A stretch of DNA of 39,691 nt, taken from the NCBI GenBank assembly GCA_028277665.1, contig JANQFU010000062.1, positions 1 through 39,691 of the forward strand, read 5' to 3'. Source of the DNA: Alphaproteobacteria bacterium (GTDB lineage: Bacteria; Pseudomonadota; Alphaproteobacteria; Micavibrionales; Micavibrionaceae). A model generated the notes under the pieces. That model was not told the origin of the DNA, did no database searches, and worked only from the letters and a program-made list of their open reading frames with translations. Of this stretch, positions 1-39,691 are shown piece after piece (the stretch's first letter is position 1; each line of letters starts with the position of its first letter). The position numbers were made by a program, and so were the translations under genes.

Positions 1-65
1 TTACTCCTTGTGAATCAAATACATCTCATTGAATCACAAAGAAATCAGTCTGTGAATCCGGAAAA

Positions 66-143
66 TTAGCTCGTTAGACGAGTTTGAGGACACTCCCTAA
101 TATATCCTTCGAGCTGAGGGTTAAGGGAAACATTCAAGGTCAT
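66..143 (-). pseudogene. remnant of a ParD-like (ribbon-helix-helix) antitoxin
   Basis: On the minus strand a strong Shine-Dalgarno (GGAGGA) lies 4 nt before an ATG that opens with MTLNVSLNPQLEGYIRE, the typical start of a ParD antitoxin (DNA-binding beta strand and first helix). The frame then ends after 25 codons at 66-68. Shifting frame around position 78-85 gives NSSNELI...RIHRLI and then a stop near position 37. This resembles the degenerate second half of the same fold, where ParD proteins usually read like SASEVIREALRLL. I read this as an antitoxin gene decayed by at least one frameshift plus substitutions. No ParE toxin is visible in the 65 bases left before the window edge. An upstream in-frame ATG at 155 is possible but has no ribosome site. 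The homology is judged by eye on a short stretch. Confidence 0.5.
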
Positions 144-175
144 GCGTTCCTCCATTTTTTTCTTTCTTTTATCAG

Positions 176-204
176 AATAACAAAAATTGTTAAATGTTGT
201 TATT
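176..204. promoter_or_regulatory. AT-rich overlapping inverted repeats upstream of the ParD-like remnant
   Basis: AATAACAA (176-183) is mirrored by TTGTTATT (197-204). A second, tighter palindrome, AACAA-AAA-TTGTT, occupies 179-191 inside it. The site lies 30-60 bp upstream of the remnant antitoxin start, where ribbon-helix-helix antitoxins bind to repress their own operon. It is much more AT-rich than its surroundings. The operator role is inferred from position and symmetry only. Confidence 0.35.
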
Positions 205-282
205 TTTTTGTTTTTCTTCTTTTCAATGATGGCGCCGGACGCTATTTTTTTATGAAATGAATGTAGAAAGGATTGCTCTCTC

Positions 283-1098
283 ATGATCGCGCCTCTCAAA
301 TTCTGGCAGGTTGATGCCTTTGCGTCCGTTCCGTTCAAGGGCAATCCGGCGGCGGTTCTTGTTCTGGATGATCCTTTGGGCGAAGACCTCATGCAAAATA
401 TTACGATTGAGATGAATCTCGCCGAGACGGCGTTCATTCTCCGCCGGGCGGGGCAGAATCCGTTGCTGCGCTGGTTTACCAGTCAGGGGGAGATTGATCT
501 TTGCGGCCATGCGACGTTGGCGAGCGCGCATATCTATCTGAGCGAAGTTGCGCCGGCGCAGACGGATGTGACGTTCGATACGAAATTTGTCGGGCCGCTC
601 CATGTTTCTAAAAATGAAAATGGCTACACGATGAATTTTCCTTCGCGGCCGGGGGAGGCTGTGGCGATCGGCGATGTGCCTGATTTCGTTATGGACGCCC
701 TGACGCCTGCGCGGCCTGTCGAGGCGCGCAAGGCCCGCGACCTGATGCTCGTTTATGATCGTGAGGTGGATGTGCGCGGGATCGAGCCGGATTTCTCGGC
801 ACTTCGAAAATATCCGCATCCAGTCATTGCCACAGCCAGATCAGACCGTTCGGAATTTGATTTCATCTCGCGCTTTTTTCATGCAGGCGATGCCGTGCCC
901 GAAGATCCGGTGACGGGCTCTGCCCATTGCACCTCCGCGCCGTACTGGGGCGGCAAGCTCGGCAAGACGGAGATGCGCGCCTGGCAAGCCTCGCCGCGCG
1001 GCGGTGCCCTTCATCTTGAGCTTCTCGGCGAGCGTGTGAATATCTCCGGTCCTGCGGTGACCGTGATTGAGGGCGTGATCAGGGCGTCACAACGTTGA
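283..1098 (+). CDS. PhzF-family isomerase
   Basis: This 271-residue protein has the PhzF / diaminopimelate-epimerase-like fold signature. Residues 18-25 read FKGNPAAV. The catalytic glutamate is in NLAETAF (about residue 48), followed by DLCGHAT (72-78). The C-terminal half repeats the pattern with EDPVTGSAH (about 207-215). Known members isomerise small acids such as the phenazine precursor DHHA, but most chromosomal PhzF homologues have unknown substrates and no phenazine genes are present here, so no substrate is assigned. The start is the ATG at 283, 10 nt after AAAGGA; the N-terminus MIAPLKFWQVDAF aligns with the family's usual beginning. The gene converges on the minus-strand RHH gene, with about 34 nt between them. 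Confidence 0.88.
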   Translation: MIAPLKFWQVDAFASVPFKGNPAAVLVLDDPLGEDLMQNITIEMNLAETAFILRRAGQNPLLRWFTSQGEIDLCGHATLASAHIYLSEVAPAQTDVTFDTKFVGPLHVSKNENGYTMNFPSRPGEAVAIGDVPDFVMDALTPARPVEARKARDLMLVYDREVDVRGIEPDFSALRKYPHPVIATARSDRSEFDFISRFFHAGDAVPEDPVTGSAHCTSAPYWGGKLGKTEMRAWQASPRGGALHLELLGERVNISGPAVTVIEGVIRASQR

Positions 1099-1132
1099 CA
1101 GCCACACGAGTGCGGCGGCACTGGCGAGCAGG

Positions 1133-1345
1133 TCATTTAATCTCTTCTTTGAGTTTTGTGAGGACGTATAGCCTTAACGCACTGGAGAGGTTCGTGTCCG
1201 GCGGCTTCTGTGCGTCGATGTTTGCGGTGAGCGCACTGAGCGAGCGGCCTTCCTGCTGCGCCAGACGTTTGATTTCGTCCCAGAACGCGTCTTCGAGTGT
1301 GACGGAGGTTGCGTGGCCGGCAATGGTGATCGAGCGTTTTTTCAT
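1133..1345 (-). CDS. ribbon-helix-helix domain protein (RHH_4 type)
   Basis: A 70-residue protein starting MKKRSITIAGHATSVTLE, followed by a helix-rich stretch with WDEIKRLAQQEGRSLSAL and a leucine-rich tail. This is the alphaproteobacterial ribbon-helix-helix family (PF13467-like), single-domain proteins thought to bind DNA; their targets are mostly unknown. The reading frame stays open upstream to 1417, but that extension would run into fumC, and the family starts at the MKKR methionine, so 1345 is chosen. No clear Shine-Dalgarno is visible. It is the last gene of the ydcH-purE-purK-fumC series, 32 nt after fumC, so it is probably co-transcribed and may depend on that transcript. Confidence 0.75.
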   Translation of the reverse strand: MKKRSITIAGHATSVTLEDAFWDEIKRLAQQEGRSLSALTANIDAQKPPDTNLSSALRLYVLTKLKEEIK

Positions 1346-1377
1346 AGCGATTCTGTGAAGGGGAGTGGCCTTTCTTT

Positions 1378-2841
1378 TTAGTCTTTCGGGGCGATCATAT
1401 CGTTCGGACGGACCCATTGGTCGAATTGTTCTGCGGTCAGGAGGCCGAGAGCCGTTCCGGCTTCTTTGAGCGTTGTGCCGTCGGCGTGGGCTTTTTTGGC
1501 GATTTTCGCTGCGTTGTCATAGCCGATATGCGGGTTCAGGGCGGTGACGAGCATGAGCGAGTTTTGCATCAGCTCCGCGATGCGTTCCCGGTTCGGCTCG
1601 ATCCCGCTGACGCATTTTTCCGTGAAGCTGTTCATGCCGTCGGCGAGCAGGCGGATTGATTGCAAGACATTGTAAATCATGACCGGTTTGAAAACGTTGA
1701 GCTCCATATGCCCGTTGCTTCCGGCGATGGTGACGGTAGTATGATTTCCCATAATCTGGGTGCATATCATGGTCATTGCTTCGCATTGCGTCGGGTTGAC
1801 TTTGCCGGGCATGATCGAGGATCCGGGCTCGTTCGCCGGCAGGATCAATTCGCCCAGGCCGCTGCGCGGGCCGGAGCCGAGGAGGCGGAGATCGTTTGCG
1901 ATTTTCATCAGGCTGACCGCCAGCGTGTTCATGGCTCCGGATAGCTCGACCATCGCGTCATGGGCGGCGAGAGCTTCGAATTTGTTTTCGGCTGTGACGA
2001 AATCGAGCCCTGTGATGTTGGCGACTTTTTGTGCAAAGATTTCGGCAAATCCCGCTTTGCTGTTGAGGCCCGTCCCGACGGCCGTTCCGCCCTGCGCGAG
2101 TTGCATGAGGCGGGGCAGGGTGGTGCGGATCCGGTCCAGCCCGTACCGGATCTGGGTCGCGTAGCCCGAGAATTCCTGACCGAGGGTCAAGGGGGTCGCG
2201 TCCTGAAGATGCGTGCGGCCGATTTTGATGATATCGGAGAATGAAGCTGCTTTTTCCTCAAGTGCCTTGTTGAGACGTTCAAGGGCCGGAATCAGGTCGT
2301 GATGCGCCTGTTCTGCGGCGGCGATATGCATGACCGCCGGAAACGTGTCGTTTGAGGACTGACCCATATTGACGTGGTCGTTCGGGTGGACGGGCGTTTT
2401 GCTTCCCCGGACTCCGCCGAGGATTTCGATGGCCCGGTTGGCGATGACCTCGTTCGCGTTCATATTCGTTTGTGTGCCGGAGCCCGTTTGCCAGACGACG
2501 AGCGGGAAATGGTTGCTCAATGTGCCGTCAATAACGTCGTCGGCGGCTTCGATGATCGCCAGAGCCAGAGGTTCGGGCAGGGTTCCGAGCTCTGCGTTTG
2601 TCAGGGCGGCGGCTTTTTTCTGGATGCCGAGGGCCCGGACGATCGGGGCGGGCATGGTTTCCGTGCCGATTTTGAAGTTTTGCAGGGATCTTTGGGTTTG
2701 CGCGCCCCAGTAACTGTCTGCCGGAACGTCTATTTCTCCGATGGAGTCCGTTTCCGTGCGGGTTTGCTGAAAATTATCCGCTGTTGCCGGTATGGCCGAG
2801 GAATTTTCGGATGATGCCGTCTGTGGCCGGATCGGTGTCAT
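1378..2841 (-). CDS. fumC: fumarate hydratase, class II
   Basis: Catalyses reversible hydration of fumarate to malate in the TCA cycle; the class II enzymes are iron-independent cytoplasmic tetramers. At 487 residues it is slightly longer than the usual ~465. The fumarase/aspartase signature [11 protein letters not shown] is present near residues 338-348, and the N-terminal core [16 protein letters not shown] begins only at about residue 28. The first ~26 residues ([11 protein letters not shown]...) look non-homologous. The start is supported by an excellent AAGGAG-GAGAGG ribosome site just before ATG 2841. The 5' end overlaps the 3' end of purK by 68 nt in another frame, which explains the extra N-terminal segment and suggests translational coupling to purK. 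Confidence 0.95.
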
Positions 2842-3916
2842 TTTGACCTCTCTCCTTCAGGATTGTCACGTGGCCCATTTTTCGCCCTGTTCTGGACTCT
2901 TGCTTGCCGTAGAAATGGATGCAAGCGTTTTTTGCTTCATAGAACGGCGCGACATAGGGGAGGTCTTCTCCGAGGACGTTCAACATCACGGCATCCGAGT
3001 GACGGGCCGGCACGCCTATCGGGAGGCCGCAGACCGTGCGGACGTGCTGCTCGAATTGTGAGCAGGCGCAGGCGTTTATCGTCCAGTGGCCGGAATTGTG
3101 CGTTCTCGGGGCGATCTCGTTGGCCAGCAGGCGGCCGTCGGGGCACAGGAACATCTCGAGGGCCAGAACGCCGGTCAGGTCGACGGCTTCGGCCAGAAGC
3201 TCACAGAGTTTGCGTGCATGCGCGGCTGTGCGCTCTGGAATTTGTGCCGGGACGATTGTGCGGGAGAGGATGTGATTCCTGTGTTCGTTTTGCACCGGGC
3301 CGTAAAAGGCCATCTGGCCGAGTCGGTCCCGGGCGATGATGGCCGAGATTTCACAGGAGAAGGGGACGATGTCTTCGCAAATCAGTTCTGTCGCGCCGAG
3401 TTTGGCCCATGTTTCATAAATATCGTCGCCAAGTTTATATTTTAACTGGCCTTTTCCGTCGTATCCGAAGCGTGTCGTTTTCAGGATCGCTTCTCTCGCA
3501 CCGATGGCGTTCAGAGCCGGGATGATGTCGTCCGCGCTTTTGATTTCGGCCCATTTGGCCGTTGGGATACCGATATCGTTCAGAAAGCTCTTTTCGCGGA
3601 CCCTGTGTTGCGTGATTTCGATCAGGCGGTCGTCGGGATAGACGGGTTTGTGTTTTTGAATGAAGCGGATCGTCTCAACCGGAATGTTTTCAAATTCATA
3701 AGAAACAACATCAACTTCGTCGCAGAACATTTTGATCTTATTTATATTTTCATAGTTTCCAATTGTGGTTTTACAAGCGACCTGTTCGGCCGGTCCGTTA
3801 CTCTCGGGCGTATAGATATGTGTGCGAATGCCCAGATTTGCTGCGGCGAGGGCGCTCATACGCCCTAACTGACCGCCGCCGAGGATTCCCAGTCTTTTTG
3901 AGGTTTGCGGGATCAT
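2774..3916 (-). CDS. purK: 5-(carboxyamino)imidazole ribonucleotide synthase
   Basis: ATP-grasp enzyme that carboxylates aminoimidazole ribonucleotide with bicarbonate and ATP to N5-CAIR in de novo purine synthesis. It has 380 residues, normal for PurK. The N-terminal Rossmann-like segment [11 protein letters not shown] is at residues 9-19. The central ATP-grasp region includes [15 protein letters not shown], and [16 protein letters not shown] is the conserved C-terminal metal/ATP signature of the family. Its start codon overlaps the purE stop by 4 nt (ATGA) and its 3' end lies inside fumC. The purE-purK order matches the two-step bacterial route, in which PurK feeds N5-CAIR to PurE. Confidence 0.95.
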
Positions 3917-4416
3917 GCGACATCTTCCGGGATATCGGCGACGCTGTCTGTTAACGATTTTCGATATTTTTTATATTTCAGCATGATATCGTCGTTACTT
4001 AATCCAATAATTGAAGCGGCGAGGAGGGCGGCGTTTTTGGCGCCGGATTTGCCGACGGCCAGTGTGCCGACCGGGATTCCGCCGGGCATCTGGACGATGG
4101 ACAAGAGGCTGTCGAGGCCCTGCATGAATTTTGTTTTGACGGGGACGCCGAGGACGGGAATGGATGTCAGGGAGGCCGTTATGCCGGGGAGGTGGGCCGC
4201 GCCGCCCGCGCCGGCGATGATGACTTTCAGGCCCCGCGCTTCCGCCGTTTTTGCGTATTCGTACATGCGGTCCGGGGTCCGGTGTGCGGAGACGATCCGT
4301 TTTTCGTAGGGGACTTCCAGTTCATCAAGGATTTCCGCCGCGTGAGAGAAGGTCGGCCAGTCGGAGTTGCTGCCCATAATAATACCGACAAGCGGATTTT
4401 TGTTTATGTCTGCCAT
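3913..4416 (-). CDS. purE: N5-carboxyaminoimidazole ribonucleotide mutase, class I
   Basis: Converts N5-CAIR, made by the adjacent PurK, to CAIR in purine synthesis. The protein has 167 residues, standard for class I PurE. Diagnostic motifs are MGSNSDW (14-20), the active-site SAHRTPD (43-49) and [10 protein letters not shown] (about 69-78). Presence of PurK next door supports class I (mutase) rather than the class II carboxylase. It follows ydcH by 24 nt and overlaps purK by 4 nt, so the three genes are probably one transcript. Confidence 0.95.
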
Positions 4417-4440
4417 GATGTGTCCGTCTGTTTAAACTGT

Positions 4441-4644
4441 CTATGCGATGATATCCGGCAAAAGGCCGCTTTCGAGCTTCTGAATCATATCCTTGAGCCA
4501 GAGTTTTTTCTTTTTCAGGCGCTGGAGCATGATAAAATCGATGGGCTGGCCGCTGTTCATCAGGCGGTCGATGACCTCGTCTAGATCCTGGTGCTCGCGC
4601 TGATATTCTGCAAGTTTTTCACGGAGTTGGTCTTCATCTTCCAT
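4441..4644 (-). CDS. DUF465 / YdcH-family small protein
   Basis: A 67-residue, highly charged, almost wholly helical protein. It has the YdcH/DUF465 pattern: an N-terminal helix with LREKLAEYQREHQDLDEVI, a short turn with SGQPIDF, then LQRLKKKKLWLKDMI. Members are small coiled-coil-forming proteins widespread in proteobacteria with no established function. It appears to be the first gene of the purE-purK-fumC operon, 24 nt upstream of purE. The start is the only suitable methionine; no strong ribosome site is visible. Confidence 0.82.
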   Translation of the reverse strand: MEDEDQLREKLAEYQREHQDLDEVIDRLMNSGQPIDFIMLQRLKKKKLWLKDMIQKLESGLLPDIIA

Positions 4645-4780
4645 AGGCCGGATTTTCTGTGTTCGTTGGATTGACCGGAGGCGCAGTATAACAGAAAAAC
4701 CTGTTCAGCGGTAGATTTTCGTTGAGTCTTTTTTTGTGTGTCTTTTGAAAGGTGCGGCGTGATCCCCTGTGGACAGCGGC

Positions 4781-4808
4781 TTGCGGAAAAGGTAAAAGCT
4801 AGGATAAC
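4781..4808 (+). promoter_or_regulatory. possible sigma70-type promoter for pfk
   Basis: TTGCGG (4781-4786) and GATAAC (4803-4808) are separated by 16 nt, about 100 nt upstream of the pfk start, in the divergent gap between ydcH and pfk. The match to TTGACA/TATAAT is partial and was found by eye. The rest of the 4645-4905 gap shows nothing else I can name. Confidence 0.25.
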
Positions 4809-4905
4809 AGTCTCGCCGGGAAGAGGAGGGCGATTCTCTGTTGCTGAAAGTTTCTAGAGCCGTTCGGCATTTTGTTTCATTCAAGAGGGGATGGAGAACA
4901 TCATC

Positions 4906-5991
4906 ATGAGTATAAAGAAAATCGGAATTCTGACGAGCGGCGGCGATTGCGCAGGGCTGAATGCGGCTATTCGTGCGGCGGTTCATCGTGCGCATCTCCT
5001 GGGATGGGAGACGATCGGCCTGACCAACGGGACGGCCGGTCTGTTGAACGCAGAGCCGTCATACCGCGTTCTGAAACCCGGCGATTTTGACGGATCGGTG
5101 ATGCGTCAGGGCGGGACGATTCTCGGCTCCACCAACAAAAACAACCCGTTTGCCTTTCCGATGCCGGACGGCACGGTCAAGGACCGCTCGGATGAAATTA
5201 TCGAAGGCTTCAAGAAACTGGAGCTGGACGCCGTCGTGACGATCGGCGGGGACGGCAGTTTTGCGATTATCGGCGAACTGGCGCGCAAGGGCGGGATTAA
5301 AATGGTCGGGATTCCGAAAACGATCGATAACGATCTCGGCATGACGGAGGTTTCCATCGGTTTCGACACGGCCGTGACGGTGGCGACCGAGGCGCTGGAC
5401 CGCCTTCAGCCGACGGCGGCGAGCCATGACCGGGTCATGATCCTCGAGGTGATGGGGCGCGATGCCGGGCATATTGCAACGTCCGCCGGGATTGCCGGCG
5501 GAGCGGATGTCATCCTGATCCCCGAGATCACGTATTCGATTGAAAATCTTACGGCCAAGATTGAAAGCGTTAAGAAATCCGGGCGGAATTTCGCCCTGAT
5601 TATCGTGTCCGAGGCCGTCAAGACGCCGGACGGAAAGCCGGCCCAGATGGAATATGCGGACGGCGAGAAACGATATGGCGGGATCAGCCATTATCTTTGC
5701 GCCAAACTGGCCGAAGTGTCCGGCGTTGAGGCGCGGACGACCATTCTCGGCCATGTGCAGCGCGGCGGCGCGCCGACTTATACGGATCGCATGATTGCTT
5801 CGGCGTTCGGGGTGCGGGCGGTCGACCTGATCAATGAAGGCAAATTCGACCGGATGGTTGCCTGGCAGAACCGCCAGGTTATCGATGTGCCGATCGAGGA
5901 CGCGATCAAAACCTATCAGCAGGTCGATATCCACGGGACGCTGGTCCATACGGCGCGGGCGCTCGGGATTTATATCGGGGACGATGAGTGA
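4906..5991 (+). CDS. pfkA: 6-phosphofructokinase (PfkA family, group III-like)
   Basis: Phosphorylates fructose-6-phosphate to fructose-1,6-bisphosphate, the committing step of Embden-Meyerhof glycolysis. The chosen start (ATG 4906) is 9 nt after GGAG and gives about 361 residues; an in-frame ATG at 4891 is preceded too closely by GAGGGG. N-terminal nucleotide motif GILTSGGDCAGLNA, then GGDGS near residue 114 and PKTIDNDLG near 137. In this family a glycine in the last G of GGDG favours ATP, whereas Asp there marks PPi enzymes. The lysine in PKTIDND (Gly in E. coli PfkA) is common in PPi and group III enzymes. I therefore predict an ATP-dependent group III enzyme, but PPi use is not excluded. 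GHVQRGGAPT near the C-terminus is the sugar-phosphate-binding loop. Confidence 0.92.
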   Translation: MSIKKIGILTSGGDCAGLNAAIRAAVHRAHLLGWETIGLTNGTAGLLNAEPSYRVLKPGDFDGSVMRQGGTILGSTNKNNPFAFPMPDGTVKDRSDEIIEGFKKLELDAVVTIGGDGSFAIIGELARKGGIKMVGIPKTIDNDLGMTEVSIGFDTAVTVATEALDRLQPTAASHDRVMILEVMGRDAGHIATSAGIAGGADVILIPEITYSIENLTAKIESVKKSGRNFALIIVSEAVKTPDGKPAQMEYADGEKRYGGISHYLCAKLAEVSGVEARTTILGHVQRGGAPTYTDRMIASAFGVRAVDLINEGKFDRMVAWQNRQVIDVPIEDAIKTYQQVDIHGTLVHTARALGIYIGDDE

Positions 5992-6014
5992 GCAGCGGAC
6001 AGGTTTGAATTTGA

Positions 6015-6563
6015 ATGCTTTATGTGCAGCAATCTCTGGGGCCGGATGAGGAGCTGATCCATGTGGGCCGGTTCCACTGGATGTACACGTTTTCTGCGAT
6101 GATGAGTATTTTCTGGGGGTTCTTTTTTTGCATCGCCATTCTTGTCGGCGCACTCTACCTTCAGCGTTTTACGGGGTTTCATTTCTGGTCTTCGGAAATG
6201 CCGTATGATGCTTCCGGTCTGGAGCGTCTGCGCGCTCTCAATCCATATCTTAAATTTTTTGCTTTCTTGATGTTCGTCATGGGGTTATACCGTTTTGCTC
6301 ATATGATGGTGATCAAGGCGACGACCGAGATCGCGATCACGAATAACCGTCTTGTTTATAAAACCGGGCTTCTTGCCCGTTATGTCGGCGAGATCAGTAT
6401 CGACCGGATCGAAGGAGTCAATCTTCTTCAGGGCATTCTCGGGAGGCTTTTGAATTACGGGCGGGTCATGATCCGCGGTATGGGGGTCGGTGAACTTGTT
6501 TTGCCCCCCATCGAGGATCCGGTCGCTTTCCGCAAAGCCATTGAAAAGGCGCGGTCTACATGA
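6015..6563 (+). CDS. PH-domain (bPH2/YdbS-type) membrane protein 1
   Basis: A 182-residue protein with two hydrophobic segments (about residues 27-50 and 76-97), followed by a bacterial pleckstrin-homology-like domain (PF03703-like). The typical run is ITNNRLVYKTGLL, then ISIDRIEGVNLLQGILGR and YGRVMIRGMG. The PH-like domain should face the cytoplasm. Function of this family is poorly known; YdbS/YdbT pairs of Bacillus have been linked to antimicrobial-peptide resistance. The gene follows pfk by 23 nt and overlaps the next PH-domain gene by 4 nt, so the two products probably act together. The start is the ATG at 6015, with a weak ACAGG upstream. Confidence 0.82.
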   Translation: MLYVQQSLGPDEELIHVGRFHWMYTFSAMMSIFWGFFFCIAILVGALYLQRFTGFHFWSSEMPYDASGLERLRALNPYLKFFAFLMFVMGLYRFAHMMVIKATTEIAITNNRLVYKTGLLARYVGEISIDRIEGVNLLQGILGRLLNYGRVMIRGMGVGELVLPPIEDPVAFRKAIEKARST

Positions 6564-7081
6564 CGCATGAAGGAGAGTCCACGGCTGAAAGCCTGAGCCA
6601 TCGATCCTCTTCCCGGACGGCGACGGAAGATCCCGACCTGCAGTCGGCATTGATGCCGGATGAGGTTGTTCTGTATCGCGGGATCGTTCACTGGGGGATT
6701 TACTGGAAATCCGGGTTTTTGACGGGAGCAGGATTCCTCATTGCCCTTCCGGCGCTTAATCTTGGGCTTGTTCTGATGTTTTTCGGTGTTTTGGGGCTTG
6801 TCCTTGCGACGTTGACCCGGCATTATCTGATGCTGGTGCTGACGGACCGGCGCGTCCTTATCCGCTACGGCGTGATCCAGCTTGAGTTTGTCGAACTTCG
6901 ATTTTCCCAGATTGAGAGCGTCGAGGTTTCGCGCTCGATTATGGCGCGTTTTCTCGGATATTCCGCCGTGGTCGTTATGGGGACGGGGCAGAGGATCGCG
7001 ATGGTTCCCTATATCGCCAACGGCGTCCAGTTCCGGCGGACGCTGAACAACATTCTCCTCAAGAGAGAAGCCCGGCAATAA
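6560..7081 (+). CDS. PH-domain (bPH2/YdbT-type) membrane protein 2
   Basis: A 173-residue partner of the preceding gene, translationally coupled through an ATGA overlap. A ~30-residue polar N-terminus precedes two transmembrane segments (about residues 52-70 and 72-95, with FLTGAGFLIALPALNLG and LVLMFFGVLGLVLA). The PH-like domain follows: LTDRRVLIRYGVIQLE, LRFSQIESVEVSRSI and YSAVVVMGTG. It shares domain order with its neighbour but little obvious sequence identity, so the pair is either an old duplication or a conserved heterodimer. No enzymatic motif is visible. Confidence 0.82.
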   Translation: MTHEGESTAESLSHRSSSRTATEDPDLQSALMPDEVVLYRGIVHWGIYWKSGFLTGAGFLIALPALNLGLVLMFFGVLGLVLATLTRHYLMLVLTDRRVLIRYGVIQLEFVELRFSQIESVEVSRSIMARFLGYSAVVVMGTGQRIAMVPYIANGVQFRRTLNNILLKREARQ

Positions 7082-7120
7082 TGAAAGAAACGTAAAATCA
7101 AAAAGAAGGAGTGCGTCGTT

Positions 7121-8857
7121 ATGGCGGATGGAAAAAAATCGAAATGGGATAAATCAAAACTGATCAGCCGCTATGTGACCGAAGGGCCGAAAGCCGCGGC
7201 CGCGCGCTCGTATCTTTATGCCATGGGGCTGACGGAAGAGCAGATCCACCAGCCGTTGATCGGGGTCGCGACGTGCTGGAACGAGGCGGCGCCGTGTAAT
7301 ATTGCGCTGAGCCGTCAGGCGAAATCCGTTAAGGCCGGTGTGGATGCCCAGGAAGGGACGCCGCGCGAGTTTACAACGATTACCGTGACGGACGGGATTG
7401 CAATGGGGCATGAAGGGATGCGCTCCTCGCTTGTGTCCCGGGACGTGATCGCCGATTCCGTCGAGTTAACGATGCGCGGGCACTGCTATGACGGGCTTGT
7501 GGGACTTGCCGGATGTGACAAGTCTCTGCCGGGGATGATGATGGCGATGGTGCGCCTGAACGTGCCGTCCGTCTTCATGTATGGCGGGACGATCCTGCCC
7601 GGAAAGTTCCGGGGGAAGGATGTGACCGTTATCGATGTGTTCGAAGGGATCGGGAAACACGCGACCGGCGAGTTTTCGGATAAAGATCTTAAGGAAATGG
7701 AATGCTGCGCCTGTCCGGGGGCCGGTGCATGCGGGGGTCAGTTTACGGCCAATACGATGGCATGCGTCTCCGAGGCGATCGGTCTGGCGCTGCCTGGATC
7801 GGCCGGGGCGCCTGCACCTTATGAGAGCCGGGATGAATATGCGCGCGCCTCGGGTGAGGCTGTGATGAACCTGATCCGCAACGGCGGGCCGCGTCCACGC
7901 GATATCGTGACCCGGGAATCCCTTGAGAATGCGGCAGCGGTCGTCGCCGCAACGGGCGGGTCCACGAATGCCGCATTGCACCTCCCTGCGCTTGCGAACG
8001 AGGCCGGAATTTCCTTCGATCTTTTTGACGTCGCCGAGATCTTCAGGCGCACGCCGTATATCACGGACATGAAGCCGGGCGGGAAATATGTGGCGCTTGA
8101 TCTGTTCCGGATCGGCGGGGTGTCCGCCGTTCTGAAAGAATTGCTGGATAACGGGTTTATTCACGGGGACTGCGTGACCGTGACCGGGAAGACGATGGCC
8201 GAAAACCTGAAGGATCAGACCTTTCCAAAAGACCAGGATGTTCTGTATCCGGTCAAAACGCCGATTCACCCGAGCGGCGGGGTCGTCGGGCTGAAAGGCA
8301 ATCTTGCGCCGGACGGGGCGATTGTCAAAATCGCCGGGCTGAAAGAGCTTGTGTTTGAAGGCCCTGCCCGGGTTTTCGATTCCGAGGAAGCGTGTTTTGA
8401 TGCCGTGCAGCGCCGGGATTACAAAGAGGGCGACGTTCTTGTTATCCGTTATGAAGGTCCGAAAGGCGGACCCGGGATGCGGGAGATGCTCTCCACGACG
8501 GGCGCGCTCTATGGGCAAGGGACCGGCGGGAAGGTCGCGCTTCTCACGGATGGCCGCTTTTCCGGCGGGACGCGCGGGTTCTGTATCGGCCATGTCGGGC
8601 CGGAGGCGGCGGTCGGCGGGCCGATTGCGTTGATTGAGGATGGCGATATCATCCGGATCGATGCCAATGCCGGAACGCTGGATGTCAAGCTTAGCGATGA
8701 TGAGCTTGAGGCGCGCCGGAAAAACTGGACGTCCCGCGTCAATATGTACCAGTCCGGGGCGCTCTGGCGGTACGTCCAGACCGTGGGCGGCGCACGAAAC
8801 GGGGCTGTGACGCATCCGGGGGCCAAAAAAGAGCGACATATTTACGCGGATTTGTAA
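7121..8857 (+). CDS. ilvD: dihydroxy-acid dehydratase
   Basis: Dehydrates 2,3-dihydroxy-isovalerate and 2,3-dihydroxy-3-methylvalerate to the 2-keto acids that IlvE transaminates to valine and isoleucine. The 578-residue length is normal. Iron-sulfur ligands are seen in [21 protein letters not shown] and CPGAGACGG. The first motif is the form found in plant and many alphaproteobacterial [2Fe-2S] enzymes, rather than the oxygen-labile [4Fe-4S] E. coli type; the cluster type is inferred from that similarity. The C-terminal [11 protein letters not shown] is the other family signature. The ATG at 7121 follows AAGGAG at a good distance. The gene is downstream of the PH-domain pair on the same strand. 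Confidence 0.96.
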
Positions 8858-8915
8858 GCGTTTTTGAGGGGGCGGCACGGCTTTTTGAAAGCCTTTCTTA
8901 ACGATTTGCCGACAT

Positions 8916-8954
8916 AATGAGCGCAGATATGGTCTTTCACTGTGTGCGCTCATT
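8916..8954. promoter_or_regulatory. 10-bp inverted repeat between ilvD and the L,D-transpeptidase gene
   Basis: AATGAGCGCA (8916-8925) is exactly mirrored by TGCGCTCATT (8945-8954), with a 19-nt loop and a following TTTTA. An outer TGCCG/CGGCA pair may extend the stem. It could be the ilvD terminator, though the loop is long and the T run short, or an operator for the transpeptidase gene that starts 18 nt later. The sequence does not decide between them. Confidence 0.4.
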
Positions 8955-8972
8955 TTTATCCGGCAGGTCGTC

Positions 8973-10694
8973 ATGTTTATTCGCGTCAGAAAACCTCCTT
9001 TCTCTCTTCGTCTGTTTATAGGCGCCCTTATTTTTTGTTTGCTTGGTTTTCCGAATTTTGCTTCTGCAACGGATATTCGCCCTGATGATGTCGCGCCACA
9101 GCAAATAGACCCTGTTTTTTCCGTTTCTTTTTCGAGAGTGGCGCCGAACGGGCGGATTCAGGGCGTTCGTCTTGGCGATCCTGCCGCGCTGAGACAGTTT
9201 TACGACTCCCGGGAGAACGTGAGTTTCTGGCTTGACTCAAAAGGGGAACTGAACGAACGGGCGCGTGTTCTTGTCAGTGCGCTTGAAGAGTCCTGGACGC
9301 ATGGGCTTAATCCGGCGCGGTATCATCCGGACGAGATTACTGCGCTTCTGGAAGCCCGGTTTTTCCGGAAATCGGACCAGATTGATATTCTGCTCAGCGA
9401 TGCTTTTGTCAAATATGCGCAGGATCTCAGCGGGATGCGCGTCGATCCTGAAGTCGTAAAGCAACGCGCGGAATTCTGGCGCGCTGCGCCGGATGCGTCC
9501 TCTTTGCTTTCGGAAGCGCTTGCCAAAAAAGACGCATTTGCGTCTTATTTGCGCGATTTTGCACCGCAGGATAAATTATATCAACGTCTTAGAGGTGAGT
9601 TGGTGGACCTCGTTTCGCAGGGGCCCGAGCCGTATCTCGATGTTCTGCCGATTACGTTCAGCGGATATATGGTTTTTCCGGGGAACGTTCACAAGGATAT
9701 TCGCAAGCTTCGGGTGCGTTTCGGGGTATCCGACGATCCGTCTTCGGGCAATGTCACTTATGACGAAGACCTTGTCGCGCGGGTGATGGCGCTTCAGAAA
9801 GCCAACCGGCTTGAGCCCGACGGCGTGATCGGCGAGAAAACGCTTCAGGTTATCAATACGACCCGGGAGACGAAAATCCGGCAGGTCGTCGCGAATCTGG
9901 AGCGGCTTCGCTGGCTGGAGCGGGACAAGCCTGCGCGTTACGTCCTTGTCAATCTGCCGTCCCAGCGGCTCTGGGCCATCGAGAACGGCAGGGTGTCGCT
10001 TGAGATGGATGTGATTGTCGGGAAAACCTGGCGTCCGAGCCGGAGTTTCGTGACCGAGATCCGCGGCGTGCGCGTCAATCCGGACTGGACCGTGCCGCCG
10101 ACGATCAAAAGCGTCGATATGGTCAACAAGATGAAGAAGGATCCGAATTATCTGACCGAGAAAGGGATCCGGATTCTCAAGGGGTATGGGCGCAATGCCG
10201 AATCCATCGATCCGGCGTCGATTGACTGGCATACGGTCGGCTGGCGGACGCTGAACGGTTTACGGATGGTCATGGATCCGGGGCCGGAAAATCCGCTCGG
10301 GCGGATCCGGCTTCTGATGCCAAACCGCTATAACATGTATCTGCACGATACCGACAAGCCGGAATATTTCGAAAAACCGGACCGGACGCTCAGCTCGGGC
10401 TGCATCCGGATGTCGAAGCCCGTCGAGATGGCCCATTTCGTCATGAAAGGGACCGAGGACTGGTCGGATGCGCGCTTGCAAGAGCTTTTAGGCGCCGGGG
10501 AAAAGACCGATCTGAGAGCGCATGCGCGATTGCCCGTCTATATCACCTATCTGACGATGTGGCTGGATGAGAAAGGACAACTTGTCTACGGGATCGATAT
10601 CTACAAGCGCGATCCGAAACTTGTCGAGGCTTTGCGGCAGGCCGGCAATGTTCCGGAGCGAATCATCCGCAATATCCGGACGGCGTCCCTGTAG
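8973..10694 (+). CDS. L,D-transpeptidase (YcbB/LdtD family)
   Basis: Periplasmic enzyme expected to make 3-3 peptidoglycan cross-links. It has 573 residues with a cleavable-looking signal peptide (basic N-terminus, hydrophobic LFIGALIFCLLGF, then ASA-TD near residue 33). A long N-terminal scaffold domain is followed by a peptidoglycan-binding helix bundle near residues 264-296 (LEPDGVIGEKTLQVIN). The YkuD catalytic domain carries the conserved histidine in YLHDTDK (about 458) and the nucleophilic cysteine in SSGCIRM (about 477). The residues between them, with the insert in the catalytic domain, match the large YcbB class rather than small ErfK/YcfS enzymes. The gene is followed by a YcbK-like gene, the same neighbour order as ycbB-ycbK in E. 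coli. Confidence 0.92.
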   Translation: MFIRVRKPPFSLRLFIGALIFCLLGFPNFASATDIRPDDVAPQQIDPVFSVSFSRVAPNGRIQGVRLGDPAALRQFYDSRENVSFWLDSKGELNERARVLVSALEESWTHGLNPARYHPDEITALLEARFFRKSDQIDILLSDAFVKYAQDLSGMRVDPEVVKQRAEFWRAAPDASSLLSEALAKKDAFASYLRDFAPQDKLYQRLRGELVDLVSQGPEPYLDVLPITFSGYMVFPGNVHKDIRKLRVRFGVSDDPSSGNVTYDEDLVARVMALQKANRLEPDGVIGEKTLQVINTTRETKIRQVVANLERLRWLERDKPARYVLVNLPSQRLWAIENGRVSLEMDVIVGKTWRPSRSFVTEIRGVRVNPDWTVPPTIKSVDMVNKMKKDPNYLTEKGIRILKGYGRNAESIDPASIDWHTVGWRTLNGLRMVMDPGPENPLGRIRLLMPNRYNMYLHDTDKPEYFEKPDRTLSSGCIRMSKPVEMAHFVMKGTEDWSDARLQELLGAGEKTDLRAHARLPVYITYLTMWLDEKGQLVYGIDIYKRDPKLVEALRQAGNVPERIIRNIRTASL

Positions 10695-10790
10695 GTTTCC
10701 GTCGTTTTTAAGGGCTCTTAACTTCCCGGTTTCCTTCAGGAAATTGATTTTCACTTTCATTTGCACGGCGTCTTTGTTATAAAACCCTCC

Positions 10791-10826
10791 GTTTGACGGC
10801 CTATGCCTTTAATAGTGGTTTGACGG
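10791..10826 (+). promoter_or_regulatory. direct repeat GTTTGACGG upstream of the YcbK-like gene
   Basis: Two copies of GTTTGACGG (10791-10799 and 10818-10826) start 27 nt apart in the 139-nt gap before the YcbK-like gene. The second overlaps that gene's ribosome site (GGAG). A weak promoter-like pair, TTTCAT (10755) and TATAAA (10778) with 17-nt spacing, lies just upstream. Both are eye-level observations. Confidence 0.22.
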
Positions 10827-10833
10827 AGTTTTT

Positions 10834-11379
10834 ATGGTTTATTCGCGGCGGAAATTTCTTACCCATTCCCTTCTTGCAATCGGGGGCGTGATGGCGGCGC
10901 CGGCGCTTGTCCGTCCGGCTGTGGCTGTGAACAATGCCGTCCGCAAGGTTTCGTTCCGGAATATGCATACGGGCGAAAGCTTTTCCGGGATTTACAAGGT
11001 CGGGGATCATTATCTTCCCGATGCGTTCGAGCAGATCAACTATGTTTTGCGCGATTTCCGGAGCGGGGATGTGTTTCCAATGGATCCGCAGTTGATCGAT
11101 CTTTTGTCTACGCTTCACGGCCGGATCGGCGGGGATGAGCCGTTTGAGATCCTGTCCGGCTACCGCTCGCCGAAGACGAATGCGCGTTTGCGCCGGGCGA
11201 GCACGGGCGTTGCGAAGAATTCCCTGCATATGAAAGGCATGGCCACGGATATCCGGCTGCCCGAGCATTCGACGGCCGAGTTGCGCCGTCAGGCGATTGC
11301 ACTGAAAACCGGCGGAGTCGGCTATTATCCGCGCAGTAATTTCGTGCATGTGGATACCGGGCGTTTCCGCACCTGGTAA
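10834..11379 (+). CDS. YcbK-like M15-family (DUF882) exported protein
   Basis: A 181-residue protein with a Tat-type signal: SRRKFLTHSLLAIGG at residues 4-18, then a hydrophobic stretch ending near ALVRPAVA. The mature part is DUF882/peptidase M15A. It contains LSGYRSPKTNARLR, the metal-binding HMKGMATDI (His and Asp about six residues apart) and a C-terminal FVHVDTG with the second histidine. Such proteins resemble zinc D,D-carboxypeptidases or endopeptidases of peptidoglycan; the role of YcbK (MepK) in E. coli is cleavage of 3-3 cross-links. Its position directly after the L,D-transpeptidase, which forms such links, fits that role. Export of a folded metalloprotein by Tat is consistent. Confidence 0.9.
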   Translation: MVYSRRKFLTHSLLAIGGVMAAPALVRPAVAVNNAVRKVSFRNMHTGESFSGIYKVGDHYLPDAFEQINYVLRDFRSGDVFPMDPQLIDLLSTLHGRIGGDEPFEILSGYRSPKTNARLRRASTGVAKNSLHMKGMATDIRLPEHSTAELRRQAIALKTGGVGYYPRSNFVHVDTGRFRTW

Positions 11380-11406
11380 TTCTTCAGTGTCTTTTGAGGC
11401 CCTGTT

Positions 11407-11922
11407 ATGATTTATGTGTCGTTGGGGGCGAACCTGTCAGGCCGGTTCGGTGAGCCGGAGGAGGCCCTTCGATGCGCCTGTGATGCGCTTGATGAGGCCG
11501 GATTGCGCGTTGTTGCCGCGTCACGGATCTGGTTTACGGCTCCGGTTCCGATCTCCGATCAGCCATGGTACAGAAACGCGGTCGTGCAGGTCGAAAGTCC
11601 GTTGTCTTCTCTTGATATTCTTTCCGTTCTTCAGGGAATCGAGCAGGATTTCGGGCGGGTGCGTACGGTTCGGAATGCGCCGCGGACGCTTGATCTTGAT
11701 TTGATCGATTGCCGGGGAGAGATTCGCTATGATGAGAGCGGATATTTGATACTTCCGCATCCCCGGATGGCGGCGCGGGCTTTTGTCTTGCTGCCCTTGC
11801 GTGATATTGCGTCTGCATGGCGGCATCCGGTTTCCGGCTTGGGGATTGACGATTTATGTGCTTGTCTGCCGGAGGAGCAGGAGGCCGAGCCGGGGCCTTT
11901 TTTGAGGGAGGCTAGAGAATAA
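11407..11922 (+). CDS. folK: 6-hydroxymethyl-7,8-dihydropterin pyrophosphokinase (HPPK)
   Basis: Transfers pyrophosphate from ATP to hydroxymethyl-dihydropterin in folate synthesis. It has 171 residues. The N-terminus VSLGANLSGRFG is the family's start, WYRNAVVQVES supplies the pterin-side conserved asparagine, and GRVRTVRNAPRTLDLDLI carries the catalytic arginines and metal-binding DLD. LPHPRMAARAFVLLPL is the usual C-terminal motif. The stop codon shares one base with the folP start (TAATG), so the two enzymes of consecutive steps are translationally coupled. Note that the gene order is folK-folP; folB is not nearby. Confidence 0.94.
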   Translation: MIYVSLGANLSGRFGEPEEALRCACDALDEAGLRVVAASRIWFTAPVPISDQPWYRNAVVQVESPLSSLDILSVLQGIEQDFGRVRTVRNAPRTLDLDLIDCRGEIRYDESGYLILPHPRMAARAFVLLPLRDIASAWRHPVSGLGIDDLCACLPEEQEAEPGPFLREARE

Positions 11923-12755
11923 TGTCTTCTTTTTTTTCGGATAAGCCTTATCTGATGGGGATTGTGAACGTCACGCCGGACAGCTTTTCGGATGGCGGGC
12001 GATATGCGGATTGTGAAGCCGCGATTGCGCATGGACGCCGCCTTCTGGATGAGGGGGCGGATCTTCTCGATATCGGGGGCGAATCGTCCCGGCCCGGCGC
12101 CGCCGAGGTCGATCCGGAGGAGGAGATTCGCCGGGTCGCCCCTGTTGTTGAGGCTCTCGCGGCTGAGGGGGCTTATATTTCCGTTGATACGCGGCATGCG
12201 GCGGTGATGCGGGCTGCGATCGATGCGGGCGCACGGATGATCAATGATATTTCCGCTTTGACACATGATCCTGCGGCTCTTGATGTTGTTGCCGGGGCAG
12301 GAGGTGTCTGCGTCTGTCTGATGCATATGCAGGGCGGTCCGGGGACGATGCAGAAAAATCCTTCTTATTCAGACGTTGTAGCCGAAGTCTTTTATTATCT
12401 TGATGAACGCATTTCTGCTTGCCGCGATGCCGGAATCGGGTCAGAGCGGATCGTTATCGATCCGGGGATCGGGTTCGGAAAGACGCTCGATCATAATCTT
12501 GCTCTTCTGCACGGGCTGGAGCGGTTTCAGGCTCTTGGCGCACCGCTTCTGCTCGGCGCGTCCCGGAAGAGCTTTATTCATGCGATTGACGGATCCCTGC
12601 TTTCCGAAGATCCAGAGGATGGCCGCCTTGGCGGATCTTTGGCGGCGATGCTTTACGGTTTGTCGATGGGGGCGCGGATTTTCCGCGTCCATGATATCGC
12701 CCAGAGCCGCCAGGCCCTTTCCGTCTGGGAGCGTATTTATCAATACCGGCAATAG
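11922..12755 (+). CDS. folP: dihydropteroate synthase
   Basis: Condenses the pterin pyrophosphate made by FolK with p-aminobenzoate; this is the sulfonamide target. The TIM-barrel protein has 277 residues with GIVNVTPDSFSDGG near the N-terminus, DIGGESSRPGA (pterin pocket), SVDTRHA and ISALTHD, plus VIDPGIGFGK and LLGASRKSF in the C-terminal half. The pABA-loop region appears ordinary, and no obvious insertion typical of some sulfonamide-resistant variants is apparent. The 3' end overlaps the convergent phosphatase gene by 16 nt. Confidence 0.96.
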   Translation: MSSFFSDKPYLMGIVNVTPDSFSDGGRYADCEAAIAHGRRLLDEGADLLDIGGESSRPGAAEVDPEEEIRRVAPVVEALAAEGAYISVDTRHAAVMRAAIDAGARMINDISALTHDPAALDVVAGAGGVCVCLMHMQGGPGTMQKNPSYSDVVAEVFYYLDERISACRDAGIGSERIVIDPGIGFGKTLDHNLALLHGLERFQALGAPLLLGASRKSFIHAIDGSLLSEDPEDGRLGGSLAAMLYGLSMGARIFRVHDIAQSRQALSVWERIYQYRQ

Positions 12756-13366
12756 TCGATGAATTTTTCGGCCGGGCGGCGGTGGATAGAGCCGTTTTCG
12801 TCGAGGTCGTGCTGGAAGATTCTCCAGGGCAGCGGCGCGTTTTCCGGATCCGGTTCATATTCATAGATGTGACAGTTGTTGAACCGGTAGACCGTCAGGC
12901 CGTAAGCCCGCGCGAAAGCCCTGAAAAATCCGCCGTGACAGGTGATTATCACGGGATCTTCCGAAAGGGATTGAGCCTGATTGATTGCCGATACGACCCG
13001 GTTTGTGAATTCCGGATGCGTCTCTCCGCCGGGTGGGCTCGTCCCGTTTGCGATCTGTTCATAGCAGACATCGTAAGGTGCGCCTTCCCATTCGCCCATG
13101 TGTTGTTCCTGTAAATCCTCAATTTGCGTCATCGGCAGGTTGAGCGTCGCGTTCATCTTTTCCGCCGTTTCTTTGGCGCGCGTCAGCGGAGAATGAGCGA
13201 CGAGGACCGGGCGCGGCGCGAGAGATTCGAGGACGGGCGGGAGCGTCCTTGCCTGTGCGCGGCCGAGATCCGTCAGGGGGGAGTTATGTTGTCCGGCCAT
13301 GATCCGGGCGGCGTTGTCGACGGTCTGGCCGTGGCGGACCATATAAAAACGTTTTTGTATAATCAT
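12740..13366 (-). CDS. histidine phosphatase superfamily (phosphoglycerate-mutase-like) protein
   Basis: A protein of about 208 residues. The phosphohistidine motif FYMVRHGQT follows the start almost immediately. The acidic residue lies in MGEWEGAP and the second histidine in VIITCHGGFFRAF. The family includes cofactor-dependent phosphoglycerate mutases, alpha-ribazole phosphatase and sugar phosphatases; nothing in the sequence fixes the substrate. The open frame extends upstream to 13534, but that would run antisense through recO, and the conserved domain begins at the MIIQKRF methionine, so 13366 is used. The tail overlaps folP by 16 nt, and the start is 45 nt from the divergent recO start. 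Confidence 0.85.
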   Translation of the reverse strand: MIIQKRFYMVRHGQTVDNAARIMAGQHNSPLTDLGRAQARTLPPVLESLAPRPVLVAHSPLTRAKETAEKMNATLNLPMTQIEDLQEQHMGEWEGAPYDVCYEQIANGTSPPGGETHPEFTNRVVSAINQAQSLSEDPVIITCHGGFFRAFARAYGLTVYRFNNCHIYEYEPDPENAPLPWRIFQHDLDENGSIHRRPAEKFIDYCRY

Positions 13367-13411
13367 GCGGAAACTCTTGTCAGGCAGGGTGCGCTTTCGG
13401 ATGATGTAAGC

Positions 13412-14152
13412 ATGGAATCGTGGGAGGATCAAGCTCTGGTGCTGGGGGTGCGGCCCCATGGAGAAGGCGGGGGTGTTGTCTCTGTCCTGACCCCTGCGCA
13501 TGGGCGTTTTGCCGGATTTACCCACGGGATCCACGGCAAGAGCCGGCGCGGGACGCTGGAGCCCGGGAATCTCGTCGATGCGCGGTGGCAGGCCCGCACG
13601 GCCGATCAGCTCGGCCGGTTCGAATTCGATCTTCAGGAGAATTTTTCTTCGCGGTTCATGGATGATCCGTTGCGGCTCGGTGCGTTACAATCGGCTTGCG
13701 CCTTGTGTGAGGCCGCTTTGCCGGAGCGGGAGGGGCATGAGGGATTGTTTTCGGGTCTTTTGACCCTTATTCGCACTCTTGATCAGGAGATCTGGGGGGC
13801 GGCTTATGTCGTCTGGGAAATCGCGCTTTTGCGGGAGCTTGGGTTTGGGCTGGATTTAAGCCGTTGTGCCGGGGGCGGGGATCCGCGGCAACTGGCTTAT
13901 GTCTCTCCGAAAACCGGGCGGGCCGTCAGTTATCAGATGGGCGAGCCCTATAAAGACCGTCTTCTTCCTCTTCCCGGATTTCTGCGTCCCAATGGCGGTC
14001 CGGCCGATGAGATTGACGTCTATCACGGGCTGCAGATGTGCGGTTATTTCCTCGAGCATCAGGTTTTTGCGCAGCATTCCCGCGGTGTTCCGGAGCCACG
14101 CTTGCGTTTTCAGTTGCGTTTTGCCAGAGTAGCGGCCATGGATGTCTATTAG
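13412..14152 (+). CDS. recO: DNA repair protein RecO
   Basis: Recombination mediator that loads RecA onto SSB-coated gaps with RecF/RecR. It has about 246 residues from ATG 13412, where the family-typical opening MESWEDQALVLGVRPHGEGG begins (OB-fold). A longer frame from 13124 is open but antisense to the phosphatase gene and lacks homology. The middle contains the helical domain with CALCEAALPE. The C-terminal YVSPKTGRAVS...YKDRLLPLPGF is characteristic of alphaproteobacterial RecO. The ribosome site is weak. Here it stands alone, divergent from the phosphatase gene rather than next to era/rnc. Confidence 0.9.
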   Translation: MESWEDQALVLGVRPHGEGGGVVSVLTPAHGRFAGFTHGIHGKSRRGTLEPGNLVDARWQARTADQLGRFEFDLQENFSSRFMDDPLRLGALQSACALCEAALPEREGHEGLFSGLLTLIRTLDQEIWGAAYVVWEIALLRELGFGLDLSRCAGGGDPRQLAYVSPKTGRAVSYQMGEPYKDRLLPLPGFLRPNGGPADEIDVYHGLQMCGYFLEHQVFAQHSRGVPEPRLRFQLRFARVAAMDVY

Positions 14153-14245
14153 GTCTTACGTATAAGTGGCCCTTCTCTCATGGACGAGAGTGCCTGAGTG
14201 AGGGGCAAATATAAATAGAATAGTGATGGATGAAGAAACTGTTTT

Positions 14246-14314
14246 TGAATCGCGAAGACACAAAGACGCGAAGAGATTTGCGGAAACTTCGCGGCTTCGC
14301 GCCTTCGCGATTCA
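14246..14314. repeat. palindromic element built of 8-nt GCGCGAAG-like units
   Basis: The left arm 14246-14273 starts TGAATCGCGAAG and continues with ACACAAAG and ACGCGAAG. The right arm 14287-14314 ends CTTCGCGATTCA. The reverse complement of the right arm matches the left at 24 of 28 positions, and the outer 12 bp are perfect; the loop is 13 nt. Each arm is three 8-nt units ending in AAG. It lies in the 231-nt recO-parC gap, about 70 nt upstream of parC. The same gap holds an imperfect hairpin at about 14168-14205 (GCCCTT...GAGGGGC) that may end recO transcription. Confidence 0.7.
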
Positions 14315-14383
14315 TATATTCTTTATGTCCCTCGTATGTAGGTCCTGTTCAAAATACTACGGAAAAAGACGGGAAGTTCTTTA

Positions 14384-16621
14384 ATGAGTAACGATATAGT
14401 TGTGCCGGCGCATTCAGTCCTTGATCAGCCGATGAATGATCTGCTGTCGGAGCGGTATTTGTCTTACGCGCTTTCGACGATTATGCAGAGGTCTTTGCCG
14501 GATGTGCGCGACGGTATGAAGCCGGTTCACCGGCGTCTTCTTTTTGCGATGTCCCAGTTACAGCTTCGCCCGGATACGTCGCCGAAGAAATGTGCGCGGG
14601 TTGTCGGGGATGTGATCGGTAAGTTTCACCCGCACGGGGATCAGGCCGTTTATGACGCGATGGTGCGGCTCGCGCAGGATTTTGCGGTGCGGTATCCGCT
14701 TGTGGACGGGCAGGGGAATTTCGGGAATATCGACGGCGATAACGCGGCGGCGATGCGGTATACCGAGGCGCGGCTGACGGATGTCGCGTTGCTGCTTTTG
14801 GAAGGGATCGACGAGGATGCCGTCGATTTCCGCCCGACTTATGACGGCGATTCTCTTGAACCTGTCGTCCTTCCGGCGAATTTTCCCAATCTTCTGGCGA
14901 ACGGGTCATCCGGGATCGCCGTCGGGATGGCGACGAATATTCCGCCGCATAACGTGGCCGAGCTTTGCGCGGCGATGGAGATGATGCTTGCGCGCGATGT
15001 TGCGGTTGCAGATCTTATGGACGTCGTTCAGGGGCCTGATTTTCCGACCGGCGGGGTGGTTGTCGACGACCGGGCGACGATGTTGTCGGCTTATGAAACT
15101 GGCCGGGGGAGCTTCCGCGTGCGGGCGCGGTGGGCGCGGGAAGACCTGAAACAGGGGCAATATCAGATTGTCGTGACGGAGATTCCCTATCAGGTTCAAA
15201 AAGCCCGGCTTGTCGAGAAAATCGCGGAGTTGATCCAGAATCGCAAATTGCCGATGCTGGAGGATGTGCGGGACGAAAGCGCCGAAGATGTGCGTCTGGT
15301 TCTGATCCCGAAAAGCCGCAATATTGATCCGAATCTGCTTATGGAGGCCTTGTTTCGGCATACGGATCTTGAATCCCGTTTTTCCTTGAATATGAACGTT
15401 CTGGACGGCGGCCTTTTGCCGAAGGTTATGGATCTCAAAGAGGTTCTGCGCGCCTTTCTTGACCATCGTCAGGTTGTGCTTCAACGCCGATCCGCGCACC
15501 GTCTGGAAAAGGTTCTGCACCGTCTCGAAATTCTGGACGGATATCTGATTGTTTATCTCAATATCGATGAGGTGATCCGGATCGTGCGGGAGGAAGATCA
15601 TCCGAAAGAGGCGTTGATTCGGACGTTCGGTTTGACGGACGTTCAGGCCGAGGCCGTTTTGAATATGCGCCTGCGCTCTTTGCGTAAACTTGAGGAAATG
15701 GAGATCCGGCAGGAGCACGACAAATTATCGGCCGAGCGGGATGCGCTTGAGGCCTTGCTGGCCTCAGAGACCCGCCAATGGGCCGAAATCAAGAAGCAGA
15801 TTGGGGCACTCAAGAAAATGTTCGGGCCGGATACGCCGCTTGGGGGGCGCCGGACGACGTTTTCCGAAGCGCCGAAAATGCTGGATTCCGTCGATCTGAG
15901 CGAGGCGATGATCGAGAAGGAGCCTGTGACGGTGGTTCTCTCATCCAAGGGCTGGATCCGGGCCATGAAAGGGCACGGTCTGAATGCGAAGGATTTCAAA
16001 TACAAGGACGGAGATCGCGAGCGCTTTGTTTTTGAGGCGCAGACGACTGACAAGCTCCTTCTTTTTGCAACGAACGGGCGGATGTTTACGGTCGGCTGTG
16101 ACAAGCTGCCTTCCGGGCGCGGATTCGGCGAGCCGGTCCGCTTGATGATCGATTTGCCGAACGATACGGATATCACGGCGCTCGAAATTTATCAGGAGGG
16201 GACGCGCTTCCTGCTGGCCTCTGATGAAGGGCGCGGATTTATCGCCAAGGCCGAGGATCTGTTTGCCCAGACGAAGAGCGGTCGGCAGGCCTTGAACGTG
16301 GACGGCAAGGCCGAGGCGGCGTTCTGCGTCCGGGTTCATGCGCATGACGATATGGTTGCCGTTGTCGGGAAGAACCGCAAACTGCTTGTTTTCGCTCTCG
16401 ACGAGATGCCGGAGATGGGGCGCGGGAAGGGTGTGATTCTGCAGAAATACAAGGATGGCGGGTTGTCGGATGTGAAGACGTTCCGTGGTGAGGAGGGGCT
16501 GCGCTTCCGCTACGGGAGCGGAGAGCGCGTTCTGGACGATCTGACGGGCTGGCTCGGGAAGCGGGCGCAGGCCGGAAAAATGCCGCCGAACGGCTTTCCG
16601 CGAAACAACCGGTTCGAGTAA
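14384..16621 (+). CDS. parC: DNA topoisomerase IV subunit A
   Basis: Breakage-rejoining subunit of topoisomerase IV, which decatenates daughter chromosomes. It has 745 residues. The winged-helix/tower core includes [33 protein letters not shown] (quinolone-determining region), and the active-site tyrosine in [10 protein letters not shown]. The C-terminal beta-pinwheel is shorter than in GyrA and lacks a GyrA box (QRRGGKG-type), supporting ParC over GyrA. Alphaproteobacterial ParC proteins are of this size. parE is not in the window. The ATG at 14384 follows GGGAAG. It converges with yajC, with 24 nt between the stops. Confidence 0.94.
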
Positions 16622-16645
16622 AGCAAAATTCTACCCTGACGGGGC

Positions 16646-17038
16646 TTATTTTTTGTTTTTATCCTTGTCTTTTTTCTTGTCGTTTTCGTTTGCGGCGTTT
16701 TTGACGACCATGTCGTCATAGCGGCCCATGATGGTCGAGCGCAGGATCGTGACTTCCGATCCACCCATTTCGACGATCATTTCGTCTTCGTCGATGATTT
16801 TGACGACTTTACAGACGATTCCGCCGCCCGTGACGACTTTCGTGCCTTTCTGGATTTCGCTGAGCATGTTGCGGTGTTCCTTGAACCGCTTTTGTTGCGG
16901 GCGAACGACGAGCAGGATATAGATCCCGACGAATATCAGCAGTAACAGAATGTTCATTGTCAGGGCTTCTCCGGGGGAGGCCGGCTCCGGCATATTGGCT
17001 GCTGCGTCTCCGGCGTAAGCCGCGCTGATGAAAAACAT
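16646..17038 (-). CDS. yajC: Sec translocase accessory subunit YajC
   Basis: Small inner-membrane partner of SecDF-SecYEG. It has 130 residues. A non-conserved N-terminus containing AAYAGDAAA precedes a single transmembrane helix (MNILLLLIFVGIYILLVV, about 28-45) and the hallmark RPQQKRFKEHRNML. The soluble part has KGTKVVTGGGIVCKVVKI, and the lysine-rich tail is typical. No secD/secF follows, because the gene converges on parC. A DUF815 ATPase gene starts divergently 82 nt away; this yajC/DUF815 neighbourhood is familiar from alphaproteobacteria. Confidence 0.93.
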   Translation of the reverse strand: MFFISAAYAGDAAANMPEPASPGEALTMNILLLLIFVGIYILLVVRPQQKRFKEHRNMLSEIQKGTKVVTGGGIVCKVVKIIDEDEMIVEMGGSEVTILRSTIMGRYDDMVVKNAANENDKKKDKDKNKK

Positions 17039-17120
17039 GGATGGTGGCTCCTTCTCTTGCGTTTGATCTTTGGGCGAATATAGTCATCATTGCGGGAATT
17101 ACAAGAGAGCGTTTGGTGTG

Positions 17121-17996
17121 ATGGGCGATCGTCGAAAAAATATGCTGGATGTGCTGGAGCGGATTGCTTTCGCGCTAGAGGGTGGGGAAGCTGCGTCTCC
17201 TGTGGACTGGACGCAGGCCGATCTGTGGGTTTGGCAGGGGGCGTTGCGCGGTTTGAAGGCTGTGTCGTCGACGCATGTTCTGCCTTTGGATGCCCTGGTC
17301 GGGCTGGAGCAGCAGCGCGAGATCCTTCTTCGGAATACGCGGCAGTTTGCGGCCGGATTGCCTGCGAATAATGCGCTCTTGTGGGGCGCGCGCGGCACGG
17401 GGAAAAGTTCTCTCGTCAAGGCGGTGCACGCGGCTGTTGTCAAGGATCCGGGCGCGCCGTTGGCTCTTATCGAGATTTACCGGGAGGATTTGCGCGATCT
17501 TCCGGTTTTGCTGGATCTTTTGCGTGCGGGGGCTGCGCAAGGTCGGCGGTTTTTGTTGTTCTGTGACGATCTGACTTTCGAGACCCGGGACGACGATTAT
17601 AAATTTCTCAAGAGCCTGCTCGAGGGCGGGGTTGAGAGCGCGCCTGAAAATGTCTTGTTTTACGCGACGTCGAACCGCCGGCATCTCGTGCCGCGCAGCA
17701 TGACCGAGAATGAACAGCGCACGGCAATTCATCCCGGTGAAGCCGTTGAGGAATCTGTTTCGTTATCGGACCGGTTCGGGATCTGGCTCGGGTTTCATCC
17801 CTGCGATCAGGCGACGTATCTTGAGATGGTGCGGGGATATGCTGATTATTTTTCCCTGAAGACGCGCGGTGAGGCTCTCGAGCGGGAGGCTCTTCAATGG
17901 GCGGCGGCGCGCGGGGCGCGATCCGGCCGCGTCGCCTGGCAATTCATTCAGGATCTCCGCGGCCGGGAAGGCGGCGACGGAGTGGAGGTTACATAA
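17121..17996 (+). CDS. DUF815 P-loop ATPase
   Basis: AAA-type ATP-binding protein of about 291 residues. The Walker A sequence LLWGARGTGKSSLVKA begins near residue 90, the Walker B-like FLLFCDDLTFE near 151, and a sensor-1-like LFYATSNRRHL near 185. The segment after Walker B (DDYKFLKSLLEGG) and the SLSDRFGIWLGF motif are DUF815 (PF05673) hallmarks. The cellular role is unknown. The frame is open to 17070, but MGDRRKN at 17121 lies 11 nt after AAGAGAG and matches the usual N-terminus; 17142 is another possibility. Its last 8 nt overlap the convergent LysM/M23 gene. Confidence 0.85.
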   Translation: MGDRRKNMLDVLERIAFALEGGEAASPVDWTQADLWVWQGALRGLKAVSSTHVLPLDALVGLEQQREILLRNTRQFAAGLPANNALLWGARGTGKSSLVKAVHAAVVKDPGAPLALIEIYREDLRDLPVLLDLLRAGAAQGRRFLLFCDDLTFETRDDDYKFLKSLLEGGVESAPENVLFYATSNRRHLVPRSMTENEQRTAIHPGEAVEESVSLSDRFGIWLGFHPCDQATYLEMVRGYADYFSLKTRGEALEREALQWAAARGARSGRVAWQFIQDLRGREGGDGVEVT

Positions 17997-18894
17997 ATTT
18001 CGCCGGGTTCAGGGCGCTTGTGCCGCGGCGGACTTCGAAATGGAGTTGCGGGCGGTCGGCGGATCCGGTCATCCCGACCGTGCCGATTCTCTCTCCCCGG
18101 TTGACGGTCTGCCCCTTGGCGACTGTGATCGTGTCCATGTGGCCGTAAGCGGTCATCCACCGGTCGGCGTGCCGGATGAGCACAAGATTCCCAAAGCCCC
18201 GCAATTGCGATCCGGCATAGACGACAACGCCGTTTTCGGCGGCGTTGATCCGTGCGCCCTTGTTTGCGGCGATGTTGATCCCGTCGTTATGCAGACCTCC
18301 CTCTTTCGGGCCGAAAGAGGAGATGATTCTCCCCGGAACCGGTTTTAAAAATTTACTTGATGATCGTGGCGGAGGAGATTGCGATGTCGTACTTTTTAAG
18401 GTTTGTGTCGGCTTGCGCGGCGGGGTTGTCTTGTATGATGGGGCCGGGCCGGGGGCGGCTTTGGTCTGTGCTTTTGCTGTTTGCGCCGGCGCGGGAGCTG
18501 TTCGTCCGGGTGCGGGCATGCGCAGTTCCTGACCGGGGCTCAGGACGTAGGGGGCGGAGAGCCTGTTTAACCGGGCGATATCGTTCGTTCCGACATCGAA
18601 AATTCGCGAGATTCCATAGAGTGTATCGCCGGGTCTGACTTTATAGCTGCGCGGCGGGGGAAGGCGCAGGCGTTCGCCGACATCCAGAGTGAAGGGCGGG
18701 CGGAGTTTGTTTACACGGATGATGTCCTGCATCGGCAGGGCGTAGTGTTTTGAAATGCGCCAGAGGTTTTCGTTTCTGGAAACCGTATGAATTCCGGCAC
18801 TTCCCGGGCCGTCGCTGTGTCCGTAGAGTGTGACGGGGGCGGGGTGGCTTGTTTTTTCCGGGATGCAGGCGGATGTGATGAAAAGGCAGAACAT
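17989..18894 (-). CDS. LysM/M23 peptidase-family lipoprotein (NlpD/EnvC-like)
   Basis: Envelope protein with two LysM domains (IHTVSRNENLWRISKHYALP and YKVRPGDTLYGISRIFDV), a proline/alanine/threonine-rich linker, and a C-terminal M23 LytM domain (GRIISSFG, HNDGINIAA, YGHMDTI, LHFEVRRG). The first zinc-ligand motif, usually HxGxD, reads HNDGIN, so the domain may be catalytically inactive, as in NlpD-type amidase activators. The first in-frame ATG (18894) leaves only nine residues before the lipobox cysteine in ITSAC and has no ribosome site. The codons just upstream (KKRGNKKGILKTLYL) look like the missing signal-peptide start. The frame continues through a palindromic repeat to an ATG at 19116 next to the pcm stop. 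The true start is unresolved. Confidence 0.82.
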   Translation of the reverse strand: MFCLFITSACIPEKTSHPAPVTLYGHSDGPGSAGIHTVSRNENLWRISKHYALPMQDIIRVNKLRPPFTLDVGERLRLPPPRSYKVRPGDTLYGISRIFDVGTNDIARLNRLSAPYVLSPGQELRMPAPGRTAPAPAQTAKAQTKAAPGPAPSYKTTPPRKPTQTLKSTTSQSPPPRSSSKFLKPVPGRIISSFGPKEGGLHNDGINIAANKGARINAAENGVVVYAGSQLRGFGNLVLIRHADRWMTAYGHMDTITVAKGQTVNRGERIGTVGMTGSADRPQLHFEVRRGTSALNPAKFM

Positions 18895-18941
18895 TAAATA
18901 TAGAGTTTTTAGGATGCCCTTTTTGTTCCCCCTTTTTTTGA

Positions 18942-18980
18942 TTTTAAACCGCAGAGGCGCAGAGAACGCAGAGTTTAAAA
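18942..18980. repeat. 8-nt-unit repeat flanked by 8-bp inverted repeats
   Basis: CCGCAGAG, GCGCAGAG and AACGCAGAG stand in tandem at 18949-18973. They are bracketed by TTTTAAAC (18942-18949) and its exact complement GTTTAAAA (18973-18980). The octamer period and GCGCRRAG core resemble the 14246-14314 element. It lies directly against the signal-peptide codons of the LysM/M23 gene. Confidence 0.65.
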
Positions 18981-18981
18981 A

Positions 18982-19113
18982 AGAACCTCTGCAAAAGCCC
19001 TCTTTTACACAGACATCGTCATTCCCGCGAAAGCGGGAATCTTTTAAAAACAAATAGCTGAAAGATCCCCGCCTTCGCGGGGATGACAAGAAAGAGGAAT
19101 TTGCAGAGGTTCT
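18982..19113. repeat. nested palindromic element (REP-like pair inside a longer inverted repeat)
   Basis: Outer arms: AGAACCTCTGCAAA at 18982-18995 is mirrored by the end of the element at 19091-19113. Inner arms: a unit starting GTCATTCCCGCGAAAGC at 19018-19044 and an inverted unit ending GCGGGGATGAC at 19061-19087. Each inner unit is itself a hairpin (ATTCCC-GCGAAAGC-GGGAAT; ATCCCC-GCCTTCGC-GGGGAT). The whole 132-bp block is therefore a head-to-head repeat pair within a larger palindrome, between pcm and the LysM/M23 gene. It resembles REP/BIME or MITE-type dispersed repeats; no transposase is present. Confidence 0.8.
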
Positions 19114-19117
19114 CATA

Positions 19118-19807
19118 TCAGCTGTTTTTATCTGTTCCAGTTCTGTGCTTATCTTCATTATACCGCGCAATATCCGGCAATAAAGGGACAAATCGAACGG
19201 GGAGGAGATCCCGGACGGCGATGGTGTCGTCTGATTCGCGTTTGTAGCGTTTGAGCATCTGTTTGCCTGGCGGGCCGACGGGGATAATCATCAGGCCGCC
19301 GGGTTTGATCTGGTCGATCAGGGCTTGCGGCGGTTTTTCGAGGGCGGCGGCGGTCACGATGATCTTGTCGAAGGGGGCCTGTTCCGGCCAGCCGCGCATG
19401 CCGTCACCGCAGAGCGTCGTGATGTTGTGCAGGCGCAGCGCGTCGAAATGTTGTTGCGCAAGCTCGTATAGCGGGCGGTGCCGTTCGATCGTGTAGAGGC
19501 GGCGGCAGAGCTTTGCCAGAATGGCGGCCTGATAGCCGCAGCCTGTGCCGATTTCCAGGACTTTGTCGCGGTCCGAGAGGGCGAGGGCCTGCGTCATCGT
19601 CGCGACGACGTAAGGCTGGCTGATTGTCTGGCCGAGGCCGATCGGCAGGGCGATGTCGTCATAGGCCTGACTTTGCAGGGATTGGGGGATAAACATGGCC
19701 CGGGGAACGCGCTCCATTGCGCTGAGGACTCGAGTATCCGTGATTCCCGCGTTGCGGAGCTTCATGAGAAGCTCAATGAGGCGCGTGTCCGGTTCATATG
19801 GGGTCAT
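19118..19807 (-). CDS. pcm: protein-L-isoaspartate O-methyltransferase
   Basis: Repairs isomerised aspartyl residues by methylating L-isoaspartate with S-adenosylmethionine. It has about 229 residues from MTPYEPDTR. Motifs: VPRAMFIP and ALPIGLGQTISQPYVVA (substrate-side), SAM-binding VLEIGTGCGYQAAIL, and FDKIIVTAAA. The C-terminus runs longer than E. coli Pcm. Start alternatives at 19819 and 19849 would overlap the end of serS; the 19807 start fits the family best, but 19819 is close. The gene follows serS closely and precedes the repeat block. In many proteobacteria pcm neighbours an M23/LysM lipoprotein gene (nlpD), as here. Confidence 0.9.
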   Translation of the reverse strand: MTPYEPDTRLIELLMKLRNAGITDTRVLSAMERVPRAMFIPQSLQSQAYDDIALPIGLGQTISQPYVVATMTQALALSDRDKVLEIGTGCGYQAAILAKLCRRLYTIERHRPLYELAQQHFDALRLHNITTLCGDGMRGWPEQAPFDKIIVTAAALEKPPQALIDQIKPGGLMIIPVGPPGKQMLKRYKRESDDTIAVRDLLPVRFVPLLPDIARYNEDKHRTGTDKNS

Positions 19808-19823
19808 GCTTGTCCACATCCGG

Positions 19824-21125
19824 TTACTGCGTATAGGCCGGGGTTTCAAGCGGCATCAGTTTTTTCAGACCGCCCATGTAAGGCTGTAGTGCCTCCGGAA
19901 TAAAGACGCCGTCGTCCGAAGGATCGTGATAATTCTCGAGAACGGCGACCAGTGCCCGGCCGACAGCGAGGCCCGATCCGTTGAGCGTGTGGACGGGGCG
20001 CGTGTCTTTTTCGCCCTTTGCCCGGCAGCGGGCTTTCATGCGGCGGGCCTGAAAATCCCAGCAATTGGAGCAGCTTGAAATTTCCCGGTAGCAGTTTTGT
20101 CCCGGCAGCCAGACCTCAATGTCATAGGTTTTGCGGGCGCAAAATCCGGTGTCGCCCGAACACAGGACGATGGTCCGGAAAGCCAGGCCGAGGCGTTTGA
20201 GGATGTCTTCCGCGCAGCTTGTCATACGTTCATGTTCTTCTTCGCTCTGGTCCGGGGTTGTGATGCTGACCATTTCGACTTTGTAGAACTGGTGCTGGCG
20301 GATCATGCCGCGCGTATCTTTTCCTGCGGCACCGGCTTCCGAACGGAAGCAGGGCGTGAAGGCCGTGACGCGCAGCGGCAGGTCGTCTTCGCTTTGAATG
20401 GCCTCGGCGACAATGTTGGTTAGCGGGACTTCGGCGGTGGGGACGAGCCAGTGTCCCGTTGTCGTGCGGAAGAGGTCTTCCGAGAATTTCGGGAGCTGTC
20501 CCGTGCCGAATGCCGCGTTGTCGCGGACGAGCAGCGGCGGGGAGACTTCCCTGTAGCCGTGCTCTCCTGTCTGGATGTCGAGCATGAGCTGTGCGATGGC
20601 GCGTTCGAGACGGGCGAGCCCCGAATGCATCAGGACGAACCGGGCTCCTGAAAGTTTGGCTGCGACCGGAAAATCCATCATTCCAAGGCCTTCGCCGATT
20701 GCGACGTGATCCGGGTGATCCTGATCCGGGCCTTTTTGCGGCGTACCGACGCGGCGCAGCTCAACGTTTGCGCTTTCGTCCGGGCCGTCGGGAACGTCGT
20801 CCGCCAGTCTGTTGGGCAGGGATGAGAGAATGGCGTCGAGGTCTTCGGCGGTTTTGGATTCCCGGGCTTCGAGGTCTGTCAGTTGTGTTTTGAGGGTTGC
20901 GACCTGATCCATCAGGTCTTGTGTGTCCTGGCCTTTGGATTTGCGCTGTCCGATCTCTTTGGAGACTGTGTTGCGCTTTTGCTGGAGGTCCTGCATTTCC
21001 GTTTGCAGGGCGCGGCGTTCTTCATCGAGCGCAAGAATTTGCGGTGTTTGTGCGGACAGGCCCCGGCGTGCCCAGTTTTTGTCAAAATCTTCCGGTGCGT
21101 TTCGTATTGCTTTGAGATCGAACAT
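19824..21125 (-). CDS. serS: seryl-tRNA synthetase
   Basis: Class II aminoacyl-tRNA synthetase charging tRNA-Ser (and tRNA-Sec where present). It has 433 residues. The N-terminal [18 protein letters not shown] leads into the long antiparallel coiled coil (about residues 30-105) that grips the tRNA long arm. The catalytic core shows motif 2 ([21 protein letters not shown]), ending in the conserved KVEM, and motif 3 near the C-terminus ([18 protein letters not shown]). The start at 21125 is the family position. It is the first gene of a serS-pcm-LysM/M23 series and is divergent from the N-formylglutamate amidohydrolase gene. Confidence 0.96.
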
Positions 21126-21199
21126 TCTTATGTCACCATTATTGTTTATTGTGCGTTTGTTTGGCTTTTTGTCGCTCCAGATTAATCAGGTCTTTTTCG

Positions 21200-22054
21200 G
21201 TGTACAAGTCATCTTTCGAATCCGTCTACGAGATCTTTTATCCGGGCAGTGTTTCGGTACCCGTTCCTTACCGGCTCGTGCTTGATTCGCCTCATAGCGG
21301 GCGCGTGTATCCTCCTGATTTTCATTATGAATGTGATGATCTGGACTTGATCAATGCCGAGGACCGGTATGTGGATCGTTTGCTTGTGCCGCTTGCGGAC
21401 CGGATCGGGGGTGCGGTGTTATGCGCGCTGTTTCCGCGGGTATATATCGATCCGAACAGGGCGGAGGACGATCACGATCCCGATCTGCTTTCCGAGCCTT
21501 GGCCGGAACCGTACGAGGTCAGCCGCCGGGCGCGGGAAGGGATCGGTTTGATCCGGCGGATGATTAACCGGGGGGAGCTTTTATCGTCGCGAAAATTGAG
21601 CGTTGATGAGGTTCGCCGCCGGATTGCGCATTATTACCGACCTTATCATGCGGCTCTTGCCGGATTGATTGAGGGCGCGCAGCCGCTTGCGGGCGGGTGC
21701 GGCATTATCCATCTGAACTGTCATTCCATGCCGCCGTCCCGGTTTCGGCGCGCGGATTTTGTTCTTGGCGACCGGAACGGGACGAGTTGTGCGCCGGAAG
21801 TGACACGTATCATGAAGCGTGCATTGGAGGCGCATGGATTTCGGGTGGCGGTGAACGATCCCTATAAAGGCGTTGAGATCGTCAGGCGGTACGGATGTCC
21901 GCAGGCCGGGATACATTCCTTACAAATTGAGATGAGCAAGGACCTTTATCTTTCTCAAAGACAAGGAAAAATTCGCAGAGGGTGGAAGGGTTTTCGAGAG
22001 ACATTCGCCGAGGTTCTGATTTTGTTCATCTCTGAAATGAAAAGGGCGCAATAA
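21200..22054 (+). CDS. N-formylglutamate amidohydrolase family protein
   Basis: A protein of about 284 residues with the FGase signature: LVLDSPHSGRVYP near the N-terminus (metal-binding His), RYVDRLLVPLAD, the RVYIDPNRAEDD stretch, and HLNCHSMPPSR. The C-terminal part has NDPYKGVEIVRRYGCP and IQIEM-like LQIEMSKDLY. Homologues release formate from N-formylglutamate at the end of histidine degradation, but no hut genes are near, so the physiological substrate may be another N-acyl amino acid. No ATG fits: a GTG at 21200 sits 9 nt after CAGG, and a TTG at 21149 is the next option. The stop lies in a terminator hairpin. Confidence 0.85.
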   Translation: MYKSSFESVYEIFYPGSVSVPVPYRLVLDSPHSGRVYPPDFHYECDDLDLINAEDRYVDRLLVPLADRIGGAVLCALFPRVYIDPNRAEDDHDPDLLSEPWPEPYEVSRRAREGIGLIRRMINRGELLSSRKLSVDEVRRRIAHYYRPYHAALAGLIEGAQPLAGGCGIIHLNCHSMPPSRFRRADFVLGDRNGTSCAPEVTRIMKRALEAHGFRVAVNDPYKGVEIVRRYGCPQAGIHSLQIEMSKDLYLSQRQGKIRRGWKGFRETFAEVLILFISEMKRAQ

Positions 22055-22087
22055 CATATTGCGCCCCATCCATTTTTTCTTTTTTAA
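22044..22087. terminator. bidirectional intrinsic terminator
   Basis: GGGCGCAAT (22044-22052), a 5-nt loop and ATTGCGCCC (22058-22066) form a perfect 9-bp GC-rich stem overlapping the stop codon of the amidohydrolase gene. T-rich runs (TTTTTT-C-TTTTTT) follow on the plus strand. Read on the minus strand the same stem follows the hppA stop and is trailed by TTTTCATTT, so it can serve both convergent genes. Confidence 0.85.
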
Positions 22088-22094
22088 ATCGCGG

Positions 22095-24230
22095 TTATGC
22101 GATGAAGTTTGCGACAACGGCCACGAGCAGGATCGCGACGATGTTTGCGATCTTGATCAACGGGTTGACCGCCGGGCCGGCCGTATCTTTGTACGGGTCG
22201 CCGACGGTGTCGCCTGTGACCGCGGCTTTGTGGGCTTCGGAGCCTTTGCCGCCGTGGTTTCCGTCTTCGATGAACTTCTTCGCGTTGTCCCATGCACCGC
22301 CGCCCGAGGTCATCGAGATGGCGACGAACAGGCCGGTCACGATCGTGCCCAGGAGCATCGCGCCCAGAGACTGGAAGGCCGGAACCCAGTCGCCGCTGAG
22401 CAGACGCACGCCAAGGAACAGCGCGATCGGAACCAGAACCGGCAGAAGGGACGGGACGATCATTTCCCGAATGGCCGATTTGGTCAGAAGGTCGACGGCT
22501 TTGCCGTATTCCGGCTTCGCTTTGCCTTCCATGATGCCCGGGATTTCCGCGAATTGACGGCGGACTTCGATCACGACGCTCGCGGCGGCGCGGCCGACGG
22601 CCGTCATGGACAGGGCACCGAAGAGATACGGCAGCAGACCGCCGATAAACAGCCCGATCACGACGTAGGGGTCCTGAAGCGGGAAGGTGATATCGGCGAA
22701 TTGCGGAAGGTAGTGCTTGATTTCTTCGGTGTAGGCGGCGAAGAGCACAAGCGCGGCCAGCCCGGCTGAGCCGATCGCGTAGCCTTTGGTGACGGCTTTG
22801 GTCGTGTTGCCGACGGCGTCGAGGGCGTCGGTCGTTTTCCGGACGTCGGCCGGGAGATCCGCCATTTCGGCGATCCCGCCCGCGTTATCCGTTACGGGGC
22901 CGTAGGCGTCGAGCGCGACGACGATCCCGGCGAGCGAGAGCATTGTCGTGGCGGCGATCGCGATCCCGAACAGGCCGGCGAGCGTGTAGGCGATGAAAAT
23001 CCCCGCACAGATGACCAGAACCGGAAGGGCGGTCGATTCAAGAGAAATCGCCAGACCCTGGATGACGTTTGTGCCGTGGCCGGTTTCCGAAGATTTCGCG
23101 ACGACCCGGACCGGGCGGTGCTTTGTGCCCGTGTAGTACTCGGTGATCCAGACGATCAGGCCTGTGACGCCGAGGCCGGTGAGGGCACACCAGAACAGGT
23201 CAACCGCCTGAATGCTGCCGCCGTCTGCCAGCGGAATTTCATAACGTATGCCCATATTCGCCAGCATCGCAGCCAGAAGAATGGCCGAGAAGAGGCCGGT
23301 TGCGAAGAGGCCGCGGTACAGTGCGCCAATGATATCGTCACTGCCTTCGCGCAGGCGGACGAAGAACGCGCCGCCGATCGAGCCCAGAATGCACAGCGCG
23401 CCGATCATCAGCGGCAGGGCCATCATGATTCCGACGGCTTCCGGGGCGAAGACGCTGAACGCGATCAGCATCGTGGCGACGACGGTCACGGCGTAGGTTT
23501 CAAACAAATCGGCGGCCATGCCTGCGCAATCGCCGACATTGTCGCCGACGTTATCGGCAATGACGGCCGGGTTGCGCGGATCGTCTTCCGGAATGCCGGC
23601 TTCGACTTTCCCGACGAGGTCGGCTCCGACATCGGCGCCTTTTGTGAAGATCCCGCCGCCCAGACGTGCGAAAATCGAGATCAGCGAAGCTCCGAAGCCG
23701 AGTGCGACGAGGCCTTCGAGCATGTGGCGCAGAACCTGCATCCGTTCTTCACCGACCGTCCCGTCGAGGCCGAACACGGTTTTCAGAACCAGCGTGTACA
23801 GGACAATCCCGAGCAGGCCGAGTCCGACGACGAGCAGCCCGGTAATGGCGCCGGACTTGAAGGAGACGCCAAGGGCTTCCTGCAGGCCTTTTGTTGCGGC
23901 TTGCGCCGTGCGGACGTTCGCGCGGACGGAGACGTTCATGCCGATAAATCCGGCAAGGGCCGAGAGAACGGAGCCGATAACAAAACCGGCGGCAACGTGC
24001 CAGCCGAGCAGGAAGAACAAAACGATTGCAACGACGACCCCGACCAGTCCGATCGTGCGGTACTGGCGGCTGAGATAGGCGGCGGCCCCTTCCTGAACGG
24101 CTGACGCAATTTCCTGCATTTTTTCGTTGCCGGCCGGAGCCTGCATGACCTTGCCGGCGGCAAACTGGCCGTAGACCAAGGCCAGCACCCCGCAGCAGAT
24201 CACCATAAGGTAGATTTCTATGTGGTCCAT
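22095..24230 (-). CDS. hppA: K+-independent H+-translocating membrane pyrophosphatase
   Basis: Integral membrane pump that couples hydrolysis of pyrophosphate to proton export. It has about 711 residues with roughly 16 hydrophobic segments. The pyrophosphate site is visible as [20 protein letters not shown] and [19 protein letters not shown], with the C-terminal [20 protein letters not shown]. The segment [10 protein letters not shown] carries lysine at the position that is alanine in K+-dependent enzymes, placing it in the K+-independent proton-pumping subfamily. The frame is open to 24338, but the ATG at 24230 (MDHIEIYL) is 6 nt after AGGAG and begins with the first membrane helix. It pairs with the terminator at 22044-22087. 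Confidence 0.96.
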
Positions 24231-24388
24231 AACGCACTCCTGTGCTGTTGTGTGGGAATATTTATCAAGACAGCGCTTCGTCTGTGCAGGCTGCCTCATT
24301 CGACACAAGAGATTGGACCAAAGACACGGCTGTGACAAGGGGAAAAATAGACAGGAAGACAGTCTGTTAATGTATAAAATTTCCCGGA

Positions 24389-24880
24389 TTAGCGCATCGG
24401 GCGCTGTGAGATGACCTGGAGCAGGACGTCATGAACCGTTCCTTCGCCCAGAACATGGTCCGAAACCGAGACGAGGCGCGTTTTGATTTCTTCGACCGGC
24501 AGCATACCGCCATAGCGCTCCGCGCCCCGATTATTCAGAACGCTGTACATATCCGTCAGAAAGGCATCGTTCAGACGCGGGGATAATTTTTCTATTTTTT
24601 CCAGATTGCTGTGGTCTGTGACTTCAAGTGCGATCACAAGAGAGACAACCTGAGAAACGCCTTCCGAATCGACAATCGGCAGGGTGAGGGTTTCGAGCTC
24701 CACGAATTCCAGATGCGCCGGGTCATGCGCTTCATCCTTGGCTGGATGTTTCACATCGCCTTCATGGGCGTCATCCGTCAGCGCCGCTTCGGCTTTCTGG
24801 GTCCCGAAATAGAAATAGGCTCCGGCCCCTCCGCCTCCGAGAATAAGCAGCGCAAATACGGCGACTATCATCAATTTCAT
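24389..24880 (-). CDS. fliL: FliL-like flagellar basal-body-associated protein
   Basis: A 163-residue single-pass inner-membrane protein. One transmembrane helix spans residues 3-25 ([20 protein letters not shown]). An acidic/His-rich linker (about 36-55) is followed by a FliL-type periplasmic domain starting at [11 protein letters not shown], with [12 protein letters not shown], the helix [17 protein letters not shown], then [17 protein letters not shown] and [11 protein letters not shown]. FliL forms rings around the MotAB stator and affects torque or swarming. It is isolated here, with no fliM/flg genes, lying 132 nt after nusB and 158 nt before hppA. GAGG sits just upstream of ATG 24880. 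Assignment to the FliL family is good; a flagellar role is inferred. Confidence 0.75.
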
Positions 24881-25012
24881 TCAGCAGGCCCTCTTTGGTT
24901 TTTTTAATGTCCATGTCCTGGCTATCTATCCAGATTAAGGGGAAATGGTTAATTTTCGTTTATAGAAGACCGGAAATTGAGCATATATTCCAAAGAAAAT
25001 TGATTGATAAAC

Positions 25013-25543
25013 TTATTCTTTTTTTGCATCTTCCCTGAATTCCGCTTTCAGGGCGTCGAGAAGCGCATTTACAAGAGCCGGTTCGCGGCCGTCATAGAAG
25101 GCTTTTGCGACGTGGACGTAGTCCGAAATGATGATCGGCGCGTCGATCTCGTTGTGCGCGTAGAGCTCATATGTGCCGCAGAGCAATATCGCGTGGAGCA
25201 GGAGCTCCGGTTTGTGGGCCTTGTCCCCGCGGGCGCGGCGCAGACTCTCTAAAATCGCTTCCTCCAGATCGAACTGTCTGGCGATGACGCCGCGAATGAT
25301 GCCGGAAAAAAGCTCCGTGTCCGGTTTGACCATCGTTTCTCCGTCGATATCCATTCCGGCGTAATGGTCCAGAAAATCTTTTCCGGCGGCGATCACGTCC
25401 TTGCTCCGGACGTCCGGGTTGCCGAGTTGCTGGTAGACGACCTGCGCCGCGGCCAGACGGGCCGCCATCGCGCGGGCCTTGCGGGATCCGCCGCCACCTG
25501 TTTTTTTTGTGTTCCCGGTCTTTTTCGAGGCGTTCTGGGGCAT
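25013..25543 (-). CDS. nusB: transcription antitermination factor NusB
   Basis: RNA-binding factor that joins NusE/S10 on boxA for rRNA antitermination. It has 176 residues with a basic N-terminal extension of about 22 residues (NASKKTGNTKK...). This leads into ARAMAARLAAAQVVYQQL, the family's helical core with WIPD-like and LHAILLCGTYELYAH, IDAPIIISDYVHVAKAFYDG and FVNALLD-like PALVNALLDALK. Its ATG overlaps the ribH stop by one base (TAATG). ribH-nusB coupling is widely conserved. Confidence 0.93.
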   Translation of the reverse strand: MPQNASKKTGNTKKTGGGGSRKARAMAARLAAAQVVYQQLGNPDVRSKDVIAAGKDFLDHYAGMDIDGETMVKPDTELFSGIIRGVIARQFDLEEAILESLRRARGDKAHKPELLLHAILLCGTYELYAHNEIDAPIIISDYVHVAKAFYDGREPALVNALLDALKAEFREDAKKE

Positions 25544-26010
25544 TACAGTTTTTCCATGTTTTTTCGAAGGTCGAGCATTTTGAGGACGGCTTGCGCCGCG
25601 CCGCCGCCCTTGTTCATCTTGTCCGGTTTTGCGCGTTCCTGTGCCTGATCCAGATTTTCAACGGTCAGGATCCCGTTGCCGATGATGAGCGTATGACGAA
25701 GTGTCAGGTCCATCAGTCCTCTGGCGCTTTCTCCTGAGACAATCTCGTAATGTGTCGTGGCGCCGCGCAGGACGCAGCCGAGGGCCAGGAACGCATCAAA
25801 ACGGTTCATGACCATCCGGATCGCGCCCGGGATTTCAAGAGCGCCCGGAACCTGTATCCGTGTGATGTCCGCATTTGCACGTTTGAGAACATCCTGTGCT
25901 CCCTTGTAAAGATTGTCCGAGATTTCTTCATAAAATCGCGCTTCGATCACGGCGATTTTCGGCGGGGTGTCGAAGGCGATATCGATATGTTCGAAGGCTT
26001 TCTCTGCCAT
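25543..26010 (-). CDS. ribH: 6,7-dimethyl-8-ribityllumazine synthase
   Basis: Joins the four-carbon product of RibB with the ribityl-pyrimidine to form lumazine, the substrate of RibE; it assembles as pentamers or capsids. It has 155 residues. Motifs: VIEARFYEEIS near the N-terminus, the substrate-binding PGALEIPGAI, GCVLRGATTHYEIV, and the HTLIIGNGILTVEN segment. It follows ribB by 37 nt and overlaps nusB. An N-terminal extension of about 15 residues is normal for alphaproteobacteria. Confidence 0.95.
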   Translation of the reverse strand: MAEKAFEHIDIAFDTPPKIAVIEARFYEEISDNLYKGAQDVLKRANADITRIQVPGALEIPGAIRMVMNRFDAFLALGCVLRGATTHYEIVSGESARGLMDLTLRHTLIIGNGILTVENLDQAQERAKPDKMNKGGGAAQAVLKMLDLRKNMEKL

Positions 26011-26047
26011 GGGACGGGCTCCTCTTCCTCTTCCATGATTTGATCTG

Positions 26048-26671
26048 TCAGGCCGCTTGTTCCATTTTCTCGCGGTGGTCTATGAGATCCGCAATTGTGC
26101 CGAGTTTCAAGCCGTGTTTTTCGGCGAAAAGGAGAAGATCGGGCAGGCGGGCCATTGTGCCGTCGTCTTTCATGATTTCACACAGGACGCCGGCCGGTGA
26201 GAATCCGGCCAGTCTGGCGAGATCGACCGCGGCTTCCGTGTGGCCGCTGCGCGACAAAACGCCGCCGTCGGCGGCCCGGAGCGGGAAGATATGTCCCGGC
26301 GTGTTGATGTCCTGCGGGCCGGAATTCGGGTCGGCTGCGACCCGGATCGTCCGGGTGCGGTCGGCGGCCGAGATTCCCGTCGTTACGCCGTCTTTTGCCT
26401 CGATTGAGGTCATGAAAGCGGTGCCGAACCGGTTCATGCCCCGGCGCGGCATCGGGTCAAGCTGCAGGCGATTAATGCCGGATTTATCCATTGGCAGGCA
26501 GATCAGGCCCCGCCCGTCTTTCGCCATGAAGGCGATATGTTCAGGTGTAACCGCGTCGGCGGCAATGATCAGGTCGCCTTCGTTTTCGCGGTTTTCGTCA
26601 TCGACGAGGATGATCATGCGCCCCCGGCGGATTTCCGTCAGGATGTCTTCGGTACTTGAGATATCCGTCAT
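26048..26671 (-). CDS. ribB: 3,4-dihydroxy-2-butanone 4-phosphate synthase (stand-alone)
   Basis: Makes the four-carbon unit of riboflavin from ribulose 5-phosphate. It has 207 residues, corresponding to the RibB domain only; the GTP cyclohydrolase II (RibA) domain common as a RibBA fusion in this operon is absent. Metal/substrate motifs: ILVDDENRENEGDLIIAA, RPEHIAFM-like TPEHIAFMAKDGRGLIC, and HIFPLRAADGGVLSRSGHTEA with the catalytic His/Glu. The C-terminus GVLCEIMKDDGTMAR is typical. The start overlaps the ribE stop by 4 nt. Confidence 0.95.
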   Translation of the reverse strand: MTDISSTEDILTEIRRGRMIILVDDENRENEGDLIIAADAVTPEHIAFMAKDGRGLICLPMDKSGINRLQLDPMPRRGMNRFGTAFMTSIEAKDGVTTGISAADRTRTIRVAADPNSGPQDINTPGHIFPLRAADGGVLSRSGHTEAAVDLARLAGFSPAGVLCEIMKDDGTMARLPDLLLFAEKHGLKLGTIADLIDHREKMEQAA

Positions 26672-27297
26672 TTTTTATGCCGTCCTGTCCGGGGGGGTTC
26701 GGATAAGAAATGGTCCATATAGCGCCGGACGTATCTTGCCATCATATCCACTTCGATATTGACGCGGTCGCCAGGCTTGTATTCGTCGAAGATCGTTTTC
26801 AACCAGGTGTGCGGAATGATGTTGACGCCGAATTGATCGCCGATGACCTCGTTGACGGTCAGAGAGACGCCGTCCACGGCGATGGAGCCTTTAGGGGCGA
26901 GATAGGGGATGAGGTCTTCAGGGACCTTGAAGCGGACTCTGTGGGAATCGCCTTCCGCGCGGATCATCGAGACCTCGGCCGTGCCGTCGATATGGCCGGA
27001 GACCATGTGTCCGCCGAATTCGTCTCCGGCCTGCATGGCTTTTTCGAGGTTGACGGCGTTTCCCGGGATCCACGAGCCGAGGGTCGTCTTCGAGAGAGTC
27101 TCGACGGACACGTCCACGGCGAACCAGTGCTTGCCTTTGTCGACGACGGTCAGGCAGCATCCGTTACAGGCGATGGACGCGCCGGGGGATGTTTTTGTGA
27201 GATCAAAATGCGTCGACAGGATCAAAAACAGACCTTTTCCTTCGGTATTTTGAACCTCTTTGACTTCGCTGATATCCTGAATAATCCCTGTAAACAT
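26668..27297 (-). CDS. ribE: riboflavin synthase, alpha subunit
   Basis: Dismutates two lumazine molecules to riboflavin. It has 209 residues formed by two similar barrel domains. The first has MFTGIIQDIS, NGCCLTVV and NLEKAMQAGDEFGGHMVSGHIDG; the second has VDGVSLTVNEV and NIIPHTWLKT. It sits directly after nrdR. The gene usually found between nrdR and ribE in relatives, ribD, is missing here. ATGA coupling joins it to ribB. Confidence 0.95.
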   Translation of the reverse strand: MFTGIIQDISEVKEVQNTEGKGLFLILSTHFDLTKTSPGASIACNGCCLTVVDKGKHWFAVDVSVETLSKTTLGSWIPGNAVNLEKAMQAGDEFGGHMVSGHIDGTAEVSMIRAEGDSHRVRFKVPEDLIPYLAPKGSIAVDGVSLTVNEVIGDQFGVNIIPHTWLKTIFDEYKPGDRVNIEVDMMARYVRRYMDHFLSEPPRTGRHKK

Positions 27298-27308
27298 AAA
27301 CTGTTCGC

Positions 27309-27800
27309 CTATTGATTTGATGCTGTTTTATAAGACGCAGTCTGATCCGGGACGGATTTGAGGTCGTCCAGAAACTGGTTGAAATCTTCCGGTTCGCAAA
27401 AATCCTTGTAAACGGAGGCGTAACGGATATATCCGACCTTGTCGAGTCCGGCGAGGGCTTTCATGGCATGCGCGCCGATAATCTCGGATTTGATTTCCTG
27501 TTCGCCGTGCGTTTCCAGTTGGCGGACGATGCCGTTTACGGTTTTTTCGATCTCTTCCATCTCGACCGGGCGCTTGCGCAGGGCAACCTGCATGGAGCGG
27601 ATGAGTTTGTCCCGGTCGAAGGGTTCCTTGCGGTTTCCGGCTTTCAGGACCGTCATTTCGCGAAGCTGGATGCGCTCGAAGGTCGTGAAACGCGCGGCGC
27701 AGGACGGGCAGGCCCGGCGGCGGCGGATGGTGGCCCCATCCTCGCTCGGGCGCGAATCCTTGACCTGCGTCTCTTCATATCCGCAAAACGGGCAGCGCAT
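27309..27800 (-). CDS. nrdR: transcriptional repressor NrdR
   Basis: Zinc-ribbon/ATP-cone repressor of ribonucleotide reductase genes. It has 163 residues. The N-terminal zinc ribbon has [18 protein letters not shown] and a second pair in [15 protein letters not shown]. The ATP-cone follows ([20 protein letters not shown] ... [26 protein letters not shown]). The C-terminal tail is variable. Located between glyA and ribE, its usual place in alphaproteobacteria; its targets (nrd genes) are not in the window. Confidence 0.95.
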
Positions 27801-27842
27801 CGGGTGTCCTCTATATCCAAAATCGTAACAATATTGCTTTGA

Positions 27843-29162
27843 TTAGTTCCGGTATACAGGGAAACGCGCGCAAAGCGCAAGCACCTCTTCCCGAATTCGG
27901 GTTTCCGTTTGCGTGTTCGCGTCCGGGCCGTTTTGCGCGAGGCCGTCGAGGACTTCGGTCATCATGCGGCCGACCTGCCGGAATTCCTCTTCTCCGAAGC
28001 CGCGCGTGGTTGCGGCAGGCGTGCCGAGTCGCACGCCGCTCGTGACCATCGGTTTTTCCGGATCGAAGGGGATCGCGTTTTTGTTACAGGTCATACCGGC
28101 CCGCTCCAGCGCGGCTTCGGCCAGAACGCCGGTCAGTTTTTTCGGGCGCAGGTCCAGCAGGACGATATGCGAATCCGTGCCGCCGGAGACGATGTCGAGC
28201 CCGCCCTCGATCAGGGTTTCGGCTAAGGCTTTTGCGTTATCGACGACGGCCCGGCCGTAGGCCTTGAATTCCGGCTGAAGGGCTTCGCCGAAGCAGACGG
28301 CCTTTCCGGCGATGACGTGCATGAGCGGTCCGCCCTGAATGCCGGGGAAGATTGCGGAGTTGATCTTTTTGGCGATATCTTCATCGTTTGTCATGATCAT
28401 CCCGCCGCGCGGGCCGCGCAGGGTTTTGTGGGTCGTCGTTGTGACGACATGCGCGTGGGGCAGGGGGCTCGGGTAGCTTCCGGCGGCGATCAGGCCCGCG
28501 TAATGGGCCATATCGACCATGAAGAGCGCGCCGATCTCGTCCGCAATTTTACGGAAGCGGGCCCAGTCGATGACGCGCGGGTAGGCCGAGGCTCCGGCGA
28601 TGATCATTTTCGGCTTGTGTTCTTTGGCCAGTTTTTCAACGTCATCGTAGTCGATCAGTGCGTCCTCCTTGCGGACGCCGTATTGGACGGCATTGAACCA
28701 TTTGCCGGACTGATTCGGTTTCGCGCCGTGGGTCAGGTGGCCGCCCGCCGCGAGCGACATGCCCAGGACCGTGTCGCCGGGCCGGAGCAGGGCCATCATG
28801 ACGCCCTGATTGGCCTGTGAGCCGGAGTTTGGCTGGACGTTGACGAAATCGCATCCGAAAAGTTTTTTGGCGCGTTCTCTTGCAAGGTCTTCGGCAACGT
28901 CAACAAATTCGCAGCCGCCGTAATAGCGTTTGCCGGGATAGCCTTCGGCGTATTTGTTGGTGAGGACGGAGCCTTGCGCCTCAAGGACGGCGCGGGAGAC
29001 GATGTTTTCGCTTGCGATCAGTTCAATCTGAGACTGCTGGCGATCCAGTTCTTTTGTGATCGCGCTCCAGAGGTCCGGGTCCGATGCGGCAAGCGTGTCT
29101 TCAAAAAAACCGGTTTTCCGGATGCCGTGCAGTTGTGCTACGTCCTGATTCGCATTTGCCAT
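27843..29162 (-). CDS. glyA: serine hydroxymethyltransferase
   Basis: PLP enzyme interconverting serine and glycine with transfer of a one-carbon unit to tetrahydrofolate, linking to the folate genes folK/folP elsewhere in the window. It has 439 residues. The PLP-lysine lies in [16 protein letters not shown]; other motifs are [25 protein letters not shown] and GSQANQGV, plus the C-terminal [17 protein letters not shown]. An N-terminal extension of about 20 residues precedes the fold-type I core. It lies 36 nt after rpiB and 42 nt before nrdR. Confidence 0.97.
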
Positions 29163-29198
29163 GCCATGCTCCTTTTACGTTTCAATAAAAAAGAAACA

Positions 29199-29633
29199 TT
29201 AGAGGCAAGCGGACAGGGAATCAACCCGTGCCTGATGGCGGCCGCCTTCGAATTCTGTGTTGAAGAATGTATTGACGCATTCTACGGCAACGGCCGGGCC
29301 GATGATCCGTCCGCCGAGGGCCAGAACATTCGCATCGTTATGCCGGCGGCACAGGCGCGCCATCGTGACGTTCGTACACAAGGCTGCGCGCACGGCCGGG
29401 AAACGGTTTGCCGCAATGGAAATTCCGATTCCGGAGCCGCAGATCAGGATGCCTTTTTCGGCTTTGCCTTCGGTGATCGCCCGGCCCATTGCGCGTCCGT
29501 AGTCCGCGTAGTTGACGGAGTCCTTTCCGTGCGTGCCGAGATCGATCCAGTCAATCCCGTCCTTGAATGTGTCCATGATCATGGTTTTGAATTCAAACCC
29601 GCCGTGATCGCAGGCTATCGCGACTTTTGTCAT
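29199..29633 (-). CDS. rpiB: ribose 5-phosphate isomerase B
   Basis: Interconverts ribose 5-phosphate and ribulose 5-phosphate, the latter being the substrate of RibB downstream. It has 144 residues of the RpiB/LacAB fold. N-terminal IACDHGGFEFK carries the base-pair Asp-His, ICGSGIGISIAANR holds the active-site cysteine and anion hole, and ALCTNVTMARLCRRHNDANVLALGGR supplies the conserved histidine and arginines. It is 4 nt after the small conserved gene and 36 nt before glyA, so co-transcription is likely. Confidence 0.95.
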   Translation of the reverse strand: MTKVAIACDHGGFEFKTMIMDTFKDGIDWIDLGTHGKDSVNYADYGRAMGRAITEGKAEKGILICGSGIGISIAANRFPAVRAALCTNVTMARLCRRHNDANVLALGGRIIGPAVAVECVNTFFNTEFEGGRHQARVDSLSACL

Positions 29634-29637
29634 TGTT

Positions 29638-29856
29638 TTACCCCTCTTGGATCAAGCCTTTTTTTCGCAGCACATATTCCAGCCGTTTGAGCGCGTTCCT
29701 CTGGAGGAGGGATTGCGGGGAAGCGGCAGGGCCCTGGATTGCAATTTCTGTTAACGATTGCGTATCCATGGCGGTGACCTTAACATAGGCCCCAATATTA
29801 TGGAATTCAAAAATCACTTCCCGTCCGGCCAGTGTGTCTTTCGATTGCTCGGGCAT
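29638..29856 (-). CDS. small conserved alphaproteobacterial protein (DUF6898-like)
   Basis: A 72-residue protein. A polar N-terminus leads to REVIFEFHNIGAYVKVTAMD, then a beta-rich segment with TEIAIQGPAASPQ and a helical end, ALKRLEYVLRKKG. The pattern resembles a small alphaproteobacterial family (DUF6898, recalled from memory) found next to glyA/rpiB. No function is known. It lies between the LdtR-like regulator gene and rpiB with gaps of 9 and 4 nt, so it is firmly inside the operon. The small size is not due to truncation as far as I can see. Confidence 0.65.
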   Translation of the reverse strand: MPEQSKDTLAGREVIFEFHNIGAYVKVTAMDTQSLTEIAIQGPAASPQSLLQRNALKRLEYVLRKKGLIQEG

Positions 29857-29865
29857 GGCTGCATA

Positions 29866-30345
29866 TTACAGCAGGTCGTCGTCGAAGCCGCCGAGTCCCG
29901 CGACGCCCGACTGGCTTGCCCAGAAGCGCTCCAGCATTTTGAGCGTCGTGCACAACTCGCCAAGGCGGGTTTCCGTTAAATCCGTGCCTTCGAGTTTTTG
30001 TTCGTGCCGCTCGAACATTTTTTGCAGCGAATTCCGAAGATCGGTTCCCTTCTGAGAAAGCCGCACGCGGATCGAGCGCTTGTCGTGGACGGAGCGTTCC
30101 TGTTCCAGATAATCGTTTTCAACCATTTTCTTGACGTTATAAGAGACGTTTGAGCCGAGATAGTACCCCCGGATCGTCAATTCTCCGACGGTCATTTCGT
30201 CATCGCCAATATTGAACAGGATCATGCTCTGGACGTTGTTGATGTCCTGAATGCCGCGCCGGTCGAGTTCGACTTTCAGAACGTCCAGAAAACGCCGGTG
30301 CAGGCGTTCGATCAGGTGGATCACTTCGTAATAGGGTAAAGGCAC
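29866..30345 (-). CDS. ldtR: MarR-type regulator, LdtR-like
   Basis: A 159-residue winged-helix regulator. The N-terminus YYEVIHLIERLHRRFLDVLK and middle NNVQSMILFNIGDDEMTVGEL, GYYLGSNVSYNVKKMVE are very similar to LdtR of Liberibacter and rhizobia, which controls an L,D-transpeptidase gene and stress tolerance. The wing is VHDKRSIRVRLSQKG. Position divergent from hemB is the conserved context for this family. It heads the rpiB-glyA-nrdR-rib-nusB series. An L,D-transpeptidase gene lies elsewhere in the window (8973), but no shared palindrome was seen upstream of it. A perfect 12-bp inverted repeat (30378-30410) upstream may be its autoregulatory site. Confidence 0.85.
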   Translation of the reverse strand: MPLPYYEVIHLIERLHRRFLDVLKVELDRRGIQDINNVQSMILFNIGDDEMTVGELTIRGYYLGSNVSYNVKKMVENDYLEQERSVHDKRSIRVRLSQKGTDLRNSLQKMFERHEQKLEGTDLTETRLGELCTTLKMLERFWASQSGVAGLGGFDDDLL

Positions 30346-30377
30346 GCTTTCGCTCCCTTGATTCGGTTACATATCAT

Positions 30378-30410
30378 TCGCATTTAAAATATCCTATTTT
30401 TTAAATGCGA
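30378..30410. promoter_or_regulatory. perfect 12-bp inverted repeat upstream of ldtR
   Basis: TCGCATTTAAAA (30378-30389) and TTTTAAATGCGA (30399-30410) are exact complements with a 9-nt spacer, 33-65 nt upstream of the ldtR start. Spacing and symmetry suit a dimeric MarR-family protein. It could also fold as a hairpin in RNA, but it is not followed by a T run in either direction beyond the stem itself. Confidence 0.5.
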
Positions 30411-30473
30411 GCCCTCAAACGCCGGGCATACTTCCGTCCTTACGGACGCCTCGCGTTCGCTCGGTACAATTTC

Positions 30474-30500
30474 GAATAAGACTCTGTGCGATTCTTATTC
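30474..30500. promoter_or_regulatory. 8-bp inverted repeat in the ldtR-hemB region
   Basis: GAATAAGA (30474-30481) and TCTTATTC (30493-30500) are perfect complements with an 11-nt spacer, midway between the two divergent genes. Candidate operator for hemB or ldtR; the protein that would bind is unknown. Confidence 0.35.
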
Positions 30501-30634
30501 AAAATCACTACATACCGGAAAAGCATACCCCGGGACCGGACAGACTCAAGGAAAAAGTATGCGTTCTCCCGTGTGAGGCGGATTTATCTGTGGATTTACA
30601 TGTTTTCGTTTTTCGCCTAGCTTGTTTTTTTTGA

Positions 30635-31666
<1,032 letters not shown>

Positions 31667-31754
31667 CTGTTTTTTACCGCTTTTTACCGGTTGCTAACCC
31701 CTTTGTGTCAGAATAAACTTCTGCGCGGGCCCAGATTAAGGGGAATACCGGGAT

Positions 31755-33440
31755 ATGCCTGATATGCGTTTTGACAGAACTTCTGAAAACGATCCGGAAA
31801 AAGACAAGGATCTTCGCCAGCAACGGGACCGTTTTGTTGCGTTTTCTTTTGCGTCTTCCGACCTGTTTCTGGAGGTCGATGAACATGACCGGATCAGTTA
31901 TGCGCTCGGGGCCGGACGCGGATTGCTCGGCGTTGAGGATAAAGACCTGACCGGTATGAACTGGCTTGATGTTTTTGCGCCGATCGACCGCCCGACTGTT
32001 GTCGCGATGCGCAGCCGGGCAAAACCTGTCAAAAGATGCGGGCCTATTCTTGTCAAACTGGACGAAAGTCTTGGTGAGTCAAAAAGCGTGATCATTACCG
32101 GAATCCGAATGCCGCAGAGTGAAACATTCTACGTTACGCTTGCGCATACGAGTATTCTGACGGCCCGCGCGGGGATGACGCAGCGGGAGATCGAAGAGCG
32201 AGAGCTTCTGGACCGGGACAGCTTTATCAATGTTGCTCGTGAGGCTTTGAATACGGCCCGCTCAATAGGGACGGACGTCGATCTGACCCTTCTGGACCTC
32301 GGCGATACCGAGACGGCCCGGGAGACCTGGGGGGAAGACCGGTGGCAGGCGATGACCGAGACTATTACGGGCTTCTTGCGCTCCAAATCCGTTGACGGGA
32401 ATACGGCGGCGGAAATTACGGAAGGGCGGTATAGCATCGTCCATGACCGTGAAATTGACGGAGAATACCTTCGGGAGCAGATTGAGGTTCTCTCTCAGGA
32501 AACCGATCCGGACGGGCACGGGCTTAGGATCGCAGGCAAGACGGTGACGTCGGATCTGGCTTCGCTCAGCGACCGGGAGGCGACGAAAGCGTTAATTTAT
32601 ACGATTAACGAATTTGAGCGCAAAGGGACGGCTTTGAATATCCAGACCCTGAATTCCGGCTTTAAAGCTTATGTCAGTGCGAATGCCCAGAAAATCACGC
32701 AATTCAAAAGCATTATCAAGCAACTCAGCTTTAATCTCCATTTTCAGCCGATTGTTAATATGCAAAACTATGAGGCGGCGCATTTTGAGATGCTGACCCG
32801 CTTTTCGGGAGACGGGTCCACGGCGGAATGGATTGCCTTCGGTGAAGATATCGGACTCGCGTCCGAGTTCGATATGGCCGTCGTTGAGCGTGTTCTCAAT
32901 TATCTTCTCTATAAATCTCCGGGGCGGCGGAGTAAATTCGCGGTCAATATTTCCGGCCAGTCTATTCAGAGCGATATTTTTTGCGACGATTTCTACCGGA
33001 AAATGAAGACAAATGCCGAAACTCTTTCCGAGAGATTGATCTTTGAGATTACAGAATCTTCCATGATTGAAAATCTTGATATGGTGAACAACCAGATTCT
33101 GGCTCTTCAGCGTCTTGGGTACAAAATCTGTCTTGACGATTTCGGAGCGGGAGCGGCGTCTTTTCAGTATCTTCAGAGGCTTCATGTCGATTACGTGAAA
33201 ATAGACGGCAGTTATACGCGCCGCCTGATCAAGAGCGAGCGTGATTCGGCGATGATCAAAAATCTGATCCGGATGTGTCACGACCTGAATGTCAAAACGG
33301 TTGTTGAGATGATTGAAGAAGCGGATCAAGCCTATATGCTTAAACATATGGGCGCCGATTACGGGCAGGGATATCTCTTTTCCCCGGCCAGACCGAAGCC
33401 TGAATACACGCCGCCCAAAAATCTGCATTTCAAGGAATAA
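31755..33440 (+). CDS. EAL-domain protein (putative c-di-GMP phosphodiesterase) with degenerate N-terminal sensor/GGDEF region
   Basis: A 561-residue cytoplasmic protein with no membrane segment seen. Residues about 20-130 look PAS-like (LEVDEHDRISYALGAG, WLDVFAPIDR). Residues about 140-290 resemble a GGDEF fold without the GGDEF motif. Residues 325-555 form an EAL domain. The signature reads EML at E345 instead of EAL. Other catalytic positions are present: N398 in VNISGQS, FEITES, DDFGAG (D461-D462), VKIDGS (K482) and the final glutamate region VEMIE. Enzymatic activity is therefore plausible. Loop 6 GAGAAS is close to consensus. It precedes motA by 120 nt, which suggests control of motility by c-di-GMP. 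Confidence 0.85.
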   Translation: MPDMRFDRTSENDPEKDKDLRQQRDRFVAFSFASSDLFLEVDEHDRISYALGAGRGLLGVEDKDLTGMNWLDVFAPIDRPTVVAMRSRAKPVKRCGPILVKLDESLGESKSVIITGIRMPQSETFYVTLAHTSILTARAGMTQREIEERELLDRDSFINVAREALNTARSIGTDVDLTLLDLGDTETARETWGEDRWQAMTETITGFLRSKSVDGNTAAEITEGRYSIVHDREIDGEYLREQIEVLSQETDPDGHGLRIAGKTVTSDLASLSDREATKALIYTINEFERKGTALNIQTLNSGFKAYVSANAQKITQFKSIIKQLSFNLHFQPIVNMQNYEAAHFEMLTRFSGDGSTAEWIAFGEDIGLASEFDMAVVERVLNYLLYKSPGRRSKFAVNISGQSIQSDIFCDDFYRKMKTNAETLSERLIFEITESSMIENLDMVNNQILALQRLGYKICLDDFGAGAASFQYLQRLHVDYVKIDGSYTRRLIKSERDSAMIKNLIRMCHDLNVKTVVEMIEEADQAYMLKHMGADYGQGYLFSPARPKPEYTPPKNLHFKE

Positions 33441-33560
33441 TCCCGCAGGACGGATTGCACCGGGACAGGATCCGGGGCATAATATCCTCTCGTTTTTCTT
33501 CCGAAGCGGGCGTAAGGATTCGTCCGCAAATGCGCAACCCGGAACGGCTGATATCGCGAC

Positions 33561-34427
33561 ATGAAAATTCTCGGTTTTTTTATGGTCATCGGATGTACGT
33601 TCGGAGGATATATCCTTCTGGGCGGGCATCTTGATGTCATTTTAAAGGCTCTGCCTTTTGAAGGGATGATTATTGTCGGATCCGGAATCGGGGCCTTTGT
33701 GATCTCGAACACAGGGCATGTGATGAAAGACACGATGAAAAAAATGAATTGTCTCATCAAGCCGGAGGCGCATAAAAAAACGGATTATGTTGAGCTTTTG
33801 TGTCTGCTCTTCACGGTTTACAAGCTGGCCCGGACGAAAGGGTGGCTCGCGCTTGAAAGCCATATTGAAAATCCGGACGAGAGCGATCTTTTTCAACAGT
33901 TCAAGGGATTCAGCTCCAACCATCATGCGCTTGTCTTTTTGTGCGACTATTTGCGCATCATCTCACTCGGGAATGAAAATCCGCATGAGATTGAGGCTTT
34001 GATGGATGAGGAGATCGAGACGATTTCTCATGAGAAAATGCATCCCTCTCATGCCATTCAAACACTGGCCGACGGTTTGCCGGCGCTTGGTATCGTTGCG
34101 GCCGTGCTCGGGATTATTAAAACGATGGGGGCGATTTCCCAGCCGCCGGAAGTCCTCGGAAAAATGATCGGGAGCGCGCTCGTCGGGACGTTTCTCGGCG
34201 TGTGGGTCGCGTATGGATTTGTCGCGCCGATCGCCAGTGCGCTTGGTTCGCGCGGGGAGTCCGAGGTGCTGTATTACCGCTGTATGAAGGTCTCGATTAT
34301 CGCTTTTCTGAACGGGGCGGCACCGCAGGTCGCGGTCGAGTTTGCACGTAAATTTTTGCCGCACCACGTTCAGCCGACTTTCCTGGAGCTTGAAGAAAAA
34401 CTGAACGAGCTTCCAAGCCCGTCATAA
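33561..34427 (+). CDS. motA: flagellar stator protein MotA
   Basis: Membrane subunit of the proton-driven stator. It has 288 residues, like E. coli MotA. Four transmembrane segments are visible: residues 4-22, 33-50, about 170-190 and about 200-220. LPALGIVAAVLGIIKTMG carries the conserved TM3 proline. The cytoplasmic loop with charged residues (YKLARTKGWLALESHIENP) contacts FliG. The start MKILGFFMVIGCTFGGYILLGGHL matches the family. The ribosome site is poor, so translation may rely on context. motB begins 31 nt later. Confidence 0.93.
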   Translation: MKILGFFMVIGCTFGGYILLGGHLDVILKALPFEGMIIVGSGIGAFVISNTGHVMKDTMKKMNCLIKPEAHKKTDYVELLCLLFTVYKLARTKGWLALESHIENPDESDLFQQFKGFSSNHHALVFLCDYLRIISLGNENPHEIEALMDEEIETISHEKMHPSHAIQTLADGLPALGIVAAVLGIIKTMGAISQPPEVLGKMIGSALVGTFLGVWVAYGFVAPIASALGSRGESEVLYYRCMKVSIIAFLNGAAPQVAVEFARKFLPHHVQPTFLELEEKLNELPSPS

Positions 34428-34458
34428 TAATCATAACCAGAATACGGAGCGTGTTTCC

Positions 34459-35475
34459 TTGGCAAAAGACGAACAGCAGCCGATTATCGTCAAGAAAATC
34501 AAGAAAGGCGGCGGCGGGCACCATGGCGGGGCGTGGAAGGTCGCGTATGCCGATTTTGTGACAGCGATGATGGCCTTTTTTCTTTTGCTCTGGCTTTTGA
34601 ATGTGACAACGGAAGAGCAGAAGAACGCGATCTCGAACTATTTCGATCCGACATCTCCCAAAATCTCCGAGGCAACGAGCGGGGCCGGCGGGGTTCTCGG
34701 CGGGCTTTCGATGGCCAAAGAGGGCGCGATGACGACAAATCTTCAGACGATTAGCGCCAATAACGCGACTCCTGTTCCTCCGCCTTCCAGGCAGAGCAAG
34801 GATAAAACGGACAGTCATGACGGCGCCGAAGGCGAGGATGCCGAAGAAAAGGCCCGGCGTGAAGCTTTGCGGGCCGAGGAAGATCAACGTTTTCAGGAGG
34901 CCGCCGATGCCCTCAAACAGGCGATCGAGTCTCTTCCCGAGATGGCGGAGCTTGTCAAGAATATTATGGTTGACATGACGCCGGAGGGCCTGCGGATCCA
35001 GATCGTCGACCAGAAGGGGCAGTCGATGTTTCCGAGCGGATCGGCCCGGATGTATCAGAAGACGGAAAAGCTGATCGGGACGATTGCGAAAGTTGTTGAG
35101 AAACTGCCGAATGATATTTCCGTGCGCGGGCATACCGACAGTGTCAAATATTCGGCCGGCGCCAGTTATACGAACTGGGAGCTTTCGGCCGACCGGGCGA
35201 ACGCAAGCCGCCGGGTGATGGAGGGCGCCGGGCTTGTGCGCGGGCGGGTCGCCAATGTGGTCGGCAAGGCCGATACGGATCCCCTCATTAAAGACAAACC
35301 GACGGATCCCCGGAACCGGCGGATCAGCATTATCCTGCTTCGTGAAGAGTTGACGAAGGGCGCGGCCGGCGTTCTTGAAGGGCAGGACGGGAAGCCCGGA
35401 GCGTCCGCGACAGGTTCGACGCCCTCCCGCCTGCCGACCTATCAACGCACGAAAGGGGCTGTCGAATTTCCATAG
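34459..35475 (+). CDS. motB: flagellar stator protein MotB
   Basis: Peptidoglycan-anchored stator subunit. It has 338 residues, starting at a TTG 8-9 nt after GGAGC; no ATG is available. The N-terminal basic tail (KKIKKGGGGHHGG) and single transmembrane helix carry the proton-binding D32 in YADFVTAMMAFF. A linker with an acidic stretch (about 115-160) leads to the plug and the OmpA-like domain, with ISVRGHTDSVKY, NWELSADRANASRR and NRRISIILLR. The linker and the C-terminal tail of about 30 residues are longer than in E. coli MotB. Forms a complex with the MotA just upstream. Confidence 0.94.
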   Translation: MAKDEQQPIIVKKIKKGGGGHHGGAWKVAYADFVTAMMAFFLLLWLLNVTTEEQKNAISNYFDPTSPKISEATSGAGGVLGGLSMAKEGAMTTNLQTISANNATPVPPPSRQSKDKTDSHDGAEGEDAEEKARREALRAEEDQRFQEAADALKQAIESLPEMAELVKNIMVDMTPEGLRIQIVDQKGQSMFPSGSARMYQKTEKLIGTIAKVVEKLPNDISVRGHTDSVKYSAGASYTNWELSADRANASRRVMEGAGLVRGRVANVVGKADTDPLIKDKPTDPRNRRISIILLREELTKGAAGVLEGQDGKPGASATGSTPSRLPTYQRTKGAVEFP

Positions 35476-35487
35476 CGGATAGTCTTT

Positions 35488-36363
35488 CTATTCCCCCCGG
35501 ACCAGTTTTTCGTAAGTGCCGCGCAGTTGTTTCGTGAGCGGGCCGACCGTGAAGGACAGATCGTCGATTTTTCCGACGGCGGTGACTTCAGCCGCGGTAC
35601 CGGTCAGGAAGCATTCCTCAAAGGTCGGGAGGTCTTCGGGAAAAATCTTTGTTTCCTTGACGGTGATGCCGGCGTCTTTGGCGAGAGCGATAACGGTTCG
35701 GCGCGTGATGCCGTCCAGAAAGCAATCCGGGACGGGTGTATAGAGTTCGCCGCCCTTCACAAAAAAGATGTTTGCGCCTGTGGCTTCCGCGACCTGGCCC
35801 CGGTAATCGAGCATCAGGGCGTCGTCGTAGCCTGCGTCTTCGACCGTGTGTTTTGAGAGGGTGCCGATCATATACAGGCCCGCCGCCTTGCTTTTGCTCG
35901 GGGCTGTATCCGGGGCTGGTTTGCGCCATGGCGAGGTCTTGAGCGTGATGCCTTTTTCGCGTTTTTCGGGATCGAAGTAACTCGGCCATTCCCAGCAGGC
36001 AATGGCGACATGGGTTGTCGTTTGTTTGGCCGAGATGCCCATTTGCTCGCTGCCGCGCCAGGCGACCGGGCGGAGATAGCCGTCGACAACGCCGTTTTCC
36101 TCCATGACGGCGTCTTTGGCGGCCATTATTTCTTCAACGCTGTAAGGGAAGGGCATGCCGAGGATTTCCGCGGAAGCGAGCAGCCGTTCGGCGTGTTCTT
36201 TCGATTTGAAAATTTTTCCGTTATAGGCGCGCTCTCCTTCAAAGACGCAGTTTGCATAATGCAAGCCGTGGCAGATGACGTGAGTTTTTGCCTCGCGCCA
36301 GGGGACCATTTCTCCGTTCATCCAGATGGTGCCGTCGCGGTCGTCAAAGGAAAGCAGTGCCAT
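35488..36363 (-). CDS. ilvE: branched-chain amino acid aminotransferase
   Basis: PLP fold-type IV enzyme that transaminates the keto acids made by IlvD to valine, isoleucine and leucine. It has 291 residues. The PLP-lysine is K159 in KSKAAGLYM, the same number as in E. coli IlvE. Other motifs: HGLHYANCVFEGERAY, DDALMLDYRGQVAEATGANIFFV and DGITRRTVIALAKDAGI, with the C-terminal FLTGTAAEVTAVGKID. It is a single gene, convergent with motB (12 nt apart) and divergent from the response regulator. Confidence 0.94.
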   Translation of the reverse strand: MALLSFDDRDGTIWMNGEMVPWREAKTHVICHGLHYANCVFEGERAYNGKIFKSKEHAERLLASAEILGMPFPYSVEEIMAAKDAVMEENGVVDGYLRPVAWRGSEQMGISAKQTTTHVAIACWEWPSYFDPEKREKGITLKTSPWRKPAPDTAPSKSKAAGLYMIGTLSKHTVEDAGYDDALMLDYRGQVAEATGANIFFVKGGELYTPVPDCFLDGITRRTVIALAKDAGITVKETKIFPEDLPTFEECFLTGTAAEVTAVGKIDDLSFTVGPLTKQLRGTYEKLVRGE

Positions 36364-36395
36364 TATTTTCGTCCTTTTTGCTTTTTTTGTTCGGT

Positions 36396-36416
36396 CTTAT
36401 TCATGTTATGAATGAG
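36396..36416. promoter_or_regulatory. imperfect palindrome in the ilvE / response-regulator gap
   Basis: CTTATTCAT (36396-36404) faces ATGAATGAG (36408-36416) across 3 nt, 8 of 9 positions complementary. It lies in the 94-nt divergent gap, 33 nt upstream of the ilvE start and about 42 nt upstream of the response-regulator start. Candidate operator, low confidence. Confidence 0.25.
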
Positions 36417-36457
36417 ATCTGTAACATAAGCAAAAAAATGGGCGGGCGGCAATCGTC

Positions 36458-37204
36458 ATGGTGACATCGGTGCAAAAATCTCTGGATTCGGGGGGCGATC
36501 CTGCGGCGCTCGCGCATATTCTCGTTGTGGACGACGATGCGCGGATCCGCGCGCTTGTCTGCCGGTATCTTCTGGATCACGGATTTGTCGCTCTTGGCGC
36601 GAAGGACGCTGCACAGGCCTCTGACTATCTGGATTTTGCGGCGTTTGACGCGCTGGTGGTCGATATCATGATGCCCGGGGAGAGCGGGCTTGATCTGACA
36701 AAACGTGTGCGGGAGCGTTTCAATCTGCCTGTGCTTCTCCTGACGGCGCTTGGGGAGACGGGGGACCGGATCAGCGGTTTTGAAGCCGGGGCGGATGATT
36801 ACCTGCCCAAGCCGTTCGATCCGCGTGAGCTGGTTTTGCGGTTGCAAGCGATTTTGCGCAGGGGGAATGCGGGAGGAGACGAAGATCATGCGCCCGGGAC
36901 GGTCCGTTATCGCTTCGAGAACCGGATCTATGAACCGGGATCCGGTTATCTGGAATCTGAGGATGGTGCATCTACTTCCTTGACAGATATGGAAGAAACG
37001 CTTTTGCAAATTTTAATCCGTCACGCGGGTCAGAGCGTCTCGCGTGAGGATCTCGCGCAGGGGTGCGGGTTTGCCGGGAATGAGCGTAGCGTTGACGTGC
37101 AGGTTACGCGTCTGCGTAAAAAACTGGAGGCCGATTCCCGCAATCCCCGGATCTTGAGAACGGTGCGCGGGTCCGGATATCTGATCCGGGCCGTGAGAAT
37201 ATAA
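36458..37204 (+). CDS. OmpR/PhoB-family response regulator
   Basis: A 248-residue two-component regulator. The receiver domain (residues 20-135) has the acidic pocket D25-D27 in VVDDDA, the phospho-accepting D69 in VVDIMMPG, T96 and K118 in YLPKPFD. The C-terminal winged helix (about 150-245) has SLTDMEETLLQILIRHAG, SVDVQVTRLRKKLE and RTVRGSGYLI. It is most like the OmpR branch. Paired with the histidine-kinase gene downstream, but 128 nt and a palindromic repeat separate the two. The signal and targets are unknown. Confidence 0.92.
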   Translation: MVTSVQKSLDSGGDPAALAHILVVDDDARIRALVCRYLLDHGFVALGAKDAAQASDYLDFAAFDALVVDIMMPGESGLDLTKRVRERFNLPVLLLTALGETGDRISGFEAGADDYLPKPFDPRELVLRLQAILRRGNAGGDEDHAPGTVRYRFENRIYEPGSGYLESEDGASTSLTDMEETLLQILIRHAGQSVSREDLAQGCGFAGNERSVDVQVTRLRKKLEADSRNPRILRTVRGSGYLIRAVRI

Positions 37205-37219
37205 CTATTTTGGTGTTTT

Positions 37220-37288
37220 GTCATTCCCGCGAAGGCGGGAATCTTTATGGAAGAGGCCCCAGAAGATCCCCGCTTCCGCGGGGATGAC
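37220..37288. repeat. REP-like inverted pair between response regulator and kinase
   Basis: Unit 1 (37220-37246) begins GTCATTCCCGCGAAGGC and unit 2 (37265-37288) ends CCGCGGGGATGAC in inverted orientation. Each unit is itself a short hairpin. The pair is the same sequence family as the 19018-19087 units, here without the outer arms. It separates two genes expected to be co-transcribed and could form a stable RNA hairpin in their shared mRNA. Confidence 0.8.
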
Positions 37289-37331
37289 GTTTATAAAAAT
37301 AAGTTTCTAACGAGTAAAAGGATGGGCTTTG

Positions 37332-38714
37332 ATGCATGTGATGAAATCCATTCGGCGGCGGTTTCCGTTTTTGCGCGGATTTATGCGCGGCGTGCTGCCG
37401 CGCAGTCTGTTCGGGCGCTCGATGCTCATTCTCGTTTTACCGGTTCTGCTTATTCAGGTGATTACGACTTATGTCTTTTTCGATCGCCACTGGGACCGGA
37501 TGACGAGCCGTCTCGGGTTTGCTGTCGCCGGAGAGATCGCGATTATCGCGGATCAGATCGAACGTTCGTCCGATCCCGAAACGCTTGAGCGGATCGCGCG
37601 ATACAGTTCTTCGGATCTCGATCTTCTGGTCAGCTATCTGCCCGAGGCGCGGCTTCAGTCCCGCGAACATGATGCGCCGGGATGGGGATGGGGCTCGATC
37701 GTTGCGGGTACGCTCTCTCATGAGCTTGAAGAAAAGATCGGCTATCCTTTTGCGATTACGATCGACCGGAAAGAGGAATGGGTCGTCGTCCGGATTCAGC
37801 TTTCGGATGGGCTTCTTGTCGTGGAACTGCCTCAGCGGCGCCTGTTTTCCTCGTCCGGGTATATCTTTTTGCTCTGGATGCTCGGGATTTCGATTGTCTT
37901 GCTCGGGATTGCCGTGATCTTCATGCGCAATCAGATCCGTCCGATCCGGCGGCTTGCCGTCGCGGCGGACCGGTTTGGCAAGGGGCGGGATATGCCCGCG
38001 TTCAAGCCTGAAGGGGCCCGCGAAGTGCGTCAGGCGGCGCAGGCGTTTTTGAACATGCATGAGCGTATCAACCGCCAGATTGCCCAGAGGACGGCGATGC
38101 TGGCCGGTGTGTCCCATGATTTGCGCACGCCTTTGACCCGGATGAAGCTTCAACTGGCCATGTTTGAGTTGACGCAGGATACGAAAGACATGCTCCAGGA
38201 TATTGAGGCGATGGAGAAAATGATTACCGGGTATCTCGACTTTGCACGCGGTGCAGGCGAGGAGCAGAGCGTTCGGGTCGATTTTCCGGACTGGCTGCGC
38301 TCCGTTGTGGGAGCTTTCGATCGTGACGCGGCACATCCGGTTCATCTCGATATTCATATCGGATCGGACCGGAGCGTTTTGATCAAGCCGGTGGCGTTTG
38401 AACGCTGCCTTGTAAATTTGTTCTCTAACGCCCGGAAATACGGGGATCATATCTGGGTGAGCGTCTGGAAGGACAGTGCGGATGATATGCTCCGGATCAT
38501 GATTGAGGACGACGGACCTGCGATTTCTCCCGAACTGTATGAAGAGGTTTTCAAGCCCTTCTACCGGGTCGATTCGTCGCGGAATTCGGAGACGGGCGGT
38601 GTGGGGCTCGGGCTTCCGGTCGCGATGGATATCGTGCACGGCCATGGCGGACGAATCTGGCTCGAGCAAAGTGCGCGCGGCGGCCTCGCCGTTCATATCC
38701 GGTTGCCTTTATAG
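37332..38714 (+). CDS. EnvZ-type sensor histidine kinase
   Basis: About 460 residues. Transmembrane helices at roughly 30-50 and 177-199 flank a periplasmic domain of about 125 residues that includes RHWDRMTSRLGF and a WGWG segment, reminiscent of EnvZ-like sensors. A HAMP segment follows (RNQIRPIRRLAVAADRFGKG). The H-box histidine (about 262) is in AMLAGVSHDLRTPLTRMK, the N-box in NLFSNARKYGD, and G-boxes in EDDGPAIS and GVGLGLPVAMDIVH. Start ATG 37332 lies 9 nt after AAAGGA; 37341 and a TTG at 37329 are alternatives. It should phosphorylate the upstream response regulator. Confidence 0.93.
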   Translation: MHVMKSIRRRFPFLRGFMRGVLPRSLFGRSMLILVLPVLLIQVITTYVFFDRHWDRMTSRLGFAVAGEIAIIADQIERSSDPETLERIARYSSSDLDLLVSYLPEARLQSREHDAPGWGWGSIVAGTLSHELEEKIGYPFAITIDRKEEWVVVRIQLSDGLLVVELPQRRLFSSSGYIFLLWMLGISIVLLGIAVIFMRNQIRPIRRLAVAADRFGKGRDMPAFKPEGAREVRQAAQAFLNMHERINRQIAQRTAMLAGVSHDLRTPLTRMKLQLAMFELTQDTKDMLQDIEAMEKMITGYLDFARGAGEEQSVRVDFPDWLRSVVGAFDRDAAHPVHLDIHIGSDRSVLIKPVAFERCLVNLFSNARKYGDHIWVSVWKDSADDMLRIMIEDDGPAISPELYEEVFKPFYRVDSSRNSETGGVGLGLPVAMDIVHGHGGRIWLEQSARGGLAVHIRLPL

Positions 38715-38721
38715 ATCTATG

Positions 38722-39558
38722 CTATGGCTCCCCTGTGGTTTCCTCCATACCGTAAAACGTTCCGGTGCAGAGTTTACGGAAGCCGTACAGACGATAAAAG
38801 CGCTCCAGCACCGTGCCCGATTCTGTCTGGACGAAAAGGAATCGTGCACCGTTATCGGCAGCGTCCTGAATGGCCTGTGCGCCGAGAGCGCGCGCCATTG
38901 TTCCTTTTTTTCTGTATTCTTTCGGTACACCGAGTGTGTAGATGAAGGTTTTCTCATCTTTACTGACCGTTCGGACGATTCCTGCGGGTGCGCCTTTCCA
39001 TGTTCCGATATAGATCCGGCTTTCGAAAGGCGGGCTTTGTTTAAAAAACCGCTCTTCGGCAATCAGGTATCCTTCCGGCAGCGCGCCGTAGACATCGTCC
39101 GCATTGCCGAACGAGGCTCTGAAAAGGTCCAGATAGGCAGGAATGTCGTTTTCGTTTGCGCGGCGAATATGAAGATCGTCTCCGGTGTTTTCCAATTCGG
39201 CGTTCAGGCGTTCCCTGTGGCCGTTCTCATCGAGATCGAGCCTCATCCAGACGTCTTCCGCGATTTTTGTGAGGGATGGCGGAATGTTTTCTTTTCTGTC
39301 GTAAAGATCCGAGAACGGTGTGATGCAAACGGTCGGGGCTCTGTTTCTTTCCGTGAAGAGATCTTTTGCGTCGCCCAGGATTTTTTCAGGGTTTCCGGTG
39401 TAATGCAGGAGATGATTGAAATAGAAATCTTCAATGCAGTCACTAAAAGCGTAACCGTAGGCCGGGGTGTCGTGCGGGGCGTAGTCCGTGTATGTGCCGT
39501 AATTTGACGTGTAGCAGAAGTCTGCGACCTCTTCTATCGTGTGGATTTGTTCTGTCAT
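38722..39558 (-). CDS. GNAT-family N-acetyltransferase with extra N-terminal domain
   Basis: A 278-residue protein. The C-terminal half (about 130-278) is a GNAT domain: LHIRRANENDIPAYLDLF at its start, IYTLGVPKEYRKKGTMARAL as the acetyl-CoA-binding motif A (with the KKGTMA loop), FLFVQTESGTVLERFYRLYGFRKL as motif B and the C-terminal strand. The N-terminal ~125 residues (rich in Tyr/Asp/His, with YNHLL-like FYFNHLLHYTG) have no motif I recognise; a degenerate second GNAT fold is possible. The substrate is unknown. It converges on the kinase gene with 7 nt between the stops. Confidence 0.78.
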   Translation of the reverse strand: MTEQIHTIEEVADFCYTSNYGTYTDYAPHDTPAYGYAFSDCIEDFYFNHLLHYTGNPEKILGDAKDLFTERNRAPTVCITPFSDLYDRKENIPPSLTKIAEDVWMRLDLDENGHRERLNAELENTGDDLHIRRANENDIPAYLDLFRASFGNADDVYGALPEGYLIAEERFFKQSPPFESRIYIGTWKGAPAGIVRTVSKDEKTFIYTLGVPKEYRKKGTMARALGAQAIQDAADNGARFLFVQTESGTVLERFYRLYGFRKLCTGTFYGMEETTGEP

Positions 39559-39640
39559 GCTGTTATGTTTAGCCTTAACCTTAATCTTAATAAACCTGAA
39601 CTATGGATAAGAATAAGTTATAAAACCAACAAAACCAACC

Positions 39641-39665
39641 GTCATCCCGGCGAAAGCCGGGATCC
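39641..39665. repeat. single REP-like unit near the right edge
   Basis: GTCATCCCGGCGAAAGCCGG at 39641-39660, followed by GATCC, is a hairpin (ATCCCGG-CGAAAG-CCGGGAT) of the same general family as the two pairs above. An inverted partner may lie beyond the window. The rest of 39559-39691 shows nothing else I can name. Confidence 0.65.
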
Positions 39666-39691
39666 AGTCATAGAGTTGTTTAAACGCGAAG

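Follow-up and report, generated by a model that had tools for sequence, protein, structure and literature searches.

Two repeat families adjoin between pcm and nlpD in an alphaproteobacterial genome, and inverted arrays of the class seen there flank many GxxExxY genes elsewhere

The window analysed here, a stretch of 39,691 nucleotides taken at its full length, belongs to an alphaproteobacterial genome assembled into 114 contigs that total 2.27 Mb (hereafter, the host genome). At 18942-19113 it carries a repeat block, located between the stop of a gene that, from its sequence, we take to be pcm (protein-L-isoaspartate methyltransferase; 19118-19849) and a LysM and peptidase M23 gene, both neighbours being co-directional. 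The nearest named matches of the Pcm protein came from four MAGs (61-67% identity), one of them called Micavibrio. The features considered in this work are listed below.

14246-14314, no strand assigned: complete gene-less array hairpin with units CGCGAAGA/CACAAAGA; arms of 28 nt, 86% complementary, loop of 13 nt.
17989-18894, minus strand: LysM and peptidase M23 gene (NlpD/ActS/DipM-like), downstream neighbour of the block; the start at 18894 is inferred.
18942-18980, no strand assigned: 8-bp inverted repeats TTTTAAAC/GTTTAAAA around the array (18942-18949 and 18973-18980), judged to be due to chance.
18947-18976, plus strand: array-type palindrome, left arm only, made up of AACC, three CGCAGAG units and TTT; the partner arm is absent at this locus.
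18982-19113, no strand assigned: 132-bp element, outer arms around a REP dimer; the family consensus ends are TATAGGAACCTCTGCAAA ... TTTGCAGAGGTTCCTATA.
19018-19041, plus strand: left-hand CGTC-tagged REP of a heterodimer arranged head to head; its (C)GTC tag and AT..AT stem match the description in PMC3733652.
19064-19087, minus strand: CGTC-tagged REP, right member; match to the REP pattern.
19118-19849, minus strand: pcm-like gene, upstream neighbour of the block; aligned with its relatives.

The block consists of an octamer array (18950-18973) that adjoins, after 8 bases, a palindrome (18982-19113) in which outer arms enclose a head-to-head REP pair. TRF assigned to the array a period of 8 and 2.8 copies, with the units CGCAGAGG, CGCAGAGAA and CGCAGAG. 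The outer arms (18982-18995 and 19100-19113, 14 nt) show a complementarity of 100%, and the inner pair (19018-19044 and 19061-19087, 27 nt) one of 89%, either half of this pair also forming its own hairpin. The coordinates, the TRF result and the complementarity values agree with the initial annotation, which described within 172 bp an octamer array and a nested 132-bp palindrome with outer arms and an inner head-to-head REP pair. The predicted RNA fold of the block has a z of -10.7, and none of 200 shuffles was equally good; a search of Rfam with the window gave no match. The REP pattern occurs five times in the 39,691-nt window, against 0.06 expected; a second REP dimer lies at 37220-37288 and a further REP at 39641-39664, near the contig end. 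In many contigs of the assembly the same REP lies within approximately 100 bases of the first base, so these repeats are the probable cause of the breaks in the assembly. The M23 reading frame stays open back through the repeats (17989-19191), which would create an artefactual N-terminus, SSPRRRGSFSYLFLKDSRFRGNDD, likely to mislead automatic annotation.

The palindrome at 18982-19113 is a multi-copy element of the host genome. When this genome was searched with the block, 139 candidate places emerged, of which 40 were scored and yielded 70 matches, so that the copy number is a lower bound; when the 40 places were sorted by eye, at least part of the outer arm was present in 24 and the inner pair alone in 16. 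The arm motif has 72 sites in the host genome, compared with nine for the reversed control, and the REP pattern 314 matches, compared with none for the pattern read backwards. The layout of the family is TATAGGAACCTCTGCAAAAGCC ... REP, 22 bases, REP ... TTTGCAGAGGTTCCTATA; TA or TATA stands at both ends of many copies and is part of the family consensus, although in the window copy TATA has drifted at both ends. Since one locus (L142) has both outer arms but no inner pair, and other places have the inner pair alone, the outer and inner parts are separable. The REPs carry an unpaired CGTC/TGTC tag, a stem that starts with AT and a loop of 4-5 bases, occur predominantly as head-to-head dimers and are present in high copy number, as expected for CGTC REPs; the 132-bp family is multi-copy, has terminal inverted repeats and contains no ORF, as expected for a MITE. 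The 132-bp element is MITE-like and consists of a CGTC-REP heterodimer enclosed by TATAGGAACC/GGTTCCTATA arms. Among the arm-motif sites of the host genome we saw no parent insertion sequence with TATAGGAACC ends, and no pairing of sites across a transposase gene. At four loci (L005, L018, L025, L029) a 132-bp element abuts another repeat, TATTCTTATYGGAAATCACTA, which suggests still another nested family. Near contig ends (L137, L138, L149, L135), a different repeat rich in CCGGGA palindromes splits the REP part of arm-bearing elements.

Nested arrangements of this kind have precedents. In Di Nocera 2013 (PMC3733652), CGTC REPs are reported to lack a dedicated transposase, family CGTC-1 is recorded in Micavibrio aeruginosavorus, and REP dimers are described inside longer palindromes, namely GTAG-15 within TATAGGA...TCCTATA in Anabaena variabilis and CGTC-1 within 41-bp palindromes in Halothiobacillus neapolitanus. 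The window pair shares with the CGTC dimers of that work the tag, the 8-bp stem starting with AT, the 4-base loop and the head-to-head heterodimer, whereas the TATAGGAACCTCTGCAAA outer arms and the array arms are not described for this lineage in the available text (PMC3733652). The A. variabilis palindrome has the same nested layout and also starts with TATAGGA and ends with TCCTATA; it differs in arm sequence and in its GTAG dimer, that of the window element being CGTC (PMC3733652). The same source found no target palindromes without REPs in A. variabilis or H. neapolitanus, whereas the host genome has such an outer pair without a dimer at L142.

The octamer array, for its part, is one arm of a larger inverted pair. 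The search for the array pattern found 16 arrays in the host genome and one in the control. The majority are paired in inverted orientation at a distance of 50-170 bases, with REPs of three types between the arms; a single recognisable arm is present at L045 and in the window, only the other arm at L035, and a decayed partner at L034. A REP lies within 300 bp in all 11 array loci found by the pattern, where approximately 0.5 would be expected per such length by our own reckoning of one REP per ~7 kb. The array was detected in 8 of 58 genomes examined, and in relatives the inverted pairs have REPs, other filler or almost nothing between their arms, with a REP nearby in 7 of the 16 array loci fetched from them. 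The initial annotation had given the array 8-bp terminal inverted repeats of its own. These repeats, TTTTAAAC/GTTTAAAA, do exist, but an 8-bp repeat was present in only one of the 11 array loci, that of the window (2-6 bp in the others), so it is probably a chance product of A/T-rich flanks, and we rejected it as the end of the array. The window also contains a complete array hairpin, at 14246-14314, just upstream of a parC-like ORF that starts at 14384; its fold has a z of -4.4, and two further copies (L050 and L149, 94-95% identity, one of them ending at a contig end) are present in the host genome. Inverted arrays of 8-10-base units at both ends are present in this hairpin and absent from the block, which has one arm. 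We consider it probable that the window array is a half-decayed array element, that is, a repeat ending in inverted arrays of 8-10-base units. At L043, L044 and L050, array hairpins and CGAGC-type REPs lie within a repeat of ~300 bases that extends past the arrays and ends near CCCGACA/TGTCGGG.

Two separate families, which also occur apart, meet in the block, as the initial annotation had proposed. Of 58 genomes examined, the arm motif was found in the host genome alone and the array in eight; arrays are present without the 132-bp element at L042-L050, and the other two-armed 132-bp elements examined have no array alongside. The idea that the whole block moves as a single element, to which the 8-base spacing lends some appeal, is hardly credible, because the combination was not repeated among the 70 block matches (which refutes it for the host genome within the 40 scored places), other 132-bp copies have unrelated left flanks and the two motifs differ in the genomes that carry them. 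Inspection by eye of the pcm-nlpD junction of 19 relatives showed that it varies: an array hairpin alone was present in one (L162), a REP dimer alone in two (L159 and L169), a different downstream gene in two (L158 and L171) and neither element in 14. From the hairpin-only and REP-dimer-only junctions we concluded that the two families reach this site independently. The suggestion of a hot spot or of serial insertion thus holds, in that the junction takes up elements repeatedly, in other genera as well, and does not carry an identical block in all relatives; the parts were found separately both in the host genome and in its relatives. The block itself is an ordinary meeting of two repeat families.

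In contrast, the REP transposase that had been put forward as the driver found no support. The inner pair has the architecture of a REPIN and REPs are numerous, but the sole Y1_Tnp gene found in the host genome is an IS200 tnpA with its C-terminal part in another frame, and the only REPs in the 6.5 kb around it are a pair ~600 bp away. The pair does not qualify as a REPIN, since no cognate RAYT flanked by the same REPs was found and the tag is CGTC where a GTAG-type tag is required. Among 58 relatives, 16 have Y1_Tnp, with no visible link to the arrays. A RAYT was rejected as the driver for the host genome, given that no intact Y1 gene was found among the 114 contigs, where a gene may have been missed; CGTC REPs also have no known cognate transposase according to PMC3733652. 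A RAYT-driven REPIN hot spot is accordingly a very improbable account of this junction.

The palindromes could instead be kept for an RNA function, serving between pcm and nlpD as terminators or as hairpins for mRNA processing. The strong fold of the block and the position of both families here between co-directional genes would suit such a role. However, in 15 aligned copies of the 132-bp family the covariation of pairs did not exceed that of shuffles, and hence there is no sign that selection keeps this palindrome; in addition, most relatives have a short, hairpin-free pcm-nlpD junction. We regard this explanation as improbable, if less so than a RAYT.

Extending the analysis beyond the window array led to genes that lie between inverted arrays. 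The GxxExxY family was searched for in 398 Pseudomonadota genomes and found in 65. For 82 loci, corresponding to the longer matches down to an E of 7e-33 (G074:C25, of comparable score, and shorter or partial matches were omitted), the 160 bases upstream of the gene were compared with the reverse complement of the 160 bases downstream. The threshold of 24 was the 99th percentile of displaced windows, whose maximum was 45. The flanks were inverted above 24 in 67 of the 82 loci and above 45 in 22; with a length filter, 66 of 81 GxxExxY loci passed, whereas only one each did so among 212 displaced windows and among 55 pcm loci of other genomes. Tandem structure (p <= 0.01) was detected in 34 of the 67 arms, always with a period of 8, 9 or 10. 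The RCAGAG unit of the window is present in 20 of the 67, and the unit varies among loci (CGCAGAGG, CACGAAGG, CACAAAGA, CACAGATGAA and others). Genomes reached through named records gave a similar picture, with 15 of 23 loci passing (23 of 27 were scored; L274, L284 and L298 were dropped as repeats of the earlier set and L293 was not located), among them members of Desulfobacteraceae, Methylobacter marinus, Methylotenera, Gallionella, KSB1 and Planctomycetaceae. Six of eight matches in plasmid records were examined and four passed, including Bacteroides finegoldii, Bernardetia and Gemmatirosa, so that Bacteroidota and Gemmatimonadota are represented. Inverted flanks above the threshold were absent in 15 of the 82 loci, and in 8 of 23 and 2 of 6 of the later sets.

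In an alignment of 11 GxxExxY members, D78, K90, Q102 and Y106 are invariant and E88 is nearly so; we take these residues to be a RecB-type PD-(D/E)XK site, in keeping with the Pfam name PDDEXK_3. No solved structure matched GxxExxY convincingly, and viral contigs gave only two weak matches. At L181 the arrays bracket a GIY-YIG-type (T5orf172/MUG113) ORF (L181:303-926) together with a GxxExxY ORF, so that GxxExxY could be just one of several cargoes. In the host genome a single GxxExxY gene was found (C88:46035-46376); the inverted arrays on either side of it have another unit, CGGAG, and the gene is absent from all 11 CGCAGAG loci of this genome. The window array is therefore tied to GxxExxY by class and not by shared sequence, and no GxxExxY gene lies between arms in either window copy (the block array and the hairpin at 14246-14314). 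In the literature covered (subscription papers and preprints lay outside its scope), nothing relevant was found on the array unit strings, nor any paper that links array repeats to a nuclease-like gene or explains the short octamer arrays that are present intergenically in many genomes; in the passages that hold its name, GxxExxY/PF13366 receives a bare mention.

A position upstream of trpC is shared by 21 of the 82 GxxExxY genes. In most cases this is the trpD-trpC junction of a single family (f45), which includes Mariprofundus and Zetaproteobacteria records. This junction was examined in 50 loci of f45, obtained from TrpC matches. It was empty in 21, where empty was called by the gap: 18 had a 4-base overlap of the genes and three had short gaps, possibly scars, of 7, 23 and 27 bp. 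Seven loci had a gene-less array hairpin of 85-136 bases and 17 an insert of gene size (451-882 bases), with arrays at the ends of most. Among these inserts, L320 counts as full from its size and arrays, although the gene motif was not found, and the arms of L331 and L319 match weakly. Of the remaining loci, L322 shows a gap of 126 bp but no arrays, and an upstream trpD is missing in L332, L335, L324 and L346. In a tree of TrpD with 46 rows, the empty and occupied states require at least eight changes (five forced by starred branches), compared with 15.2 in shuffles. The state of the insert is thus partly inherited and changes repeatedly; most of the changes could be losses. Within a locus the two arms were more alike than arms taken from different loci (mean 31.8, a value reached in none of 10,000 permutations). 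Even so, among 24 inserts there were only eight whose left arm found its best or equal-best match in the right arm of the same insert. These results show that at trpD-trpC the arrays delimit a discrete insert, the site being found empty, with a hairpin only or full, and we conclude that such arrays form the two ends of an insertion unit.

The opposite arrangement deserves more weight than the alternatives discussed above. The arrays could be independent repeats, spreading alone or by a host enzyme, into whose hairpins GxxExxY and other genes insert, so that the array would be a target and not the end of an element. In line with this, gene-less hairpins are common (L173, L183, L186, L187, the seven at trpD-trpC and 14246-14314 in the window), the arrays at L181 enclose the GIY-YIG-type ORF as well, and in the host genome the loops hold REPs and no gene. 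On the other hand, 18 of the 21 empty trpD-trpC sites are tight 4-base overlaps in which no array remains, and the hairpin-only sites are grouped in one part of the tree beside a full site, a distribution that gene loss fits at least equally well. We consider arrays as targets to be possible but rather unlikely.

We favour the reading in which the arrays are element ends: the block is probably made of two unrelated palindromic elements placed end to end in the pcm-nlpD gap, of which the array element belongs to a class that carries GxxExxY. Intact array elements would have a GxxExxY gene with the conserved PD-(D/E)XK residues between the arrays, and shorter members would keep only the hairpin, those of the host genome holding REP dimers in the loop. 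The mobility of these elements and the role of the nuclease we infer from the arrangement of genes and arrays. The GxxExxY protein may nick or cut at the array hairpins, thereby moving the unit, or a host enzyme may act on the hairpin. Hairpins without the gene could move in trans or be remains, and the window array may be a decayed or gene-less derivative. REP dimers would insert into the hairpin loops, a route described in PMC3733652 for palindromes of other kinds. In the pcm-nlpD gap, the second element presumably landed beside or within the first, and the pcm-side arm would then have been lost. No clear target-site duplication was established.

Extending this reading to other bacteria, we propose, more tentatively and with slightly less than even confidence, that the common bacterial repeats of the CACAGAGG/CACGAAGG/CACAGATGAA type are the ends of an undescribed class of mobile elements, with a small RecB-like (PD-(D/E)XK) GxxExxY gene between inverted tandem arrays. 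The unit would drift among loci while the arms of one element stay matched, and hairpins that lack the gene, including the one at 14246-14314 of the window together with the half copy at 18950-18973, would represent non-autonomous derivatives distributed across several phyla. If the arrays do end a nuclease-carrying element, much unexplained intergenic sequence would gain an origin. The uncharacterised and widespread GxxExxY family would likewise gain a likely role, and the element could be tested in culturable hosts. It would also be a second type of gene travelling with palindromic repeats, beside the tyrosine transposases of REPtrons and TIRtrons.

Some known systems bear a partial resemblance to such an element. 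Homing endonuclease genes consist of a small nuclease gene as sole cargo, and both GIY-YIG and PD-(D/E)XK are homing nuclease folds. The array elements are alike in having a small nuclease gene as sole cargo, but they are intergenic, lack an intron or intein and bring their own inverted ends. In 23S rRNA intervening sequences, the ends form a stem. The Coxiella 23S rRNA intervening sequence with its S23p ORF is likewise a small selfish insert with a small ORF, although it sits in rRNA and its ORF is unrelated to GxxExxY (PMC4990558). REPtrons and TIRtrons, as presented in PMC3733652, follow the plan that we propose for the array elements, a gene flanked by inverted repeats plus gene-less copies across the genome; they carry an HUH tyrosine transposase, whereas the array elements have a PD-(D/E)XK family protein and tandem arrays whose unit varies by locus.

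Two further observations concern individual GxxExxY loci. At L189 the left array forms part of the reading frame, where it codes for the N-terminal end of the protein. In the host genome and in a Micavibrio MAG (L218 and L278), the GxxExxY gene adjoins a lipoyl-domain (E2-like) gene, and the arms are of a similar CGGAG type.
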